DNA of 61,379 bases from a virus. The translations under genes were made by a program, and so were the position numbers. The notes under the pieces were generated by a model, which did not search any database, was not told where the DNA came from, and saw only the letters and a list, made by a program, of their open reading frames with translations. Shown in pieces: positions 1-61,379 of the stretch (position 1 is the first letter of the stretch; each line of letters opens with the position of its first letter). Location: positions 1 through 61,379 of the IMG/VR virus record IMGVR_UViG_3300036846_000573; one strand, written 5' to 3'.

Positions 1-18
1 TTATTCATGGCACCCCTC

Positions 19-39
19 CCAGAAAACTACGTTTTCTGG
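19..39 (-). promoter_or_regulatory. Leader hairpin of PEP-CTERM gene (left copy)
   Basis: CCAGAAAAC-TAC-GTTTTCTGG is a perfect 9-bp stem with a 3-base loop. Read on the minus strand it ends directly at the GGAGGGG ribosome site that precedes the PEP-CTERM start codon, and the last two stem bases overlap that site. It could therefore limit ribosome access. The same element is at 60911-60931 in front of the intact gene. Confidence 0.55.
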
Positions 40-63
40 TTGCAAGCCATAGGCCAACTCAAG

Positions 64-88
64 AACCCAGAGGCATCCTGGGTTTTTT
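64..88 (+). terminator. Intrinsic terminator, left copy
   Basis: AACCCAG stem (64-70) pairs with CTGGGTT (78-84) around a short loop and is followed by T6. It would stop plus-strand transcripts entering the small-RNA promoter region. On the minus strand it lies in the leader of the PEP-CTERM gene. Confidence 0.6.
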
Positions 89-146
89 AAAAGTCAAGAT
101 TTTTTAGTGTAAAATATTTAGGAAAGCCGTAAAATTTCTCGACGGT

Positions 147-175
147 TTGACACTGATTCCCGACCGACCCATATT
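147..175 (+). promoter_or_regulatory. Sigma70-type promoter of small RNA, left copy
   Basis: TTGACA (147-152), a 17-base spacer and CATATT (170-175). The diverged right copy keeps the same spacing with TGGACA and CATATT, while the spacer bases differ, which supports a real promoter. The expected start of transcription is near 182. Confidence 0.6.
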
Positions 176-181
176 TAAACC

Positions 182-330
182 AACCGCAAGGTTGGGATTA
201 GACGGGCCGTGCCCTAAAACCCCGTCCGACTGTGGAGTGGTTTCGTTCAAGCTCCATTACCGCTCGCGACAGTTCTCCCTTTAGGTGAAGGTTAAACTCG
301 CCGCCCTGTCCCCAGGGCGGCGATTTTTTT
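182..330 (+). ncRNA. Structured small RNA, left copy
   Basis: About 150 nt between a sigma70-type promoter and a strong terminator, with no convincing reading frame. Helices seen: CCAACC-GCAA-GGTTGG with a GNRA-type loop (about 179-194); GACGGG pairing with CCCGTC across the invariant GCCCTAAAA (200-226); a long hairpin ACTGT/ACAGT (229-233 with 269-273) topped by GAGTGGT/ACCGCTC (235-241 with 259-265). In the right copy the last helix is GAACGGT/ACCGTTC. Two pairs therefore changed on both sides or between wobble and Watson-Crick form, and the first hairpin has a different sequence but still pairs. The family is unknown. A phi29-like packaging RNA, a 6S-like mimic or a regulator are all open. 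Confidence 0.65.
299..330 (+). terminator. Terminator of small RNA, left copy
   Basis: CGCCGCCCTG (299-308), loop TCCC, CAGGGCGGCG (313-322), then A and T7. It is a 10-bp GC stem with a clean U tract, identical in both copies. Confidence 0.9.
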
Positions 331-354
331 GCGCTCGGCTAACGCGGTTCTCTC
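331..354 (-). repeat. Antisense single array unit (left copy)
   Basis: On the minus strand this reads GAGAGAACCG, eight bases, then GAGCGC. That is one core-spacer-core end unit of the 18-base-period arrays found at 15048 and 17535. It begins at the first base after the T tract of the small-RNA terminator. A read-through small RNA would carry the exact complement of the GAGAGAACCG cores. The same unit is at 61340-61363. Confidence 0.6.
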
Positions 355-370
355 AATCCGCCCGGCTAGA

Positions 371-573
371 ATATTATATTTTAGTGAAGTTAATTTTAGA
401 AGAAGTAATTTTTGGTGAAGTAGGTTTTTTGTCACTTGCGTCTACGGGGTTCAGGTGGCGGCGGGCCATGCCCGGGGGGGCTTGGACAGGCCCGGCCCCG
501 GGTGCGAGAACCACGACGGCAGTGAATTTAGACGGCCCACCTTAGGTGAAGGCCAACCCAATGGAGCAACGCA
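371..573. other. Leader region before first early gene
   Basis: No supported gene. An AT-rich start (TATTATATTTT at about 372) is followed by a G-run-rich segment (about 455-500) with GGGCC/GGCCC-type self-complementarity, and by CACCTTAGGTG, an 11-base near-palindrome at about 538-548. The short box TTAGGTGAAG or a close variant appears near 282, 380, 412 and 543. The ribosome site GGAGC lies at 563-567, before the ATG at 574. A promoter is likely here but I cannot place it with confidence. Confidence 0.4.
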
Positions 574-1425
574 ATGAGTGAAGTTGTACAGACAATCCCG
601 ATGGTCGATCAAGTCCGTAACGCGGTGACAGGCGTGCTCGCCACGTATAACGCGGCGCAGACGGCGGCCAATGAGGCTCGCGATTTCGCCCGCAACGAGA
701 ACGATGCGGCGTTCGGCTCACGCGAAGATATCCTTCGCAAGCTCGCGGAGATCTCGCGTGACCAGCAATTTGAAACCGGCGATATCGAGGCCGGTGTTGA
801 GCTTGCGTGTGACGCCTACGCGGAACGCAAAGACGTCGCGAAGAACACGCTGAAGACGTTTCGCGACGAAATGGCTCGCGCGATGCGGCCGGCGGTTCGC
901 TCGTTTGTCGCGGATTTCTTCGCTCTGGCGCGCACCATGTGGGAGGAGGAGAACGCTGCCGAAAAAGAAATCCCCAAGCCGATCCACGCGGAGTTCAAAC
1001 GCATGTATTTCGCGGTGGTGAACAAGGATGGCGGCTTGTTCGGCGAGGCTGAGAACGGGCGGGTTATCACCACCGGGAGCGAACTCACGCAACACGCTGC
1101 CTCACGCATCCTGATGCACTCGCAAAGCGCGAAGGAGGCGGCTGAACGTTTAGCGAAACTCAAAAAGATGCTGGCCGCGATGTACCAGGAGTTCGGCCAC
1201 GCAGATCTGAACACGATGCTTAAGTTTATCTCACGCAAGGGTCTCGCAGACGAACTCACAGAGGCGCGCAAGATCATGCACCACGCGCTGGCCGCTGGCG
1301 ACGCGAACCCGTTGCCGGGCGCAACCGTCACGCCATTGCCGGGCGCGACCGTGACGCCCAACGCCGCGCCTACCCACGGCAGCGTGAGCGACGCGGTGGA
1401 TGACCTGCTAGGTGAAGCAGCCTAG
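574..1425 (+). CDS. Hypothetical helical early protein with acidic tail
   Basis: I do not recognise the family. The 283-residue product is mostly alpha-helical and charged in residues 1-240. A small tandem repeat follows (PLPGATVT twice, residues 246-261, from a 24-base duplication at 1309-1356). It ends in an acidic tip, DAVDDLLGEAA. A similar DDLL tail closes the protein at 19798-20853, and such tips in single-strand DNA-binding proteins recruit partner enzymes, so a role near replication is possible but only inferred. The start is set by GGAGC nine bases upstream. It is the first plus-strand gene after the small-RNA locus and is followed by two terminators, so it is probably its own transcript. 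Confidence 0.75.
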   Translation: MSEVVQTIPMVDQVRNAVTGVLATYNAAQTAANEARDFARNENDAAFGSREDILRKLAEISRDQQFETGDIEAGVELACDAYAERKDVAKNTLKTFRDEMARAMRPAVRSFVADFFALARTMWEEENAAEKEIPKPIHAEFKRMYFAVVNKDGGLFGEAENGRVITTGSELTQHAASRILMHSQSAKEAAERLAKLKKMLAAMYQEFGHADLNTMLKFISRKGLADELTEARKIMHHALAAGDANPLPGATVTPLPGATVTPNAAPTHGSVSDAVDDLLGEAA

Positions 1426-1428
1426 CAG

Positions 1429-1458
1429 CCTACACCTACACCTACACCTACACCTACA
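1429..1458 (+). repeat. Hexamer microsatellite
   Basis: Five exact copies of CCTACA directly after the stop codon and before the terminator hairpin at 1463. It is untranslated and could vary in copy number. Confidence 0.85.
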
Positions 1459-1462
1459 CTCG

Positions 1463-1492
1463 CCCCCACGCGCTTAGCGCGTGGGGGTTTTT
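1463..1492 (+). terminator. Strong intrinsic terminator
   Basis: CCCCCACGCGC (1463-1473), loop TTA, GCGCGTGGGGG (1477-1487) and T5. This perfect 11-bp stem ends the transcript of the gene at 574-1425. Confidence 0.93.
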
Positions 1493-1524
1493 CATGCCTA
1501 CGTGATAGGTTATTTAATAACCCA

Positions 1525-1557
1525 TTAAAAAACCTCACTACGGTAGTGGGGTTTTTT
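1525..1557 (+). terminator. Second terminator built on the CACTAC palindrome
   Basis: A-tract, CC(T)CACTAC, G, GTAGTG(G)GG, T6. The A and T tracts make it usable on both strands. Its stem is the dispersed genome palindrome CACTAC/GTAGTG (1536-1548), so this site may be both a terminator and a protein-binding site. Confidence 0.75.
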
Positions 1558-1579
1558 AATGTGTTGTAGTATCAAAAAA

Positions 1580-1936
1580 CGGCAGAAACGCTGCATAGGC
1601 GCAGATTTGGCTTGCATAGGCGCTCCATAGGCGCACTCGACAAATTATTAATTTTTGCAGATTTTCAGCCAGTTTTCCTTTGTTTTCAATAATTTAATTA
1701 AATTTATAATATATATATATATATATAGACGACATAGGCGACATAAACGACGTGTTACAAACGATAAGCTTACGTGCGCGCGGGATTTTGTACCTATAAT
1801 ATATTATTTTACCACTTAGATAGCCCTATAGAAAAAAACGTGCGCCTTGTTGGTCGCGACCTACGCCTATGGCGCCTATGTAGCGTTTCTGCGGCGTTTA
1901 TGGAGCGCCTATGGAGCACCTATGAGTGCGTTTATG
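1580..1936. other. Candidate replication origin: AT-rich core with inverted iterons
   Basis: The octamer CATAGGCG occurs at 1594, 1615, 1626 and 1733 (variant CATAAACG at 1742). In inverted form, CGCCTATG occurs at 1864, 1873 and 1906, with variants at 1895, 1917 and 1929. The arms enclose an AT-rich stretch with a TA run at about 1709-1728. A longer inverted pair lies at 1580-1598 and 1876-1894. No convincing gene lies here. Iterons flanking an easily melted core is a typical origin design; no initiator gene was recognised, so the call is inference. Confidence 0.5.
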
Positions 1937-2099
1937 AGCCTATAATGTCGCAACGTTAGTTTTACGGGTTTTTAGAGCTTTGTATGTAGATGATAGTTTC
2001 ACTATTTCGTGGTCCACTCGCGTCTCCTATGCGAGCCCTCGCGAGCCCGGTTTGTACGGCATTTTATGATTTTCTATCCACTACTGTAGTGAGAATAGC
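1937..2099. other. Leader of the early operon
   Basis: Non-coding. It contains a TATGAT-like -10 box near 2065 and, just downstream, the perfect palindrome CACTACTGTAGTG at 2079-2091, a plausible operator between a promoter and the first gene. No good -35 box is visible at the expected distance. Confidence 0.35.
2079..2091. promoter_or_regulatory. CACTAC palindrome (operator-like)
   Basis: CACTAC-T-GTAGTG, a perfect 13-base inverted repeat nine bases before the first ATG of the early operon. It is one of about 19 copies in the genome. Confidence 0.5.
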
Positions 2100-2255
2100 A
2101 TGAACCAGAAAAAACGGGATAAAGCTAAAATCCCAGGTCGTGAAAAATACCGCCCCCGCAAGGGATTTCGGTCATACATACCCGCTGCCGCGCCAGGAGC
2201 GGGCATCCTGAACTATGACGCGCTGGGCTGGCGCAAGCGCTTATGGAAGGTGTAG
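2100..2255 (+). CDS. Small basic protein, 51 aa
   Basis: No family recognised. Sequence starts MNQKKRDKAKIPGREKY and is strongly basic throughout (about 15 Lys/Arg), with an aromatic RKRLWKV end, as in nucleic-acid-binding phage peptides. It opens the packed early operon: the next ATG (2258) follows three bases after the stop. Short length makes the call moderate, but the frame is clean and its position between an operator-like palindrome and a co-directional gene chain supports it. Confidence 0.55.
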   Translation: MNQKKRDKAKIPGREKYRPRKGFRSYIPAAAPGAGILNYDALGWRKRLWKV

Positions 2256-2257
2256 TA

Positions 2258-2356
2258 ATGCGTGAACTGGACGATATGATGTTCACCGCAGCCTATTGGC
2301 TTGTCGGGATCATCATGGGCATCGTGCCCGTGTTGCTGATCTTATGGAGCAAGTGA
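2258..2356 (+). CDS. Small membrane protein, 32 aa
   Basis: A 32-residue frame with a short acidic start (MRELDDMM) and one long hydrophobic segment, AAYWLVGIIMGIVPVLLILW, ending in SK. This is a single inner-membrane span with probable N-out or N-in undetermined. It sits between two packed genes, and its stop is one base before the ATG of the next. Such peptides in early phage operons often act on host membrane processes, but nothing here says which. No lysis role is indicated by position. Confidence 0.5.
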   Translation: MRELDDMMFTAAYWLVGIIMGIVPVLLILWSK

Positions 2357-2357
2357 A

Positions 2358-2567
2358 ATGAAGAGAACCTATTACATCAAGCGCAAGGGCGCGCTGGTAT
2401 TCTGGCGCGTCGGGCGTATCGGCGGCTCGTTTTATCTAGCAAAATCAAAGCATAAGGAGTTTAACCGAGCTTGCGAGGCAATGCAGGTAGTGAGCCATGG
2501 TAGTGAATTTAGAGGGTCTTACTACACTAGTAGTGAAGCGACTAATCAACCCTCACTACTGTCGTGA
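2358..2567 (+). CDS. Hypothetical basic protein, 69 aa
   Basis: Not recognised. The N-terminal half is basic and rich in aromatic residues (MKRTYYIKRKGALVFWRVGR), suggestive of a small beta-sheet nucleic-acid or protein-binding fold. The C-terminal half looks unstructured and is unusual in being built from dispersed DNA repeats. Codons for RACEA come from the GAGCTTGCGAGG element (2466-2479), and the tail spans several CACTAC/GTAGTG half sites (2485-2566). The 3' end may therefore be acquired sequence, and the original gene may have been shorter. Confidence 0.55.
   Translation: MKRTYYIKRKGALVFWRVGRIGGSFYLAKSKHKEFNRACEAMQVVSHGSEFRGSYYTSSEATNQPSLLS
2466..2479 (+). repeat. Dispersed GAGCTTGCGAGG element (short form)
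   Basis: CGAGCTTGCGAGGC inside the 2358-2567 gene. It matches the core of the approximately 22-base element at 2857, 3155, 7153 and 8724. Confidence 0.6.
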
Positions 2568-2593
2568 ACAACCATCAGTCGAGAGCAACAGCG

Positions 2594-2776
2594 ATGAGCG
2601 ACAACTTGCATCCCCATTTCATGGCCGCCTTCGAGCATTGGACGGCCGTCGGGTACACGTACAACAGCGCGTGGAACTTGGCGCGCGCCATGTGGGCGAA
2701 GACGCGAGAGGAGCGCGCCGTGGCACTGAAATACGTGCTGGCAAACACCAATCAGCGTGAGGAGGATCTGGTATGA
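2594..2776 (+). CDS. Hypothetical protein, 60 aa
   Basis: No family recognised. It is a small helical protein beginning MSDNLHPHFMAAFEHW, with several tryptophans and an Arg/Glu-rich middle (WAKTREERAVALKYVL). I chose the ATG at 2594 over an upstream GTG at 2564 because a GAGAGC-type ribosome site sits about ten bases before it and the upstream codons overlap repeat sequence. Its stop overlaps the next start in an ATGA junction, which indicates coupled translation with the secreted HNH-like gene. Confidence 0.6.
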   Translation: MSDNLHPHFMAAFEHWTAVGYTYNSAWNLARAMWAKTREERAVALKYVLANTNQREEDLV

Positions 2777-3144
2777 CAGTGCGACAGGTTGGATTTGGCG
2801 CTGCCGTGTGCGCATTAGGCGTAATATGCGTGTCGCATATGCCCTATGCTTATACCGCGACCGCACGAGCTTGCGAGGCACGCATGAGCTACGAGCAGTC
2901 GAGCGCGATCAAGCGCGAGCTAGTCGCGAAGCAGGGCGGCCAGATGCGGGACTACGAGCTAGATCATTGCATTCCGCTCTGTCTTGACGGTAGCAACGAC
3001 CGCTCGAACCTTCAGCTACAACCCTGGTCCCAAGCCAGGATCAAGGACGACGACGAGCTTAGATTATGCAAAGCCGTGTCGTCGGGAAGCATGTCGCGGA
3101 GTTCTGCGATATTAGAGTTACAAACCAGATGGGGCTGCAAATGA
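2773..3144 (+). CDS. Secreted HNH-like (beta-beta-alpha metal) protein
   Basis: 123 residues. Residues 1-31 are a signal-peptide-like hydrophobic segment (GFGAAVCALGVICV, then a small-residue region near ATA at 29-31). The rest carries a pattern typical of HNH-type nucleases: ELDHCIPL (62-69, with the D-H pair), GSNDRSNL (73-80), LQPW (82-85) and a KDDDE helix (91-95). Three cysteines (69-70 region, 99, 122) fit an exported disulfide-stabilised protein. If active it would cut nucleic acid in the periplasm, for example to exclude competing phage or salvage host DNA; this is inference. The DNA coding TARACEAR is a dispersed repeat (2857-2880). ATGA overlaps join it to both neighbours. Confidence 0.65.
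   Translation: MTVRQVGFGAAVCALGVICVSHMPYAYTATARACEARMSYEQSSAIKRELVAKQGGQMRDYELDHCIPLCLDGSNDRSNLQLQPWSQARIKDDDELRLCKAVSSGSMSRSSAILELQTRWGCK
2857..2880 (+). repeat. Dispersed early-region element, copy 1
   Basis: Ends in ACCGCACGAGCTTGCGAGGC. It lies within the secreted HNH-like gene just after its signal sequence, read in the frame T-A-R-A-C-E-A. Near-identical copies are at 3155, 7153 and 8724. Confidence 0.75.
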
Positions 3145-3404
3145 GACAGACAAAGCGACCGCACGAGCTTGCGAGGCAAGAGAAGGTCGAGGACAAGCTG
3201 ATTGATCGGGTTTACCGCGAGCGATGCAGTGGGATGCAGATCTCGGTCATGCGCATCCCCGAGCTATTCAGGCTAGCGCGGCTGATGCTGCGCGAAGACC
3301 CGAGCTTGCGAGGCTCGTGCACGACCGTGGGGGGCACTCACTATACCACCGAACAGATGCTTGGTGACTTCATGGTGAAATTTGTCGAGAGGGAGAAGCT
3401 GTAA
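3141..3404 (+). CDS. Hypothetical basic protein, 87 aa
   Basis: Unrecognised. An N-terminal helix rich in Lys/Arg/Glu (RQEKVEDKLIDRVYRERC) is followed by a predicted helical core around RIPELFRLARLML and an acidic-basic end. The start is the ATG in the ATGA overlap with the preceding stop. Two DNA repeat elements fall inside: a full copy at 3155-3178, here read R-P-H-E-L-A-R-Q, and a short copy at 3301-3314, read P-S-L-R-G-S. The stop overlaps the next ATG (TAATG). Confidence 0.6.
   Translation: MRQTKRPHELARQEKVEDKLIDRVYRERCSGMQISVMRIPELFRLARLMLREDPSLRGSCTTVGGTHYTTEQMLGDFMVKFVEREKL
3155..3178 (+). repeat. Dispersed early-region element, copy 2
   Basis: The same bases as copy 1, but translated in another frame (H-E-L-A-R). 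Located at codons 5-13 of the gene at 3141. Confidence 0.75.
3301..3314 (+). repeat. Dispersed element (short form)
   Basis: CGAGCTTGCGAGGC, translated P-S-L-R-G, the third possible frame. Confidence 0.6.
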
Positions 3405-3484
3405 TGGACAATAACGATAAGTGGTTTTTGAGCGGCGTATTGTTCGCTCTCTTTATCATTTGTGCGTTTTTAGCAGGCTGGTGA
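3404..3484 (+). CDS. Membrane micropeptide, 26 aa
   Basis: Start overlaps the previous stop (TAATG). The peptide is a short polar head (MDNNDK) followed by one hydrophobic span, WFLSGVLFALFIICAFLAGW. The next gene's ribosome site GAGGAGC begins in its stop region. It is supported by perfect packing in the operon and by a clean transmembrane sequence, but 26 residues cannot prove a gene. Function unknown. Confidence 0.45.
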   Translation: MDNNDKWFLSGVLFALFIICAFLAGW

Positions 3485-3495
3485 GGAGCAAGACG

Positions 3496-3774
3496 ATGGC
3501 TGATGTAAATTACGATCTGTACCACAAGGTGTTAAAATTGGTCGAGAGCATCGCAGACACGATCGTGCGCGGCGACAAGGTGTACCAGTGCCCGGTATGC
3601 TACCACAGGAACACCCAGCGCGACTGCAACGAGCAAGGCGTGATCGAGGGTACTACGCTCACATGCACCGAGTGCGGCGAGGAGGTCGAGTGCGAGACGT
3701 TTATCGCCGAAGAGGACGAGGACGCTGGCGACGCATTGCAGTTCTTCGTGCACGAAGCCCGGCAAATCCTCTAA
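3496..3774 (+). CDS. Zinc-ribbon protein
   Basis: A 92-residue protein. The N-terminal helix (residues 1-30) leads into a four-cysteine zinc ribbon: CPVC at about 34-37, with CTEC about 25 residues later and an extra C-x-x-x-x-C context between them. The C-terminal part is very acidic (EEDEDAGDAL). Small zinc ribbons of this kind in early phage operons usually bind nucleic acid or RNA polymerase. The acidic tail might mimic DNA, which is inference only. GAGGAGC nine bases before the ATG fixes the start. Confidence 0.7.
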   Translation: MADVNYDLYHKVLKLVESIADTIVRGDKVYQCPVCYHRNTQRDCNEQGVIEGTTLTCTECGEEVECETFIAEEDEDAGDALQFFVHEARQIL

Positions 3775-3776
3775 TT

Positions 3777-3790
3777 CACTACAGGTAGTG
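3777..3790. promoter_or_regulatory. CACTAC palindrome (intergenic)
   Basis: CACTACAGGTAGTG between the stop at 3774 and the ribosome site GGAG of the gene at 3801. One of the dispersed palindromes. It could act as an operator, or as an RNA hairpin close to the ribosome site. Confidence 0.5.
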
Positions 3791-3800
3791 GAGAGGTACT

Positions 3801-4058
3801 ATGGAGATCAAAACTAAGCACAAGCACGCCCGCCTTGCGATTGGCATCGACGAAAGCATGGAGGATGAGAAGTTCTCTCCGATGCTACTCGTCGTGCCGG
3901 ACGTGCGCGAGGCCGATCACGAGCACATCGAGCTAACGTGGGAGGGGGCGCGCGCCTTGCATCAATATCTCGGGCGGGTGATCGACATGGAGGCAAAAAT
4001 CTCCGGGTTCACCTGGGAGGATGCTCTGAATTTTAATAAGGAGGAGGATAGACAATGA
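3801..4058 (+). CDS. Hypothetical acidic protein, 85 aa
   Basis: No family recognised. Compact sequence with a beta-strand-rich start (KHARLAIGIDES), a PMLLVVPDVRE strand and an ELTWEGARALHQYL helix, ending in an acidic tail. It resembles small alpha/beta phage accessory proteins. A CACTAC palindrome sits just before the ribosome site. Its stop overlaps the next ATG by four bases. Confidence 0.6.
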   Translation: MEIKTKHKHARLAIGIDESMEDEKFSPMLLVVPDVREADHEHIELTWEGARALHQYLGRVIDMEAKISGFTWEDALNFNKEEDRQ

Positions 4059-4708
4059 GCCACGCAACCTATTGCTTTCTAATAAATATCTCAGATCCCG
4101 AAGCCACAGACCAGGAGATCGCCAGTGACGTAGTGGACACCATCGCGATGTGGGCCGAGCGCCATTGCGACGAAAATAACTGGTATCAGGAGGAAGCAGT
4201 CGTACTTGCCAACCCGGACCCTGCCCGGGCCGGCCGCGTCGTCGGGTTCGCGCCAGTGCCGGGTTATCGCAACGAGATGGGGGCACGTATTAGCCTTATA
4301 CCGCAGCAGGACCGCTGGGAGTGGGCACGCCTATTGTCGCTCCAATGCGTCGCAAGCAATTTCGAGCTAGGCGGCCGGTCATCTTATAGCTTTCTCGATG
4401 ACAAACCCGAAGAGTCGTTCTGGAACAATTTCGACGATCTTAAAAAACAGATCCTCGACGAGATGCCACCCCGGCTCGCGGCATTATGGGCTAGAGGCGC
4501 GCTGGAGAACGACGACAACAACCGGCAAAACTTCCTGGACGCGCACCACCGCAACAAGTGGTCGCGCGAAATGGGGTTGTTCCTCGGTAGTATAAGATGG
4601 GGCACCGTGCCGTTTGCCACCGATGGCACGCCATACGACTATCGCGCCTTCGATCTCACGAATGGTCATGAGGGTACGGCAATCGTGTTTGTCGATATCC
4701 ACACTTAA
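4055..4708 (+). CDS. Hypothetical protein, 217 aa
   Basis: Not recognised. A soluble globular protein with mixed alpha/beta character and many aromatic residues. Notable stretches are the N-terminal TYCFLINISDPEATDQEIASD, a basic/acidic central part and a C-terminal GTAIVFVDIHT strand. There are no cysteine clusters, P-loop or nuclease motif. Coupled to the previous gene by an ATGA overlap. The next gene begins after GGAGC at 4716-4720. Confidence 0.65.
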   Translation: MSHATYCFLINISDPEATDQEIASDVVDTIAMWAERHCDENNWYQEEAVVLANPDPARAGRVVGFAPVPGYRNEMGARISLIPQQDRWEWARLLSLQCVASNFELGGRSSYSFLDDKPEESFWNNFDDLKKQILDEMPPRLAALWARGALENDDNNRQNFLDAHHRNKWSREMGLFLGSIRWGTVPFATDGTPYDYRAFDLTNGHEGTAIVFVDIHT

Positions 4709-4726
4709 ACGAAAGGAGCATGAGAA

Positions 4727-4921
4727 ATGGAAGATTCGAGTTTACGAGGCGTCACCTGCGCAAAATGCGTCGCGCCAATCGACGTTCGCACGATGGAGGA
4801 CTGCATCGAGTGTCCGGAGTGCAGCATGACGTTCTGCGATAATTGTTATAACACCGAACTCGGCGACGGGTGCCACTGCCATGCTAATTCTAACTCACTA
4901 CCGGTAGTGGGAGTAATTTAG
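4727..4921 (+). CDS. Cysteine-rich zinc-finger protein, 64 aa
   Basis: Nine or ten cysteines in 64 residues: CAKC, then C-x-x-C-x-E-C, CDNC and CHCH. This is consistent with two cross-braced zinc sites of RING or FYVE-like spacing, though too short for confident family assignment. Binding of a host protein is more likely than DNA binding for such a fold, but this is inference. The 5' end includes a degenerate copy of the dispersed element (4737-4750, read S-S-L-R-G-V). The 3' end is a CACTAC palindrome (4896-4909, read S-L-P-V-V-G), so both ends coincide with genome repeats. Confidence 0.6.
   Translation: MEDSSLRGVTCAKCVAPIDVRTMEDCIECPECSMTFCDNCYNTELGDGCHCHANSNSLPVVGVI
4896..4909. promoter_or_regulatory. 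CACTAC palindrome, perfect 14-mer
   Basis: CACTACCGGTAGTG is fully self-complementary. It lies in the last codons of the zinc-finger gene and just before the next start. Confidence 0.5.
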
Positions 4922-5125
4922 ATGACTGCTAGATATAAGGACCTTGATCTGTACCGCACAAGCGTGCACCAGCGAGCCAAGATTGCTGAGGAAGCTACTG
5001 ACGCAGTGAGGTATGTGTTTAAGTTCGCTGGGGTTACACTCGAAACCTCAGAACTGTCCCGTGTTACCAACCTGTTGATGAAACTTCTAACCGAGAGAAT
5101 GGAGCACACAGATGAACCTAAATGA
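4922..5125 (+). CDS. Hypothetical protein, 67 aa
   Basis: Small helical protein, start ATG directly after the previous stop. Sequence contains AEEATDAVRYVFKFAGVTLE and a C-terminal NLLMKLLTERMEH helix. No family recognised. It overlaps the ATPase gene at 5112 by 14 bases, so it is translated with it and may be a partner of the ATPase. Confidence 0.6.
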   Translation: MTARYKDLDLYRTSVHQRAKIAEEATDAVRYVFKFAGVTLETSELSRVTNLLMKLLTERMEHTDEPK

Positions 5126-6287
5126 CGCGATGCATGTAATGCTAGACACGCATCTAGCAGCCATACAGGACGGCGAGAGGGCCGTCGGCATTGTCATGGA
5201 GAGCCCGCCGGGTATCGGCAAGACGGCGAACGTGTTTGTTTATTGCCACAACCTCGCCGTCGCGCTCAACGAGCCGGTCGCGCTGGTGCAGCAGATGTTC
5301 GCCACGTTCACCGGGCCTGACGTCAGGGGGTTCATGATCCCGGTCAAGTCGCAGGTGCCGGGCGAGCTACCGCAGACTGTTTTCAGTCTACCGCCCTGGT
5401 ATCCGACACATCAGAATATATGGGTGGTCGAGCCTTCCGGCGTGTGGTGGAAGCCCGGCACCTGGAAAGGCGAGATGCCCGATGTGGGCGTGCTGTTCCT
5501 CGACGAGTGGGGGCAGGCGGACGACGAAGTTAAGAAGCCGAGTGCCGAACTAATATATAACGCCACGGTGGGCACCGTCGAGCTACCGCCGCGCTGGCGG
5601 GTCTGCGCCGCGACAAACAGGACGGTGGATCGCTCGGGCGTCATGCGGGAGATGATGTTTATCGTCAATCGCAGGTTATTGGTTAAAATCTCGGGCGAGG
5701 TCAAGCCGTGGATCGAGTGGAACGACAATCTGCCGGAGGCGCGGCGGTGTCACGAGATGATCGTCACTTTCGTGCAGCAACATCCGTCTGTCGTGTTTCG
5801 CGACACGGTGCCGGACGGGACCGATCCATATTGCACGCCGCGCTCGCTGGTTATGACGGACCGCGTGCTTAAATCTATGCGCAGCGACGACGATAAAAAG
5901 GCCGGCCGGTTGCCGACCACCGACCTTGCACGCGAGGCGGCGGCGGGACTGATAGGCGAGGGCGCGGCGGCGCAGTTCTTTGTGCATATGCGGTTCTTTA
6001 ACGAGATCCCGATGCTAGCGGATATCGAGACCGATCCGCGTAACGCCATCTTACCTAAGGGCAAGGACGGGCAGATGGTGTGCTGCTATATGCTGGCCCG
6101 GCAGATCACCGAGAAGAACTGTTCGGCTTTGGTGACTTATATCTCGCGCATGAACGACGAGATGCAGATCATGGCGTGTGGGGTTTTTAATTCAACCGCG
6201 CCCGCACAAAAAATCCTGCTCGCGACCAAGGAGTATCAAGCGCTGCTGTTCAAACATAAGAACGTGCTGCGCGCTAGCGAGAGCTAA
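5112..6287 (+). CDS. MoxR/CobS-type AAA+ ATPase
   Basis: 391 residues with a complete AAA+ core: P-loop ESPPGIGKT (30-38), Walker B VLFLDEWGQ (127-135, D131 and E132), sensor 1 in CAATNR (165-170) and a following R-rich segment. MoxR and CobS ATPases load or remodel partners that carry a von Willebrand A domain. This window provides one at 8787-10232, and a DUF3150-like protein lies between them, the same trio as on integrative elements such as SXT. The substrate is unknown; a chaperone acting on a host or phage metalloprotein is the general expectation for the family. A 16-base palindrome overlaps its stop region (6283-6298). Confidence 0.85.
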   Translation: MNLNDAMHVMLDTHLAAIQDGERAVGIVMESPPGIGKTANVFVYCHNLAVALNEPVALVQQMFATFTGPDVRGFMIPVKSQVPGELPQTVFSLPPWYPTHQNIWVVEPSGVWWKPGTWKGEMPDVGVLFLDEWGQADDEVKKPSAELIYNATVGTVELPPRWRVCAATNRTVDRSGVMREMMFIVNRRLLVKISGEVKPWIEWNDNLPEARRCHEMIVTFVQQHPSVVFRDTVPDGTDPYCTPRSLVMTDRVLKSMRSDDDKKAGRLPTTDLAREAAAGLIGEGAAAQFFVHMRFFNEIPMLADIETDPRNAILPKGKDGQMVCCYMLARQITEKNCSALVTYISRMNDEMQIMACGVFNSTAPAQKILLATKEYQALLFKHKNVLRASES

Positions 6288-6298
6288 GCATGCTTAGC
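6283..6298. other. Perfect 16-base palindrome at gene end
   Basis: GCTAAGCATGCTTAGC contains the ATPase stop codon. A further GCTAAGCA follows at 6304. It could be a binding site or a weak hairpin. Confidence 0.6.
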
Positions 6299-6315
6299 TA
6301 TCGCTAAGCAATAAA

Positions 6316-6346
6316 GTTAGGGCGGGTGTTTACGATCCGCCCTAAC
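6316..6346 (+). terminator. Hairpin after ATPase gene, no T tract
   Basis: GTTAGGGCGG (6316-6325) pairs perfectly with CCGCCCTAAC (6337-6346) around an 11-base loop. There is no U tract, so it is either a processing or mRNA 3'-protection structure or a factor-dependent terminator. Confidence 0.5.
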
Positions 6347-6353
6347 GATACTA

Positions 6354-6366
6354 CACTACAGTAGTG
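6354..6366. promoter_or_regulatory. CACTAC palindrome (intergenic)
   Basis: CACTACAGTAGTG between the hairpin at 6316 and the start at 6385, directly before a GGAGC ribosome-like site. Confidence 0.5.
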
Positions 6367-6384
6367 GAGCTAGAGAGGTGACCA

Positions 6385-7149
6385 ATGCCCAAACGCGCGG
6401 CGGCGTTGAAATACAACCCGCATCGAACCAAACAAGGATTACCTACATTCGAGCTTAAATCAGTCTACCAGCGTGGGAGCGGCGCGGTTCAGCGCACGAT
6501 GAATGTGCGATGCGCCGAGTGCTTAGAGACAACATATCTGCCTTGGACCAGCGTGCTCAACACGCCGGAGATTGTCACTAAAAAGTTTCAAAGTTTAGGG
6601 TGGGAGTTCGATGCGTATAAATCACGCTCGTGCATCTGCCCGAAATGTCTGTCGGACAGCAAGCCGAAGCCTGAACCCTCGCAGGCTCGTGCTGATGCGA
6701 AGCTTGAACCCAAGCGCCTCGTCATACAGGCGCAGACGTTCATGAATAGTATAACACCACCACCACCACCACCACCACCACCACCGATGGAGCAACCGAT
6801 GGCGACAAACCAAACACCACCACCAACCGCACCGGCCCTAAAGCTCCCAAGAGCGATCACGGCCGACGAGCGGGCAAAGGTACGCGCGCTGCTGGATATT
6901 AATTTCGACGACACCAAGGGCATGTATATCGACGGATATTCCGACATGCGGATCGGTGCGGAGGTCAACGTGCCGTGGGCAACGGTCGCGATTATCCGCG
7001 AGGCGGCGTACGGACCCATACGGGAAGACCAGCGGGTTACCGAGATCCGCGCCGAGATTGCCAGACTACGTTCTGATATGTTATTGTTTAATAACAGGAT
7101 CGAGCAGGTCGAGGCTAAGATCAACAATCTTCTAAAGGACCCTAAATAG
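6385..7149 (+). CDS. Zinc-ribbon, HTH and coiled-coil protein with polyproline linker
   Basis: 254 residues. Residues 41-88 hold a zinc ribbon with CAEC (43-46) and C-I-C-P-K-C (83-88). A low-complexity linker follows, with ten consecutive prolines near 125-134 from a (CCA)n run in the DNA (6750-6784). Residues about 175-215 look like a helix-turn-helix (MRIGAEVNVPWATVAIIRE), and the end is a heptad-patterned coiled coil (EIARLRSDMLLFNNRIEQVEAKI in outline). The plan suits a DNA-binding regulator that dimerises. It is separated from upstream genes by a hairpin and a palindrome, so it may have its own control. No family name is assigned. Confidence 0.6.
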   Translation: MPKRAAALKYNPHRTKQGLPTFELKSVYQRGSGAVQRTMNVRCAECLETTYLPWTSVLNTPEIVTKKFQSLGWEFDAYKSRSCICPKCLSDSKPKPEPSQARADAKLEPKRLVIQAQTFMNSITPPPPPPPPPPMEQPMATNQTPPPTAPALKLPRAITADERAKVRALLDINFDDTKGMYIDGYSDMRIGAEVNVPWATVAIIREAAYGPIREDQRVTEIRAEIARLRSDMLLFNNRIEQVEAKINNLLKDPK

Positions 7150-7332
7150 ATGGCAACCGCACGAGCTTGCGAGGAATTACAACTTATCGCAGAATGCGAG
7201 AAGCTGATCTTCGCCATCCGGCAGATTGTCGCTAGCTGGGAAAGCGGCAACCTTGCTGCCTCTGTGAACGAGGCCCGAATATGTGCCGACGAGGTCGAGG
7301 ATTTTATCGTCAACCACTGTGACGACAACTAA
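7150..7332 (+). CDS. Hypothetical acidic helical protein, 60 aa
   Basis: Starts immediately after the previous stop. Codons 2-9 (ATARACEE) come from the dispersed DNA element at 7153-7175, so the true ancestral start may have been elsewhere. The rest, ELQLIAECEKLIFAIRQIV and EVEDFIVNHCDDN, looks like a two-helix hairpin. No family recognised. Confidence 0.55.
   Translation: MATARACEELQLIAECEKLIFAIRQIVASWESGNLAASVNEARICADEVEDFIVNHCDDN
7153..7175 (+). repeat. Dispersed early-region element, copy 3
   Basis: ACCGCACGAGCTTGCGAGG with flanks, at the second codon of the gene at 7150. Read A-T-A-R-A-C-E, the same frame as copy 1. Confidence 0.75.
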
Positions 7333-7350
7333 CAACTAGGAGCAACCACC

Positions 7351-8280
7351 ATGCAAGCCAACCAAGTACAATCTAATATCTTAGATAACACCACGATGAT
7401 CGACGCGATTCGCGAGACAGCCGTGCTCGCGAATGTGAGTATCTCGATGTGGGGCGGCACGAGTACCGATAATAACCTGTTGTCGGAAGTTAAAAAACAA
7501 CACAACGCGACAGGGGATGTCGGGAGGGTTATTAAAAATAAACTCGCCGGGGCGGACGAGAAGCTTAAAATCACTCGCAGCGCGCACGCGGCGGTGCGTA
7601 CCAAGTTCTACGAACTCACGCTATCATGGGTAAGCGACCCGCACGCGTTGCGCCAGACCGGCCCGCGCCTGCTGCCGCACGCGTTATTTAACACGTTCAT
7701 GACCGAGATGGGGAGACTAAAGCGCGAGGCCGAGGCCGCGCTGGAGGACTTCCTGGCGGACTATCCGTCGCTGGTAACCAAGGCCAAGGCCAATCTCGGG
7801 ACGATGGCGGACACGAATTACCCGGACGTGGACGAGTTGCGCGGGTTGTTCCGTATCAGTTTCGACTGGGAGCCGATACCCGACGGCTCGCAGTTCAGGG
7901 GTCTGGAGAGCAACGTGCTCGGTAAATTGTCAAACCACTTGCATAAGAAGCAACAGCGGCAGATTGCCGGCGCGCAGGCGGAGATGTGGGCCGAGGCGCG
8001 GCAGCGCGTCGAGCACATGGTCGAGAGGCTGGCAACCACGACGGGTAGTGACGCGCCAAAGTTCAAGTCGGCGACGATCGACGCGGTGCGTTCGCTGATA
8101 ACCCTGATGCCCGGGTGGAATATCACCGGCGACCCAAAGGTGGCGGAGATCACCCAGGATCTGGAGAGACTTTTACTTGGCGTCGACGCGCAGGAATTAC
8201 GTAAGGACGAGCGGATGCGCAACGACGTGGCGCAGCAGGCCCGCAGCGTCGCGGACAAGATGAAAAGCTGGGGCGTGTGA
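7351..8280 (+). CDS. DUF3150-like protein of the ATPase-VWA module
   Basis: 309 residues, alpha-helical. The N-terminal segment around LANVSISMWGGTSTDNNLL and the later FRISFDWEPIPDG resemble DUF3150 proteins, which sit between CobS-like ATPases and VWA proteins in integrative elements and phages. The resemblance is from memory of the pattern and the gene neighbourhood, not a search. No enzymatic motif is visible; it is probably an adaptor linking the ATPase at 5112 to the VWA protein at 8787. GGAGC at 7339-7343 sets the start. The following gene starts one base after its stop. Confidence 0.55.
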   Translation: MQANQVQSNILDNTTMIDAIRETAVLANVSISMWGGTSTDNNLLSEVKKQHNATGDVGRVIKNKLAGADEKLKITRSAHAAVRTKFYELTLSWVSDPHALRQTGPRLLPHALFNTFMTEMGRLKREAEAALEDFLADYPSLVTKAKANLGTMADTNYPDVDELRGLFRISFDWEPIPDGSQFRGLESNVLGKLSNHLHKKQQRQIAGAQAEMWAEARQRVEHMVERLATTTGSDAPKFKSATIDAVRSLITLMPGWNITGDPKVAEITQDLERLLLGVDAQELRKDERMRNDVAQQARSVADKMKSWGV

Positions 8281-8281
8281 G

Positions 8282-8818
8282 GTGGCAGAGAAAATTCAAA
8301 AGAAAGTATTGCATAGCTGGGATGGTATGTGGTGCCGTCATTGCGGCTGGAGGTACGACCGCGTCCCGTCAGTATGGTGTCATATTGTCACCCACGACAT
8401 GCCGCGCTTCCATGTATTTTTAACCATGGCGGCGCGGCACAGCGTGAATTATCGCTATGTCAACGTCGTTGAACTAAAGCCACGGAGCAAGCATCTTCCC
8501 GTTAGCATTAGGTCAAGAGAGGTGAAGCAGGTATTATGGCGCTCGATCACGCCGTTGCGTATCACTGCGAGCACGGTCGAGTATGGGTATCTAGACCTAA
8601 GCTCAGCCGGTCCCGCTATCGAGATGTTCGCGCACGCTAAGAACGTGATCGAGAAACTCGACAGGATGAACCTGTCACTACAGGTAGCGGATTTAGAGGA
8701 CGAGCTAGGGTTAGAAGGTAAAGGCGACCGCACGAGCTTGCGAGGTGTCGCCGAGTTATTCAACCATCTATGGAGCGAGGAACTAAATGTCCAGTCATCG
8801 GATGTCTCTGCCGCGTAA
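8282..8818 (+). CDS. Hypothetical protein with N-terminal zinc-finger-like motif
   Basis: 178 residues from a GTG start directly behind the previous stop. The N-terminal region has C-R-H-C near 18-21 and C-H-I-V-T-H near 33-38, a C2H2-like arrangement. The remainder is alpha/beta with no known motif. DNA near codon 150 is the dispersed element (8724-8745, read R-T-S-L-R-G), and a variant CACTAC palindrome lies at 8676-8689. It overlaps the metallopeptidase/VWA gene by 32 bases, so the two are probably produced together. Function unknown. Confidence 0.55.
   Translation: MAEKIQKKVLHSWDGMWCRHCGWRYDRVPSVWCHIVTHDMPRFHVFLTMAARHSVNYRYVNVVELKPRSKHLPVSIRSREVKQVLWRSITPLRITASTVEYGYLDLSSAGPAIEMFAHAKNVIEKLDRMNLSLQVADLEDELGLEGKGDRTSLRGVAELFNHLWSEELNVQSSDVSAA
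8724..8745 (+). repeat. Dispersed early-region element, copy 4
   Basis: ACCGCACGAGCTTGCGAGG with flanking GCG. Read D-R-T-S-L-R-G, a frame different from copies 1-3. Confidence 0.75.
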
Positions 8819-10232
8819 GGTCGTCCTTACCCGGGAGCAGGAAGAGACGCGGCTTGCGGCGCACGCTGCGTTTATGAAATACGCGGCGTTCTTTGCGTAT
8901 TTTTACTATGATCAGGTCGAGGAATATCCCACGCTGGGAGTGCCGACGGCGGCGACCGACGGCAAGCGGCACTTTTTCAATCCGGAATATTATTCTAAAC
9001 TAAAACCCTTGGAGCGCTGTTTCGCCAAGGCGCACGAGGTCTGGCATATAATTTATAAACATCCCCAGCGCATGAAGTTCTATGCGCAGCAGGGGAACCT
9101 CGATGGGTTGCCGTTCATCCCCGCGTTATTTAATACTGCAGCGGATTACGTTATTAATGCAGACCTGATTGCCAGCAAGATAGGCACCTGCAACCCGAAC
9201 TGGTTGTACGACCCGAGATTCACAGGCGATATGCTGGCGGAGGATGTGTATAAGATATTATACAACGAGTTGCCCAAGCCGCCGCCACAACCGCCGGGTC
9301 GAGGCAAAGGTCCAGAGGGTTACCCCGGCCCCGGTGGTAAGCCGGGCGACGAGAAAGGTCCGGGGGGTTATCCTGGCCCCACGACTGGTAGTGGGGACGA
9401 GCCCAACGACGAACCCCAACCCGGCGAACCAACCATAACCGGGTTCAAGCCAAAGACCTATGGCGGCAAGAACTCCCCGCCGGATAAGGTGGCCGAAGCC
9501 AACAACGGCATGATGGACGAGATCCTGCCGCCGATGACCGACCCGGATACCGGCAAAGACGACGTGGCGTCGGAGATGGAGTTCAAGGAAGCCATCGCGC
9601 GAGCGGTCGACGAGGTGGAGAAATCCCACGGCACATTGCCCGGAAGTATCAAGCGGGTGGTGAAAGATATCCTGGAGCCGCAGGTCGAGTGGCGCGAGAA
9701 GATCCGCATGGAGGTGACCGGCAAGATCGGGTGGCGCGGCGAGACGTGGGAGCGGCCCAACCGCAGGCGATTGGTTTTATCTGCGATGGGCAGCGGGCTG
9801 CCGGTGTACATGCCGGGGCGCTCGCGGTTCGGTGCCGAGCTTGTGGTCTGCGTCGTGGATAACTCCGGCAGTATCAGCGAGCGGGAGCTAAGCGCGTTCT
9901 TTGGCGAGATGAACGGGATACTCTCGGATTGCAGGCCCAAGAACATCATGGTGATCTGGTGCGACGCTAAAATTCATCGGGTTGCCGAGGCGTCGAGCCT
10001 GGACGAGCTAAGCGACATCAGGGTGAAGGGATCGACAGGCGGCGGCGGCACCGACTTCAAGCCGCCATTCGAGTATCTGTCGGAGAAGAACCTTAAGCCC
10101 GACACGCTGGTGTATCTCACCGATATGGAGCCGGGTTATGGCTGGCCCGCCGACCCGGGTTATCCAACAATCTGGTGCGCGACGACGGATCGCGTGGGTC
10201 CGTTCGGCGAGACCGTGCGCGTTAAGGTGTAA
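8787..10232 (+). CDS. Metallopeptidase-VWA protein (DUF2201-like)
   Basis: 481 residues. The N-terminal domain carries a zincin signature HEVWH (83-87), followed by helices to about 160. A Pro/Gly-rich linker covers about 165-230. The C-terminal domain is von Willebrand A-like with a MIDAS motif D-N-S-G-S near 355 and a later T-D-M strand. This is the layout of DUF2201 proteins, the usual partners of MoxR ATPases, and the ATPase is encoded at 5112 in the same operon. It might be a metal-inserting or proteolytic remodelling pair; the substrate is unknown. An alternative start is the ATG at 8802. Confidence 0.8.
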   Translation: MSSHRMSLPRKVVLTREQEETRLAAHAAFMKYAAFFAYFYYDQVEEYPTLGVPTAATDGKRHFFNPEYYSKLKPLERCFAKAHEVWHIIYKHPQRMKFYAQQGNLDGLPFIPALFNTAADYVINADLIASKIGTCNPNWLYDPRFTGDMLAEDVYKILYNELPKPPPQPPGRGKGPEGYPGPGGKPGDEKGPGGYPGPTTGSGDEPNDEPQPGEPTITGFKPKTYGGKNSPPDKVAEANNGMMDEILPPMTDPDTGKDDVASEMEFKEAIARAVDEVEKSHGTLPGSIKRVVKDILEPQVEWREKIRMEVTGKIGWRGETWERPNRRRLVLSAMGSGLPVYMPGRSRFGAELVVCVVDNSGSISERELSAFFGEMNGILSDCRPKNIMVIWCDAKIHRVAEASSLDELSDIRVKGSTGGGGTDFKPPFEYLSEKNLKPDTLVYLTDMEPGYGWPADPGYPTIWCATTDRVGPFGETVRVKV

Positions 10233-10256
10233 TAAGTTAACCAATGGAGCAAGACG

Positions 10257-10460
10257 ATGAGCGAGTATGCGTTTGATATAAAATTATGGGCCGTTGTTCG
10301 CATCACCGCTAACAGCGAGGCGGAGGCGCGCAAGCTGCTAAGCAAGATCGACTGCATCGGCCTCGCCTACCACGACAACGATATCGTGCTGACCGAGGCT
10401 AGCATCGAGGACGATGGCGGCCAGAGCGAGCTATTCGAGATCGACAGCGAGCCGGTATGA
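10257..10460 (+). CDS. Hypothetical acidic protein, 67 aa
   Basis: Starts after the conserved leader TTAACCAATGGAGCAA used by several genes here. Composition is acidic. An N-terminal strand (FDIKLWAVVRITANS) and a helix (EAEARKLLSKI) make a ferredoxin-like beta-alpha-beta outline, common in small phage proteins. No family is assigned. Its stop overlaps the next ATG (ATGA). Confidence 0.6.
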   Translation: MSEYAFDIKLWAVVRITANSEAEARKLLSKIDCIGLAYHDNDIVLTEASIEDDGGQSELFEIDSEPV

Positions 10461-10789
10461 GCGACGATGATAAGCCGGGAAGGATAACTCTGCGCCCGGT
10501 GACACTCCCGGTGTTGACACCGGGGGTGCACAACCCCGAAGATGCACCGTGGTGGGAGTTCACCTGCGACGAAGTGGACCCCACGACGGTCGTGACACAG
10601 TGGATGGGGCAGGCCGCTCAGGTTTTTGGGCAGCGGCTTGCCAACCGTGCGGCGAGCGGCAGCGTCATCGTCGAGTGTATGTATATGTCGCTCGATGGAG
10701 CGAGCGGACTATACAGGGTAATAGCCCACGGTCGTCGAGTTCATAACTACATCGTGATCAGTCGCGGTGACATGGTCGAGAAACCTTAA
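10457..10789 (+). CDS. Hypothetical protein, 110 aa
   Basis: Unrecognised. The N-terminal 25 residues are Pro/Thr-rich and probably extended. A tryptophan pair (PWWEFTCDE) opens a compact domain with a VIVECMYMSLDG strand and a final HNYIVISRG strand. A variant CACTAC palindrome (10582-10594) lies in the coding sequence as D-P-T-T-V-V-T. Coupled to the previous gene. Confidence 0.6.
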   Translation: MSDDDKPGRITLRPVTLPVLTPGVHNPEDAPWWEFTCDEVDPTTVVTQWMGQAAQVFGQRLANRAASGSVIVECMYMSLDGASGLYRVIAHGRRVHNYIVISRGDMVEKP

Positions 10790-10804
10790 AATGGAGCTAC
10801 CACA

Positions 10805-11569
10805 ATGCCTAACTGGAAAATCACGGATAATCTTAAGTGGGAGGTCAAGCGTGAGGTAACTCGCCTGATGGAGCTGCGCGTCAAGGCGGTGTATCAGGAC
10901 TTCCCGCTGAGCCACAACGACATTGAGCGGGCGACGACACCGGAGTGGGCGCGCAGGAATTTAGCGGAGTTAAAGAAAGCCGGGGCCGAGTCGATCACGC
11001 GGACCGATAGGATTAATGCCAGACTTAGCGGCGAGGGTATCACGCGGGCAGCATTGGTGGGTATGCACTCGGATAAACAATTATATTATATGTACGAAGC
11101 GCAAGCCCACTGGCGCTACGCCAGGGATGAGTTCAAGAAACATGACACCGGCAAGCTGCCGTTCGATCTTAGCGTGCTAGACCCGGAGACCAGGGCTAAG
11201 CTTGTCACCTGGGTCAACACCGCTGTTCGAGAGCGGCGCATCTGTTCTGGCACCGAGAACTTGGCGGGGGTGTTCCTATCCTCCTATTGCCCGACACTGG
11301 CGCATATGAATGCGCGCTGGCCGGACCTGAAGGTGGTATTCGGCAAGCTCGACGGTAACTGGCCGCAACGTATACGTAACCTGCCGATGCGCGAGTTGTC
11401 ACGCTGGCAGTGGCCGGAGCAGTATAATTCTGAGCGCGACTGGTTCGAGTCGAACAAGCTGCGCCTGGAAGCAGCGGGGCAAGTCCTGGCCGGGGCATTA
11501 TTCCTCGACCGTAAGGTGGAGTACCCAAAGACCAGCACGTCGGGTATCATCGATAGTTGGGAGGGGTGA
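10805..11569 (+). CDS. Hypothetical helical protein upstream of polymerase
   Basis: 254 residues, no family recognised. Basic, helical N-terminus (KWEVKREVTRLMELRVKAVY), many Arg and Trp residues, and no catalytic motif. The gene abuts the DNA polymerase GTG start (11571) with a one-base gap, so it is a candidate polymerase accessory protein by context only. The ribosome site is GGAGCTACC in the conserved leader at 10794-10804. Confidence 0.6.
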   Translation: MPNWKITDNLKWEVKREVTRLMELRVKAVYQDFPLSHNDIERATTPEWARRNLAELKKAGAESITRTDRINARLSGEGITRAALVGMHSDKQLYYMYEAQAHWRYARDEFKKHDTGKLPFDLSVLDPETRAKLVTWVNTAVRERRICSGTENLAGVFLSSYCPTLAHMNARWPDLKVVFGKLDGNWPQRIRNLPMRELSRWQWPEQYNSERDWFESNKLRLEAAGQVLAGALFLDRKVEYPKTSTSGIIDSWEG

Positions 11570-11570
11570 G

Positions 11571-13487
11571 GTGATAATTTCGGGGGATTTCGAGACATAC
11601 TGGTCCAAGGATTATTCCCTAACCAAGCTGTCAGAGGTCGAGTACGTCCTCGACCCGAGGTTCCAGGTCATCATGCTCGCCCTCAAGCTGGGTGACCAAC
11701 CTAGTAAGGTATATGTCGGATACGACGCTATCGCCCGCCGCCTCCAGTCCATCGACTGGGGGCGCGCGGCGTGGCTGAGCCATAACACCCGCTTTGATGG
11801 AAGTATTCTAAGCTGGCACTTTGGCTATGTGCCGAAGCTTTATCTCGACACGCTGAGCATGGCCCGCGCGACGACGCACTGGGTCACCGGGCGTTCGTCG
11901 CTGGCGAAAATCTCCGAGTACCTCAAGCTCCCGCCTAAAGGCGACGAGGTCGTGCGTGCTATGGACAAGCGCCTGGAGGATTTTACCTATGAAGAATTAG
12001 AAAATTATAAAACCTACTGCATGCGGGACAATGATAACTGTTATGAGATATTTAAAAAACTCAGGCCCATATTCTCGGCCAGTGAGCTACAAATAATAGA
12101 TTTAATTTTGCGCATGTTCATCCAGCCGCAAGTGGTTCTCGATACGAGCGTGCTGTCGAGATACCTACAAAATGTGCAGGCCGAGAAGGCTGAGATCCTT
12201 GACCGGGTTCTCGGTGGTATCGACAAGGGCGTGTTTAGCTCGAATCAAAAGTTTGCTAGACTGCTGGAAGACTACGGCGTCGATGTGCCGATGAAACTAT
12301 CCCCGACCACGGGCAAGCTTATCCCTGCCACCGCGCGCAACGACCGTGCGTTTAAACTACTATGCGCCGACGAGGAGCAGCCGCCCGAGGTGCAGGCGCT
12401 GCTGCATGCCCGAGTCAGCGTCAAATCGACGATCGAGGAGACCCGCACCGCAAACCTGCTGCGCCTGTCCTGTTGCAACTGGCCCGATAAGACCAAGGGC
12501 TGGGGGCCGGTGCCGCTCAAATACTCTGGCGCGCGCACGCATCGGCTATCAGGTGACGGCGGCACCAACTGGCAGAACTTCAAACGCGGGTCGCCGATAC
12601 GCGAGGCCATCATGGCCCCGCCGGGCTACCGGGTGGTGCACCGGGACGCATCGCAGATCGAGGCGCGCATGGTGGCATGGCTGGCGCAGTGCCATAGCCT
12701 TACCTCCGCCTTTGCCATGGGCCGGGATGTCTACTCCGAGTTTGCCACCGCGATATATGGGCGCGGGATAACCAAGGCCAACACGCTGGAAAGATTTGTC
12801 GGCAAGACTGCAATCCTGGGTCTCGGTTATGGCTGCGGCGTTGAGAAGTTTCAGCATATGTTATTCATTGGCAATGGCGGCCTGAGCCTCAACGTGACGC
12901 CGGAGTTTGCCAAGTCTACAGTTTACCAATATCGCAATACATACTACGAGATCCCCGCATTGTGGGCGCATGTCGAACATTTGCTGGCGGATCTGGTGCA
13001 GCTAGCGCGCCGCCCCCGCCAGTTCTCGTTCTTCGAGTCACTACACACAGCGATGCCCTCGCTCTCACTACCAGTCGTGACAGGGTTCGATGCATTATGG
13101 TTACCCAACGGATTATGTATTAACTATCCAAACATCAGGTGGTATCGCGACGACCAGACCGGCAAGTGGGAGTTGTGCTACGACGACCCGCAGGGCGTGC
13201 GTAAGATTTATGGCGCCAAAGGCGTCGAGAATATCTCGCAGGCGCTAGCCCGGATCGTCGTGACCGACGCGATGGTACGTACGTACCAAGCAACGGGTTA
13301 CCGGCCGTTTCTGTCGACGCATGATAGTTTGGATTACTGCGTGCCGGAGGACAAGGCCGAGGAAATCGACGCCATGTTATCGAGCCAGTTCGGTATCACG
13401 CCGGACTGGGCAGAGGGCTTGCCCTTGGCAAGCGAAGGCGGCTGGGGGCGCACGCTGCTGGAGGCAGAGCGGGGAGTGAACGCATGA
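11571..13487 (+). CDS. Family A DNA polymerase with 3'-5' exonuclease
   Basis: 638 residues. Exonuclease motifs: GDFETY (5-10), NTRFD near 70, and the YCMRDND region near 145. Polymerase motif A is VVHRDASQIEARM (about 354-366), motif B is FVGKTAILGLGYG (about 406-418), and motif C is THDSLDY (about 582-588). All the expected metal-binding acidic residues are visible. Length matches phage replicative polymerases of this class. It starts from GTG with GAGGGGTGAG before it and overlaps the next gene by ATGA. It should replicate the phage genome with the primase-helicase at 20976. Confidence 0.95.
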   Translation: MIISGDFETYWSKDYSLTKLSEVEYVLDPRFQVIMLALKLGDQPSKVYVGYDAIARRLQSIDWGRAAWLSHNTRFDGSILSWHFGYVPKLYLDTLSMARATTHWVTGRSSLAKISEYLKLPPKGDEVVRAMDKRLEDFTYEELENYKTYCMRDNDNCYEIFKKLRPIFSASELQIIDLILRMFIQPQVVLDTSVLSRYLQNVQAEKAEILDRVLGGIDKGVFSSNQKFARLLEDYGVDVPMKLSPTTGKLIPATARNDRAFKLLCADEEQPPEVQALLHARVSVKSTIEETRTANLLRLSCCNWPDKTKGWGPVPLKYSGARTHRLSGDGGTNWQNFKRGSPIREAIMAPPGYRVVHRDASQIEARMVAWLAQCHSLTSAFAMGRDVYSEFATAIYGRGITKANTLERFVGKTAILGLGYGCGVEKFQHMLFIGNGGLSLNVTPEFAKSTVYQYRNTYYEIPALWAHVEHLLADLVQLARRPRQFSFFESLHTAMPSLSLPVVTGFDALWLPNGLCINYPNIRWYRDDQTGKWELCYDDPQGVRKIYGAKGVENISQALARIVVTDAMVRTYQATGYRPFLSTHDSLDYCVPEDKAEEIDAMLSSQFGITPDWAEGLPLASEGGWGRTLLEAERGVNA

Positions 13488-13807
13488 GCGTGTGGCATTA
13501 TACCCCGACGCCGTCGACTGCCGCCGCGATGGCGGTGCTGCGGGCACACCGCGCGGCTCAGATCGCCATTGCCCAGCAGGTTGCGGTGCATCTTATCAGG
13601 CGGAAGGGCAAGACCAACAGCCGCGAGGTGTGGGAGGTCATGCGCCTGACCGGCGTGCTCGACACGACGGTCAAGGACCACTGGCTGGGGGCGGTGTTTC
13701 GCGACAAGGCGGTGTTTAAATGGACCGGCACCTACGTGATACCGACGCTGCCCAATGGCACGCTGATCCACCAGCAGCGTCACGTAAAGGAATGGACATT
13801 AATATGA
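13484..13807 (+). CDS. Hypothetical HTH-like basic protein, 107 aa
   Basis: Small basic protein between polymerase and nuclease, joined to both by ATGA overlaps. Residues 15-45 form an alanine-rich helix. Residues about 45-80 (RKGKTNSREVWEVMRLTGVL, then HWLGAVFRDK) look like a winged-helix or helix-turn-helix, and the end is a short beta hairpin (KWTGTYV). A DNA-binding accessory role in replication is plausible. No family is assigned. Confidence 0.55.
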   Translation: MSVWHYTPTPSTAAAMAVLRAHRAAQIAIAQQVAVHLIRRKGKTNSREVWEVMRLTGVLDTTVKDHWLGAVFRDKAVFKWTGTYVIPTLPNGTLIHQQRHVKEWTLI

Positions 13808-14481
13808 ATGGTATGAGAGAATTTGCGTGGAGCTACTCCAGGCTCAAATCGTTCGAGACCTGCCCGAAGCGACACCTTCATTACGATATATTGAAAGATA
13901 TAAAAGAACCTGAGACCGGGCAGATGGCCGAGGGCAACGCTGTCCATAAGGCGTTAGAACTTAGAATAAAGACGAAGCAAAAACTCCCCCTCGGGATGGG
14001 GCAGTACGAGGAGATTGCCTCCAAGCTCGAAACCCTGCCGGGTGAGATCTACACCGAGCAGAAACTCGCGCTGACCGAGGAGTTCAAACCCGTCGCGTTT
14101 TTTGGCAAGGGCGTGTGGTTCAGGACCGTCGTGGATTTTTGTAATGTGGAGGGGGAACGCGCGGCTGTCATCGACTACAAGACCGGCAAGCCGGCCGAGG
14201 ACAGGACGCAACTGCAATTATTATCGGCGACGGTGTTTCACCACCAGCCCGATGTCCAGCGCATCAGCGCCCGGCTGTTGTTTTTAAACCACGACCACGC
14301 GGAGCGTGCGCTGTTTATGCGCAATGATTTATCGGGGATATGGTCGAGCATGCTGCCGAGGGTGAAGAGATTACGCAAGGCTATGGAGGATCAGGAGTAC
14401 CCGCCTAAACCCAGCGGGTTGTGCCGGCGATACTGTGCCGTGGTCAGTTGCCCGTATCACGGAGTAGGATCAGCGCCATGA
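13804..14481 (+). CDS. Cas4/RecB-like PD-(D/E)XK nuclease
   Basis: 225 residues from the ATG overlapping the previous stop. The motif order of the RecB/Cas4 exonuclease group is present: SYSRLKSFETCPKR (10-23, first cysteine C20), EGNAVHKAL (43-51), VIDYKTGK (about 121-128, active-site D and K), then a Q-L-Q-L-L helix. The C-terminal cysteines C207, C211 and C217 with C20 could hold an iron-sulfur cluster as in Cas4. Role: end processing in phage recombination. Cas4-like genes are common in phage replication modules, so this alone does not imply CRISPR function. Confidence 0.85.
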   Translation: MNGMREFAWSYSRLKSFETCPKRHLHYDILKDIKEPETGQMAEGNAVHKALELRIKTKQKLPLGMGQYEEIASKLETLPGEIYTEQKLALTEEFKPVAFFGKGVWFRTVVDFCNVEGERAAVIDYKTGKPAEDRTQLQLLSATVFHHQPDVQRISARLLFLNHDHAERALFMRNDLSGIWSSMLPRVKRLRKAMEDQEYPPKPSGLCRRYCAVVSCPYHGVGSAP

Positions 14482-14759
14482 GTGTTATTAATAACAATGT
14501 TATTAGCAACAACGCCTATGCCGGTCAGTATTTCGATACCATCATCGCCAGCCAGCTTCCCGGTGATTTATTAAAACGTTTAGATCTTACAGCAGAAGTG
14601 ACGTCCGATCCGTATTTTCTAAAGACCGTACTAAGATTAACCAGTAAAAACCATGGTATAGACTTGACAATTGATCTCGAACCCTTACGTACTGGCAGCC
14701 GGGAGGCATGCCTTAAGGTGCCGGAGTTAATCATCACGCATCTGTGTGCCGTGAGATGA
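14478..14759 (+). CDS. Hypothetical protein, 93 aa
   Basis: Starts at the ATG in the ATGA overlap with the nuclease stop and ends in another ATGA overlap with the VRR-NUC-like gene, so the start is firm. N-terminus is Asn/Val-rich (MSVINNNVISNNAYAG). The rest is a beta-rich sequence with DLTIDLEPL. No motif recognised. The context between two nucleases suggests a recombination accessory. Confidence 0.55.
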   Translation: MSVINNNVISNNAYAGQYFDTIIASQLPGDLLKRLDLTAEVTSDPYFLKTVLRLTSKNHGIDLTIDLEPLRTGSREACLKVPELIITHLCAVR

Positions 14760-15067
14760 CACCCGAGAGTAAAATCAAGCGTGTCATCAGCACGCTGTTA
14801 AAATCTTATGGTCACGAGGTGTTTTATTATATGCCGGTGCCGACCGGGTACGGTGGGACCATCGTGGATTACGTAGGATTTTGCTGCGGGTTGGGGTTCG
14901 CCATCGAGGCCAAGGCGCCGGGTAGGAAGCCGACTGTCCGTCAGAAAGCGACGATGGAGAAAATCTCCGAGGCCGGCGCAAAAACTTTTATCATCGATGG
15001 ACCAAAGGGTGTCGGTGAGTTAGACGAGTGGCTGACCACTACCTGTCGTGAAAGCCGTAAATCGTGA
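14756..15067 (+). CDS. VRR-NUC-like PD-(D/E)XK nuclease
   Basis: 103 residues. Conserved VRR-NUC features: a helix ending before VDYVGFCCGLG (D38), the catalytic FAIEAKAPGRKPT (E51, K53) and an R-Q pair (62-63). Such stand-alone phage nucleases are structure-specific and may resolve branched DNA. The gene ends in the first units of the array at 15048: its last codons and stop codon form the first core and spacer. A CACTAC palindrome variant is at 15037-15050. Confidence 0.8.
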   Translation: MTPESKIKRVISTLLKSYGHEVFYYMPVPTGYGGTIVDYVGFCCGLGFAIEAKAPGRKPTVRQKATMEKISEAGAKTFIIDGPKGVGELDEWLTTTCRESRKS

Positions 15068-15939
15068 GAGCACCGAGATAAGGGAGCGAGCCGTAAGTCG
15101 TGAGAGTACCGATGTGGATGAGTGAGCCGAACGATGTGAGAGTACCGACCAAAGGGAGCGAGCCGCACCACAAGAGAGAACCGTCGAGATGAAGCGAGCC
15201 GCGAACGAAGAGAGAACCGTCTCTCGGGAGCGAACCGAGTTATGTGAGAGGACCGAGAGGTGCGAGTGAGCCGTGCGATATGAGAGAACCGTCGCTTGTG
15301 AGCGCAGCCGTACTGGCTGAGAGAACCGAGGTGAATGAGCGAGCCGTTGGTCACGAGAGTACCGAGCAAGAGGAGTGAGCCGAAGGTCGCGAGAGTACCG
15401 AGTAAGTCGAGTGAGCCGTGCTACCCGAGAGAACCGTGATGAACGAGCGAGCCGACGGTCACGAGAGTACCGAGGAAATCGAGCGGCTACTCGCTTGGGT
15501 GGCTGGTATTTGGCCCAGTCTGGAGGCGCAACTGCGCGCAGCCATAAGCCGAGTGTTACAAGAGAACCGAGATAGATGAGCGAGCCGGAACTGCTGAGAG
15601 TACCGTGTTGCCCGAGTGAGCCGAATGTATCGAGAGAGCCGTGAACCAAGAGCGAACCGAGTGCTGCGAGAGGACCGAAAATACGGAGTGAGCCGCATCA
15701 TCAGAGAGAACCGAAAGTTCTGAGTAAGCCGTGTACCAGGAGAGAACCGAAACCGCTGAGCGAGCCGTACGTCGTGAGAGAACCGAAAGTTCTGAGCGAG
15801 CCGTCCGTGATGAAAGAACCGAGGAATGCGAGCCGAGTGTCACGAGAGAACCGAGATCGTTGAGTGAGCCGACTACTAAGAGAGAACCGCACCGTATGAG
15901 TGAGCCGAGTTCACTGAGAGCACCGAAAGCGCTGAGCGT
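15048..15939 (+). repeat. Array 1: alternating 10-base cores with 8-base unique spacers
   Basis: About 45 cores with an 18-base period. Core A (GAGAGNACCG, N mostly A or T) and core B (GAGYGAGCCG) alternate without exception, so the true unit is 36 bases. Spacers are 8 bases and almost all different; only AAAGTTCT was seen twice. Length changes fall mainly in B cores (for example 11-base GAGCGCAGCCG and short GAGCCG). A 57-base unrelated island (15487-15543) interrupts it without breaking alternation. It begins at the VRR-NUC stop codon and ends with GAGCGT just before the helicase leader. Stops and single-base indels occur in all frames, so it is not a gene. Confidence 0.92.
15487..15543. 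other. Island inside array 1
   Basis: 57 bases without cores, replacing part of one B core. It contains short complementary segments TGGCTG and CAGCCA at its edges and GCGC-AACT-GCGC inside, so it may fold. Unlike the rest of the array it is not purine-skewed. Confidence 0.6.
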
Positions 15940-15964
15940 AATTTAACCAATGGAGCCCCCTAAA

Positions 15965-17536
15965 ATGTACGTCACGCAGGACACTCTGCATGTCGTTGTG
16001 CCATGGCGCGCCGACCTGCAGCAAGTCATCCCTCATGCGCGATCGTTTGTGTATAACAACGAGCGCATGCTGCTCGTACCCAACCGGCATGAGGAAGCCA
16101 AGGTCGCGAGAAATCTAGGCGTCCCGATACCAGCGCCCATACTTACACGTTACGACTGGCGCGGCGGCACGCCGTGGGATACTCAAAAAACCACGTCGGC
16201 AATGCTGACCGAATCACCCCGCGCCTATGTGCTCAACGAGTTTGGCACGGGTAAGACGCGGAGCGTGATATGGGCGGCCGACTATCTGCGGCGCAACCAA
16301 GCCATCGGCAAGGTCTTGATCGCCGCGCCGTTGAGCACACTCACACCGGTGTGGGAGACTGAGTTATTTAGGGTGATCCCCAATGCGCGGGTAAAAGTTT
16401 TACACGGCAACAAGGAGACGCGCCTCGAACGTCTGAACACTGATGCCGATTGGTTTATTATAAATCATCATGGGTTGGCATTGATCAAGGACGAACTGAT
16501 CAAGCGTGGTTTTGATGTGGTTGTGTTCGACGAGTTGGCGACGTTTCGTAATCGGTCGACCCAACTCTGGAAGACCGCCAATGAGATCATTCAAGGCGGC
16601 CCGGCTTACGCCAACAACCCTAAACCAAAATATGTCTGGGGATTGACCGGATCACCGACACCCAAGGCGCCGACCGATGCCTGGGGGCAAGTGAGATTGC
16701 TAACCCCGGAAAGAACCACGAAAAGCCTTACTCGGTTTCGCGATTTAACCATGCGCCAGATCACGAGCTTTAAATGGATCAAGCGCCCGGGAGCGATGGA
16801 CATCGTGCAGGAGGCGATGCAACCATCCGTTCGCTTCGCGTTGTCTGATGTTGTCGAGCTACCCGACACAACGTACCAGACGCGGGTGGTGGAGTTGGAG
16901 AGCGAAGCGCGTCGAGCCTATAAAATTATGTTCGATAAGATGAGAGTCCTAACCAATAACGGCGAGACAATCACCGCTGTCAACGAGGGTGTGCTGCAAT
17001 CTAAGTTACTACAGCTAGCGCTGGGTTATATCTACACCGATAAGCGTGGCGTCATGAAGCTTCCGAACGCGACGCGGTTGGAGGTAGTGAAAGAAATCGT
17101 CGAGGCGACATCGCGCAAGGTTATATGTTTTGTGCCATTCATTCACGCGCTCGAAGGCGTGGCGGAGTACTTACAGAAATACACGACGGTTGCGGTGGTG
17201 CACGGACAGACACCGGTGGGTGCGCGCAATAAAATTTTCCGCAGTTTTATGGAGCAATCAGAACCACATACGATCGTGGCGCATCCCGGGTGTATGTCAC
17301 ACGGCTTGACACTCACAGCGGCCAATACCATTGTGTGGGTTGGACCGACCAATTCATATGAAACGTACGAACAGGCTAACGCCAGGATCGTAAGGCCGGG
17401 TCAGGTGTCGAAGACGCTGATCGTGCATGTCGTTGCGACGCCTGTCGAGAAGCTGGCTTACAAGCGCCTGCAAGAGCGTGGGACATTTCAGGGCATGTTG
17501 TTGGAATTGTTCCGGCAACAGGAGTTAGAGTTTTAG
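15965..17536 (+). CDS. SF2/SNF2-type DNA helicase
   Basis: 523 residues. Motifs in order: GTGKT (94-98), AAPLSTL (motif Ia), VFDELATF (motif II, D-E at about 188-189), GLTGSP (motif III), SHGLTLT (motif V) and QANARIVRPGQ (motif VI, about 469-479). It lacks an obvious extra domain and matches the short SNF2-like helicases of phage replication modules. The ATG at 15965 is preferred because the upstream ATGGAGC at 15950 is the ribosome-site box seen before many genes here. The gene lies exactly between the two 18-base-period arrays, and its stop codon TAG is part of the first core of array 2. Confidence 0.9.
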   Translation: MYVTQDTLHVVVPWRADLQQVIPHARSFVYNNERMLLVPNRHEEAKVARNLGVPIPAPILTRYDWRGGTPWDTQKTTSAMLTESPRAYVLNEFGTGKTRSVIWAADYLRRNQAIGKVLIAAPLSTLTPVWETELFRVIPNARVKVLHGNKETRLERLNTDADWFIINHHGLALIKDELIKRGFDVVVFDELATFRNRSTQLWKTANEIIQGGPAYANNPKPKYVWGLTGSPTPKAPTDAWGQVRLLTPERTTKSLTRFRDLTMRQITSFKWIKRPGAMDIVQEAMQPSVRFALSDVVELPDTTYQTRVVELESEARRAYKIMFDKMRVLTNNGETITAVNEGVLQSKLLQLALGYIYTDKRGVMKLPNATRLEVVKEIVEATSRKVICFVPFIHALEGVAEYLQKYTTVAVVHGQTPVGARNKIFRSFMEQSEPHTIVAHPGCMSHGLTLTAANTIVWVGPTNSYETYEQANARIVRPGQVSKTLIVHVVATPVEKLAYKRLQERGTFQGMLLELFRQQELEF

Positions 17537-18306
17537 CCGCTTTGTCGGAGAGTGCCGAGTACCGTGAGCGAGCGAGCCGTTCCAAAGGAGAGGGCCGTAT
17601 GGGATGAGCGAGCCGTCAGGGCATGAGAGTACCGGATAGAATGAGCGGGCCGATTGTGATGTGAGCACCGTCAGTATCGAGCGAGCCGTTTGGTCTGAGA
17701 GTACCGAGAGTTGTGAGCGAGCCGGCAGCGAGGAGAGGACCGATCGTCTAGAGCGAGCCGTGCCGGAAGAGAGCGCCGTCTACGAGGAGTGAGCCGCCCA
17801 TCATGAGAGAACCGAGTAGCACGAGCGAGCCGGGCTGTGTGAGAGCACCGATTTGAGGAGTGAGCCGAGAAACAGGAGAGAACCGAAGTAGATGAGTGAG
17901 CCGAAGAACCGGAGAGAACCGGTGAGCAAGAGCGAGCCGAAGAACAAGAGAGAACCGCGCCCGTTGAGTGAGCCGAAGTGCATGAGAGTACCGCGTCCGA
18001 CGAGCGAGCCGCTCGACCTGAGAGAACCGTGGACGAAGAGTGAGAGGCGAGCCGAAACTAGCGAGAGAGCCGAGAGAGTTGAGCAAATGAGTGAGCCGGT
18101 CAACGTGAGAGAACCGTATGAAGTGAGCGAGCCGGCCCGTATGAGAGAACCGTAGGCGGGGAGCGAGCCGAGGAAGATGGAGAGAACCGCACAGCTAGAG
18201 CGAGCCGCCCGCCATGAGAGAACCATCCGCCAAGAGTGAGCCGCCAAGTATGAGAGTACCGTGATGCGTGAGCGAGCCGTTTGATATGAGAGTACCGTCT
18301 CGCCTG
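17535..18306 (+). repeat. Array 2: second alternating-core array
   Basis: About 41 cores with the same 10+8 base design and strict A/B alternation as array 1. First core AGCCG overlaps the helicase stop. Last unit is GAGAGTACCG, eight bases, GAGTGT. The common variants are GAGAGAACCG (A) and GAGCGAGCCG (B). Insertions of 4, 7 and 8 bases occur in three B cores (near 17567, 18038 and 18081). Spacers are again essentially unique and I found none shared with array 1. Followed by a short AT-rich leader and GGAGCTACC before the gene at 18351. Confidence 0.92.
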
Positions 18307-18350
18307 AGTGTAAATTTTAACTTATCAATCTTAACTTAGGAGCTACCACA

Positions 18351-19346
18351 ATGAGCGACGATGTTACGCCGAGCACATCAACCACACCCACGCCGATCAC
18401 GATGCGCGAGGCGCTCGACGAGCTAACGTTTATCGAGAGATTGACCAAGCGCGACATGGACGCGGCCAAGCTGCTGGGCGAGGCCGAGGTCAGATATCTC
18501 GTAGACGCGTACTATATAGCACAAGAGGATCGAAAGCGCACCGCTGCCCAGGTCCGCGCGCTGACGACGATCACCGAGGCGCACCCCCACGCCGAGCCGA
18601 GCATCATCGTCAACTGGCTGCGCAGCCAGAACGACACGATCGAGGGGCAGATCAAGCGAGTTCTCGATGCGTATACACAACAGCATATCATGGGGCCGTG
18701 GATGCGCGACGTGTTTGGCATCGGCCCGGTGCTGAGCGCGGGTCTTCTCGCGCATATCTATATGGGCCTATGGTGCGCCGTCTGTCACGGTCACGACGAA
18801 GAAGACTGCCAGCGTCGGCAGAATAACCCTAAGCTTAAGCTATCAGAACATACGTACCAGCCGGTCGAGAGCCTCCCGACAGTCGGTCATATCTGGGCAT
18901 TTGCGGGAATTGCCGGCAAGGATCAGAAGCCTTGGGGCAAGAACCAAAAGCGGCCCTACAATGCCAAGCTGAAAGTCTTGCAGTGGAAGGTCGGGCAGTC
19001 GTTTATGTGGTTCAGCTATAACGGCAAGTGCTACTATGGTCAGGAGTACCGCCGCCGCAAAGAGTACGAGATCGCGCGCAACGTGCCCGGCGGCTGGAAC
19101 GCAGCGGAAGTCGAGCGCCGGCTGAACGACAAGATGCGTAAGCCGACAGAGGATGCGATGAAGTATTTATCCCAGGGCATCCTGCCACCAGCGGCGATGG
19201 ATGGCAGGGCCAGACGTTACGCCACTAAGAAGTTCCTAGCGCATATGCATAATGTGTGGTTCGAGAAAAAGTTTGGCCGTCCTGCGCCGCTGCCCTACCC
19301 GATCGATATACTCGGCCACGCGCATTACGAGCCACCGCCTGTCTAA
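18351..19346 (+). CDS. Transposase_20-like helix-hairpin-helix protein
   Basis: 331 residues. The N-terminal 120 are helical (EVRYLVDAYYIAQEDRKRTAAQVRAL in outline). Then GIGPVLSAGLLAHI (about 124-137) is a helix-hairpin-helix of the kind in the C-terminal domain of IS110 transposases, followed by IWAFAGIAG and a GKNQKRPYNAKLK segment. The IS110 RuvC-like N-terminal domain is absent, so it is not a standard transposase. Related stand-alone proteins occur in other phages, usually without function. Two Cys/His pairs (CAVCHGHDEEDC) may bind zinc. It directly follows array 2, which is the only hint at a partner. Confidence 0.6.
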   Translation: MSDDVTPSTSTTPTPITMREALDELTFIERLTKRDMDAAKLLGEAEVRYLVDAYYIAQEDRKRTAAQVRALTTITEAHPHAEPSIIVNWLRSQNDTIEGQIKRVLDAYTQQHIMGPWMRDVFGIGPVLSAGLLAHIYMGLWCAVCHGHDEEDCQRRQNNPKLKLSEHTYQPVESLPTVGHIWAFAGIAGKDQKPWGKNQKRPYNAKLKVLQWKVGQSFMWFSYNGKCYYGQEYRRRKEYEIARNVPGGWNAAEVERRLNDKMRKPTEDAMKYLSQGILPPAAMDGRARRYATKKFLAHMHNVWFEKKFGRPAPLPYPIDILGHAHYEPPPV

Positions 19347-19379
19347 ACTCCTTACCACCCTTACCCTAATGGAGCTACC

Positions 19380-19769
19380 GTGCCAATGTCACCAAGCGAG
19401 ATGATCGACAAGTACATTAAATTAAGAAACGTTATAAATAAGATCAAGGACGATCACAAGACACAACTAGAGCCCTACACCAATGTGATGAACCAACTCG
19501 AAACTGAGATCCTGCGCCACCTCGACGATACTAACTTACAATCTATCAGCAGTCCGAGCGGCACGGCGTTCAAGCAGATTGCTACGAGCGTTGTCGTGAA
19601 GGACTGGCCGCAAACCCTGGGTTATATCCAGCAATACGAACTATGGGATCTGCTCGAAGCGCGGGTCTCGAAGACAGCGGCGCTCGAAGTCGTCGAGGAA
19701 ACTAAAAAACCAATCCCGGGCGTGCAAATATCCCAGGCGGTGGTTGTGCGAGTGCGCGTATCATCGTGA
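19380..19769 (+). CDS. Conserved phage coiled-coil protein, 129 aa
   Basis: Family of unknown function common in phage recombination clusters: a long N-terminal coiled coil (IKLRNVINKIKDDHK, then NQLETEILRHL), a short strand region with GTAFKQIATSVVVKDW, and a C-terminal PGVQISQAVVVRVR strand. The start may be GTG at 19380 or ATG at 19386; both follow GGAGCTACC. The next gene begins 28 bases after the stop. A structural or regulatory role beside the neighbouring CxxCP protein is inferred from frequent co-occurrence. Confidence 0.65.
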   Translation: MPMSPSEMIDKYIKLRNVINKIKDDHKTQLEPYTNVMNQLETEILRHLDDTNLQSISSPSGTAFKQIATSVVVKDWPQTLGYIQQYELWDLLEARVSKTAALEVVEETKKPIPGVQISQAVVVRVRVSS

Positions 19770-19797
19770 AGCTACCACAGTTCAACAGGAGACAGCT

Positions 19798-20853
19798 ATG
19801 TCACTAATACCATTAGACTCCAACCGCATACCGGCGGCGTTCGCCGGGCGTCGGTCGACGATGCTCGACAATGCCCGTGCGGGCGTGCAGAGTTCGTTTG
19901 CCGTAATCAGTGTTAAAGGCCGCGTGTGGAGGACCAAGCACCGAGGGGAGGAAACGCCTGTGCTGGATGCGCGCGGCCAACCGGTAGCAACACTCGAAGT
20001 TGTTATCGTTGGCGTCGCGCCCAATGTCAGCAAGACGTTTTATCAAAAGGGTTTTGTCGAGGGCAGCGACGACTCACCGGATTGTTTCTCGCTCGACGGG
20101 ATCGCGCCCGACGCAACTGCGCCTAAGAAGCAGAACGAGACCTGCGCTACGTGTCCGCAGAATATGTGGGGTTCGCGTGTCACCGACAACGGCAAGCGGG
20201 CCAAAGCCTGTTCCGACCAGCGGCGCATCGCGGTAGTGCCGACGGGCGACATCCTTAATAAGAACATGGGCGGGCCGATGTTGCTGCGTCTGCCACCGAC
20301 CTCGCTTCCCAACCTCGCTTCCTACAGCGATTTTTTGGAGCGCAAGGGCGCCGACTTCCCCTACGTCGCAACGAGGTTGGGGTTCGATTACGACGTCGCG
20401 TATCCGAAGGTCAGCTTCGACGCGCTGGGATATCTCGACGATGCGCAAGCCGCGCAAGTCGTCGAGGTGATGAGCAACCCGCTGATCGACAGGATGCTCT
20501 ACGAAGCAGCCCCTACCGAGTTGGGAGCCGCAGTGGCGGCGGGCGTTAAGCCGGGCGGGCAGGTTGTCCCGATGGCGCGTCCGGCGATAGGTCCAGCAAC
20601 GGTGCCGGCGGCTCCCCCGGTAGCGACGCCTCAGAAGGTGCCGTACAATCCGTTCGCGACGGCTGCGCCAGCAGAGCCTGCACCTACATCGCCACCGCCG
20701 GCCCCGGTCATCGAACAGCCACCCACAGAAACTGTCGAGGCAACCCCGGCTCGGGCTTCCAACAGACGGCGGCAGCCGTTACCTTCGCCGATCACCGCGC
20801 CGCCCGATCTGGCGGGGGCAATCGACGACCTGCTCGACGAGCAGTCGGCATAG
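19798..20853 (+). CDS. CxxCP phage protein, possible ssDNA-binding accessory
   Basis: 351 residues. The central motif SKTFYQKGF, CFSLDG, CATCPQNMWG and KACSDQRR marks a phage family with a four-cysteine site; annotations vary and the function is not settled. The C-terminal third is Pro/Ala-rich and ends in an acidic tip, DLAGAIDDLLDEQSA, reminiscent of single-strand-binding proteins. With the primase immediately downstream, a single-strand DNA role is likely but unproven. The start at 19798 has AGGAGAC nine bases before it. Its stop TAG runs into a one-unit remnant of the 18-base array. Confidence 0.6.
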   Translation: MSLIPLDSNRIPAAFAGRRSTMLDNARAGVQSSFAVISVKGRVWRTKHRGEETPVLDARGQPVATLEVVIVGVAPNVSKTFYQKGFVEGSDDSPDCFSLDGIAPDATAPKKQNETCATCPQNMWGSRVTDNGKRAKACSDQRRIAVVPTGDILNKNMGGPMLLRLPPTSLPNLASYSDFLERKGADFPYVATRLGFDYDVAYPKVSFDALGYLDDAQAAQVVEVMSNPLIDRMLYEAAPTELGAAVAAGVKPGGQVVPMARPAIGPATVPAAPPVATPQKVPYNPFATAAPAEPAPTSPPPAPVIEQPPTETVEATPARASNRRRQPLPSPITAPPDLAGAIDDLLDEQSA

Positions 20854-20890
20854 AGCCGCTACTCCAGAGAGAACCGCAAGCAATGAGCGC
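20852..20890 (+). repeat. Single array unit after stop codon
   Basis: AGAGCCG, eight bases, GAGAGAACCG, eight bases, GAGCGC. It has the same end structure as arrays 1 and 2 and, like them, starts in the stop codon of the upstream gene. Confidence 0.8.
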
Positions 20891-20902
20891 TAGATAAAAA
20901 AT

Positions 20903-20936
20903 CGGCGGGTTCGAGCTACCACCCTCGAACCCGCCG
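20903..20936 (-). terminator. Hairpin with T tract on the minus strand
   Basis: CGGCGGGTTCGAG pairs perfectly with CTCGAACCCGCCG (13 bp, 8-base loop). T6 follows on the minus strand (A6 on the plus strand precedes it). It would stop antisense transcripts coming from the right, before they enter the array and replication genes. Confidence 0.7.
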
Positions 20937-20975
20937 CATTTGATCCACCCCGGTGGCCTGTGGAGCAGGCCCGTG

Positions 20976-23858
20976 ATGAACCTAGAACAATTCCTCGACC
21001 GCCTTGTTGCACCGGGAAACTTCCTGGTCGTCGCCACAAAAGTGCCCAGTGGCATCGCCCATAGATTTATCCCGCGCAGTGACGTAGCCGGTGCGAGTAA
21101 CTTCATTAAGCACGTTTCGAGTAAAAATCAAGAGGTTTGGATAGCCTTAGCCAGCTACGTAACGAAGCGTAACCGGACTCAAGACAATGTCGAAGGTCTT
21201 AAGGTATTCTGGATGGATGCCGACATCCAGCGTATTGGCGATGGCAAAGATCCCTCAAAAGTATTCGCTGATCGTCGCGAAGTTTTAACCTGGGTAAAAC
21301 ATTTCTGTAATACGACTGGCATTCCCCGGCCCAATTTATGGGTCTGCAGCGGCTATGGACTGCACCTTTATTGGACATTCGAGAACGCGCTGACCAAGGA
21401 TGATTGGCAGCCTTATGCCGACGCGTTGAAGACTGCGCTCATACAGGACAGAGCGAAGGGCGACACCAGCATCGTCGCCGACAGTGCACGCATCCTGCGC
21501 CCGATCGAGAGTTTTAACTTCAAGGACCCGGCCAATCCTGCGCCGACCTATGAGTTTTATCCCGACCGGCTGACACAGCCCGACTATCCGAACGGCAAGC
21601 TGCTCGGTGCGTTGGCGGCGTTGCCTCACTACGGTAGTGGGGTTACCCGCCTTCCGCTTCCCAACCGCGCCTCACCCGGGCAGACACCGATGACCGCCGC
21701 CGCGAAGGCCGGCCTCGCGAAGCGCCCGTATAGTTTTGAGATCGTCGCATCTAAGTGCGCGCAGGTACGGAAGTCGTTGGACGAAGGCGGCGCTCACGAC
21801 GGGCGACAGATCTGGTGGAGGATGGTAGGGCTCGCATGGTTCTGCCAGGACGGACGGGAGTTCGCGCACCGGGTCGGTAACCAGCACAAGGACTATACCC
21901 AGGCCGGCACCGACAAGGAGTTTGACCGGCTTAGTGGTGAGCATGCTGCGAAAAAATTTGGTGCGCCAACCTGCAAGGCGTTCGATGCAGAGCGGCCCGG
22001 CATCTGCCCTGGCTGCGAGTATTACAATACGATCGACTCCCCGTATACGCTGGGGGTTGTCGAGAATACGACACCGGACGCTATACCCAGAGGATGGCAG
22101 CGTCATAATGGACACATCGAGCGTAAAAACAAAGATGGCAACTGGGTCACGCTCATACAGGGCGATGTCAGGAACGCCTTTCTCGAACGCATTAAGGACC
22201 ATTACCGCATCACCTTTGACTATCTTAGTAATCAGGGGAGCAAGACCATTCAGGTTGAGGCTCCCGATATCGAGCAGCGCACAGCCAAGCTATTATTCAC
22301 GCTGCGCGGTGTGCCGCTCACCGTCGATAACTCACCGCATTTCGTGAGGCTGATCATGGCCTGGATAGACCTGCTGCGCAGTACGACGGCGACGATCCCC
22401 TATGCCGAGCCGATCCATCCCTTTGGCTGGGTTAACGATGCCGGTGGTGCGCCGCAAGGTCTCGCGGTCGGCGGCACTTATTACAAGACCGATGGCAGCG
22501 AAGAGGCTATCAGTGGCGGCGATGTGGGGATCACCGAGCGTTACCAGCCCACCGGCGTCCTGGCAAAATGGAAAGAGGCAGCGGAACTGGTGATCGGCGT
22601 CGCGCCGGAATTTCAAGTGGCGTTCTCGGTGGCGTTTGGCGCGCCGCTGATGGAGTTCTCCGGCGAGATGTGCCTGTGCCTGTCGTTTGTCGGCCAGTCC
22701 GGCCGTGGCAAGACGTCGGCTTTCCGGGCTGGCGCGTCGGTGTGGGGCGACCCGCGCAAGACGATGGGGCAACTCGACGACACCGAGAATTATATCTCCA
22801 AGCAAATAGGCAGCGTGCGCTCGTTCCCGGTCTACTGGGACGAGGTAAAGATCAACGACCGGCACAAGGCCCAGGATCTAAAGACCCTACTGCACAAGCT
22901 CACGCAAGGCCGGGATCGCGGCCGGCTGCAGCCGGACATCCAGGTGCGAGCGATGGGCGACTGGAAGACACTGTTTCCGTTTGCGTCCAACGACAGCCTG
23001 ATCTCTGCCCTCTCTAATACCCCGGGAGATAACAGCGCTACGTTGTTACGTCTCCTGGAGATCCCCGTCGATAGCGCGCCGCGCATCGTGCCCGACGTCG
23101 CCAAGGCGATGACCGTGTCGCAACTGGACAACCACTACGGCCACGCCGGGCGGGTTTTTATCAAGTGGCTGGTTGCCAACACCACGCTGGCGGCAAAGAT
23201 AGTCGAGCGCTGCAAAGTCGATTTAATCAAGATTACCCGGGCGACAAACGAGGAGCGGTTCTATATCGCCGGCGGCGCGGCTATCCTGGCCGGCGCCGGC
23301 ATCGCGCGCAAACTAAAGCTCGTAGATAATTTAGACATCGCGGCGATGCAGCGGGTCATCGTCGCGGCGATCCGGCGCGCCAAGGATCTGCGCACCGAGC
23401 ACGCGCCGACCGACCCGCGCGAGATCGCCGCGCAATGGCTGGAGAGGTTCTGCGATATTTATACGGGCGAGCGCATCGTGACCCGCTCGATCCCGACCAG
23501 CGGTGCGGCCAGCCTTGCCGCCGGGCAGGCGAAGTTTACAGTCTACCCGCCACTGTCAAATCGCCCATTGGCATTTCAAATAGGTGCCGACGACAAGATC
23601 ATGCGGATCAACAAAAATCTCTGGCGCGATTGGATATTATCCAAGGGCGGGTCACCCGACCGGCTGGAGGAGACCATGGAGAAATCCGGCTGGATGCTGC
23701 ACAGGCTAGCTCGCGGGCGCGGCAAGCTAGGTGCTAACACGCTGTTCCAGTCGCAGCAAATTCCCGTGATAGAGTTAAACCTGCAGCACCCCGACCTGAT
23801 GGGGTTTGCCCAGGATGGGGTTACGGCAACCAGTAACGTTATACAGATGCGACCTTAG
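20976..23858 (+). CDS. Primase-helicase (AEP primase plus DUF927-type ATPase)
   Basis: 960 residues from the ATG with GGAGC upstream. Residues 20-170 hold an archaeo-eukaryotic primase pattern: FWMDADI (about 77-83, acidic metal ligands) and CSGYGLHLYW (about 121-130, including the catalytic histidine). The middle contains a cysteine group, CKAFDAERPGICPGC, probably a zinc site. The C-terminal half has the DUF927 helicase P-loop FVGQSGRGKTS (about 569-579), followed by VYWDEVK (Walker B) and further conserved segments. It should prime and unwind at the fork with the family A polymerase. The gene ends in a four-base overlap with the convergent gene at 23855. Confidence 0.85.
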   Translation: MNLEQFLDRLVAPGNFLVVATKVPSGIAHRFIPRSDVAGASNFIKHVSSKNQEVWIALASYVTKRNRTQDNVEGLKVFWMDADIQRIGDGKDPSKVFADRREVLTWVKHFCNTTGIPRPNLWVCSGYGLHLYWTFENALTKDDWQPYADALKTALIQDRAKGDTSIVADSARILRPIESFNFKDPANPAPTYEFYPDRLTQPDYPNGKLLGALAALPHYGSGVTRLPLPNRASPGQTPMTAAAKAGLAKRPYSFEIVASKCAQVRKSLDEGGAHDGRQIWWRMVGLAWFCQDGREFAHRVGNQHKDYTQAGTDKEFDRLSGEHAAKKFGAPTCKAFDAERPGICPGCEYYNTIDSPYTLGVVENTTPDAIPRGWQRHNGHIERKNKDGNWVTLIQGDVRNAFLERIKDHYRITFDYLSNQGSKTIQVEAPDIEQRTAKLLFTLRGVPLTVDNSPHFVRLIMAWIDLLRSTTATIPYAEPIHPFGWVNDAGGAPQGLAVGGTYYKTDGSEEAISGGDVGITERYQPTGVLAKWKEAAELVIGVAPEFQVAFSVAFGAPLMEFSGEMCLCLSFVGQSGRGKTSAFRAGASVWGDPRKTMGQLDDTENYISKQIGSVRSFPVYWDEVKINDRHKAQDLKTLLHKLTQGRDRGRLQPDIQVRAMGDWKTLFPFASNDSLISALSNTPGDNSATLLRLLEIPVDSAPRIVPDVAKAMTVSQLDNHYGHAGRVFIKWLVANTTLAAKIVERCKVDLIKITRATNEERFYIAGGAAILAGAGIARKLKLVDNLDIAAMQRVIVAAIRRAKDLRTEHAPTDPREIAAQWLERFCDIYTGERIVTRSIPTSGAASLAAGQAKFTVYPPLSNRPLAFQIGADDKIMRINKNLWRDWILSKGGSPDRLEETMEKSGWMLHRLARGRGKLGANTLFQSQQIPVIELNLQHPDLMGFAQDGVTATSNVIQMRP

Positions 23859-24061
23859 TACAACCTGGGGATAAACCTGTGAATGCCGGGGATAGAGTTC
23901 ACGCCGATGGCACCGCGTGCCCGCATCGACTTTAAAAAGTTGTTCGGGTTTGTCTCGTATTCTAACAACATGCGGGAGATCGTGCTGCAGTAGGCACGCT
24001 CTTCCTCGTCCGTTGTCGGGACTACAGGAAAACCCTTAAGGGTGTTGGCTGGCGGGTACAT
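23855..24061 (-). CDS. Hypothetical protein, 68 aa, last of the late operon
   Basis: Small protein with an NNFLKSMRARGAIG helix and a Pro/Ile-rich end. No family recognised. It is the last gene of the minus-strand late block, and its stop overlaps that of the primase on the other strand. Start overlaps the upstream stop in a TAATG junction. No terminator is visible between the converging genes. Confidence 0.5.
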   Translation of the reverse strand: MYPPANTLKGFPVVPTTDEEERAYCSTISRMLLEYETNPNNFLKSMRARGAIGVNSIPGIHRFIPRLY

Positions 24062-24234
24062 TACCTGAGTTTAGATAACGTCTGGGCAAACCGCGCCCGC
24101 TGACCAACCTTGCCGCCTTTGGCGGCAGCCGCCCTTAGTTTGGATTTCGGGATCGGCTCGCCCTGCGGCACGCCGAGATCCTTGTGCAGTTGCCCGGGTT
24201 TCTTGATTGCCTTCTGGATGAAATTTTTTGCCAT
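24061..24234 (-). CDS. Conserved small phage protein, 57 aa
   Basis: Begins [20 protein letters not shown] and continues with GVPQGEPIPKSKL and an AAAAKGGKVGQRARFAQTL segment. I recognise this as a very widespread small basic phage protein next to the PLKKGSS-type protein; its role is unknown, though it is often in virion or lysis regions. It starts at an ATG overlapping the stop of that neighbour (TAATG). The frame is also open further upstream, but those codons overlap the neighbour and carry no homology. Confidence 0.75.
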   Translation of the reverse strand: MAKNFIQKAIKKPGQLHKDLGVPQGEPIPKSKLRAAAAKGGKVGQRARFAQTLSKLR

Positions 24235-24371
24235 TACTTTTTCCCCTTTCTCGACTTGCCGGCTGTAGACATTGCGATAGCTATGGCTTGTTTCTGCGGA
24301 CGCCCGGCAGCCATCTCGGTTTTTATATTTTCCGATATGGTTTTTCTGGAGGAGCCTTTCTTTAAGGGCAT
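24234..24371 (-). CDS. Conserved small phage protein (PLKKGSS type), 45 aa
   Basis: Sequence [20 protein letters not shown] followed by [20 protein letters not shown] and a lysine-rich end. This is a common phage micro-protein of unknown function, almost always encoded beside the KKPGQLHKDLGVP protein, as here. Very basic and probably helical. The stop codon overlaps the next start. The pairing of two recognisable micro-genes makes both calls firm despite their size. Confidence 0.75.
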
Positions 24372-24374
24372 AGC

Positions 24375-24605
24375 TCACCTCTCATTAAGCAACCGCCGAA
24401 CCTCGGCGCAGGTCTCGATCACCGCAAAAAACTTATGGTCGGACAGATGCACCAGACAGCGCGCATCAGGATGGGATGTTCTGCCGGGATCGCTGCCATG
24501 GCGTGGCTGGACCAAAGTCGTAATCTCTGCCGGGTTCACATAAACCTCACCCCCATCGAGCCGGTGCAGCATAATAAGCTGCAACGCCGCAAGGAGTTCG
24601 ATCAT
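24375..24605 (-). CDS. FlbD-like small protein
   Basis: 76 residues. From residue 12 the sequence MLHRLDGGEVYVNPAEITTLV fits the small FlbD-like fold seen in many phages (I-x-L-x-R-L-x-G-x-x-x-V-N). That suggests the true start could be the internal ATG at residue 12. The 11 upstream residues overlap the membrane protein gene. A Cys/His-containing middle and an ETCAEVRRLLN end follow. Function in phages is unknown. Confidence 0.55.
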   Translation of the reverse strand: MIELLAALQLIMLHRLDGGEVYVNPAEITTLVQPRHGSDPGRTSHPDARCLVHLSDHKFFAVIETCAEVRRLLNER

Positions 24606-24769
24606 CTAATCGCGGCACCAAACACCGCCCACCCGAGAATAAAAAACAGGACAAAAGGCAGCGGCCAGATAGCGTAGGCCGGCGCTGGCACACTGGGCCA
24701 CCAATGCCACCAGAACAGGAATATCACCCACAGCAACATCAGTATCCAGAACACCAGCGCGAGTGTCAT
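24602..24769 (-). CDS. Two-span membrane protein, candidate holin
   Basis: A 55-residue frame with two hydrophobic segments, LVFWILMLLWVIFLFWWHWW and WPLPFVLFFILGWAVFGAA, separated by a Pro/Ala-rich turn. Size and topology fit a small holin, and it lies next to the late virion genes, but it lacks the charged tail most holins have and no endolysin gene adjoins it. Stop and next start share ATGA. The gene directly follows the giant ejection protein. Confidence 0.55.
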   Translation of the reverse strand: MTLALVFWILMLLWVIFLFWWHWWPSVPAPAYAIWPLPFVLFFILGWAVFGAAIR

Positions 24770-24779
24770 CACCACCCTC

Positions 24780-27700
24780 CTAAAATCGCATCGAATCTTC
24801 CATGAAGCGGCGCTGTTTCGGGCTGACCTTCAGACCATAATCCTCTGGCTTGCGAAGCTGATCGCGCTGTTGTTTCTGTGCCTTGTATAACTCTGAGTAA
24901 TTTATTCTCTCGCCCTCGTGCTGGTTGTCGGCGTTGAATTGATCGACTGCCGTCCTGTCGCCCGAGCGCAACCACGCATCGATCGCGTGTTGTCGGTCTT
25001 CTTGGAGGTAGTTGCGGGCCTGTATGCCGGCATTACGTCTGTCGTAGAAGTACGCGTTGGGGTTAAGCCCGATCGCGGTGCCGACCGTACCGGCGACGGT
25101 TGTCTCGCCCGGCTCCCGGATCACCGCGCCGCGACTGTCGGTGAGACCGGTCGCGCGCTCGTTGTAGGCACGGAAGATGTCACGCGTAACGCGCGGCTGC
25201 AGTTGATCCACGGCCTTGGCGTAATTGCCGTTGATCAGATTGTGCAAACCGGCCTGAACCTGGGTTGCCGCCGCCATTGCTGGACCGCCAACGGCATTAC
25301 CAACCATCATGCCAAAGCCTTTAGCATCAAAGCTCTCCGGCCCTTTGATACCGCCCATGTTTGACAACCCGATATTTGTGTGCACGTCGAACCCGGCGAG
25401 ACCTGCCGCGCCGCGCGACAGGAACAAACTCATTGGCTCGCCCCAGCGCTCAGCCATCCACCGCCGCACCTCAGGCTCGCGGTCGCGCGGCTTATCGCGC
25501 CCTTCGATCCAGTCGAGCAGCCCGAACATGCCCGACACGCCGACGCCGAATACGTTACCGGTGACACCGCCGACCAGCGCGCTGTTCATCGCAATCAGCC
25601 CGGTGATCGCCTTGACCGCCTCGCGGCCTTCCGGGGTTTTAAAACTCATCTCTTTGGCGATGGCAGCCATCGTCGAGTAAAGCTGCATCGCGGTGACCTT
25701 GTACTGCATGATCGGCCCGGTCCAGCCTCCGAACGGACCTTGCTGCGTCGCCATGCGCGGGATGTTCCACGGCGCGACGCTGGGCGCGATGCGCCCCATC
25801 ATCTCCCGTGCGTGGTCCAACGACTCCGAGACGTTACCCTTGGTGTCGCGCATCGCCATATCGAACGCCGCCTTGGCAGCGGCAGACCGGTTCATGACAT
25901 CGACGGTGTGCTCGGCGACGGTAAACAGATCCATCATGTTATTGGCGAGGCGGCGTGCAACGCCGCCGGCTCCACCACCGGTCGTGTCGAACCCGCCGGG
26001 CTGTGCGAGGCGGCGCATCTCCAGCGTGATCGAGTGCGTGAAGGCGCCTTCGCGGTCCATCATGTCGACCAATGCCTGGGCATGCGCCGGGTCGCCCATC
26101 GATGCCTGTAGGCGTTTTAACATGACGCCGCGCATGTCCCAGTTCGACGTCTTCATGTCGCTGTGCATGACCGTCGCCATGTTGTGCAGACCCTGGCGCC
26201 ACGCGGTCGGTGCGACATCCAACAGCGACTTGGTCAGCATCACAGCGGTGCGGCCATAGCCAAACCGCGCTCCGAGATAAGCCATCGCGCGGATGTTGGT
26301 CTCGACCGCTTGCAATACCGGGTGCGCCACGCGCATCAACTGCATGGTAAAAGCCAGCCGGCTGACGCCGCGCCCCAGCTTGGCTGCGAGCGACATCGAC
26401 CGGTCGCCATCTATGGGTGTCGCCCGCTGCGTCATCTCGTGCAGCGCGTCGTTGCCCCGCTCGTACTCGGCCTGACGCGTCAGACCCTGGTTACGCAGCG
26501 ACGTAACCTCGCGGCGCATCGCCGACAACGCGGTCGTTTCCTCGCCGCCATGCAGCAGATGCCCGACACGCGAGGCGGAGCTAAGCGTGTCCATGTAGAG
26601 GACTTTGGCGGCGTCGGTCGTCGCGCCCTTGATGCCTTGGCGGCGCGCGCGGGTGCGCGCCTGCTGCGAACTGGTGGCGTTGCGCAGGCGCAGCCCTACC
26701 ATTTCATCCCTGACCGCCTTGATCTGGTCGGTATCGAGGCGGTAGCGCTGCATCTGGTTGATGGCTTTGTCGGAGACCCCGCTGTCCTTTAAGTCCTGCA
26801 CCTCCTGGGGTGATAGCTTGGTGCGGGACTGCAGGGCTTTATCGAGGTTCTCGATGGTCCCTTCGGGCAAAGCATTCCTGGCGTTATAGGCTTCCTTGCG
26901 CGCAACGCCGTGCACGTCGCTCGCCCCTTCGTCTTCGAGTTGCCGGGCACGCGCCATGGCTTCGCCGCGCCGCTCGAACATCTCGACGCCGTAGCTCTCC
27001 GGGTGCTCCTTGTCGCCCCAGCTTACGATGTAGTCGCCGTAGCGGCGCTGCGGGAAGTAATCCCCCTCGATCCACCCGTTGCGCCATTCCTTGGCGAGCG
27101 CCTGGGCAAACGCCCTGCTGTTCTGCCAGCGCTCACCGACCGCATCGGCGATCGGGCTGGCGTCGGGGTTGCTGATAAAGTCTTCCAGCGCGCGGCGGCT
27201 CTTGAACGTATTTTCTAAAATGCCGCGCTCGGCTGGGGTCCAGTCGGCGAATGTCCGGTCGGCGATGGATTTAAAGACCGCCTGCTTCTCCTCGACATCC
27301 ATCGCGCGATGCATGTCTTGCAGTTCTTTGTATAACCCACGCTCGGGCGCCGGCAGGTTGTCGTAAGTTTTCTGTAAGTTCTCAGCGACCTTTAGCTGCT
27401 CAGAATTAAGATGCGCGTTGTCGGCCAGAAAATCTTTACCGCCTAGTCTAGCTGCGACACCATAGGTCGCGCCGCGCTTGGTCGGCAGCACGCCGACATC
27501 GACGATAAGCTGTCTGAAATCGTCACTCGCTTGCTGGATGCGGTGGCCCATGTCTTGGACCTTGTCGCCCCAGCGGCGCATGAACTCCTCGGTCTCGTGA
27601 AACGCGTTCTTCTGCGCCTCGTGCACCTTCTCGATGCTCGGCGTGACGTCCTTGTTTGCCTCGACCAGATCCTTGGTGGACCGGAACGGGCTGACCGTGC

Positions 27701-30700
27701 GGCGGACGGCGCTGCTGACGCCGCCCTTGCGGTCGGCGACGTATTGCACGGCCTTGCCGACACCGCGCTCCACCGCCGCCGGCGACCCCATAAACCCCGT
27801 CCGCATCGCCTCGCCCATCGGGCGCGCAGCTTCGCGTGTCGGTTCGTCGGGCAGTGCGTCGGTTGGAATGTCGTGAGACATATCCGGCGCTGCGCGGTCC
27901 TCGAACAGCGCAGGCTTGTCGATCGATGCTGTCCTCCGATTGAAATATCGGTTTGTCCCAAAAAATTCACGCGCCTCGCGGTCGAGCGCGCCACCGGCCT
28001 CGGTTATATCGGTCAGCGGGCGCAGCATCGCTTCGAGCGTGCTCTTGCCGTCGCGCCCTAAATGGAACACTTGCCGCATGATCTCGACAAACGAGTGCCA
28101 CAAGGACGGCTGCGGCGTGTCGTAACCCAGACGCGTCATCTCCTGACGAAATGCTAGGCTAGGTTCTTTACGAGCTAAAATTGCCTGAAACCTTGACTTC
28201 GTCATGACCAATGTCGGGATCTCATGACCCTGGCTGGCTGCGGCGTAGTCGAGGAGAAACCTATCGTCGTCAGTCAGCGTTGCGTCGCTGTTCTTAATTT
28301 TTGAAAGTTCTTTTTGCATCGCCCGTATGGCGTCGTAATGCCGCTGTTCTTCGGGCTCTAAAGGCTCGCCATATTCGACCTTCTCGAACAGGGTTCGGAA
28401 ATAACGCCGCGTCGTTGCGTGCAACGCTTCGTGGACAAGGGTCTCGACGGGTCGTGGAGCTTTCTCGTTTATGCCGATGATATCGTGATGTGACTCAAAT
28501 GCACCCAAAGAACCACTATCGATAGCCTCTTGCCACGCGTTTCTAAAACCTTCGTTGTGAGCTAGATTCCGCATCAGCCGGTAGCTTCCGACCGGCACGT
28601 CGGCAGAACCGAGAAGCCGCTGTATTTGTTTGGACAACTCGACAAGATGCGGCGCCAGCGCCTGCGCCGGCCTATTATCGATGACGTCTTCTTGCAGGAC
28701 TTTGTGCAGCGAGACGGTTCTGCCGGCTTTGTTGGACGCGTTCAACCGCTCGCGTATCGGCCGGCTAAGAGCGCGGTCTGCCAAGTTGCTGGCAACCTTA
28801 GTCCGTGCGTCTATCGCCTTAGAAGACTGCGCCGGCCTATCCTCGCTGAGATCCGGGTTGTCGCGCAGCGCCTGGAATCTTGCCATCGACTCTTCGTCGG
28901 TGGGTAGTTTGATCTCCTTGGCTTGTTCTCGCGCGCGTGCCCGAGGCTCGGCCTTAGGGGCTATCGTGCTGTCGATATGCGCCTTGGCCTGCGCCTGGAT
29001 CTCGCCCAACCGGTCGAGCGCGTTGACTTGTTTCATCTCACCGGCAAGCTCGGTGATCTTACCCTCGATGCGGGTAAGCTTGTCCGAGGAGGTTTTACCT
29101 TCGGACTTAAGTCTTGCTTGCTCAGTGTTGTACTGCTCGCGCAGTCTATCAGCCTGCGCCGCACCCTTGTCGCCGGCTTCCTTAACCGCCTCGATGTGAC
29201 GGCCCATAAAGTCGGCGAAATTATTGGCGACGCTCGGACGCCCCCGCCCGCCCACCCGTCTGCCGTACAGGTCGGCGGCTGTCTCAACGTCGTGGTGATT
29301 ATTTAAGATATCCTGGACCAGCGCCTTGCCGATCGTTGTCTTGTTGGTCGTCGTCGAGGCAAGGCGCATCGCTTGGCCTTGCTGCTCGCGCGGGATATTC
29401 AATTCATCGCCCAGCGTGCGCCCGCCTGCGACACCTTCTCGGGCGGCGCCGCGCCGCAGCGGTTGTTGGGTAACCTGTTCGGCAACCGGCTCGGTGCTGA
29501 CCGGACGTTCCTGCGCCGCGCGCAGTTGCTCGGCTCGGGCTGCCACCGCCTGCTCGACCGCGCCACGTTTTTGTAACGTTAGCGTAGTAGTTGGTTTAGG
29601 TTGAGTTGGTTTAGGTTGATTCACAGGTTCTGCCTTTGGTTCCAAAGGCTTAGCCTGCTCGCTCGCAGCCCGTCGTTTGACCTTCTCGACCGTGAAACTT
29701 GGCTTCTCGCCAACACCCTCGGCTTTAGCCTGGGCCAGCGCTTCTCCTACTGTCTTAGGAGGAGCTACCTCACGACCGGTAGTGGGAATAATAGGGGCGG
29801 TTTTTTCAGTAATATCGGACGGTGTTTCGGCCCGCGCCGCCAATGGCTTAGCAATCTCGCTCGCAGCCGGTGGTTTAATTCCAGAGGGTATTTCAGGGGG
29901 TATTTCGGGGGGTGCTGTCGTCCCCGTTGTGGGTGGTGGTTCTTCCGGATAAACCGCGCCGCCGCGCACCCGCGCATCGGCGGTCGCCGCCTCGATCGTC
30001 GGACCTTTGCCGATGACATCGCCGTCGATGTTCTTGGCGACGACCTGCCCCTTATTCACATCATCCGGTTCGGTGCGTATCTCAGAAGATGGTGCCGCTC
30101 GCTCGACTGTCGGTCGTGCTGGCGCTGTCGGCTCTGTCGTGGGCGCTGGCCGTAGTTCTGGTGGTGGCGCTGGTGGTTCTAGCGCGGGAGGCTCTGCGCG
30201 CGCTGGTGTTAGCGTCGGTGTGGTAGGTCGTTCCTGTGGTGGCCCAGCCGCTGCTCCGCCTTCAGGCGGCTGGGCCATTGATCTTTCGAGTTCCTGTATG
30301 CGCTCTTCTGAATAGCCGCGTCTCGCCAACTCCGTGCGTTGCTGCGGGGCAAACCTAGCAGTCGGCGCTAAAGCGGCTGCGACTTCCGGCGCGACACCCT
30401 CGCCCGGTGCGCCTTCCGCGCCGCCCTCGCCAGCCGGCGGTGGCGCGCCTAGCGTGCCCTCGACGGTATCTCTGGCTACATCTCTGGTTACGGCTTTAAC
30501 GCGTGCGGCGATGCCGCCCGGCTCACCTTCCGGTGCTGCGCCGGGTGCGCCCGGTGGTGCGCCTGGAGGTGCGCCGGGTGGAGCGCCTCCTGGCTCTGGA
30601 GGAAGCCCGCCCAGCGGGGTTTCGCTAGGAGGCGGTAACGCTGGCCTCGGCGGCGGCAAGGCCAACCGGATGGCCGCAGCCTCGGCGGCTGGCACTCCTG

Positions 30701-31901
30701 GTGTCGCCGCCGGTGGTGGTGTTGCCCTAGCCGCCGGTGCCGGCCGCGCACCGCCGCCGGTCAATCCGACGATCCCAACCAGACCCGTGTTGTTTACTAA
30801 ACTTGCAACCCGCTGCCCGGCGGTCGGCTGCTCGTAGGGTTTACCGCCGGCTGTGTCGATAACCGGGCCGAGTTCGGTCTGTGCCGCACCCAAGGCTTCG
30901 AGACCGGCCGCTTTACCGAGCAGCCCCGGCGCAGCGAGGGTCGGCGCGGCGGCAGCCTCCCCTGCTTTACCCGCGACATTGTCGACGACGCTCTTGACCC
31001 AGCCACCTAACATCTCCTGACCGGGTCTGGTCATGATCAGCGCCGTCTGCGCCCCCCCAACGGCAGCACCGACGATGACGCCCATCGCTGTCGCTGCCGG
31101 GTCGCCGCCGGATTTGACGTTGGCGTCGATCCCGCCCAGCGTACCCAGCAAGGCTGCCGCTCTTGGGATCGTGGCAAACCCGCCCGTCGCGGCGCCGGCC
31201 AGGATGGTCGGCACGATCTCCAATGCCGCGCTGGCGGACTGGCTGAGGACCGCCGACACCGAATGGTATTTGTGCCATGCCTCGACGGGGTCGTTGGTAT
31301 CCGGCGCCCAGTCCTTGGTGAATTGCTCCCAACCTTTAAGCTGAGATTCCAACGCGTCTTTGATGGCTGGCGAATCGATATCAAACTGTCTGGCGATAAA
31401 GTCGGCGCCGCGTGTCGCGACGATGCCGATCTTGCGCGCTTCGCCGACGGAGCCGCGAACCAGGGCTTTTCCCGATTCCGCTAAAAAACCCGGCGGCGGC
31501 GCTTCCGGTACATTCGCTTCTGCCGGGCTGGCGTTAAAGGCTTCACCGCCAATGGTGCCCCACGGCGTCTTCATGCCGACAACGGATTTCTCGGGCTTCT
31601 CGGGTTTTGTCGGTTCGGCGGCTGTCGTCGACGGTTCAAGGTCGCCGGCGCCGGGCGGCAAGGGCGCCGGCGCGCTGCTGGTGCCATAGACATCCGGGGC
31701 GTAGCCGATCGCCGGTGGGACTTCGGTGTCGGTCGGGCTGCCGGTAGGCGCCGGTGTTGCCAGAGGTGACGGTGTTACGACGGCGCCGCCGGCCGGCGCC
31801 GGTTCGGGCGACGGCCTGACAGATAGTTGCTCGGTGTCCAGGGCCGGGTCTTGTTCCCCGGTGTCCAAGTAAGGGTCGGTGGGATCGTAAGGGGCGGCCA
31901 T
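24780..31901 (-). CDS. Giant internal virion / DNA-ejection protein
   Basis: 2373 residues, the largest product here. Residues 1-130 and about 380-720 are Pro/Ala/Glu-rich and disordered. Residues about 140-380 contain Gly/Ala-rich hydrophobic stretches (AAATGGFATI, VIVGAAVGGAQTAL) able to enter membranes. A zincin signature, VHEALHATTR, lies near 1156-1165. The C-terminal 700 residues resemble the end of polyvalent PLxRFG-type phage proteins, with further hydrophobic helices. By place and size this is probably an ejected protein that passes through the envelope ahead of DNA, with a peptidase that may act on host proteins. The family name is inferred by eye. Confidence 0.7.
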   Translation of the reverse strand: MAAPYDPTDPYLDTGEQDPALDTEQLSVRPSPEPAPAGGAVVTPSPLATPAPTGSPTDTEVPPAIGYAPDVYGTSSAPAPLPPGAGDLEPSTTAAEPTKPEKPEKSVVGMKTPWGTIGGEAFNASPAEANVPEAPPPGFLAESGKALVRGSVGEARKIGIVATRGADFIARQFDIDSPAIKDALESQLKGWEQFTKDWAPDTNDPVEAWHKYHSVSAVLSQSASAALEIVPTILAGAATGGFATIPRAAALLGTLGGIDANVKSGGDPAATAMGVIVGAAVGGAQTALIMTRPGQEMLGGWVKSVVDNVAGKAGEAAAAPTLAAPGLLGKAAGLEALGAAQTELGPVIDTAGGKPYEQPTAGQRVASLVNNTGLVGIVGLTGGGARPAPAARATPPPAATPGVPAAEAAAIRLALPPPRPALPPPSETPLGGLPPEPGGAPPGAPPGAPPGAPGAAPEGEPGGIAARVKAVTRDVARDTVEGTLGAPPPAGEGGAEGAPGEGVAPEVAAALAPTARFAPQQRTELARRGYSEERIQELERSMAQPPEGGAAAGPPQERPTTPTLTPARAEPPALEPPAPPPELRPAPTTEPTAPARPTVERAAPSSEIRTEPDDVNKGQVVAKNIDGDVIGKGPTIEAATADARVRGGAVYPEEPPPTTGTTAPPEIPPEIPSGIKPPAASEIAKPLAARAETPSDITEKTAPIIPTTGREVAPPKTVGEALAQAKAEGVGEKPSFTVEKVKRRAASEQAKPLEPKAEPVNQPKPTQPKPTTTLTLQKRGAVEQAVAARAEQLRAAQERPVSTEPVAEQVTQQPLRRGAAREGVAGGRTLGDELNIPREQQGQAMRLASTTTNKTTIGKALVQDILNNHHDVETAADLYGRRVGGRGRPSVANNFADFMGRHIEAVKEAGDKGAAQADRLREQYNTEQARLKSEGKTSSDKLTRIEGKITELAGEMKQVNALDRLGEIQAQAKAHIDSTIAPKAEPRARAREQAKEIKLPTDEESMARFQALRDNPDLSEDRPAQSSKAIDARTKVASNLADRALSRPIRERLNASNKAGRTVSLHKVLQEDVIDNRPAQALAPHLVELSKQIQRLLGSADVPVGSYRLMRNLAHNEGFRNAWQEAIDSGSLGAFESHHDIIGINEKAPRPVETLVHEALHATTRRYFRTLFEKVEYGEPLEPEEQRHYDAIRAMQKELSKIKNSDATLTDDDRFLLDYAAASQGHEIPTLVMTKSRFQAILARKEPSLAFRQEMTRLGYDTPQPSLWHSFVEIMRQVFHLGRDGKSTLEAMLRPLTDITEAGGALDREAREFFGTNRYFNRRTASIDKPALFEDRAAPDMSHDIPTDALPDEPTREAARPMGEAMRTGFMGSPAAVERGVGKAVQYVADRKGGVSSAVRRTVSPFRSTKDLVEANKDVTPSIEKVHEAQKNAFHETEEFMRRWGDKVQDMGHRIQQASDDFRQLIVDVGVLPTKRGATYGVAARLGGKDFLADNAHLNSEQLKVAENLQKTYDNLPAPERGLYKELQDMHRAMDVEEKQAVFKSIADRTFADWTPAERGILENTFKSRRALEDFISNPDASPIADAVGERWQNSRAFAQALAKEWRNGWIEGDYFPQRRYGDYIVSWGDKEHPESYGVEMFERRGEAMARARQLEDEGASDVHGVARKEAYNARNALPEGTIENLDKALQSRTKLSPQEVQDLKDSGVSDKAINQMQRYRLDTDQIKAVRDEMVGLRLRNATSSQQARTRARRQGIKGATTDAAKVLYMDTLSSASRVGHLLHGGEETTALSAMRREVTSLRNQGLTRQAEYERGNDALHEMTQRATPIDGDRSMSLAAKLGRGVSRLAFTMQLMRVAHPVLQAVETNIRAMAYLGARFGYGRTAVMLTKSLLDVAPTAWRQGLHNMATVMHSDMKTSNWDMRGVMLKRLQASMGDPAHAQALVDMMDREGAFTHSITLEMRRLAQPGGFDTTGGGAGGVARRLANNMMDLFTVAEHTVDVMNRSAAAKAAFDMAMRDTKGNVSESLDHAREMMGRIAPSVAPWNIPRMATQQGPFGGWTGPIMQYKVTAMQLYSTMAAIAKEMSFKTPEGREAVKAITGLIAMNSALVGGVTGNVFGVGVSGMFGLLDWIEGRDKPRDREPEVRRWMAERWGEPMSLFLSRGAAGLAGFDVHTNIGLSNMGGIKGPESFDAKGFGMMVGNAVGGPAMAAATQVQAGLHNLINGNYAKAVDQLQPRVTRDIFRAYNERATGLTDSRGAVIREPGETTVAGTVGTAIGLNPNAYFYDRRNAGIQARNYLQEDRQHAIDAWLRSGDRTAVDQFNADNQHEGERINYSELYKAQKQQRDQLRKPEDYGLKVSPKQRRFMEDSMRF
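29771..29784. promoter_or_regulatory. CACTAC-type palindrome inside giant gene
   Basis: CACGACCGGTAGTG, one mismatch from the perfect palindrome, within the Pro-rich coding segment. Confidence 0.35.
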
Positions 31902-31902
31902 G

Positions 31903-34900
31903 TCAGCGTGCCTGCAGTTGGTCGCGCGTGACGCGCCGTGGCATGCCGATGGCTGGTGGGTTGAACACGACCGGCGCCTGCGGCTGAACCACCGGGCGCT
32001 GCGGCATCTGGATGTTGGGAACCTGACGCGGGCCGGTCGGCGGCGGGTTCGCCGCTAAAGCCCTCTCGACCTCTGGGATAGCGGTGCCACGCAGCGACTG
32101 CGGTGACAGATAAGCGCGCGGATGACCACTTGGGTCGAGCACGGTAAAGCCTGTCGTCCTGCCCTGAGCATCAACCAAGGGCGCCAGCTTCATCGTCGTA
32201 ACAGGATTACCCGGTGTCGACTCCTTGGTCTGGGACACGAGACCCTTAGTCAATGTCTTGGCCTGATCCACCGTTTGCTCGGTGTTGTTCATGCGCAGTG
32301 CTTTATAGATCTGCTTGGAGCGGTCTAGCTGCTCCTGGTCCCAGGTAGATCCATTCTCGTTGGTGAGCGGGTTCTTCGAGCTAGGATCGAAAATACCCTG
32401 CTCCAGTATTTCTTTGTCGGCAGCCGCAGCGGCGCGCGCCTGGGTCTCTTGCTGCGCCCCCAGCCGGGCATTTGTTGTCTCGATGTTTGCCTGTACCCGC
32501 TGCGCTGCGTCATAGAGCGAGATTTGATGCTGCTCTGCGGCACGCCGATTGGCTTCGGTTTGCTGCACGCCGACCCGCTGCGCTTCGGCTTGCACCGTCT
32601 GATTGGCGTGAGCCGTCTCGAACTCCAGCTTCTGCCGCGCCTGGGCTTCCAGCATCTGGTTGTGGACGATCTCTTCGTTGGTCTTTTTCTCCTTGTCGAC
32701 CATTTCGGCCCACTTCACCGGATCGGCGACGATCCGCATATTGTCCATCAGGTTTTGCTGAGTGACTTGAAACGGCCCGCCCATCGGCTGATGGGTCACT
32801 TCGCTGTAGCGCTGCCCATATACTTTGTCGTCCGAGACACCGAACTTGATAAAGGCGCCGTCCTCGACAAAGGCATGGCTGCGCGCCAGGAAGTAGGTCG
32901 CGGCGCTCCAGTCCTTGGCGCCCATCGCGCCATAAGCACGCTTCAAATCGTCAAAGCTTCCGGCGTGCTGCTCGCGCGTCAGCAACTCGATGGCGGCGCC
33001 GGCTGCCCCCCAGTTGTCGGTCAACGCCGCCTTGCGGTAGATCGCCAGCCTAAGCGCGGCAAAGCCGTTGCTGGGTGTCGTGTTCGACGGCGCGGCGTCA
33101 TAGGTGACGTAGCTCAGAAGCCCGACCGGGCCACCGGCTTTGGTCGCCGCCATGGCGGCGTCCGGGTCGGCGGTGCCGGGCTTGCTGTTATTATCCAGCG
33201 AGTTCGTTGGGCCGGCTGGCGCCGGCGCTGGCGCGCCGGGAACGACCGATGTACCAGGACCGGGCACGCCACCCGGTGGCGGCGGCACGGCTTCTGCCGG
33301 TGTCCCCGCTGCCGCGCGCGGCGCTGGGGGCGTGCCGGGCGGTGGTGTCGGCGGCGGCGCGGTTGGCGCTGTCGCTTCGGCTGGCGTCCGTGCCTGCGGT
33401 GTCGTCTCACTACCGGTAGTGACCGGTTTTGCTGGCGGAATGACCGTTGGCGGAACGACAAGACCTTCTTGTATATTTCGCGCGCCTTCAGCCGCAGCCT
33501 GTGCTGCCTGCGCCCCCGGCAAACCTTCGGGCTGCACCGTGATAGCTGGCAGCGCATTACCGATAGCTCGACCGATGGCTCGACCAAGCGAGCCATACTC
33601 AGGCGCCGGTGTGCCGGTTGGTTGGAGCCCGCCCGGAGGCTCAGGCTCGCCGGTCTCAGGATTGACGACTGTACCGGGTGGGTAAGCGCGCGCCCGGCCT
33701 TGCCCTTGCAGAACCGGCGGTGGTCCCGGTAAAGGCGGTGGCACTGCCGGCGCAGCTTGCGGCGGCACGACAGTCGGCGGCACGACCAGTTCGCGAGCGC
33801 CGCCGGGGCCACTGACAGGACCGCGAACCCCGCCTAGATCCGGCGGCGGTGGCGGCGACACGGTGTACGGCACCGTCGGTGGAACAACAACGTCACGCGC
33901 ACCGCCGGGGCCGCTGACAGGACCACGAACACCGCCCTGATCCACTGGCGGTGGCGGCGACACGGTGTACGGCACCGTCGGCGGTACAGTCAGTTCACGC
34001 GCATCGGCGCGGGCGCCGATAATGCCGCCGCCTTCCTGCGGTGTTCCGGTAACCGTCGGCAGACCGGCGCTTGTCACCGCGCCTTCGGGCGGCGGCTCCT
34101 CTTCTTCCGGCTTGCGCCCCATAAACGCATCGATGAATTTCCACACCCCCGGCGCGTTGGCGAGGGCGATCTCGTGCGACGCGTCGGGCCGCTGCAGCAT
34201 GCGCTTGACCACATCGGGTCCGGCATAAAATGCCGCGACGGCATTTTTAGAACCGCGCCCGAACTCGTCTTCCGCCTCCTTCCACTTGAGCGCCCCCATG
34301 TAGAGGTTCTGAATGGGGTTATTAATATCTAACGTTTGTTTAGGGTCGATGCGCTTCTGCTCGTCGGGGCTGATCGCAAAGTAACCAACCCGACCGTCCT
34401 CGTCTTTGTAGCTAGGGTCGGTATCGCTAGATAATTTTATAAGCTGCGCCAAATCGATCGGCGACACGCCGACATCGGTACCAACTTTATTCAGCGCGTC
34501 GTACAATGCCGGGTCGTTGCTGCGTAAATCCTTATAGGTTTCCGCCGGCACCGGGATGCGGGGTTGCTTTATCGGGAACGGCGCCTGCTCGCCGATCGCC
34601 GAGCGCGAACCGGGTGTGCCACGAAACACCACCGGCGGCGCCGGCGCTGGCTCGCCGGGAGGTTTCTCCTCGGGAGCCTGCATCTCCCGCGTCATCGGTG
34701 TCGTCGGCGGCATCGCCGCAGGCGATGGCTGATCGCCAACTTCATCGGGTTTTACCGAGCCGGTCAGCGACGTCGCACCGATAGCCGGTTGAGGTTGAGC
34801 CGGTATCTGCGACGGGGTCAGGACCGGCGCCTCAGTAGTTGGCTCTGGCGTCGCTGGCGTCGCTGGCGCGCTGGGGCCGCTTACGGCTGTATCTTCAGTA

Positions 34901-35898
34901 TCGTCGTATGGGGGCATCTGGAACTCCGGATACCCGGTATTCGGGTTGATGTTCTGGCTTGGCGATCCTGCAGTATAAGCTGAAACGTCTTGATTCTGTT
35001 GTTGAAACGCGCTGCCGATAGCGCCCATGACTTCGGGAGTCTGAGCTTGTCGAGGCACGACGACATCGCCCGGAGTCAGATGTCCGGTGATCGTGTCGGA
35101 GCCGCGCCCCTCCTGGTCCGCAGAAGCTTTATACTGCTGAAATTGCTGCATGCCGTACGGAGCGCGGTCTTCGTACTCGTTATGAAATCTATCTCCGGGA
35201 CCGCCTGGGCGATACACCGTGGGCGTCTCAGCCATGCCCGGCGTTAGCTCAGGATGCTCGGGGTTCTGATAATACCGACCGTAGTCAAGCGGGTTGATCC
35301 CGCTATAAGTTCCAGGTTGGACGCCGCCACGTACTGCTAATGCGCGCCGATTAAAGTCCCCAGCACTATCATATCGCTCGACGGTATCTGGCGGTCCTGG
35401 CACACGCGATGATCCAGAGTATCGATAGTTAGTAAAATCACTCTGCGCAGCATCCGGTAAATCCTGTTTTTGTCTTATATAGTCGGCAACGTCTCGGGTC
35501 GCGATCGGGTGTACCGCCGCCTCGTAAGAATAATCAGCTTCTTTGGGAGAATGATAAGCCGGCCAAGAACCCCAGCCTTCTTTAGCAGCCCGTCTAGTCG
35601 CCTGCTCTACCGGTAAAATCTTACCGTCCCATACTGTTGGAATATTATAATACGCAGGAGCGCCGCCAATATTTGGCCCCTTAACAACTGCCTGATAAAG
35701 TGTCGATATGCTACCGTCTGAATGCTCGACCTTGCCGTTGCCGTACAGGTTTGCCCTATGATGGTTGTAAAGATTAAGCTCCTGCGGCGACAAATCCTCT
35801 AGCTCACGGTTCTGGCTCGCCGCAGGGCGATAAGACTGCCAAAGCCGGTCAGTTTCCGCCGGTATCGGTGTCAGATCCTGTTGGCTATTGTCGCTCAT
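31903..35898 (-). CDS. Internal virion protein with degenerate transglycosylase domain
   Basis: 1331 residues. Residues about 45-150 form a domain I know from other phage virion proteins (NLYGNGKVEHSDGSISTLY, then YNIPTVWDGKIL). Residues about 445-565 look like a lytic transglycosylase fold (DLAQLIKLSSDTDPSY, VGYFAISPDEQ, AVAAFYAGP), but the catalytic glutamate expected before S/T-x-x-x-P appears replaced by serine. A 34-residue proline-rich tandem repeat lies at about 630-705. Residues 1050-1175 are a long coiled coil. It is probably ejected with the neighbouring proteins. The gene ends one base before the giant gene begins. Confidence 0.7.
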   Translation of the reverse strand: MSDNSQQDLTPIPAETDRLWQSYRPAASQNRELEDLSPQELNLYNHHRANLYGNGKVEHSDGSISTLYQAVVKGPNIGGAPAYYNIPTVWDGKILPVEQATRRAAKEGWGSWPAYHSPKEADYSYEAAVHPIATRDVADYIRQKQDLPDAAQSDFTNYRYSGSSRVPGPPDTVERYDSAGDFNRRALAVRGGVQPGTYSGINPLDYGRYYQNPEHPELTPGMAETPTVYRPGGPGDRFHNEYEDRAPYGMQQFQQYKASADQEGRGSDTITGHLTPGDVVVPRQAQTPEVMGAIGSAFQQQNQDVSAYTAGSPSQNINPNTGYPEFQMPPYDDTEDTAVSGPSAPATPATPEPTTEAPVLTPSQIPAQPQPAIGATSLTGSVKPDEVGDQPSPAAMPPTTPMTREMQAPEEKPPGEPAPAPPVVFRGTPGSRSAIGEQAPFPIKQPRIPVPAETYKDLRSNDPALYDALNKVGTDVGVSPIDLAQLIKLSSDTDPSYKDEDGRVGYFAISPDEQKRIDPKQTLDINNPIQNLYMGALKWKEAEDEFGRGSKNAVAAFYAGPDVVKRMLQRPDASHEIALANAPGVWKFIDAFMGRKPEEEEPPPEGAVTSAGLPTVTGTPQEGGGIIGARADARELTVPPTVPYTVSPPPPVDQGGVRGPVSGPGGARDVVVPPTVPYTVSPPPPPDLGGVRGPVSGPGGARELVVPPTVVPPQAAPAVPPPLPGPPPVLQGQGRARAYPPGTVVNPETGEPEPPGGLQPTGTPAPEYGSLGRAIGRAIGNALPAITVQPEGLPGAQAAQAAAEGARNIQEGLVVPPTVIPPAKPVTTGSETTPQARTPAEATAPTAPPPTPPPGTPPAPRAAAGTPAEAVPPPPGGVPGPGTSVVPGAPAPAPAGPTNSLDNNSKPGTADPDAAMAATKAGGPVGLLSYVTYDAAPSNTTPSNGFAALRLAIYRKAALTDNWGAAGAAIELLTREQHAGSFDDLKRAYGAMGAKDWSAATYFLARSHAFVEDGAFIKFGVSDDKVYGQRYSEVTHQPMGGPFQVTQQNLMDNMRIVADPVKWAEMVDKEKKTNEEIVHNQMLEAQARQKLEFETAHANQTVQAEAQRVGVQQTEANRRAAEQHQISLYDAAQRVQANIETTNARLGAQQETQARAAAAADKEILEQGIFDPSSKNPLTNENGSTWDQEQLDRSKQIYKALRMNNTEQTVDQAKTLTKGLVSQTKESTPGNPVTTMKLAPLVDAQGRTTGFTVLDPSGHPRAYLSPQSLRGTAIPEVERALAANPPPTGPRQVPNIQMPQRPVVQPQAPVVFNPPAIGMPRRVTRDQLQAR
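33783..34010 (-). repeat. 102-base tandem repeat in coding sequence
   Basis: Two full copies and a partial one, period 102 bases, coding the 34-residue unit with VPPTVPYTVSPPPP and GGVRGPVSGPGG. The identical CACGGTGTACGGCACCGTCGG blocks start at 33859 and 33961. Confidence 0.8.
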
Positions 35899-35901
35899 GA
35901 C

Positions 35902-37203
35902 TTATCCCGTCGGATAAATGCCGGGATAAAGACCGCTGGCAACCTGCATCGGCACCAGCAGCGTGCGCGGCCCGATCGCGCCGGGCTGTGACTGCACGTA
36001 ATTCGTCTGACCAGCTTGGCTGAGCGGCACACCTTGCGCGTTGACCAGCACGTTACCCTGAGGGCCGCCCCAATAAATCGGCGACTGTCCTGGCGCAGCA
36101 ATGTTTGCCGACGCCAGCGCCGGCGCACCGGCTTGTCCTTGCGGCGCTTGCGGAGCGCCACCATAAGCGGGACGCAATGCCGGCCCTTGATGCGGCGCTG
36201 TCACCGAGGGCTGCGCCGCCGCCGCAGCTTGCGCCATAATAGGTGGCGGCGCGGCAGGCACAGCACCGATCGCGCCCGGCGGCGCCATAGGTCCGCCCGG
36301 GGATAAACTAAACGGCACTAGCGCTGCAGTCTTGGTGACGTTAGGCGTCAGGGCCGAGAACTCATCCGGTGGTGGTGGTGGGGCCGTAGTCCCTTCCTGC
36401 CCGCCACCGGTTAACGGTGCCGGCGCTGGCGCCTGCTCGGGTAGCGGCACGGGTTTTGCTGCAGGCTCCGGCGTTGGCACTGCTGCTACTGGTGGTGGTG
36501 GCGGCGGCGGTATCGCTGCCGGTGCCGGTGTCCTTGCAACGTTAGCGCTGGCAGGCGGTAGTAAGTTTAACTGCTGCCGGGTGATGTTTGCCTGTTCTTT
36601 TATCCGACTGTTAAAATTCTCCCACGGACGCAGACCTTCTGCCCCGTAAGCCGCGTCGAACACCTTGCGCTGCGACTCCGGTGAGAAATCATCGACACCG
36701 GCGATCTCGGCATATTTTTTATAAGTGTCTGGTTGAAATTGAAAATCACCAGCGGCGTGGCTGACAAAGGTCTTACCGTCGGGTCCGGTAAAGGTCTTAC
36801 CCTCCCAATCCGGAAACCCGTGATACCCCGGTTTTGCCGGGTAACCCGACAAGTCTTTACCACCGACACCCGTGTTAGGATTACCACCAGGATTTTCCAG
36901 CGGTGAGATAACACCCGCTGCGATGTCGCTCGTCCAAGGCTGGTTCCAGTTTAACCCCGGGGTGCCACCCGGCTCGCCTTTTGTGCTGACCCCCGACATC
37001 GATTGATTAAGCGTCTGGGTTTGTTTCGCTGCATCCTGCTCCTTCATTTGCTGAGTTATTCTATCTTGTACATCGTATGAAGCTTGATGCGACTTGATCG
37101 AGAACTCCAGGTCTTCGGCTTTCTGCAGAAAATTCTGCATAAAGGTGGCGCCGTTTTGGAGCCCGGTGATAAAAGCCAACCCTGGCGAATACGGCTCAAC
37201 CAT
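35902..37203 (-). CDS. Virion-associated lysozyme (lambda R / GH104-like)
   Basis: 433 residues. Residues about 85-200 match the lambda endolysin R fold: SPLENPGGNP (catalytic Glu near 99), then SHAAGDFQFQPDTYKKY and DFSPESQRKVFDAAYGAEG, the same order as in lambda R. The N-terminal 80 residues are helical. The C-terminal half is Pro/Ala-rich with a hydrophobic GAIGPRTLLVPMQV segment. Its place among internal virion proteins suggests a peptidoglycan-opening enzyme carried in the particle, though it could also serve as the endolysin since none other is seen. Confidence 0.75.
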   Translation of the reverse strand: MVEPYSPGLAFITGLQNGATFMQNFLQKAEDLEFSIKSHQASYDVQDRITQQMKEQDAAKQTQTLNQSMSGVSTKGEPGGTPGLNWNQPWTSDIAAGVISPLENPGGNPNTGVGGKDLSGYPAKPGYHGFPDWEGKTFTGPDGKTFVSHAAGDFQFQPDTYKKYAEIAGVDDFSPESQRKVFDAAYGAEGLRPWENFNSRIKEQANITRQQLNLLPPASANVARTPAPAAIPPPPPPPVAAVPTPEPAAKPVPLPEQAPAPAPLTGGGQEGTTAPPPPPDEFSALTPNVTKTAALVPFSLSPGGPMAPPGAIGAVPAAPPPIMAQAAAAAQPSVTAPHQGPALRPAYGGAPQAPQGQAGAPALASANIAAPGQSPIYWGGPQGNVLVNAQGVPLSQAGQTNYVQSQPGAIGPRTLLVPMQVASGLYPGIYPTG

Positions 37204-38476
37204 GGCTGTCTCCTACGGCGATCTCATAGTCGACGTATTTATAACCTTGCGGGTCAGTCACGACGGCGTTGGGGTGCAGCTTCTCGACCTCGTCGGCCAT
37301 CAGTCCGATCTGGAACGCCGGGCTGCCGACATAACGGTAGACGTAGACCGGCAGCCCATTGTCGAGCGTGCCGACCCGCTCGATGTCGGTCTTAAACCGC
37401 CTGTCGGACGGCATCCCAAATCTCCCGAGAGCCATGCCGGCGACGTTGCCGAGGATCTGGAACGGTGCGATCGCATTGGCGGATTGCTGCCGGTAGACAT
37501 CCATCTGGTTGGAGAAACCAGCATTCAAAACGTTACCGGCACCGATGATTGCCTGCCCGGCATTCCCCAAGGCCTGATTTCCCTGACCGTATAAGTTAAC
37601 CCCCTGCGAGCCGTAGGCCCCAGCCAACTGCGTGTAGGGGTTGCTCAAGCTTGCATAGGAAGTCGGTGAGCCGGTCGCCGCCGTCGTCGCATACATATTC
37701 TGGTTTGCCGCACCGATACCGCCACCGCCGATCGCCGCGCCGCCGAGACCCGAGGCGGTTTGTTGCAGGCTTAAACCGGCTTGGCCGATGGCTTGCGCCG
37801 GCAAGCGCTGCCCGACTTCGAGCCCCGCCAACTCATATTGCCTGCCCTGCTCTTCGGTTTGGGTGCGCGCCATCGTCCCGGCAGCGGCGCCGGCGGCAGC
37901 CTGGGCGATGTTCGAGGCTTGCAAGGTTCGCGCGAATGCGCCCTGCGTCGGATCGAGTCCATAGCCTTGCATCGTGCGTAACGCGTTGTCGCGCGCTGCG
38001 CCAAAAGCGGTCGACACATCGGCCCGCGCCGCCCCTGCCCGCTCATCCATGCGGGCCGGTGTCGCGTAGCCAAAAGCCTCGTTGACAAACTGGGTTTCCC
38101 TCGGCGCAAAATTAGTGGCGTAGCGGTTATAAGTCTCTGTCGCTTGCCGCCGGCTCTCGGCAGCCGCTGAGGTCTGCTCCTGTAAATTACTCAGCGACGC
38201 TGTCGTAAAGTCTTTTTGCTGGTTCAGGTAATCGGTAAGAAAAGGTCGTATGTCGTTGTATTGTTGTCGACCAAAGGCTAACTGGTCCTGCGCCGTCTGT
38301 GCGTATTTATCGGCGACATCGGCAGAGCGCCCGGCATAGACATTTTGCTGTGCTAGTTGCTCGCGCGCCGTCTCCTGCTGGATACGCGCAACCTCGGCAT
38401 CCGAGGCGGCCGTCGCCTGCGCTGCCTGAACAGTCGGCCCGAGGTCGGGCGGTTGCGGCGGATCTGGTTTACCCAT
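37196..38476 (-). CDS. Virion protein with C-terminal S74 chaperone
   Basis: 426 residues. An Ala/Gln-rich helical N-terminal two thirds (QQETAREQLAQQ, ARTLQASNIAQAAAGAAAG) resembles small ejection proteins. The end, from about 350, is a peptidase S74 domain: SDRRFKTDIERVG, with the conserved Ser and Lys, then GLMADEVEKLHPNAV. S74 domains trimerise fibres and cut themselves off. One on an ejection-like protein is unusual, so this may be a short fibre or tail-tip component instead. It overlaps both neighbours. Confidence 0.7.
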   Translation of the reverse strand: MGKPDPPQPPDLGPTVQAAQATAASDAEVARIQQETAREQLAQQNVYAGRSADVADKYAQTAQDQLAFGRQQYNDIRPFLTDYLNQQKDFTTASLSNLQEQTSAAAESRRQATETYNRYATNFAPRETQFVNEAFGYATPARMDERAGAARADVSTAFGAARDNALRTMQGYGLDPTQGAFARTLQASNIAQAAAGAAAGTMARTQTEEQGRQYELAGLEVGQRLPAQAIGQAGLSLQQTASGLGGAAIGGGGIGAANQNMYATTAATGSPTSYASLSNPYTQLAGAYGSQGVNLYGQGNQALGNAGQAIIGAGNVLNAGFSNQMDVYRQQSANAIAPFQILGNVAGMALGRFGMPSDRRFKTDIERVGTLDNGLPVYVYRYVGSPAFQIGLMADEVEKLHPNAVVTDPQGYKYVDYEIAVGDSHG

Positions 38477-38934
38477 CAGGCGGCTTCCTTATGACCGACA
38501 CGCCATTCCTTTGGTTGGTAATTCAACCAAGGGCAGGCATCCTTAACCATCGTCAAAACCATCATGTGCACGCCGAGTGCGTAAGCGTCTGTCAGGACTG
38601 TTTCCAGCGCCCACCCGGCTCGCAGCCACATCGCCATCTTGCGGTCGTCATCCGAGCGCAACGGCGCGAACAGCTTGATGCAATTAAGCTGGACAAACGC
38701 GTAGTAAAACACCACCCACAGGAGTTCCCGGTTGCACCAGTGCTTATCGTCGCCGGCGCAATGCACCGCCATGCTGGCGCCGAGATACTGGCACAGCACA
38801 AAGCCGCCCCGGATCGAGCCGTCACGACGGTCGTGACGGGTAAACGAGTGGTCATAGACCGGCATAAAGACCCCACCGGCGCGGTCCATGACCCACTGCC
38901 CCGCACCCGGTGCGTCGATGCGGATATCGGTCAT
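38476..38934 (-). CDS. GNAT-like virion protein
   Basis: 152 residues with an acetyltransferase-like pattern: VVFYYAFVQLNCIKLFAPLR, then DRKMAMWLRAGWALETVL, in the place of the acetyl-CoA loop and C-terminal part of GNAT folds. Such proteins occur among internal virion proteins of T7-like and related podoviruses, where catalytic activity is not established. The acetyl-CoA P-loop (Q/R-x-x-G-x-G/A) is not clear, so it may be non-catalytic. Overlaps the fibre gene by four bases. Confidence 0.6.
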   Translation of the reverse strand: MTDIRIDAPGAGQWVMDRAGGVFMPVYDHSFTRHDRRDGSIRGGFVLCQYLGASMAVHCAGDDKHWCNRELLWVVFYYAFVQLNCIKLFAPLRSDDDRKMAMWLRAGWALETVLTDAYALGVHMMVLTMVKDACPWLNYQPKEWRVGHKEAA

Positions 38935-40301
38935 TGCTTCAACTCGCGAACTTCAGCGGCGAGTTCTTGCACGGCGCGCCAAAGCACCGCGACAAGCTCG
39001 GGATAGGCGATGCCTTCGTGACCGTCCTTGCTCTTGTCGTAGCCACCAAAGTCTTTGCCAAATACCGATGCGACCTCGTCGGCGATAAACCCGGTGTGCA
39101 GTTTACGCTTGACGCGCTCACCCCCGGTTAAGGTGCCTTCCTCTTTCCAGTAAAAAGTCTGCGGCGACAACGCCAAGACGTTGTCGAGCGCACCCGCGCC
39201 GAGGGGCGCGATATCGCTCTTGAGGGCTCGCGCGGATACAGTGTTGAACCAGTAACTGGCGACTTGCGCCCACGCGATGCCGCTGAGACCGCTGCTACTC
39301 TCATTGTCCCAACGCGGCTCCATACCGGCAGCGCGGACACAACTATTACTCTGCATGTAGCCGCCATTGTTGTACCAAAGCGGCCCCCCCGTGCCACCGA
39401 CATTGAATTGACCGGCGGTAGCAAGGTTTTGCGGCGTATACATAAACCCGCCATTGTTCTGCCAGTAAGGACCACCCCAACCGCCCGTGTACACAACTCC
39501 GTTTGCAACAACAGCGTTATTGGCGATGACGCTGGAAGCTACTGTAAAGCTGCCGCCCGTATCGAAGTAGCCATACCAAGGGCCGGTGTAATTGCCGCCG
39601 CCGTCCATATTGCCAAAATATAGCACTTGGTTACCGGCGAACATGCCCGCCGCCCAGCTAGCGCTTGTATTCCAGCAACAGAAACCTGCGTTATTCCCGG
39701 CATTGACTGAAATAAAGCGTCCATTACTCGATCTTGATATGCCATCCGCCGCGACCTCGCCAGTCGAATGGAGATACGTGCCCTGGATCGTGTTGCCGTA
39801 TAAGTTATGGGCAAGATGTAGATCGCCACCACCATAGACGTTAAAGACGGTTGTGCTGCCGCTATCGTCATAGAGCGTAAAATACCCGCTATTGTCGCAA
39901 CCTAGCCACCACTGCCGAACATTACTCACCGTATAATAGGCGATGGCGTAGCTGCCTTGCGGCGCAGTGAGGCGCAACGGACTTGGTGTCGAAATGGTGA
40001 GCACGCCGGTCAACGTGCCGCCGGTCAACGGCAAATACAGCGCGACCCTGGTATCGGTATAGGCTCGCGCCGCTGTATCCCCGGTATCGACATAGAGCTT
40101 GGTCGCAGCTTGCAGGTTGATCGTTGGCGCTCCAGAGAGCACCAATGGCCCGGTCATCGTCCCGCCCGATACCGGAACATAAGGCCCAGCTAAACTACTA
40201 TTAACAACGTTGATCCACTTCGCGGCGTCCCATCTCCACGTACTGCCGTCGGGCGCGGCGTAGGTCTGGTTGACAGCCGGAGAGTTTGGAAAATTTAGCA
40301 T
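38931..40301 (-). CDS. Tail fibre with S74 domain
   Basis: 456 residues. N-terminus [19 protein letters not shown] is shared with the fibres at 40302 and 41398 and should be the virion attachment module. The middle is Gly/Ser/Asn-rich with [10 protein letters not shown] repeats typical of trimeric fibres. The C-terminal S74 chaperone has SARALKSDI (Ser and Lys in register), GFIADEVASVFGKDF, and a coiled-coil end, VQELAAEVRELK. It binds the host surface after autocleavage. Confidence 0.85.
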   Translation of the reverse strand: MLNFPNSPAVNQTYAAPDGSTWRWDAAKWINVVNSSLAGPYVPVSGGTMTGPLVLSGAPTINLQAATKLYVDTGDTAARAYTDTRVALYLPLTGGTLTGVLTISTPSPLRLTAPQGSYAIAYYTVSNVRQWWLGCDNSGYFTLYDDSGSTTVFNVYGGGDLHLAHNLYGNTIQGTYLHSTGEVAADGISRSSNGRFISVNAGNNAGFCCWNTSASWAAGMFAGNQVLYFGNMDGGGNYTGPWYGYFDTGGSFTVASSVIANNAVVANGVVYTGGWGGPYWQNNGGFMYTPQNLATAGQFNVGGTGGPLWYNNGGYMQSNSCVRAAGMEPRWDNESSSGLSGIAWAQVASYWFNTVSARALKSDIAPLGAGALDNVLALSPQTFYWKEEGTLTGGERVKRKLHTGFIADEVASVFGKDFGGYDKSKDGHEGIAYPELVAVLWRAVQELAAEVRELKQ

Positions 40302-41405
40302 TCAGAAATCCGCCGATAGAGTGAAAGAAACGGCAAAGGAACCTGTGCCGGTTGCGACAATATTTGCGTTGAGAGTAACCTGAGCAGCACTAGGGCCTAC
40401 GACTTGACCGCTTATATTATTGGCTGAAGTAAAGTTCAGATTCCCGACAGTCGGGCTAGCTCGCATCTTAACCGGCAGGAGTGTCGTATAACCAATAGGC
40501 CAATTAGTAGCGCCGTAGGCCCAAAAGGTTATATTGTCAGAACCTAGATATGACTGATAAAACCGCTGGCAGCGTCGCAGATCTTCACCCGGATCGACTT
40601 TTTCTAAAGGCGAAGGTTGCGTCTGGCCGGGCTGAACGATCTCTAGCTGGATGCCCCAAAACAAAAACGTGCCGCTCTGAAAACCGATGCTTCCCGCGCG
40701 GCTCGCGCTATAGGTTGAACCGGCAGACATCCATAAATTAACTTCGGTAAGATCAGTGCCAGCAGTGGTTCCAAACGTTTTCCCCGCAACACTGGGCATC
40801 GTAAAAGTCACACTATACCGCGTCGGCGTCGTGCTGATCGTGATCGGTGTCATGCCAATCCCGTTCACATTAGCAGATGGTGAACCACCTGTACCAAATT
40901 GCTGTGCAAACTCGACGCAAACCTTAGGGGTACCGCTGGCGCACCACGCCCAGAACGACAAGGTCATCTGCTTGCCGGCAAAGCGGCGCACATTTTCCAT
41001 AAACTGGCGCAGGATAATAAAATCCCCCGCGCCCGTGCCCGCCGTAATCCCAAATTGTATATTGTATTGTGCCGCCTCGTCATTAAACGCCGCAGCAGTG
41101 GCCGCAGTCATTGCGCCGATCTGTGCCGAACCCGAGCCACCGCCAGTCACTTGAATAGCGCACACCCAACGATCAGGACCGTAAAGGGTGCTTGTCCACG
41201 GCCCTGCCCCACGCTGCTGGATATTGAAGAGTGCATTTTGCAGGGTATTGCGCCCAACATTATTTAACCCCGACCCGGTGCTGGCAGGTACGTACGCGCC
41301 GCTGCCCGCGACGTTGAGCCACTTAACGCTATCCCATTTCCACTGCGACCCATCGGGCGCAGTGAAGGCTTGATTTAACGTGGGCGAGTTGGGGAAGTTA
41401 AGCAT
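40302..41405 (-). CDS. Tail fibre with beta-sandwich tip, no S74
   Basis: 367 residues with the same N-terminal module ([30 protein letters not shown]). The body carries a carbohydrate-binding-like beta-sandwich: SFWAWCASGTPKVCVEF, FTMPSVAGKTF, LWMSAGSTY. It is repeated widely in phage fibres. Unlike its paralogues it ends without an S74 chaperone. It may use one of the neighbours' chaperones or form a different tip. Start follows the stop of 41398-42684 with a short overlap. Confidence 0.8.
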   Translation of the reverse strand: MLNFPNSPTLNQAFTAPDGSQWKWDSVKWLNVAGSGAYVPASTGSGLNNVGRNTLQNALFNIQQRGAGPWTSTLYGPDRWVCAIQVTGGGSGSAQIGAMTAATAAAFNDEAAQYNIQFGITAGTGAGDFIILRQFMENVRRFAGKQMTLSFWAWCASGTPKVCVEFAQQFGTGGSPSANVNGIGMTPITISTTPTRYSVTFTMPSVAGKTFGTTAGTDLTEVNLWMSAGSTYSASRAGSIGFQSGTFLFWGIQLEIVQPGQTQPSPLEKVDPGEDLRRCQRFYQSYLGSDNITFWAYGATNWPIGYTTLLPVKMRASPTVGNLNFTSANNISGQVVGPSAAQVTLNANIVATGTGSFAVSFTLSADF

Positions 41406-42684
41406 TTTTCAGCGCCTCGACCTCGGCGCTCAATTCGGTCACCGCTTGCCACAGCACCGCGAGCAATTCGTGATAGGCCAATCCTTCGCTATGATTTTCG
41501 TCGTCCCCTACGATATATCCGCCAAAATCATGCCCAGCCTTTTGCATCGCCTCACCGACGTGCTGCGCGATAAAGCCCCAATGCGTGCGATCTTGATCTA
41601 CCCCCTCGCGCCAGCGGTAGCGATGCGGCACGATCGTTTTTACCAAATCGAGGCAGTCGTCTGGCAAGGATTCAACGTCGGTCTTCTCGCGAATGTCGCT
41701 GGCGTTTGCGAAGGCATACGAGGAGACATTATTCCAGGCTAGCCCGCCCCAACCGCACGAAAGCGCGTTGTTAGTCGTTGGGGCAGTGCTAGCGGGGAAA
41801 CGTGAACTTCCGTCAGAATAGCCTTGAAAAAAATCAGTGGCGAGCCAGAAACGCATAATACCACCGGTAATATAAATAGCGCCATTCTGCGAACCGTCGC
41901 GCTGCGTACACCACAGATCTTTGCCGGTGACACTTCCTCCAGCATTAAGCGTACCGCTACCAAGGATGGTCACAACGCCACTAGGCGCGATAACTAGCCG
42001 AGTTGCCGGGGCGCCGGGACCGGTGCCGGTGACAAAATAAATGCTTCCGCCTGTTTCTGCGCCAATGCCCGCCCAATTTGTCGAGCCGTTATTGTACAAA
42101 AGCACATTGGTATTGGTTAGTGTTGGCGCGTTTATATTTCCCGCCGGAGTGCCAAACAGGTTTCCGGGTGCAGTTGTATTCAAAGTGCCAAAGAAGGTCG
42201 CATTACCGCTAGTATCAAGACTTAATACGATCCGACTCCCAGTAAAATCACTTATTCCATAACCGCCGGTATCTGCTCTAACCCCAGCACCCCAAGATCG
42301 AAGGCCGTTTGTTGTAGTGACTCGGTTCCAACTACTACCAGAAGTAGTGATGCTTAACGGATCAGCGGTTGCTGATACACTCAACGGCCCCGTCAGCGTT
42401 CCGCCGGTCAGCGGCAGGTAATTCCCGCCAAGCGCGTCGGTACTTATGGCCGGCACCCACTGCGCGCTGTCCTGGTCTGTATAGCGAATATAAAGATCCG
42501 CCTGCGTCGTATCAAACCACAATGCCCCAGACGGCGGGGAAGAAGGCGGCGTATCGGCCATGACGATAAACGTCATCGCCCCGGTGCCGTTGCTCCACTT
42601 GACTCCGTCCCACTTCCACTGCGAGCCGTCGGGCGCAGCGAACAAACTGTTAAGGGTGGGAGAGTTGGGAAAGTTAAGTGCCAA
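41398..42684 (-). CDS. Tail fibre with S74 domain (TTG start)
   Basis: 428 residues. I place the start at a TTG (42684) giving [20 protein letters not shown], because GGAGG lies six bases before it and the protein then aligns with its two paralogues. The ATG at 42714 would add ten unrelated residues. Body with [11 protein letters not shown]-terminal S74: [30 protein letters not shown], coiled-coil ELSAEVEAL. Overlaps the upstream fibre gene by 11 bases. Confidence 0.8.
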
Positions 42685-45217
42685 GTCTCGCCTCCATCGC
42701 TTCGAGGCGCACATTGATCTCCTTGACGGCGTTGATCAGCGCAAAGGTCAGATCGGTCGGCGAATAGCTTTTGAGCGTCATCGCCTCATCCTGCCGTGCG
42801 AGCGGCGTGTGCTCGATCTCGTGGATCAGTTCCGGCAGATGCTCCTCGACCTGTTGCGCGGATAAGCCGTAATGCAACTCGCCATCATCGGTCGTGCCGC
42901 CTTTGCCGTTCCAACAAAACATGATCGGTTCCAGCGGCAGTAGGTCAGAAAGACCACGCGCGTATGATTCTACGTCGCGCTTTAGCCGCATGTCGGAAAT
43001 AACACTCCAAGTTGTGGCGGCATTACAGCTACCTATGCTGGCACCAGAACCTCGATTGATTTGGATCGCAGGATTACCTACGGTGTACGCATCGTTCAGG
43101 GCTCGGATTACAAAGGCCGACGAAGCACTATCATTTAGCAACTCCCATCGGCGTTGATCGGCTGGCGCACCCAGGCGCTCAAGCATTATCGCGGACTGAG
43201 CCCCACCAGCGCTTTGACAATAAAATCCATCGGAACTGTTCGTGTTAACCAAAAGCGAGCCGCTAGGGCTGAGCGACATCGTCTGCGTCAGCGGTGCCGT
43301 CGCACCTGCTGTACCGGAGGAGACCGTATACCAAGTAAATGCTCCGGCTGAAGGCTGAAAAAGACTGGCGGCACCGTTAGCGAGATATATCCAAGCGCTC
43401 GCCGTTGCGTTAAGTAGGAGATTAGAAGTGATGGAACAGCCAACAGTTACAGCACCGAAAAACTGTGCCGGATAAGAGTTAGCCGGGATGGTTTGATTAT
43501 TAGTCGAAATAGCCCCAGCGGTTTGTAAGTTACCCGCACCGGGATCGGTCGTGCCGCCGATATTGACGCCACCATTTGCTGCGATGAACATACGTGTGTT
43601 CGCCGCAGTCGCGTTCTGAAAATAAAAACCTCCGTTTCCAGTCGGTGTTCTGATTGCGATATTACCCATGTCGGCTGATATGTTACCTAGCGTCGATGGA
43701 TTTGGACCCACCAGAATCATACCGGGATTGCTGCCACCGGTTCCGGCGACCGTCAAATTACCGCTGAGAGTTCCACCGGTCAGCGGCAGGAACACCCCCG
43801 ACCCGAAATCATTGTTAACTGCCAATACCCACTGCGATGAGTCCGCATCCTGGTAGCGGATGTAGAGATCGCCGCCAACGCTGTCCCACCACATATTACC
43901 AGGAGAGGGCGAAGCAGGCGGCGTATCGCTGATCGTTACCGACGCGCCACCGGAAGCCGGATGCACATGGTCGGCTCGCGCATAATTAGCACTCGTACCG
44001 ATCGTGCCGGTGCCGCTCTCGACCAGCGGTATCATCGCAGAGGCTGATGGCACCAACCCCTGCACAAACGCCGTTGTTGCTATCGAGGTATCGTTATCAG
44101 TGAGTACGGGGGTCGGTGCTTGCGGATCGCCTGTGAACACCGGCGACGCCAGTGGCGCACCGCCTACCCCCGTCACATCGGCGGTGGTCAGCGTGACTGC
44201 GCCGGTGCGGGTATTAAAGCTCGTCACGCCGCCAGCGATGCCGCTGGAGGCGGCGGTAACCCGCCCCTTACTGTCTACGGTGATGCTCGCATTGGTATAA
44301 GATCCCGCCGTAACTCCGCTCACTACCAGTAGTGGGTTGGGATAGTTACCCGTTAAGTCTCCGCCTGCCACGCCAGAGATCAATATTCCGTCCAAGCTAA
44401 AAGCAGGCACCCACTGCGTGCTGTCGGGGTCGACGTAGTTGATGTAAAGGTCGCCCTCGACACTGTCGAACCAGAGGGCGCCCGGCGGCTGCGATACCGG
44501 CGCAGTATCCGAGACAATGACCGACGCCGCGCCACCAGCCCCGCCAGCGGCGGGATGTACATGATCCGCCCGCGCCCAGGTCGTGCCCGTACCAACCGTC
44601 GCGATACCCTCGATCAAAGGCAGGGTCGTGGACGCAACCGGGATCTGAGTAGCCAACGCCCCGCCGGCACCGGTGATATCGCCAGAGACCAGCGTAACCG
44701 CGCCGGTGCGGGTATTAAAACTGGAAACCCCCGTCGTCAGCCCTGCAACGACGCTCTTTACAAATGCTGTCGTCGCTACCGACGTGTCGTTGTCGGTCGT
44801 CGGCGGTGTCGGCGCGTGCGGGTCGCCGGTAAAAACCGGAGACGCAAGTAACGCGTAAGGCGCCAGCGTCGTAATCCAATCGTCGATATCGGTGTGGATT
44901 AGCCGAACAACGCCAACCTTGCCAGCCACTGAGATAACTACGCCACCGCCGCTGCCGCCACCCCCAACAAAACTTCCGCGCGGACTGGTAACAGCGCTTT
45001 GGTCCAGGATGCCGTACTGCACCAGATCCTTGAACGTAACCGCCCGGTTATTTGCCTCGCCACGCTGCCCGGTCAGGCTCTCGACGCCGGCTTTTAGCGC
45101 GACCAGACAGGCCAGCATATTCTCGTTGTTCTGCGCCGGCTGCGGGATCGGCGGCGTAAACAGATTACCGATCGGCTGCGTCGTCGATAAGCGCGGGGGG
45201 CCGACTGACTGCGCCAT
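42674..45217 (-). CDS. Large tail fibre with S74 domain
   Basis: 847 residues, a distinct N-terminus ([20 protein letters not shown]) followed by an Ala/Gln linker. Several repeated shaft modules follow, among them [12 protein letters not shown] (twice or more), [12 protein letters not shown] and DNDTS-ATTAFV, and a [10 protein letters not shown] block. The C-terminal S74 has [15 protein letters not shown], then [15 protein letters not shown] and a coiled coil. The shaft repeats are also visible as DNA repeats across 43900-44900. This is probably the main fibre that connects to the tail hub, since it is next to the gp10-like gene. Confidence 0.85.
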
Positions 45218-46953
45218 CAGACACCCTTAAGCTCGGATAATGTCGTCGCTAGCTGGATCGACGAGACCGGCACCCTAGCGATAATTTCAACCTGATGATC
45301 GAAACACTTAAATCCCTTCGGAAGCCTAAAGATCTCCTGCTGCATGGTTAGGTTACGGGTCATAATCAGGGCGAGCTTTGGCCCGGCAAAATAATTAAAA
45401 ACCGCGTTGACCCCATCTGGTAATGTCACATCGCCGTTATCCAACGGGATAAGCGTCGTTGGCGGCGGGGCCGGGTCTAGGATCTCCGGGTCGATGTCGA
45501 TCTGCACCGCGCCCAGGCTTATCGGTAACGGTGTGTTAAAATTCTTCGAGCGCCAGCGATAAACCTGGGGATCTGTATAGGGGTTGTCCCACTCGTAAAT
45601 TATTTTATCGGCGCAGACCAGCGTGTCGCCCTCTTCCTCGTCGTTCCAGATAGAAACCGCGTCCTTGAGGGTGGTCAGATCTTCGATGCCAAGACGCTGC
45701 TCGCGGTAGTCGATCAAAAACCCTTGGTCAGTCTCATTGATCGCAATGTATTGCTGGCGATGCCGCGCCGCGATGATCGACTTTGCGTGGTAATATTTCA
45801 GCCACTCATTCTTCTCGATCAGCATCAAGGTCTGGTTGGTAATCTGATAGCCCGTGTACAGCATCAGGCCATTCTGCGAGGCGTAGAACACCCCGCCAGG
45901 GTCGACCACGATCGAGCCGCGCGCAATGCACGGCTCGGCGACCTGCGTTTGAACCAGCAAAAAATTACTCGGGGTATTACCTGAGCCCGCCGAGGGATAA
46001 CCGTTCGTCAGGACCATTAAGTACTGCTGCCACGCCACCATTCCGACAATGTCGTAATGCACGGATTGGTCGTAGATGCTCGGCCATGTGTGCGGGTGGT
46101 TAGGCTCGGTCATATGCACCGTGTTGTTGGTAAACCCCGCCAGCATGCCGCCGGTCAGCGCGACAAGGCCGTCCAGATTATCCGGCGGGTTCTCCCAGCC
46201 GACAGTCTCCAAGACGTCGTTAAGCGCAGCAAGGCTATCATTGATTGTGTCGACATACGTGCCGGATGTCGGAAACGGCAACTCGACGACAAAGTAAAAC
46301 TGCGCGCCGGACGATTGGCTGGTGATCGTGCGGTATAACCTTAAGCTCGTAATCGGCGGGTAGGCTCGGCCCGTTACCGTCGGTGCGTTTGTCGGAAAAC
46401 CGGTGATTGTCCAGGTCGCGTCAGGCGGACCCGACATCAGATTAGACACCGGCGACGGCGAGCTTTCTTCGCCAAACGAATTTACCAGCGTGTAGAGATA
46501 CACACGGTCGATCGCCGGCACTGTCGTGTCGCCACCCGTCACCGTAGTAATCACCGGCGCTGTCAACGGCTGGACAGTACCCAGATCGTAGGCCGGCTGT
46601 CCGGCCTTGATCCTGGCACGCGTATTAAAGTGCGGCGTCACATCGCCGGGGTTTGTCCAGTAGACCCTGTGCTGGTCGTCATTCGCCAGTGGCGAGCGCA
46701 CGACCGAGCTATAACGTGACGGTAGCGGCAGCCATACGGTGTCGCCAACAGAGTCGGGGAGAAAGCGGTAAGCCTTCTCCACCGGCCCCACGACGGTAGT
46801 GAAGTCCATCAGCAGCTTTACTTGCGGCAGAGAAATAAGACTGCCGCTCGTAAAGTCGCAGTTGGCGGCTGCGGCGGCGAGATTGTCGCCGATAAGCCGC
46901 GCATCCACGCGGGGGATCACACCCCCCATGCCCTGGATTACCCACGCAACCAC
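45217..46953 (-). CDS. Tail hub / tail-stabilisation protein (gp10 or tubular B-like)
   Basis: 578 residues, largely beta-strand. Opening [20 protein letters not shown], a central fibronectin-like section ([21 protein letters not shown]) and a beta-propeller-like second half ([40 protein letters not shown]). This arrangement is that of podovirus tail nozzle proteins, such as P22 gp10 or T7 tail tubular protein B. It closes the DNA channel and holds fibres. The two neighbouring adaptor-like genes at 50670 and 51293 complete the short tail. Confidence 0.7.
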
Positions 46954-46974
46954 CGCACCCCCCCAGAAATATAC

Positions 46975-47781
46975 TTAGCGACGCGTCGGCACGCGCGGCG
47001 TCGGCGGCTGACCCGGCTGCGTCGGCTGCGGCGGAGTCACGGTCTCGTGAGCCGGATGCGGCTGCGGATGCTGCTCGTCCGCACGCTGATCGACCTGCCG
47101 GTTATGCGCGCCCTGCTGACGCCGGTCGGCCTCGGCTTGGTCGATCGGCGGGTTGATGTTGTCGCGCACTGGCGTTGCCCGAGGCTGCGGCTGAGAGCTA
47201 TCGCCCTGCTGCTCGTGCAGATGCCGCGCATCGTCCGCCTGCGTCTGGGTCCATACCCCGGCTTCTGGCGGACGCTCGGCCATCGCCTTGGCATGCTCCT
47301 CACGCAGCTTACGATCCTCCTCGGACAGCGGGCGGTAGGCGTCCGACCGCTGGTCGCGCGCCGGTGAGTGCGAAGCGTCTGTCGCGACCGGCGGCGGCGT
47401 AAAAATGTCGGCGCGGTGCGGTATCCGCCGAGGCTCTTCGACAGGTGGCGGCATGTCGAGTTCGCGCACGCTGGGGATCATCGAGCCAACCGCCGACTGG
47501 TTGTCTTCGAGCTTGATCTCGACCCCGCCATCGTCGGGCGACAAAAATGGATCGGGGTTATTGTCCGGCGACTCTTCGAGCCACTTGACGTACTCGTACC
47601 AGTCGGGATTGCCTGCCTCGGCGGGTATCCACTTGCCGTCGCTGCGGATCACGCCGGAACGCGCCGTGCCGTCAAAACCGTCCGACGGAAGTTGATATTT
47701 ACCCGAGCCGCCGCCCCCGCCCTGACGCGGGCGCGGAGTTGGCCCGCCGGGATAGGGGTTGTCTGAGTGCGATACTGCCAT
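46975..47781 (-). CDS. Hypothetical Pro/Gln-rich virion-region protein
   Basis: 268 residues, mostly low-complexity: Gly run near 20-25, many Pro, Gln, Asp and His, and an EEDRKLREEHAKAMAE helix. Only residues 30-75 (GKYQLPSDGFDGTARSGVIR, WYEYVKWLEES) look folded. Function unknown. Such unordered proteins are common between tail genes and may be linkers or assembly factors. Confidence 0.6.
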   Translation of the reverse strand: MAVSHSDNPYPGGPTPRPRQGGGGGSGKYQLPSDGFDGTARSGVIRSDGKWIPAEAGNPDWYEYVKWLEESPDNNPDPFLSPDDGGVEIKLEDNQSAVGSMIPSVRELDMPPPVEEPRRIPHRADIFTPPPVATDASHSPARDQRSDAYRPLSEEDRKLREEHAKAMAERPPEAGVWTQTQADDARHLHEQQGDSSQPQPRATPVRDNINPPIDQAEADRRQQGAHNRQVDQRADEQHPQPHPAHETVTPPQPTQPGQPPTPRVPTRR

Positions 47782-47795
47782 GACTTCCTCCTTGA

Positions 47796-48002
47796 TCAGC
47801 GCACTGAGCCGGGGGCGCTGGTGCCCTTATTGGGTAAACCGACGCCCGTGCCGGTTGGCAGCGTCTTGTTTGCCAGCGCCTTGCGCATGCTGGCCGGCGG
47901 CCCCGGGTTCTCCGGCCCTTTGAATGGTTGCGCCGGCTCGCTCTTATTTCCGTCGCCGCCCCGGCGATAGTTTTTCTTTGGGTCTTCGTAAGTCCCGTTC
48001 AT
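47796..48002 (-). CDS. Small basic protein, 68 aa
   Basis: Starts at an internal ATG (MNGTYEDPKKNYRRGGDGNK) with GGAG 6-9 bases upstream. The longer open frame has no ribosome site. Pro/Gly/Lys-rich, likely disordered. It is unrecognised; its position between two structural genes is the only clue. Confidence 0.5.
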   Translation of the reverse strand: MNGTYEDPKKNYRRGGDGNKSEPAQPFKGPENPGPPASMRKALANKTLPTGTGVGLPNKGTSAPGSVR

Positions 48003-48012
48003 GTCAATCTCC

Positions 48013-48219
48013 TTAAGCAGCAGCGCGAGGATGATCGTCGTGACCATTCAAAGGCAGCGACGGCTGCGACGCGCCGCTCTGCGCCTGCTGCGTGATCGAT
48101 GTCATTAAGGGCGCGACGATATTGTAAGGACCCTGCGCCAACACAGTCAGTAGCTGGTTCCACTCCTGCGCCTGAAGAGTGATCGTGATGCTGGCAGTCG
48201 GCGCGATAGGCTCGGGCAT
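48013..48219 (-). CDS. Hypothetical protein, 68 aa
   Basis: Sequence with a strand (ASITITLQAQEWNQLLTVL) and a helix, ending in a His/Arg tail. Its opening is reminiscent of small phage proteins with an ITITLQA-EWN motif whose function is unknown. Starts one base before the stop of the next upstream gene at 48220. Confidence 0.55.
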   Translation of the reverse strand: MPEPIAPTASITITLQAQEWNQLLTVLAQGPYNIVAPLMTSITQQAQSGASQPSLPLNGHDDHPRAAA

Positions 48220-49869
48220 TTACTTAACTCCTTCCAGAGTGCGAAGACGTGCGTCGAGTTCTTGCATCGCTTTAACGAGGGCTGCGGTAATCGCCCCCTC
48301 ATTGATGCCTAGGGTTGGATCGGAACTTTCGATACCGCCAGTGCCGTCCGGTAACTCAACTCCTATCGCGACCACCGCTTCAGGCAGGATATCTTTAACG
48401 TCCTGAGCAATAAAACCGAGTTCAACGGAAGGCGATGGCCCAGAGGCTTGTGGCAAACGTCGAAACTTGACCGGCTTTAATTGTAAAATTGCGTCCAGCC
48501 CTTTAGTCGCTGGAACAATCGCGTCTTCCTGCTTAAACCGCCGATCGGATGTATTGACAAAACCTTGCCCGCCAACATAACCCGCACTGACGCAAAACGC
48601 ATCACTGGCACGCATTATCCAAATTGTTTGATTCGGTACAGTGTAACCCAAATTACCACTACTCGTGTCCCAAACCAAATAATACCCTCCTTGAAAATTA
48701 AAGATCTTGCCTAATCCGCCCTGATAATAAAATCCAAAAGAGCTATCATTGGAAGCGTAGACACCAGCAGCAGATTGAATAGGGCCGTTGTTGCTAACGA
48801 GGTTGCCTCCCGTAATAGCGCCGGTAGCAGAGATAGTGCTAGAAGCAGAAAGAGTAGATACCCCTATATTAGTGGCCGAGAAACTATTATTATCGTCAGC
48901 AATCTGGATATGCCCTAGTCGACTACGATCGACATAGACCTGTACGCGCCCATCCCACATATAGGCGATCTGATGTGCATTGCCGAAATACTCGATGCCG
49001 TTGCCGCCCGCATGTACTTGATTGTTAGAGAAATACCCATCACCGGAGGCGAAAAGAGAACCGCCAAAGCTGACATTGGCCGACGCGTCAACAGTTAGCA
49101 TATCGCCGTTAAGCCAGAGATGCGCCCCGCCGTTGTTCGCATACCAGAGCCAACTCTGGGCGGCAGTATTCTGGCGGTTGGTAAAACTGAAGCCGGCACC
49201 GGCGCCAAATGACTGAACGACATTGTTGACGGTCAGCGCGCCTATCGTGCCGCCGGATAAGGGTAGATACCCGGTTAGCGCGTTCTGTACGTAAGCCGTC
49301 GTCGCAAGCGACGTATCGTTGGAACTCGGCGGCGGTGTTATAACAGTAATCGTCGATTGGTCGATCTTATATGTATTGTTGACTATATCGACCGCTGCGA
49401 TCTTAACCCATTCACTCGCGACGTATCCGTTAGACGCCACCGGCACCGTGCACATGCGCAGCGTTGCCGGGCTCGTACTCGTGTCAATCCACTCTGCGTA
49501 CTGACGCGCGTTACCGCCATTGCCGACCGGCGGCAGAGATCCTGAGTTTAGCTGGAAGGCGTGATTGAGACCGTCATGAACGAGGCGGTCATTCAACGCA
49601 AAGGGGTACGCCGCTGGCGGTGTCGGCACCGCAGCCAGAGGCTCTGTACTGATCGTCGCCGCAACCTCGGTGTGCGGTGCCGGCACGCCGATCGGACGCA
49701 CAGTCAGCGTAATGTCGTTATAGCCAAGAAACGTAAAGCGAGTGTTGGTCTGTAAAAAAGTAGCTGTGATAACGTAAGTAACCCCAACCTCAAGACTGGT
49801 AAAATCTGCGATATGCGCAATCTGGTTGGCCGGCTCCAGAGTTATCTGAGTATTTAAGACAACAGCCAT
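48220..49869 (-). CDS. Tail fibre / collar protein with S74 domain
   Basis: 549 residues. N-terminal 170 residues form a beta-rich domain different from the other fibres (VITATFLQTNTRFTFLGYND, ALNDRLVHDGLNHAFQL). Then a LPLSGGTIGALTVNN shaft, and a C-terminal S74 with SDRRFKQEDAIVPATKG, LGFIAQDVKDILPEAV and a coiled-coil end. This gives a fifth S74 domain in the genome. It is encoded apart from the fibre cluster, next to the adaptor genes, so it may form a collar or second fibre. Confidence 0.8.
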   Translation of the reverse strand: MAVVLNTQITLEPANQIAHIADFTSLEVGVTYVITATFLQTNTRFTFLGYNDITLTVRPIGVPAPHTEVAATISTEPLAAVPTPPAAYPFALNDRLVHDGLNHAFQLNSGSLPPVGNGGNARQYAEWIDTSTSPATLRMCTVPVASNGYVASEWVKIAAVDIVNNTYKIDQSTITVITPPPSSNDTSLATTAYVQNALTGYLPLSGGTIGALTVNNVVQSFGAGAGFSFTNRQNTAAQSWLWYANNGGAHLWLNGDMLTVDASANVSFGGSLFASGDGYFSNNQVHAGGNGIEYFGNAHQIAYMWDGRVQVYVDRSRLGHIQIADDNNSFSATNIGVSTLSASSTISATGAITGGNLVSNNGPIQSAAGVYASNDSSFGFYYQGGLGKIFNFQGGYYLVWDTSSGNLGYTVPNQTIWIMRASDAFCVSAGYVGGQGFVNTSDRRFKQEDAIVPATKGLDAILQLKPVKFRRLPQASGPSPSVELGFIAQDVKDILPEAVVAIGVELPDGTGGIESSDPTLGINEGAITAALVKAMQELDARLRTLEGVK

Positions 49870-49873
49870 CGCT

Positions 49874-50737
49874 TTATCCTAGGAAATCAAAGCGGGTTGC
49901 CATCAAGTGCCAGTTAGCACCGGTCCACTTCCACCGCAGGCAATCGTAGTTGATCGAGCTAACGAAAACCAACCGCCCATCGCCGTCTATCGGCACATCC
50001 CCGTCACCGCGAAACGTCACTGGATAAGTTCCGTCCGTGCCATAGGCGTCGATAAACTCGACCATCTGGCCGAGTATCGGATTGGGTGGCAATGTTATGA
50101 CGATATTCGACGTCGTAGCATTTTGCAGGATCACGACCCCGTCGAACCCCATCGGCAATGCCGTTGAATCACTGATAATAACCGGCGGCACGACGTCGGG
50201 ATTGAGATCGCCCGGCCCAATCATCATGGGGTTCAGCGGCTGGTCGATCCATATCAGCGTATCGACCTGTTTGCGCCGCAGCGTCGTGCCGCCGACCGTG
50301 ACAAAACCAAGAACATAGGTCAGACCGGGCGTACCGGCATTGACTTTTACCTGGATGGATTTACCCGCATCGGCAATCGCCTCGGAAACCACCTTTAGCG
50401 GGTATGTATCTGGCGGTATTTCAGTCGCTGCCGGTGGAGGACAGTCTGGACGGTAGTCGGTTCGCCAGTTCTGATTGACCGGCGTTGTCGATGGTGCGAC
50501 AGCAATAGTCGGAAACTGAACCTCCTGCACAACCTCGTCGGTTTCCAGATAACAACTAAAATCATAGGTCATACGGATGACGTCGAGATTTTCCTTCCCG
50601 ATCGGGCCATACGGTGTGAGATCGTCCGGAAAAACAGTAAACCGGTAATCTTTATTGACAATGGTAGCGCTACCGTCCACTGGCGTGTCCCCCCATGGCA
50701 AAATAAGGAAACTGCCAGCTAGACCCCTCGCGGACAT
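49874..50737 (-). CDS. Beta-rich structural protein, 287 aa
   Basis: Unrecognised by name. Residues 30-80 (DYRFTVFPDDLTPYGPIGKE, TYDFSCYLETDEVVQEVQF) and an Ig-like mid-part with TYVLGFVTVGGTTLRRK suggest a beta-sandwich tail or head-decoration protein. The end, with INYDCLRWKWTGANWHLM, is a common fibre-attachment-like motif. The ATG at 50737 gives a 68-base overlap with the gene at 50670, which is large; a later start is possible but no better ribosome site was found. Confidence 0.6.
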   Translation of the reverse strand: MSARGLAGSFLILPWGDTPVDGSATIVNKDYRFTVFPDDLTPYGPIGKENLDVIRMTYDFSCYLETDEVVQEVQFPTIAVAPSTTPVNQNWRTDYRPDCPPPAATEIPPDTYPLKVVSEAIADAGKSIQVKVNAGTPGLTYVLGFVTVGGTTLRRKQVDTLIWIDQPLNPMMIGPGDLNPDVVPPVIISDSTALPMGFDGVVILQNATTSNIVITLPPNPILGQMVEFIDAYGTDGTYPVTFRGDGDVPIDGDGRLVFVSSINYDCLRWKWTGANWHLMATRFDFLG

Positions 50738-51296
50738 GCCCGGCCTGCGCCTCGGCCCGCGCCGAGGCTACGCCACGGCGATACTGCGCCGCGCACAATG
50801 CCATCGCCTTGACGTCGCTCCACGGCTTACCCGGCTGGTAAAACAGCCGTTCCATCGCGCCGTTAAGCAATGTCTCGAAATGGTTTGTCCACACATCGTA
50901 GGGCAGCAGCGTGTTGAGGTTGTTTGGCTTTAATGCCAACAGCGCCTCGCCCTCGCGCAGAGTCTCCGGACATGGGCAGGTCAGGTCGAAGACCTGACCG
51001 GGTGGCACAAACTTGACGTTGCTCAACCCCCTAAACCCCAAAAACCGGCAAACCCGCCAGTCCTTGTCGTAGGGGTCGAACTGCAGCGTATATTCGAGGG
51101 GGTTAAGCTGCCAGTAGACATGCTCCCGGCGGTAGGTCGAGCGCTGGTAGAAATCCTCGATCGTGTTCCAGATAACCAGCGACACGACGTCGGTCGTCAC
51201 GCCGGGAATGAGCGCTTGAAGATTATCAAATAACCGCGTGATATCGGTCGCGGTCTGAAAATAGGTATCTGGCCGGATGCAGGTATTGTCGCTCAT
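50670..51296 (-). CDS. Head-tail connector protein, 208 aa
   Basis: 208 residues, helical with a beta hairpin: TDITRLFDNLQALIPGVTTD, QRSTYRREHVYWQL, FDPYDKDWRVCRFLGF and an Ala/Arg-rich C-terminal helix. The order portal, capsid, small adaptor, this gene, beta-rich protein matches podovirus connector modules, where a tubular-A-like ring sits beneath the portal adaptor. The start overlaps the previous stop by four bases. Family assignment is by context plus general fold. Confidence 0.6.
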   Translation of the reverse strand: MSDNTCIRPDTYFQTATDITRLFDNLQALIPGVTTDVVSLVIWNTIEDFYQRSTYRREHVYWQLNPLEYTLQFDPYDKDWRVCRFLGFRGLSNVKFVPPGQVFDLTCPCPETLREGEALLALKPNNLNTLLPYDVWTNHFETLLNGAMERLFYQPGKPWSDVKAMALCAAQYRRGVASARAEAQAGHVREGSSWQFPYFAMGGHASGR

Positions 51297-51658
51297 GACG
51301 CCACCCGCAATAATTGCGCGACAAACTTGTTAAGCATCGCCACGGCGCGCCCATCATCCGAGTAGGTATCCTCGGTCAACTCCGAACGCCCGACCACGTA
51401 GTTCAGCAAAGGCGCATAAAATATATCGTCAAACGGCAACAACGTAGCCTCGTCGCCGGGAAAGCTGTAGACCGGCACCGACTTGCGTAAACCAAATCTC
51501 AGAAATGCATCCGGACGCTTGGTGCGGATCTGCGCCACGCCGTCGTTGACCGCCGTGACGAGGTCGTCGTCGGGGAACCGGGGCGCCCCGGTTATCGGCG
51601 TCTCGTCGTTGAGGATCTGACGCGCTTCCGTCACAAGATATCCGACGGTTCTCGACAT
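51293..51658 (-). CDS. Head-tail adaptor (DUF6682/gp4-like), 121 aa
   Basis: The pattern RTVGYLVTEARQILNDETP, a D-D-D-L-V-T-A-V-N-D-G helix and an R-P-D-A-F segment is the phage adaptor family with four helices that docks below the portal (P22 gp4-like function). Later a FDDIFYAPLLNYVVGR helix and a hydrophobic end. First gene downstream of the capsid gene on the late strand, after a 132-base gap holding one array unit. Confidence 0.65.
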   Translation of the reverse strand: MSRTVGYLVTEARQILNDETPITGAPRFPDDDLVTAVNDGVAQIRTKRPDAFLRFGLRKSVPVYSFPGDEATLLPFDDIFYAPLLNYVVGRSELTEDTYSDDGRAVAMLNKFVAQLLRVAS

Positions 51659-51699
51659 CTAGTCCGTACCTCGTTTACATTGCGTGTCGCCGTGTTTTC

Positions 51700-51717
51700 G
51701 GAGCGAACCGCACCGCG
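51700..51717 (+). repeat. Single array-like unit between capsid and adaptor genes
   Basis: GAGCGAACCG, eight bases, GAGC within the gap between two minus-strand genes. The core orientation is plus, as in the arrays. One isolated unit could be chance, but the hybrid core GAGCGAACCG also occurs in array 1. Confidence 0.45.
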
Positions 51718-51790
51718 TGAGCTATCGACCACTATGAGGCGGCGGGGTGGCCGCTCGGAATATTTCCCCGCCGCCTGTGGTGGTAGCCCG

Positions 51791-52744
51791 TTACACCGGT
51801 GCCGCGTACAGCGCTGTCAGCGACGTCCCGTCCAGGACTTTGTATCCGTAGACCTGCAGCCCGCGCAGCAGCGTGCCGAACGTCGACTCGCTTCGCAGCG
51901 TCTCCATCTCGGAGATCTGCGACGCGAATGTCAGGCCGTTCATCGACCCGGCAAAAATATACGTCACGGTGTGGGTCGTGTCGGTAGCCGTCGGCAGCAG
52001 ATTGCTCGAATACAAGGTAAACCGGTCGATCATGCCGAGGCGCCCATTTCTCACAAGAGAAATGCCGTCACCAGAAATGGAAGCATTTCTGAGGTCGGAC
52101 TTCTTGATCATGCTGCCGATCCAGGGCGGGATGACAAGCCAACGTCCCGTCTCGGGGATGTTCTGCTCGTCGAGCACTTGGCCCATGTTGACGATATGAT
52201 CGAGGATCGTCGTCGGTGTCGGGATGACCGGCGCGCCGGTAGCGCCTAGATTGATATTTCCCGACTTGACCCCGGCAGCGACGCCTTTGTTGGCAGCGGC
52301 GATACCCGCATAGATGCCGGCAAGCACACCGGTGTCGATCGTGATCTTCAACTGCTCCGATGCGTCGTCCGCCCACATGGAAAGCAGGTTCATGTCGCTC
52401 TGCCGCTCCATGATATCGTCAAGCACCAAGTTGAAATACTTGGCATAGTCGATCGTCAGTTCGACCGGGGTCGATGACGGGCGATCGACAGTCAGCACTT
52501 GATCGATTTGATAGTCGCGGATCGTGATCGTCGGCTTGGTGCGGATCTTGACCTTGTCGCCAAACGACTTGATCTCGCCTTCGTAGTCGGTGTTGGCGAT
52601 AGCGGCCAATACCGTCGCGGCGTAGAACTTCTCGATCAGTTTGCCCGACCAGATTTCGGGAATGAATACGCCACCAGCCGGTGCCCCAGAATAGGCAGGA
52701 TTGGCGGCTGCCCCCAGATATGGGGTTCCTTGCGTGACAGCCAT
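51791..52744 (-). CDS. Major capsid protein
   Basis: 317 residues. N-terminus GGVFIPEIWSGKLIEKFYAAT and the following TDYEGEIKSFGDKVKIRTKP are typical of HK97-fold coat proteins of podoviruses. Further marks are DYAKYFNLVLDDIMERQSD (spine helix), WLVIPPWIGSMI, and a GSMNGLTFASQISEMETLR end. It is encoded directly before the scaffold gene, in the standard order portal, scaffold, coat. It forms the icosahedral shell. Confidence is high from both sequence and order. Confidence 0.85.
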   Translation of the reverse strand: MAVTQGTPYLGAAANPAYSGAPAGGVFIPEIWSGKLIEKFYAATVLAAIANTDYEGEIKSFGDKVKIRTKPTITIRDYQIDQVLTVDRPSSTPVELTIDYAKYFNLVLDDIMERQSDMNLLSMWADDASEQLKITIDTGVLAGIYAGIAAANKGVAAGVKSGNINLGATGAPVIPTPTTILDHIVNMGQVLDEQNIPETGRWLVIPPWIGSMIKKSDLRNASISGDGISLVRNGRLGMIDRFTLYSSNLLPTATDTTHTVTYIFAGSMNGLTFASQISEMETLRSESTFGTLLRGLQVYGYKVLDGTSLTALYAAPV

Positions 52745-52774
52745 TTTGTCGCCTCCAAAAACCCCGTAGGGTTG

Positions 52775-53902
52775 TTACTGGATGCGCCCTTCTCGTGCTG
52801 CCGCGATGATGTCCGCTTCGAGCCGGTTGGACTCCTCCTCACGGCCCCGATAGCGCCCAGTCGTGCGGTCACGATAAAAGGCGGTGATTTCGGGTCTCGA
52901 CCAGATGCGAGTCTGAGGAGCGCCGTTGCTTCCCTGGGACCGGCCAGCGGCACGGCCCGGAGACGCGAAATCCTCCAGTTGAGCCATACCCGTCGTCGCG
53001 GCGTGTCCGTTGCCAGACCCGTTCCTCGGGGGCTGGTAAGCGGGCGCAGCGGCGGTGTGGGTGCTCTGTGGGGGCGGGGGGACGGTATGCTCAGCCATAT
53101 ACCGCTTAAAGAACCTACCCGTACGTATGGCATCGCCGTTCGCGTAGGCGTGTTGGAGCATGTCGTTGCGCGACAGCCCCGACATTTCGTCGATCTGTGA
53201 CAACCAGAGCGAAAATTCGCGGCTGGTATTGAGCGGGCGCCAGCGCCCGGCCAATTCGGGGTCCTGGTCCAGCGCGTCGAACACGCGGTCCTGAAGCTGC
53301 TGGCCGGCAAGGTTGTTCTGGCCGCCTTCGAGGCGGGCGAGCTTTGCTTCGAGCGCGTCGATGTAAGGCCGCGAGCGCGCCTCGGCGGTGCGCGCCATCG
53401 CCTGCAGGAGATCCTCGCCGTAGAGGTCCTTGTCTTCCTGGGAGAACTCCAAAGGCGGCGGCGCGATGCGCGGCTGCGGCTGCGGCGCTGGCGCCTGCAG
53501 TGTCGAGAGCAACCGTTCGAGACTGGTGACCTGCGACCGCAGCCCGGCGATCTCGCTGTCGTATTTACCCTGCAACGTGCGATAGCGCTGCTCCCACTCG
53601 TTGAAGCCGCGCGCCGCCTGTTCCTCAGGCGTCGGTGGCTCCGGGCGCGGCTCGGGTGGCGGCTGTGGGTGTGGCTCTGGGCGGGGTTCCGGCCGTTGAT
53701 CTGGTCGGGGGGTCGGCAGCGGCTCCGGTGGCTCGGGGGTCTCCGACGGCGCCTCGCTCGCAGCATTTTGCTGCGCCATAAGCTCGTCGGCGCGCCGCGC
53801 CGCGCGCCGCACCGCCTCCGGCACAAAGACCGGCGGTGGCGTATAAGGCTGCTCACTACCGGTAGTGCCGGTAGTGGAAGCATTTGGCGCAGCGTCAGAC
53901 AT
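52775..53902 (-). CDS. Scaffolding-like protein
   Basis: 375 residues, long acidic/basic helices (RRAARRADELMAQQN) and a coiled coil near 120-150 (RTLQGKYDSEIAGLRSQVTS), with a proline-rich segment at 55-95 and an Arg/Glu-rich end (RGREEESNRLEADIIAAARE). This is the usual profile of a scaffold between portal and coat genes. No protease motif is visible. A CACTAC palindrome lies in its 5' end (53854-53867). Confidence 0.75.
   Translation of the reverse strand: MSDAAPNASTTGTTGSEQPYTPPPVFVPEAVRRAARRADELMAQQNAASEAPSETPEPPEPLPTPRPDQRPEPRPEPHPQPPPEPRPEPPTPEEQAARGFNEWEQRYRTLQGKYDSEIAGLRSQVTSLERLLSTLQAPAPQPQPRIAPPPLEFSQEDKDLYGEDLLQAMARTAEARSRPYIDALEAKLARLEGGQNNLAGQQLQDRVFDALDQDPELAGRWRPLNTSREFSLWLSQIDEMSGLSRNDMLQHAYANGDAIRTGRFFKRYMAEHTVPPPPQSTHTAAAPAYQPPRNGSGNGHAATTGMAQLEDFASPGRAAGRSQGSNGAPQTRIWSRPEITAFYRDRTTGRYRGREEESNRLEADIIAAAREGRIQ
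53854..53867. promoter_or_regulatory. CACTAC palindrome, perfect 14-mer
   Basis: CACTACCGGTAGTG near the start of the scaffold gene, followed at once by a further half site CCGGTAGTG. Confidence 0.45.
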
Positions 53903-54167
53903 TTTCCTTCTCTCTCATGCGGACTTGCGGACGCGGCATGTGACCGGGCTTTGCCAATTCCATCTGCGCGATTGTCGCCACGACATCGCGCAAGGCGCGG
54001 GCGTAACCCGTCGCGTCCTGACGGTTCTCGACGGGGCACTCGATGGCAGTGTGCATCATCGCCGACATCTGCCCCTGCAGCGCGTCGGTAAAAGCCCGCC
54101 AGTCGTTGTTGTTGCGCAGCGACTGCACGGCTTCAAAAGCTTGCGGGCCAAGGTTAAGAGCCACCAC
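53895..54167 (-). CDS. Hypothetical helical protein, 90 aa
   Basis: Not recognised. Helical sequence (FEAVQSLRNNNDWRAFTDAL, QMSAMMHTAIE, RALRDVVATIAQMELA) with a Pro/Arg end. Similar short proteins with an N-D-W-R-A-F motif lie between portal and scaffold genes in other podoviruses. Overlaps both neighbours (8 bases and 14 bases), so it belongs to the head operon. Confidence 0.55.
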   Translation of the reverse strand: MVALNLGPQAFEAVQSLRNNNDWRAFTDALQGQMSAMMHTAIECPVENRQDATGYARALRDVVATIAQMELAKPGHMPRPQVRMREKENV

Positions 54168-54504
54168 TCCCCCCGATCAGCCCGGGCAAGCCGCCTTTGC
54201 CGTAGTGCCCCAAGCTGTGCGCGGTCTGGTCGCCGCCGGTGATCTGCGACAGGCCGGCGCCGCGCCGCCCGACGACACTGCCCATCTCTTGGCGACGAAT
54301 GCCCTTGCCGACACTGGCCGGCTCGGCGTCCATGCCCATCCCCATCCCCTGCGCCGGCAGATAGCTTGCCCGGCTCGGCGCCTTCTGAATACTCGTGGGC
54401 AGCCCGGGGGTAATCAGGCGCTGCCGTGGCGTCATGCCGACCGGAGTGGTGTCGACGCGCGGCGCCGCGAAGGACGACCGGGTCGTAGTCCCGCTTCTCG
54501 CCAT
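54154..54504 (-). CDS. Hypothetical Gly/Arg-rich protein, 116 aa
   Basis: Low-complexity, basic: many Thr, Arg, Gly and Met, with a MGMGMDAEP stretch and a Gly-rich tail. Probably disordered, function unknown. Clean start and stop inside the head operon support the gene. Confidence 0.5.
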   Translation of the reverse strand: MARSGTTTRSSFAAPRVDTTPVGMTPRQRLITPGLPTSIQKAPSRASYLPAQGMGMGMDAEPASVGKGIRRQEMGSVVGRRGAGLSQITGGDQTAHSLGHYGKGGLPGLIGGSGGS

Positions 54505-54506
54505 GG

Positions 54507-54719
54507 TCAGATCCCGCCAACGTATTTTGACGTCGCCGAGACTTTCTGCGGGTTGAACGGCGCGTTGTCGGTGGTTCCCGGCAATGAATTACTCTTGGGA
54601 TAAGAGCGCGAACTGCCGCCCCGACTGTCCGCCGAGGCGCCGCCGCCGGTCATTGGCATGGTCTTGACCGGAGTGATGCTCTTGGAGGTCTCGCCGTTGA
54701 CGCCGGAATAAACAGCCAT
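54507..54719 (-). CDS. Hypothetical Gly/Ser-rich protein, 70 aa
   Basis: Short, Gly/Ser/Thr-rich sequence (MAVYSGVNGETSKSITPVKT at the start). It contains no recognisable motif and is likely flexible. Good ribosome site (AGGAG) upstream at 54727-54731 overlapping the portal stop. Part of the head operon. Confidence 0.5.
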   Translation of the reverse strand: MAVYSGVNGETSKSITPVKTMPMTGGGASADSRGGSSRSYPKSNSLPGTTDNAPFNPQKVSATSKYVGGI

Positions 54720-54730
54720 GGTGTTTTCTC

Positions 54731-56929
54731 CTAGTAAGTTCGGGGGCTGACGGTGTTGACCGGCGGCGCCATTGTCGCCAGCGACGGCGCCACCGGCGTC
54801 GGTGCTTGGTTGCCCTGCGCCTGCGCCGCAGGCGAGGCGGGACCACCCGGCGCAGCGACAGCAGGCGCTGCACCGGGGGCCGCCGACGGCCCGCCGGGCG
54901 GTGACGCACCCGGTGCCCCAGCCTGCTTCATCATCGCCATCTGCTGCATCGCGGCAGCCTGCTGCTTGTCCTCGGCATCTAACTTTTGCAAGTCGTCGTC
55001 GCTCGGCACGACGTCCTCGTCTTTAATTAAGTCCGTGGCGATAGACCTTAAGACTTTGCCCCGGCCGATCTTGCCGATAATACTAAAATCCATCGGGTTA
55101 GCAGTGATCTGCAAGAACTGTAGCTGTTTCTGGTGCTCGGTGTCTTTCTGAATGGCAACCGTCACGCCGTTGACCTGGATCTGCTCTTCCCCGGACAGTA
55201 ATCCGGACTGGTCTGTCAGCATGATCATATCGTAGAGCGCGCTCAGCAATCCCCTGATAACGTCAATATCGATGTTGGCCGCCACGGTCTGAAGTACTTT
55301 CTGGGCGTTGCCCATCAACATACTCAGCCCGGAGGCTGTCCGGCCGGCACCCCCCGACAGACTCTCGCCTGTAACATATCGCGGGATCGCGCTGACGTCA
55401 TCTGATAAGTTGTTAATGGCTTGGTAGATCGCGATTAACTCTTGGGCGTTGGACTGCGGCTGAAAAAAACTCACCGGGTCACGGTTGGACCCCAGGGGGT
55501 CCGACATGACTTTCCAGCGTTTCCAGGGATATAACTGGTCTTCATTGACTGTGGGATCTAATAGCTCGGTATTTATAACAACTTGCGGCCCGGACGCGAT
55601 GGATAGATTATTAACCAATGCCCGCAGCGTGGCATTCGAGACTTCTTGTAAATCTTCTAAAATATCAGGTAACCCGTGCCCGGCTATCGTTCCCGGCACC
55701 TTCTCGAAACTGGTAATATAATACGGATGACGCTGCCGAGGGCTCGGAGAGAGTTGAGTTTTGATAGTATGCCGACCAACAATCCAAGTTTGTACCAAGT
55801 AATCTTTGTCCGGATCAGGTACCTGCCGCGCATCGACGCCATTATCTAAAAGGACCTTGCCCTGGATATTACCATGGTACTCGATAGCATCTATTTTTTG
55901 GGATTGATTCTGCTGAGGAGACTCACGACCGGCGTTGAGGGCTGACTCGGTGTCGGGGGAGTCCATCCAGTCCCGTAATCCCCGTTGGTAATCCTCCAGA
56001 GCACCACGAATAGCGTCATCGTTATATCCCGGGAGTCCCAAGACATCGTTCAGATCCCCCCGGGTTAGTCTTTTGCGTTCGATTAGCTCGGCATGCTCGA
56101 CATCGGTCGCGCCGGGGTCCCAGTAAAGGTTAAAAGGATCGACTCTTTCCCAGAAAAGCTGTGGGACGACCTGGACCGAGGGTTGCTTTTGTATCCAGGT
56201 CAGCTTTGGAACCATTCTAACGACGGGACCCTTGATGCACGCGAACGGATATAGACTTATATCCATCAGAAATTCGGCCAGCGCGTCGTAGAACCCGCCA
56301 GCCTCCAGGATATCGTCCATCTTGTCGGACGCGGCCTCGGCCTGCTGGATAGCCACCCTCTCGGCGCGCTGCTGCGCCTGCCTGACGAGTTCCACGTAGG
56401 TCTGGCGGGCCTGCTCCATCGGCGGCATCGGCATGCCGGCCTGCTGCATCTGCGCGGCGGTCGAGGCCATCAACGTGGTTATCGACGTCATGACTTCCGG
56501 CGGCACCGGCGGGTCCGCCTGCGGATCTAGGCTCCACGGCCGCTCGACCCCTAAATAAACACTACGCAGCAACGACGTCGCGCCGCGACACTTCACGGCA
56601 ACCGTGCGGGCGTAAACCTCGCTGCCGCCGAATTTGCGGATCTCGACCAGTTTCTCCGGCTCGTACTGGCCCTCGAACATGCGTTGCGCCCGGAGTAGTC
56701 TCATATTTAGAGGATTATGCCCGGTGTTCCTGTGGTTGCGCATGGCGTCCCACCGCCCGCGCACGAAATGGGCGAGGTCGTAATTGACCGGCGGACGATT
56801 GACGGCCGAGCGTTGGGCGAGGTCCGCCGCATCCCGGGCGTTTAGGTCTGCGGGGCTGACGACGCGTAAAAACCCCGGCGCCATCTCGGTATTGCGCTGC
56901 GGTCCCGGGATGGGCAGAGCCGGCGGCAA
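54731..56929 (-). CDS. Portal protein
   Basis: 732 residues, close to the length of P22 portal. Helical core with RVAIQQAEAASDKMDDIL, a clip region with WERVDPFNLYWDPGATD, and the wing/crown section ATLRALVNNLSIASGPQV, then NLSDDVSAIPRYVTGES and GRTASGLSMLMGNAQKVL, which are characteristic of podovirus portals. The C-terminal 80 residues are Pro/Ala-rich, replacing the long barrel. Divergent from the terminase genes. Confidence 0.85.
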   Translation of the reverse strand: MPPALPIPGPQRNTEMAPGFLRVVSPADLNARDAADLAQRSAVNRPPVNYDLAHFVRGRWDAMRNHRNTGHNPLNMRLLRAQRMFEGQYEPEKLVEIRKFGGSEVYARTVAVKCRGATSLLRSVYLGVERPWSLDPQADPPVPPEVMTSITTLMASTAAQMQQAGMPMPPMEQARQTYVELVRQAQQRAERVAIQQAEAASDKMDDILEAGGFYDALAEFLMDISLYPFACIKGPVVRMVPKLTWIQKQPSVQVVPQLFWERVDPFNLYWDPGATDVEHAELIERKRLTRGDLNDVLGLPGYNDDAIRGALEDYQRGLRDWMDSPDTESALNAGRESPQQNQSQKIDAIEYHGNIQGKVLLDNGVDARQVPDPDKDYLVQTWIVGRHTIKTQLSPSPRQRHPYYITSFEKVPGTIAGHGLPDILEDLQEVSNATLRALVNNLSIASGPQVVINTELLDPTVNEDQLYPWKRWKVMSDPLGSNRDPVSFFQPQSNAQELIAIYQAINNLSDDVSAIPRYVTGESLSGGAGRTASGLSMLMGNAQKVLQTVAANIDIDVIRGLLSALYDMIMLTDQSGLLSGEEQIQVNGVTVAIQKDTEHQKQLQFLQITANPMDFSIIGKIGRGKVLRSIATDLIKDEDVVPSDDDLQKLDAEDKQQAAAMQQMAMMKQAGAPGASPPGGPSAAPGAAPAVAAPGGPASPAAQAQGNQAPTPVAPSLATMAPPVNTVSPRTY

Positions 56930-57016
56930 ATCTCAGATCCCCCCGAGTTTGTAACTGTGTTAAAGATATATTAATCCGACTAATAGACAGACGCAAGCAG
57001 CCAGGACCCTACCCCT
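56930..57016. promoter_or_regulatory. Divergent intergenic region between portal and packaging genes
   Basis: 87 bases, AT-rich in the middle (AAAGATATATTAATC), with possible -10 boxes on both strands. It must drive the minus-strand head operon and the plus-strand packaging operon. No single promoter is clear enough to place. Confidence 0.45.
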
Positions 57017-57634
57017 ATGATCAACCTGCCCGAGCCGCCGACAAGCCCGGAAGATCTTATTATCGACAACGTCGTCGATCAGGTATTAGTCTTAGACAGT
57101 AACCCACAAATAGACGATGCGTTGATCCAGCGTCTTAAATATGACCTTGCCACTAAGACTCATAACTATGAAGTCATAGCTAAAAGATATGGGTTAAGCG
57201 GCGTCCCGGAATTATTTGAGTATTTAAGATCTCATCCGGCGGTCACTGAAGACGCTAAAAAATTACGGGCATTGTTTCAGTCCGACGAGAGTATCGAAGC
57301 CAGGGTGCGGATGAGGTTTTTAGTCGCGACCGAAAGCCTGATTGCGCCGATGCACAATCTAGTGGCCGACCCAAACACCCCGACCAATGCGCGCATCGAC
57401 GGATTTAAACAAATTCAGCGGGGCGCCGGGGTCGACGGCGTTCCCGCTGCGTCGCGTGGCGAAGGGGGTTCCCCCGGAGGGGGAACCCCCTTCGTTTTGA
57501 ATATAAATTTTAAGAACGGAGAGAGAACGACGATCAGCGGCACGACCGTGGTGGATGCCAATGAAATTCCTGGGCCGGACGATCAGGCTACTTTACCGGG
57601 GTTGGAAGAAGCGGAGTACGACGAGGATGTCTGA
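57017..57634 (+). CDS. Terminase small subunit-like protein
   Basis: 205 residues, placed directly before the large terminase. Helical N-terminus with a helix-turn-helix-like YEVIAKRYGLSGVPELFEYL (about 55-74), a central helical part and an acidic C-terminal tail (EEAEYDEDV). This is the plan of a DNA-binding small subunit. It contains an internal 16-bp perfect hairpin in DNA (57460-57494, coding GEGGSPGGGTPF). The next gene overlaps its last 8 bases. Confidence 0.65.
   Translation: MINLPEPPTSPEDLIIDNVVDQVLVLDSNPQIDDALIQRLKYDLATKTHNYEVIAKRYGLSGVPELFEYLRSHPAVTEDAKKLRALFQSDESIEARVRMRFLVATESLIAPMHNLVADPNTPTNARIDGFKQIQRGAGVDGVPAASRGEGGSPGGGTPFVLNINFKNGERTTISGTTVVDANEIPGPDDQATLPGLEEAEYDEDV
57460..57494 (+). 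other. Perfect 16-bp hairpin inside small terminase gene
   Basis: CGAAGGGGGTTCCCCC, loop GGA, GGGGGAACCCCCTTCG, then TTTT. It resembles an intrinsic terminator or an inserted palindrome, in frame in the coding sequence. Confidence 0.85.
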
Positions 57635-58040
57635 CGAACCTAATGGTTGTGTCCACGTTTTTGCGCCGGAAGATTTCAACCTGACGACGGCGTGGGACGC
57701 CTTCGCCGGCGACATGGAGCGCCACGGCACCCCCGAGGCGCGCGTCACGCCGTCTTTCCGCAAGGCGTTCAAGACCGGCGCCGAGATCATGGTCGTGCAC
57801 GGGCTGACACATGGTTACCAGGAGTTGATCCGGATGCACCACGACCAGGACCACGCGTACCGCGTCCTGGCAGCGACGGCAGCCTTGCAGCACACCAAGC
57901 ATCCCGACTGGGGCGACCTGCACGACCATGCATATATCGCCGGCGGGTTTGCGATACTGGCGATGATCTTTGTCGGCGGGCGCACACCCGACCGGGTGTG
58001 CGAGGATATTTCAGAGTTTGTTGTTCCTACTTTGAATTAG
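57627..58040 (+). CDS. Hypothetical His-rich helical protein, 137 aa
   Basis: Lies between the terminase subunits. Sequence is rich in histidine (THGYQELIRMHHDQDHAYRVL, DLHDHAYIAG), which may bind metal. A hydrophobic helix follows (GFAILAMIFVGG). No family recognised. The start overlaps the small terminase stop. Probably co-expressed for packaging, or a host-directed passenger gene. Confidence 0.6.
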   Translation: MSDEPNGCVHVFAPEDFNLTTAWDAFAGDMERHGTPEARVTPSFRKAFKTGAEIMVVHGLTHGYQELIRMHHDQDHAYRVLAATAALQHTKHPDWGDLHDHAYIAGGFAILAMIFVGGRTPDRVCEDISEFVVPTLN

Positions 58041-58049
58041 GTTTTACTT

Positions 58050-59468
58050 ATGGAATACGACGCGCCAAAGATCATCCAGAGTTTTATGCTGGATGATATC
58101 CATCGTATTAGGGTTTTAGTGGGACCCCTCGGGTCCGGCAAGACGATGTCTTGTATTATGGAGTTATTAAAGCGCGCCTGCAAGCAGGTACCGACATCTA
58201 AAGGAATTAGATACACCCGGTTCGCGCTTATCCGTAATACTTTACAACAACTGCGGCAGACCATTTTGGCTGATGCGCAGCAATATCTGGGGCACTGTGC
58301 ACACTATTATGTCACAGATTCTACATTACAGATAAGATTGCACCTGCCCGACCGGACGAGCGTGCACTCGGACTGGATGTTATTACCCTTGGATTCAAAA
58401 GAGGACGTCAGGAGATTATTATCTTTACAACTTACCGGCGCGTGGATCAACGAACTAAGAGAAGTACCCATAGATATTATTAGACCACTTTTAGGTAGAT
58501 GCGGACGCTATCCCAGTAAAGCCCTAGGGGGCGCGACGTGGCGCGGGGTCATCGCCGACACCAACCCGTGGGACACGGATAGCCCTTATCACGACCGCAT
58601 GGTGCTCAACCCGCACCCGTCGTGGAAGCTCTACCACCAGCCCAGCGGGTTGTCGGCGGAGGCCGAGAATATCGAAAATCTGCCGGAAGGTTATTACGAA
58701 GAATTGATGAGCGACAAAGATCCCGACTGGAGCGCGGTGCACGTCGAGTCCGAGTGGGGCACGAGCAATGCCGGGCAGGCGGTGTTCCGCCGGACGTTCC
58801 ATGCGCCGACGCACGTCAAGGACATGCATGTCACGGTCAACCCGAACAAGCCGGTCATGGTCGGTCTCGACTTTGGCCGCACGCCCTGCGCGGTCATCGG
58901 CCAGCACGACAACTTTGGGCGCGCAATTATTTTTCAGGAAATCATCACCGAGGGCATGGGGCTGATCCAGATGATCGAAGAGCATCTGAAACCCGTATTA
59001 TTAAACCCGCCTTTTATTGGTAAGCGGGTGTTTATCGTGGCCGACCCGGCGGGCCGGGCCAAATCCCAGGTCACCGAAGAGACGCCGTTTGATATTTTAA
59101 AAGATCAGGGATTTTTAGCTTACCCCGCCTCGACGAATAGTATCGAGCCCAGACTCCTGGCGGTCGAAAGACTGCTGCGAACGACACTCATCGGTCAACC
59201 TGCCTTACAAATTAATAGGTCCGGCTGCCCTGTGCTTATTTCCTCATTAGGAAACAAGTACAGATACCGCCGCCGGCGGGATGGGCAGATCGACGACATT
59301 CCCGAAAAGCTGCATCCGTGGAGCGATATCTCTGACGCCTTACAGTATTTTTGTTTAGGTACTCAAGCTAACCTCACGGGCCGCGTCATGGCCCGCGAGA
59401 GAAGATTCTTTGCCGGCGTCGCGCCGCCGGGGGCCGAGACGCGGGTGTCGTCCCTCGGCTGGACCTAA
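58050..59468 (+). CDS. Terminase large subunit
   Basis: 472 residues. Walker A GPLGSGKT (25-32), Walker B segment GAWINEL (about 130-136, with N-E), and coupling motif near ADTNPW. The C-terminal nuclease carries VGLDFGRTP (about 270-278, catalytic D) and VADPAGRAKSQ (about 331-341). It cuts and translocates DNA into the prohead through the portal at 54731. The pattern is that of the P22-like / Terminase_6 nuclease group, compatible with headful packaging. Confidence 0.92.
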   Translation: MEYDAPKIIQSFMLDDIHRIRVLVGPLGSGKTMSCIMELLKRACKQVPTSKGIRYTRFALIRNTLQQLRQTILADAQQYLGHCAHYYVTDSTLQIRLHLPDRTSVHSDWMLLPLDSKEDVRRLLSLQLTGAWINELREVPIDIIRPLLGRCGRYPSKALGGATWRGVIADTNPWDTDSPYHDRMVLNPHPSWKLYHQPSGLSAEAENIENLPEGYYEELMSDKDPDWSAVHVESEWGTSNAGQAVFRRTFHAPTHVKDMHVTVNPNKPVMVGLDFGRTPCAVIGQHDNFGRAIIFQEIITEGMGLIQMIEEHLKPVLLNPPFIGKRVFIVADPAGRAKSQVTEETPFDILKDQGFLAYPASTNSIEPRLLAVERLLRTTLIGQPALQINRSGCPVLISSLGNKYRYRRRRDGQIDDIPEKLHPWSDISDALQYFCLGTQANLTGRVMARERRFFAGVAPPGAETRVSSLGWT

Positions 59469-59617
59469 CGTCGACGCTAGGGCGGTTGCGGAGCCCGCTG
59501 GAGGGGCGGAAGCTTTTTTGGCTACCCCCCTACCAGCCTACCTCGTTCACCCCTGTTCTAGGCCATAGGCTGCCGTCCTACGTTGATGTTTGGCGACAGG
59601 GTCTTCCCAGATCAGGC
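59469..59617. other. Intergenic region between converging genes
   Basis: 149 bases, no gene seen. Contains GCTTTTTT at about 59512-59520 after a poorly paired GC-rich segment, so a weak terminator for the packaging operon is possible. A CATAGGC octamer at 59563 resembles the origin repeats. Confidence 0.35.
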
Positions 59618-60151
59618 TTAGCCCGGTACGGCCGGCGGCATTTCCGGCCCGCCACCACCACTACCCGAGCCCGGCGTATGTTCCGGCGGCGCCACGACGA
59701 CCGGCCCGATTCCGGGGTACATGACGATGATGTAAGGTGGCGGCTGGATTGGCTGCACCGGGAAGTTTCCCGGCACTGTCGTTGTCGGGTCGCCGGGCTG
59801 CGGCGGATCTGGCGGCTGGAGATCCGGCGGCACGTTGGGCGGGTAGATCGGCCCTCCACCAACAGTTGGCGGGATTGGGTGCTCCGGATGGCCGGGCCAC
59901 CAGGGCGGCTGCTGGCCTCCGCCTCCGCCTCCACCGGGTGGTTGCGGCCAGACCGTCGGCGGGATGGGATGCTCCGGGTGCCCCGGATACCATGGCGGCT
60001 GACCGCCACCGCCACCTTGACCTGGGGGCATCGGGCCGCCGCCGACCTGGAGGCCGGTGATCGTGGCTTCGCCGAACAGCACGACGTTTTGCTGAGTGCG
60101 ATTATATTTATCGTAAAGTACGCCTGAGATCGTGATTTCTACTGCGGCCAT
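59618..60151 (-). CDS. Pro/Gly-rich protein with duplicated motif
   Basis: 177 residues from the ATG at 60151 (two residues after an upstream in-frame ATG). A folded N-terminus of about 40 residues (AAVEITISGVLYDKYNRTQQ) is followed by Pro/Gly-rich sequence. That part contains two copies of PPW-PGHPEHPIPPTV and Gly runs, and ends in a hydrophobic PPPYIIVMYPGIGPVVV stretch. Function unknown; the design suggests a surface or linker protein. Encoded with the PEP-CTERM gene on the minus strand. Confidence 0.6.
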   Translation of the reverse strand: MAAVEITISGVLYDKYNRTQQNVVLFGEATITGLQVGGGPMPPGQGGGGGQPPWYPGHPEHPIPPTVWPQPPGGGGGGGQQPPWWPGHPEHPIPPTVGGGPIYPPNVPPDLQPPDPPQPGDPTTTVPGNFPVQPIQPPPYIIVMYPGIGPVVVAPPEHTPGSGSGGGGPEMPPAVPG

Positions 60152-60183
60152 GGTCACCCCCTGATTGAGATTTGTAGGTTATA

Positions 60184-60900
60184 CTAACTCCGGCGCCGCC
60201 GCCATGCGACAAATCCCAGCGATGCCAGCATCGTCCCGAGCATTCCCAGTGTACCCGGCTCCGGCACGGGTTGCTGAAATTTGATTTCGGTCTGGCCGCG
60301 ATTGACCAGGGAACCACCGTTGGTCAACAAACCGCTGGCCTCTTCGGTCATGCTGAATAATGCCGGGTCGGTGATCGGCCCGGTGTTGTTGTGCGAGAAC
60401 GAGTCTGCGACGAGGGTCGCGGTGTGCGCAAAGCTATCGATCAGCGCGCCGGGGTGATCGCCGACGCCGCTATCCGCGCCCTGACCATTCGCCGGGTCAT
60501 TCCAAAACTGTAATAAAATATTCGACCCGACGGCAACCTCGAAAGTACCGCTGCCGGATGTATTGAAAGCGTTCACGGGACCGACAAAGTTTGTCGCGCT
60601 GACCGTGAAAGCCACTTGCTTATTGCTGCCTGAATTGTTGATGATCTGCAAAGATGACGTATCCAAGATGTTGGCCGAGCCCATCGTGGCGATGGATACA
60701 TTTCCGTTGACATTAACTCCGTTGATGACCTGATTCGGCAGGGCCAGCGTGCCGACCGCCGGGTTTGAATCGCACGCGGCGTTGTCGATGCAGGTGCCGG
60801 TCGTGCCGCCTATGTCGAAGGAAATTATCAGGGTCGCCTGAGCTTGTTGACTTATTGCCAGCAGCGCTACGGCGGCAACCCCTAACAAAAATTTATTCAT
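60184..60900 (-). CDS. PEP-CTERM sorting-signal protein
   Basis: 238 residues. Signal peptide 1-22 (MNKFLLGVAAVALLAISQQA, then QA). The mature part is beta-rich with Asn/Gly/Ser, including one cysteine pair (near 37 and 44). The C-terminus has the complete PEP-CTERM signal: VPEPG (212-216), a hydrophobic span (217-233) and RRRR (234-237). In hosts with exosortase this directs export, cleavage and surface release or anchoring. A phage copy is unusual; it could alter the host surface or biofilm. Its leader has a hairpin overlapping the GGAGGGG site. Confidence 0.9.
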   Translation of the reverse strand: MNKFLLGVAAVALLAISQQAQATLIISFDIGGTTGTCIDNAACDSNPAVGTLALPNQVINGVNVNGNVSIATMGSANILDTSSLQIINNSGSNKQVAFTVSATNFVGPVNAFNTSGSGTFEVAVGSNILLQFWNDPANGQGADSGVGDHPGALIDSFAHTATLVADSFSHNNTGPITDPALFSMTEEASGLLTNGGSLVNRGQTEIKFQQPVPEPGTLGMLGTMLASLGFVAWRRRRS

Positions 60901-60910
60901 GGCACCCCTC

Positions 60911-60931
60911 CCAGAAAACTACGTTTTCTGG
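60911..60931 (-). promoter_or_regulatory. Leader hairpin overlapping the SD of the PEP-CTERM gene
   Basis: Perfect 9-bp stem (CCAGAAAAC / GTTTTCTGG, 3-base loop) in the untranslated leader, 11 bases before the ATG at 60900. The distal stem bases are the first two G of the ribosome site GGAGGGG on the minus strand. Opening of the stem would expose the full site, so translational control by temperature or by a binding protein is possible. That role is inference; the structure itself is plain. Confidence 0.55.
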
Positions 60932-60955
60932 TTGCAAGCCATAGGCCAACTCAAG

Positions 60956-60980
60956 AACCCAGAGGCATCCTGGGTTTTTT
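60956..60980 (+). terminator. Intrinsic terminator, right copy
   Basis: Same CCCAG/CTGGG stem and T6 tract as at 64-88, within the identical 127-base part of the terminal repeat. Confidence 0.6.
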
Positions 60981-61057
60981 AAAAGTCAAGATTTTTTAGT
61001 GTAAAATATTTAGGAAAGCTGTAAGATTTCTCGACGTTTTTTTGATGGGTTTGGGGC

Positions 61058-61090
61058 GCGACGACGCCGGGTGCACTCCGGCGCCGTCGC
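61058..61090 (+). other. GC-rich hairpin unique to the right terminal copy
   Basis: GCGACGACGCCGG (61058-61070) pairs with CCGGCGCCGTCGC (61078-61090) with one mismatch, around GTGCACT. It is absent from the left copy. Confidence 0.65.
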
Positions 61091-61141
61091 CACTCTTTAC
61101 ATTCGGTACTCTCATATTTAACGGCTGTTTTTATCTCTAAC

Positions 61142-61170
61142 TGGACATTGACACTCGATCAATCCATATT
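61142..61170 (+). promoter_or_regulatory. Promoter of small RNA, right copy
   Basis: TGGACA (61142-61147), 17-base spacer, CATATT (61165-61170). Same spacing and -10 box as the left copy. Confidence 0.55.
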
Positions 61171-61176
61171 CCGAAC

Positions 61177-61339
61177 CAACCTTGTGTCTGCATTCACAAG
61201 GCCGGGATCAGACGGGTCGTGCCCTAAAACCCCGTCCGACTGTGGAACGGTTTGTGTTTAAGCTCCATTACCGTTCGCGACAGTTACTCCCTTTAAGCAA
61301 AGAAACTCGCCGCCCTGTCCCCAGGGCGGCGATTTTTTT
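61177..61339 (+). ncRNA. Structured small RNA, right copy
   Basis: Diverged homologue of the RNA at 182-330. Helices: CCTTGTG/CACAAGG (about 61180-61202), GACGGG/CCCGTC, and ACTGT/ACAGT (61239-61243 with 61280-61284) with GAACGGT/ACCGTTC (61245-61251 with 61270-61276). The last helix is fully Watson-Crick here and contains G-U or changed pairs in the left copy. The loop segment AAGCTCCATT and GCCCTAAAA are unchanged, so these unpaired segments may be the functional contacts. Confidence 0.65.
61308..61339 (+). terminator. Terminator of small RNA, right copy
   Basis: Identical to 299-330: 10-bp GC stem and T7. Confidence 0.9.
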
Positions 61340-61363
61340 GCGCTCGGCTAACGCGGTTCTCTC
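61340..61363 (-). repeat. Antisense single array unit (right copy)
   Basis: Minus strand GAGAGAACCG, eight bases (CGTTAGCC), GAGCGC, as at 331-354, directly after the terminator. Confidence 0.6.
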
Positions 61364-61379
61364 AATCCGCCCGGCTAGA

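What the first reader, a model, noticed from the sequence alone, without database searches (positions are those of the whole stretch)
15048..15939. An 18-base-period array of alternating conserved cores and unique 8-base spacers
Seen directly: about 45 ten-base cores of two types alternate strictly (GAGAGNACCG, GAGYGAGCCG), each followed by eight bases that are almost never repeated. Core conservation with spacer diversity is the logic of a binding-site or guide array, but the units are far shorter than CRISPR repeats. If the array grew by tandem duplication the spacers should appear in duplicated blocks; they do not, so cores are held by selection while spacers diverge or are replaced. It begins at the stop codon of a VRR-NUC-like gene and ends just before the helicase leader. 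Stops and indels in all frames argue against a protein. I know of no named element with this structure. Possible roles: scaffold for a phage nucleoprotein, decoy for a host factor, or an RNA processed into 18-nt pieces.
Basis: partly seen in the sequence, partly recalled or inferred. Interest (0 to 1): 0.93.

Follow-up and report, generated by a model that had tools for sequence, protein, structure and literature searches.

The report
Phage guide-RNA array (TIGR-TasA system)
The odd 18-base array is a guide-RNA bank of the recently described TIGR-Tas kind: a phage stores about 43 pairs of 8-letter guides in two arrays next to the gene for the protein (TasA) that should load them and seek matching DNA, so it is a new example of a known system rather than a new one.

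Summary
In detail: about 45 ten-base cores of two alternating types, 18-nt period, at 15048-15939. That gene's family matches TasR and TasH in sequence (E 4e-27, 1e-14) and in predicted fold (top 11 PDB hits all TasH/TasR). The array meets the published description of a TIGR array: alternating edge (GAGYGAGCCG) and loop (GAGAGNACCG) repeats, 36-nt unit, dual spacers, truncated edge repeat at both ends, tas gene nearby. Searching IMG/VR by protein alone, 75 of 80 tas loci carried such an array. Edge-repeat positions that should pair inside one mature tigRNA do so in 806 of 809 cases, with A-U replacing G-C in 12 loci including this phage. It is a TIGR-TasA system: a new member of a known kind. 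New data concern evolution: phages with 90-95% identical TasA share a median of 10% of spacers, units change mainly as whole edge-A-loop-B blocks, and diverged duplicate spacers recur at whole-unit distances. No targets were found: predicted 16-nt targets are not enriched in the own genome or in 2.95 Mb of TIGR-phage DNA. TasA's role stays open.

The parts
15048..15939 (+). TIGR array 1: about 22 edge-A-loop-B units, 8-nt spacers, 10-nt repeats. The first, degenerate edge repeat (GTGAAAGCCG, 15048-15057) lies in the last codons of the VRR-NUC gene; the last edge repeat is truncated (GAGCG, 15934-15938).
   Evidence: array anatomy as in PMC12045711
15486..15559 (+). Unrelated stretch interrupting array 1 after a truncated edge repeat at 15481; no stronger fold than shuffles
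17530..18310 (+). TIGR array 2: about 21 units. The first edge repeat is truncated and contains the helicase stop codon (TAG at 17534-17536, then CCG); it ends with truncated edge GAGTG at 18306-18310.
18351..19346 (+). TasA: 331-aa solo Nop-domain protein (PHROG_4285 'transposase'), no nuclease domain
14756..15067 (+). VRR-NUC-like nuclease gene upstream of array 1 (context, not part of the system)
   Evidence: (phrog_93 endonuclease, E 4e-10)
15950..17536 (+). SNF2-type helicase gene between the two arrays (context)

Best explanation
The array is a TIGR (Tandem Interspaced Guide RNA) array of a phage TIGR-TasA system; the window carries two arrays and the tasA gene. Shown here: GAGYGAGCCG is the edge repeat and GAGAGNACCG the loop repeat; the spacers are 8 nt; the neighbouring 331-aa protein is a Nop-domain protein of the TasR/TasH kind without a nuclease domain; covariation shows that the RNA unit runs from the second half of one edge repeat, through spacer A, the loop repeat and spacer B, to the first half of the next edge repeat. 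Inferred from the characterised relatives (TasA, TasR, TasH in PMC12045711): the array is transcribed with the replication operon; TasA binds it and a host RNase cuts it in the edge repeats into about 43 different 36-nt tigRNAs; a TasA dimer holds one tigRNA, and spacers A and B pair with opposite strands of a double-stranded DNA target about 16 bp long, opening and bending it without cutting. Most likely role (my inference, about 50%): blocking transcription or replication of particular DNA, either host genes or competing elements, during infection.
For: Protein: family profile hits PDB TasR 9mty (E 4.3e-27), TasH 21kl (1e-14) and IS621 (3.9e-7); Pfam PF02371 in 36 of 45 members; AF2 model pLDDT 88.6, pTM 0.83; all top 11 PDB fold hits are TasH/TasR, E 8e-7 to 9e-4; no HNH or RuvC domain called above cut-off. 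Association: tas family in 36 of 43 array contigs; of 7 helicase relatives lacking this core only one has it, and that one has its own variant array on both sides of the gene; 75 of 80 loci found by protein alone carry a dual-repeat array, 69 of them at exactly 36 nt. Array anatomy: 36-nt unit, 99% strict alternation (3361 of 3391 adjacent cores); truncated edge repeat at both ends; core letters change together in edge and loop across systems, CCG, CCA or CCC in both. RNA level: position 7 of one edge repeat against position 4 of the next is G-C 464, G-U 16, A-U 14, mismatch 0 (Fisher p 3e-19); both control pairings contain mismatches; with relaxed edges 806 of 809 pair and A-U is seen in 12 loci; in the window, A7 edges at 15228 and 15650 are each followed by T4 edges at 15264 and 15686. 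Array RNA has no fold of its own, z -0.23, as the paper says of TIGR arrays.
Against: No RNA data: transcription, 36-nt processing and TasA binding are not shown for this phage. No target found: predicted targets are not enriched over shuffled spacer pairs in 2.95 Mb of TIGR-phage DNA or in the own contig. Array 1 lies one gene away from tasA, and no intrinsic terminator was recognised after either array in this window. Core conservation in loci L009-L127 is partly built in, because they were found by the core pattern; the protein-only search does not have this bias.
Confidence: 0.94

Rival explanations
1. The array is a DNA-level binding array (centromere or iteron type) for a phage protein such as TasA itself, with no RNA guide function.
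For: Regular spacing, conserved cores, variable spacers, and core letters that change together with the protein family would also fit a DNA-binding protein.
Against: Mismatch-free compensatory pairing between an edge repeat and the next one, but not in the opposite direction or within one repeat, is expected of an RNA unit, not of duplex DNA sites. Arrays mostly run in the direction of flanking genes and sit between stop codon and ribosome-binding site. The protein is of a family whose members bind tigRNA in solved structures.
Confidence: 0.03
2. Degenerate coding repeat: a six-residue protein repeat (SEPxxxREPxxx) fallen into pseudogenes.
For: 18 nt is six codons; short open stretches such as 17892-18155 (87 aa) exist.
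Against: Stops in all frames, 11-19 per frame in array 1; frame-changing indels; a TGA stop arises inside edge repeats with T at position 4; arrays begin at stop codons of neighbouring genes in dozens of phages.
Confidence: 0.01
3. TIGR-TasA array, but now inactive: a relic without expressed guides.
For: Array 1 is interrupted by about 74 unrelated bases and both arrays have some broken units.
Against: Intact TasA with conserved residues, most cores exact, compensatory pairs kept in the window itself, and fast unit turnover in relatives point to active use.
Confidence: 0.06

Closest known systems
TIGR-TasA dual-repeat systems (e.g. FpTIGR, Flavonifractor plautii; PMC12045711)
   Same: Solo Nop protein, alternating edge and loop repeats, dual spacers, 36-nt unit, truncated terminal edge repeats, arrays up- and/or downstream of tas, often in tailed phages
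   Different: Repeats are GAGYGAGCCG/GAGAGNACCG with 8-nt spacers (FpTIGR spacers total 18 nt, i.e. 9 each). Two long arrays (about 22 and 21 units against 'most often 5 to 15'), one of them a gene away from tasA, upstream of a helicase
TIGR-TasH (Salicola phage CGphi29, PMC12045711; TasH structures PDB 21kl, 9vzx, 9w02)
   Same: Closest solved fold to the window protein; 8-nt spacers (16 nt in all)
   Different: TasH has an N-terminal HNH nuclease; none is called in the window protein
IS110-family transposases with bridge RNA (IS621, PDB 8wt6)
   Same: Shared Nop/Transposase_20 domain, guide RNA with two pairing stretches
   Different: No DEDD/RuvC domain, no insertion element; array instead of a single bridge RNA
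CRISPR arrays
   Same: Conserved repeats and unique spacers read out as guides
   Different: Two alternating 10-nt repeats, 8-nt spacers, no adaptation genes seen, targets read on both strands

Membership tests
TIGR-Tas (dual-repeat) | Two distinct alternating 8-12-nt repeats with about 9-nt (8-12) spacers | tested here: met
   10-nt repeats, 8-nt spacers, 39 of 40 18-nt steps alternate in array 1 and 33 of 34 in array 2
TIGR-Tas (dual-repeat) | tas gene encoding a Nop-domain protein beside the array | tested here: met
   18351-19346 starts 40 bases after array 2; profile and fold match TasR/TasH
TIGR-Tas (dual-repeat) | Array begins with 5'-truncated and ends with 3'-truncated edge repeat | tested here: met
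   Array 2 start TTTTAGCCG and end GAGTG; array 1 start GTGAAAGCCG and end GAGCG; same in relatives
TIGR-Tas (dual-repeat) | Box C/D letters covary between edge and loop repeats across systems | tested here: met
   Final base of the repeat is G, A or C in both repeats of most systems; GCGCGAGCCC/GCGANAACCC in L146
TIGR-Tas (dual-repeat) | Extra base pair between the two edge halves of one tigRNA, G-C, G-U or A-U | tested here: met
   494 of 494 strict and 806 of 809 relaxed cases pair
TIGR-Tas (dual-repeat) | Rho-independent terminator after the array | tested here: inconclusive
   None recognised after either array in the window; visible hairpin plus T-run after one array of L146
TIGR-Tas (dual-repeat) | Processed into 36-nt tigRNA bound by Tas | not testable with these tools
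   needs RNA sequencing
TIGR-Tas (dual-repeat) | RNA-guided DNA binding by tandem spacers | not testable with these tools
   in silico target search gave no enrichment, which neither confirms nor excludes it
TasA subtype | No HNH or RuvC nuclease domain | tested here: met
   No nuclease family in Pfam for the window protein; the long coiled-coil helices begin at about residue 44, leaving no room for a nuclease domain
IS110 transposase | N-terminal DEDD/RuvC domain | tested here: not met
   Profile positions 30-137 match only residues 129-239 of IS621; no N-terminal domain present
CRISPR array | Single repeat type of about 25-36 nt with cas genes | tested here: not met
   10-nt dual repeats; neighbouring genes are exonuclease, VRR-NUC, helicase, Gam-like, primase

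The most novel reading that the evidence does not exclude
TasA arrays of phages are fast-evolving guide banks that change without any adaptation machinery: whole 36-nt units are duplicated, lost and swapped, and spacer letters then drift; and they act by RNA-guided, cleavage-free silencing of DNA outside the TIGR phages sampled here (for example host genes). The first half is supported; the targets are unknown.
Probability: 0.35. Interest if true: 0.75.

Novelty: new member of a known kind. Interest (0 to 1): 0.45.

Why it matters
TIGR-Tas was described only in 2025 and its authors list three open points: what the spacers target, how arrays grow, and what nuclease-free TasA does. This phage and the relatives assembled here (some 200 arrays, most with a known tasA) give a natural series in which array growth can be measured: turnover by whole units, diverged duplicates at 36- and 72-nt steps, and near-complete spacer replacement while TasA stays over 90% identical. 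That narrows the spacer-origin question and gives a clear negative on self-targeting and on targeting of TIGR-carrying relatives.

Tried and rejected
Rfam scan of 14400-18400: nothing of note (one sub-threshold pan-motif match inside the helicase).

Blastn of array 2 against phage and plasmid records: no match; the array cannot be found by ordinary similarity because spacers differ.

tblastn of TasA against cultured phages: no match at E 1e-5.

Pattern search of 84,980 species genomes: 11 stretches, about the number expected by chance for so short a pattern except one MAG contig (L135) with several cores. The element is a viral one.

Helicase relatives, to see whether the array is an old part of the operon: rejected, relatives at 63-73% identity lack it.

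First target screen (1.9 Mb) gave a slight excess of exact A plus reverse-complement-B matches. It vanished with more sequence, masking of arrays and 60 shuffles: 6 observed against 3.7 +/- 2.1.

Own-genome targets: best scores of own units equal those of foreign units.

Guides shared between unrelated phages as a sign of a common target: none convincing.

Protein-repeat, iteron and centromere readings: see rivals.

Full report
WHAT IS THERE. The array at 15048-15939 is real and its edges are as given. It has 46 core-like positions; 40 steps are exactly 18 nt and 39 of these alternate between GAGAGNACCG and GAGYGAGCCG. In the whole window the core-N8-core pattern occurs 61 times on + and never in shuffles. 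Between the two lies an SNF2-type helicase gene (15950-17536), and 40 bases after array 2 starts a 331-aa gene (18351-19346).

THE ARRAY IS COMMON IN UNCULTIVATED VIRUSES. Most IMG/VR loci hold long arrays, several per contig. Spacer letters are close to random apart from a weak A/T preference right after CCG. Strict alternation holds in 3361 of 3391 adjacent pairs. Arrays often start at the stop codon of the gene before, which is often inside the first, truncated repeat (..TAG|CCG or TGA|GCCG), and end in a truncated GAGCG that often serves as the ribosome-binding site of the next gene.

THE PARTNER GENE. The 331-aa protein belongs to PHROG_4285, named 'transposase'. A family profile finds 93 members in the loci fetched. 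The gene is present in 36 of 43 array contigs. Of seven helicase relatives without this core, one has the gene, and it has an array on each side with another core pair, GCGCGAGCCC and GCGANAACCC, again every 18 nt. Searching IMG/VR with the protein alone, 75 of 80 loci showed an array of about 36-nt period (69 at exactly 36) beside the gene, with repeats ending in CCG, CCA, TCA or CCC. Gene and array are one system.

IDENTITY. The family profile matches the PDB sequences of TasR (9mty, E 4.3e-27), TasH (21kl, 1e-14) and the IS621 transposase (8wt6, 3.9e-7), and Pfam Transposase_20 is matched by 36 of 45 members. The predicted structure (pLDDT 88.6) has TasH and TasR as its first eleven PDB matches, followed by IS110 transposases and then only noise. 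The paper that describes them (Faure et al. 2025, PMC12045711) defines TIGR arrays as two alternating 8-12-nt repeats with spacers mostly of 9 nt, a truncated edge repeat at each end, next to tas genes; TasA is the form without a nuclease. All testable features are met except the terminator, which was not recognised in this window.

RNA EVIDENCE. In the TasR structure one extra pair joins the two edge halves of a mature tigRNA. That predicts pairing of position 7 of an edge repeat with position 4 of the next one. Observed: G-C 464, G-U 16, A-U 14, no mismatch (p 3e-19); the same positions taken within one repeat or in the opposite direction do mismatch. With relaxed edges 806 of 809 pair, and A-U is seen in 12 loci. 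The window itself has two such compensated units: 15228 with 15264, and 15650 with 15686. This fixes the RNA unit as edge-A-loop-B-edge, 36 nt, and argues for function at the RNA level. Sequences are related, so the cases are not independent, but the controls share that relatedness. The array has no fold of its own (z -0.23).

GAIN OF THE SYSTEM. In relatives with helicases 63-73% identical (L128, L129, L132, L133) the VRR-NUC and helicase genes lie close together and neither the arrays nor tasA are present. In L129 the gam-like match starts about 30 bases after the helicase end. The window phage, or its lineage, thus gained array 1 at one gene junction and array 2 with tasA at the next, or the relatives lost them.

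HOW SPACERS CHANGE. Among phages with TasA 90-95% identical the median share of common spacers is 10%. Where arrays partly agree, the change from shared to unshared falls between units more often (195 of 246) than inside a unit (93 of 166), and aligned arrays show shared A-B pairs separated by gained or lost units anywhere in the array, not at one end. Within arrays, same-type spacers at even distances are alike at 7 or more of 8 positions in 0.4-1.0% of pairs against 0.06% between arrays. So arrays grow at least partly by duplication of whole units followed by quick spacer change. The pairs of phages are not independent, so these are descriptive figures.

TARGETS. From the published cleavage geometry (8-nt 3' overhangs, cut 5' to the nucleotide pairing the fifth spacer base) I derive the target as spacer A followed by the reverse complement of spacer B, with 0-2 bases between. 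In 2.95 Mb of TIGR-phage DNA with arrays masked, exact matches are 6, 4 and 5 for gaps 0, 1 and 2, against 3.7, 3.6 and 3.9 for re-paired spacers. In the own genome, own units do no better than foreign ones. The guides thus do not visibly aim at their own genome or at TIGR-bearing relatives. The unit extraction was loose (some units out of phase were included), which dilutes but would not hide a strong signal. Host DNA was not tested, because the host is not known.

MECHANISM, WITH GRADES. Shown: two-component gene-array system, RNA-level pairing, Tas fold. Inferred from characterised relatives: co-transcription, processing by a host RNase into 36-nt tigRNAs, binding of both strands of a target by a TasA dimer. 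Guess: transcription or replication block of host or competing DNA; the paper proposes the same among others.

VERDICT. A correct and sharp observation of a real guide array, but of a kind described in 2025. Its interest now lies in the evolutionary series around it and in the still unknown targets.

Noticed in passing
window 15486-15559: About 74 unrelated bases interrupt array 1 directly after a truncated edge repeat (GAGCG), as if two arrays had been joined; no stronger fold than shuffles.
   Followed up: partly
L128 7572-8456; L132 7610-8917; window 17530-19346: The junction between the helicase and the Gam-like gene holds different genes in related phages (TasA with array here, other ORFs in L128 and L132, nothing in L129): a variable cargo site.
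   Followed up: partly
L242-L243 (G003), L245 (G025), L246 (G015): Some TIGR phage contigs carry 5-7 arrays with 95-140 cores, taking up 9-11% of the sequence, all on one strand.
   Followed up: partly
ends of arrays in L040, L067, L084, L011: Arrays there are followed by a long inverted repeat directly before the next ATG (e.g. GGTGGGGAGCATA...TATGCTTCCCACC in L067), perhaps an operator or an RNA structure.
   Followed up: no
L146 upstream of 8388 (-): Array with core pair GCGCGAGCCC/GCGANAACCC is followed by a strong hairpin and T-run, a likely terminator, before the tas gene.
   Followed up: no
window 33773-34003: Tandem repeat of 102 bases, 2.3 copies, in the part of the phage outside this study.
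   Followed up: no
L084, L104, L009, L060, L119: Some Tas family members are 350-422 aa by the start codons assumed here, with extra N-terminal sequence that may be a further domain.
   Followed up: no
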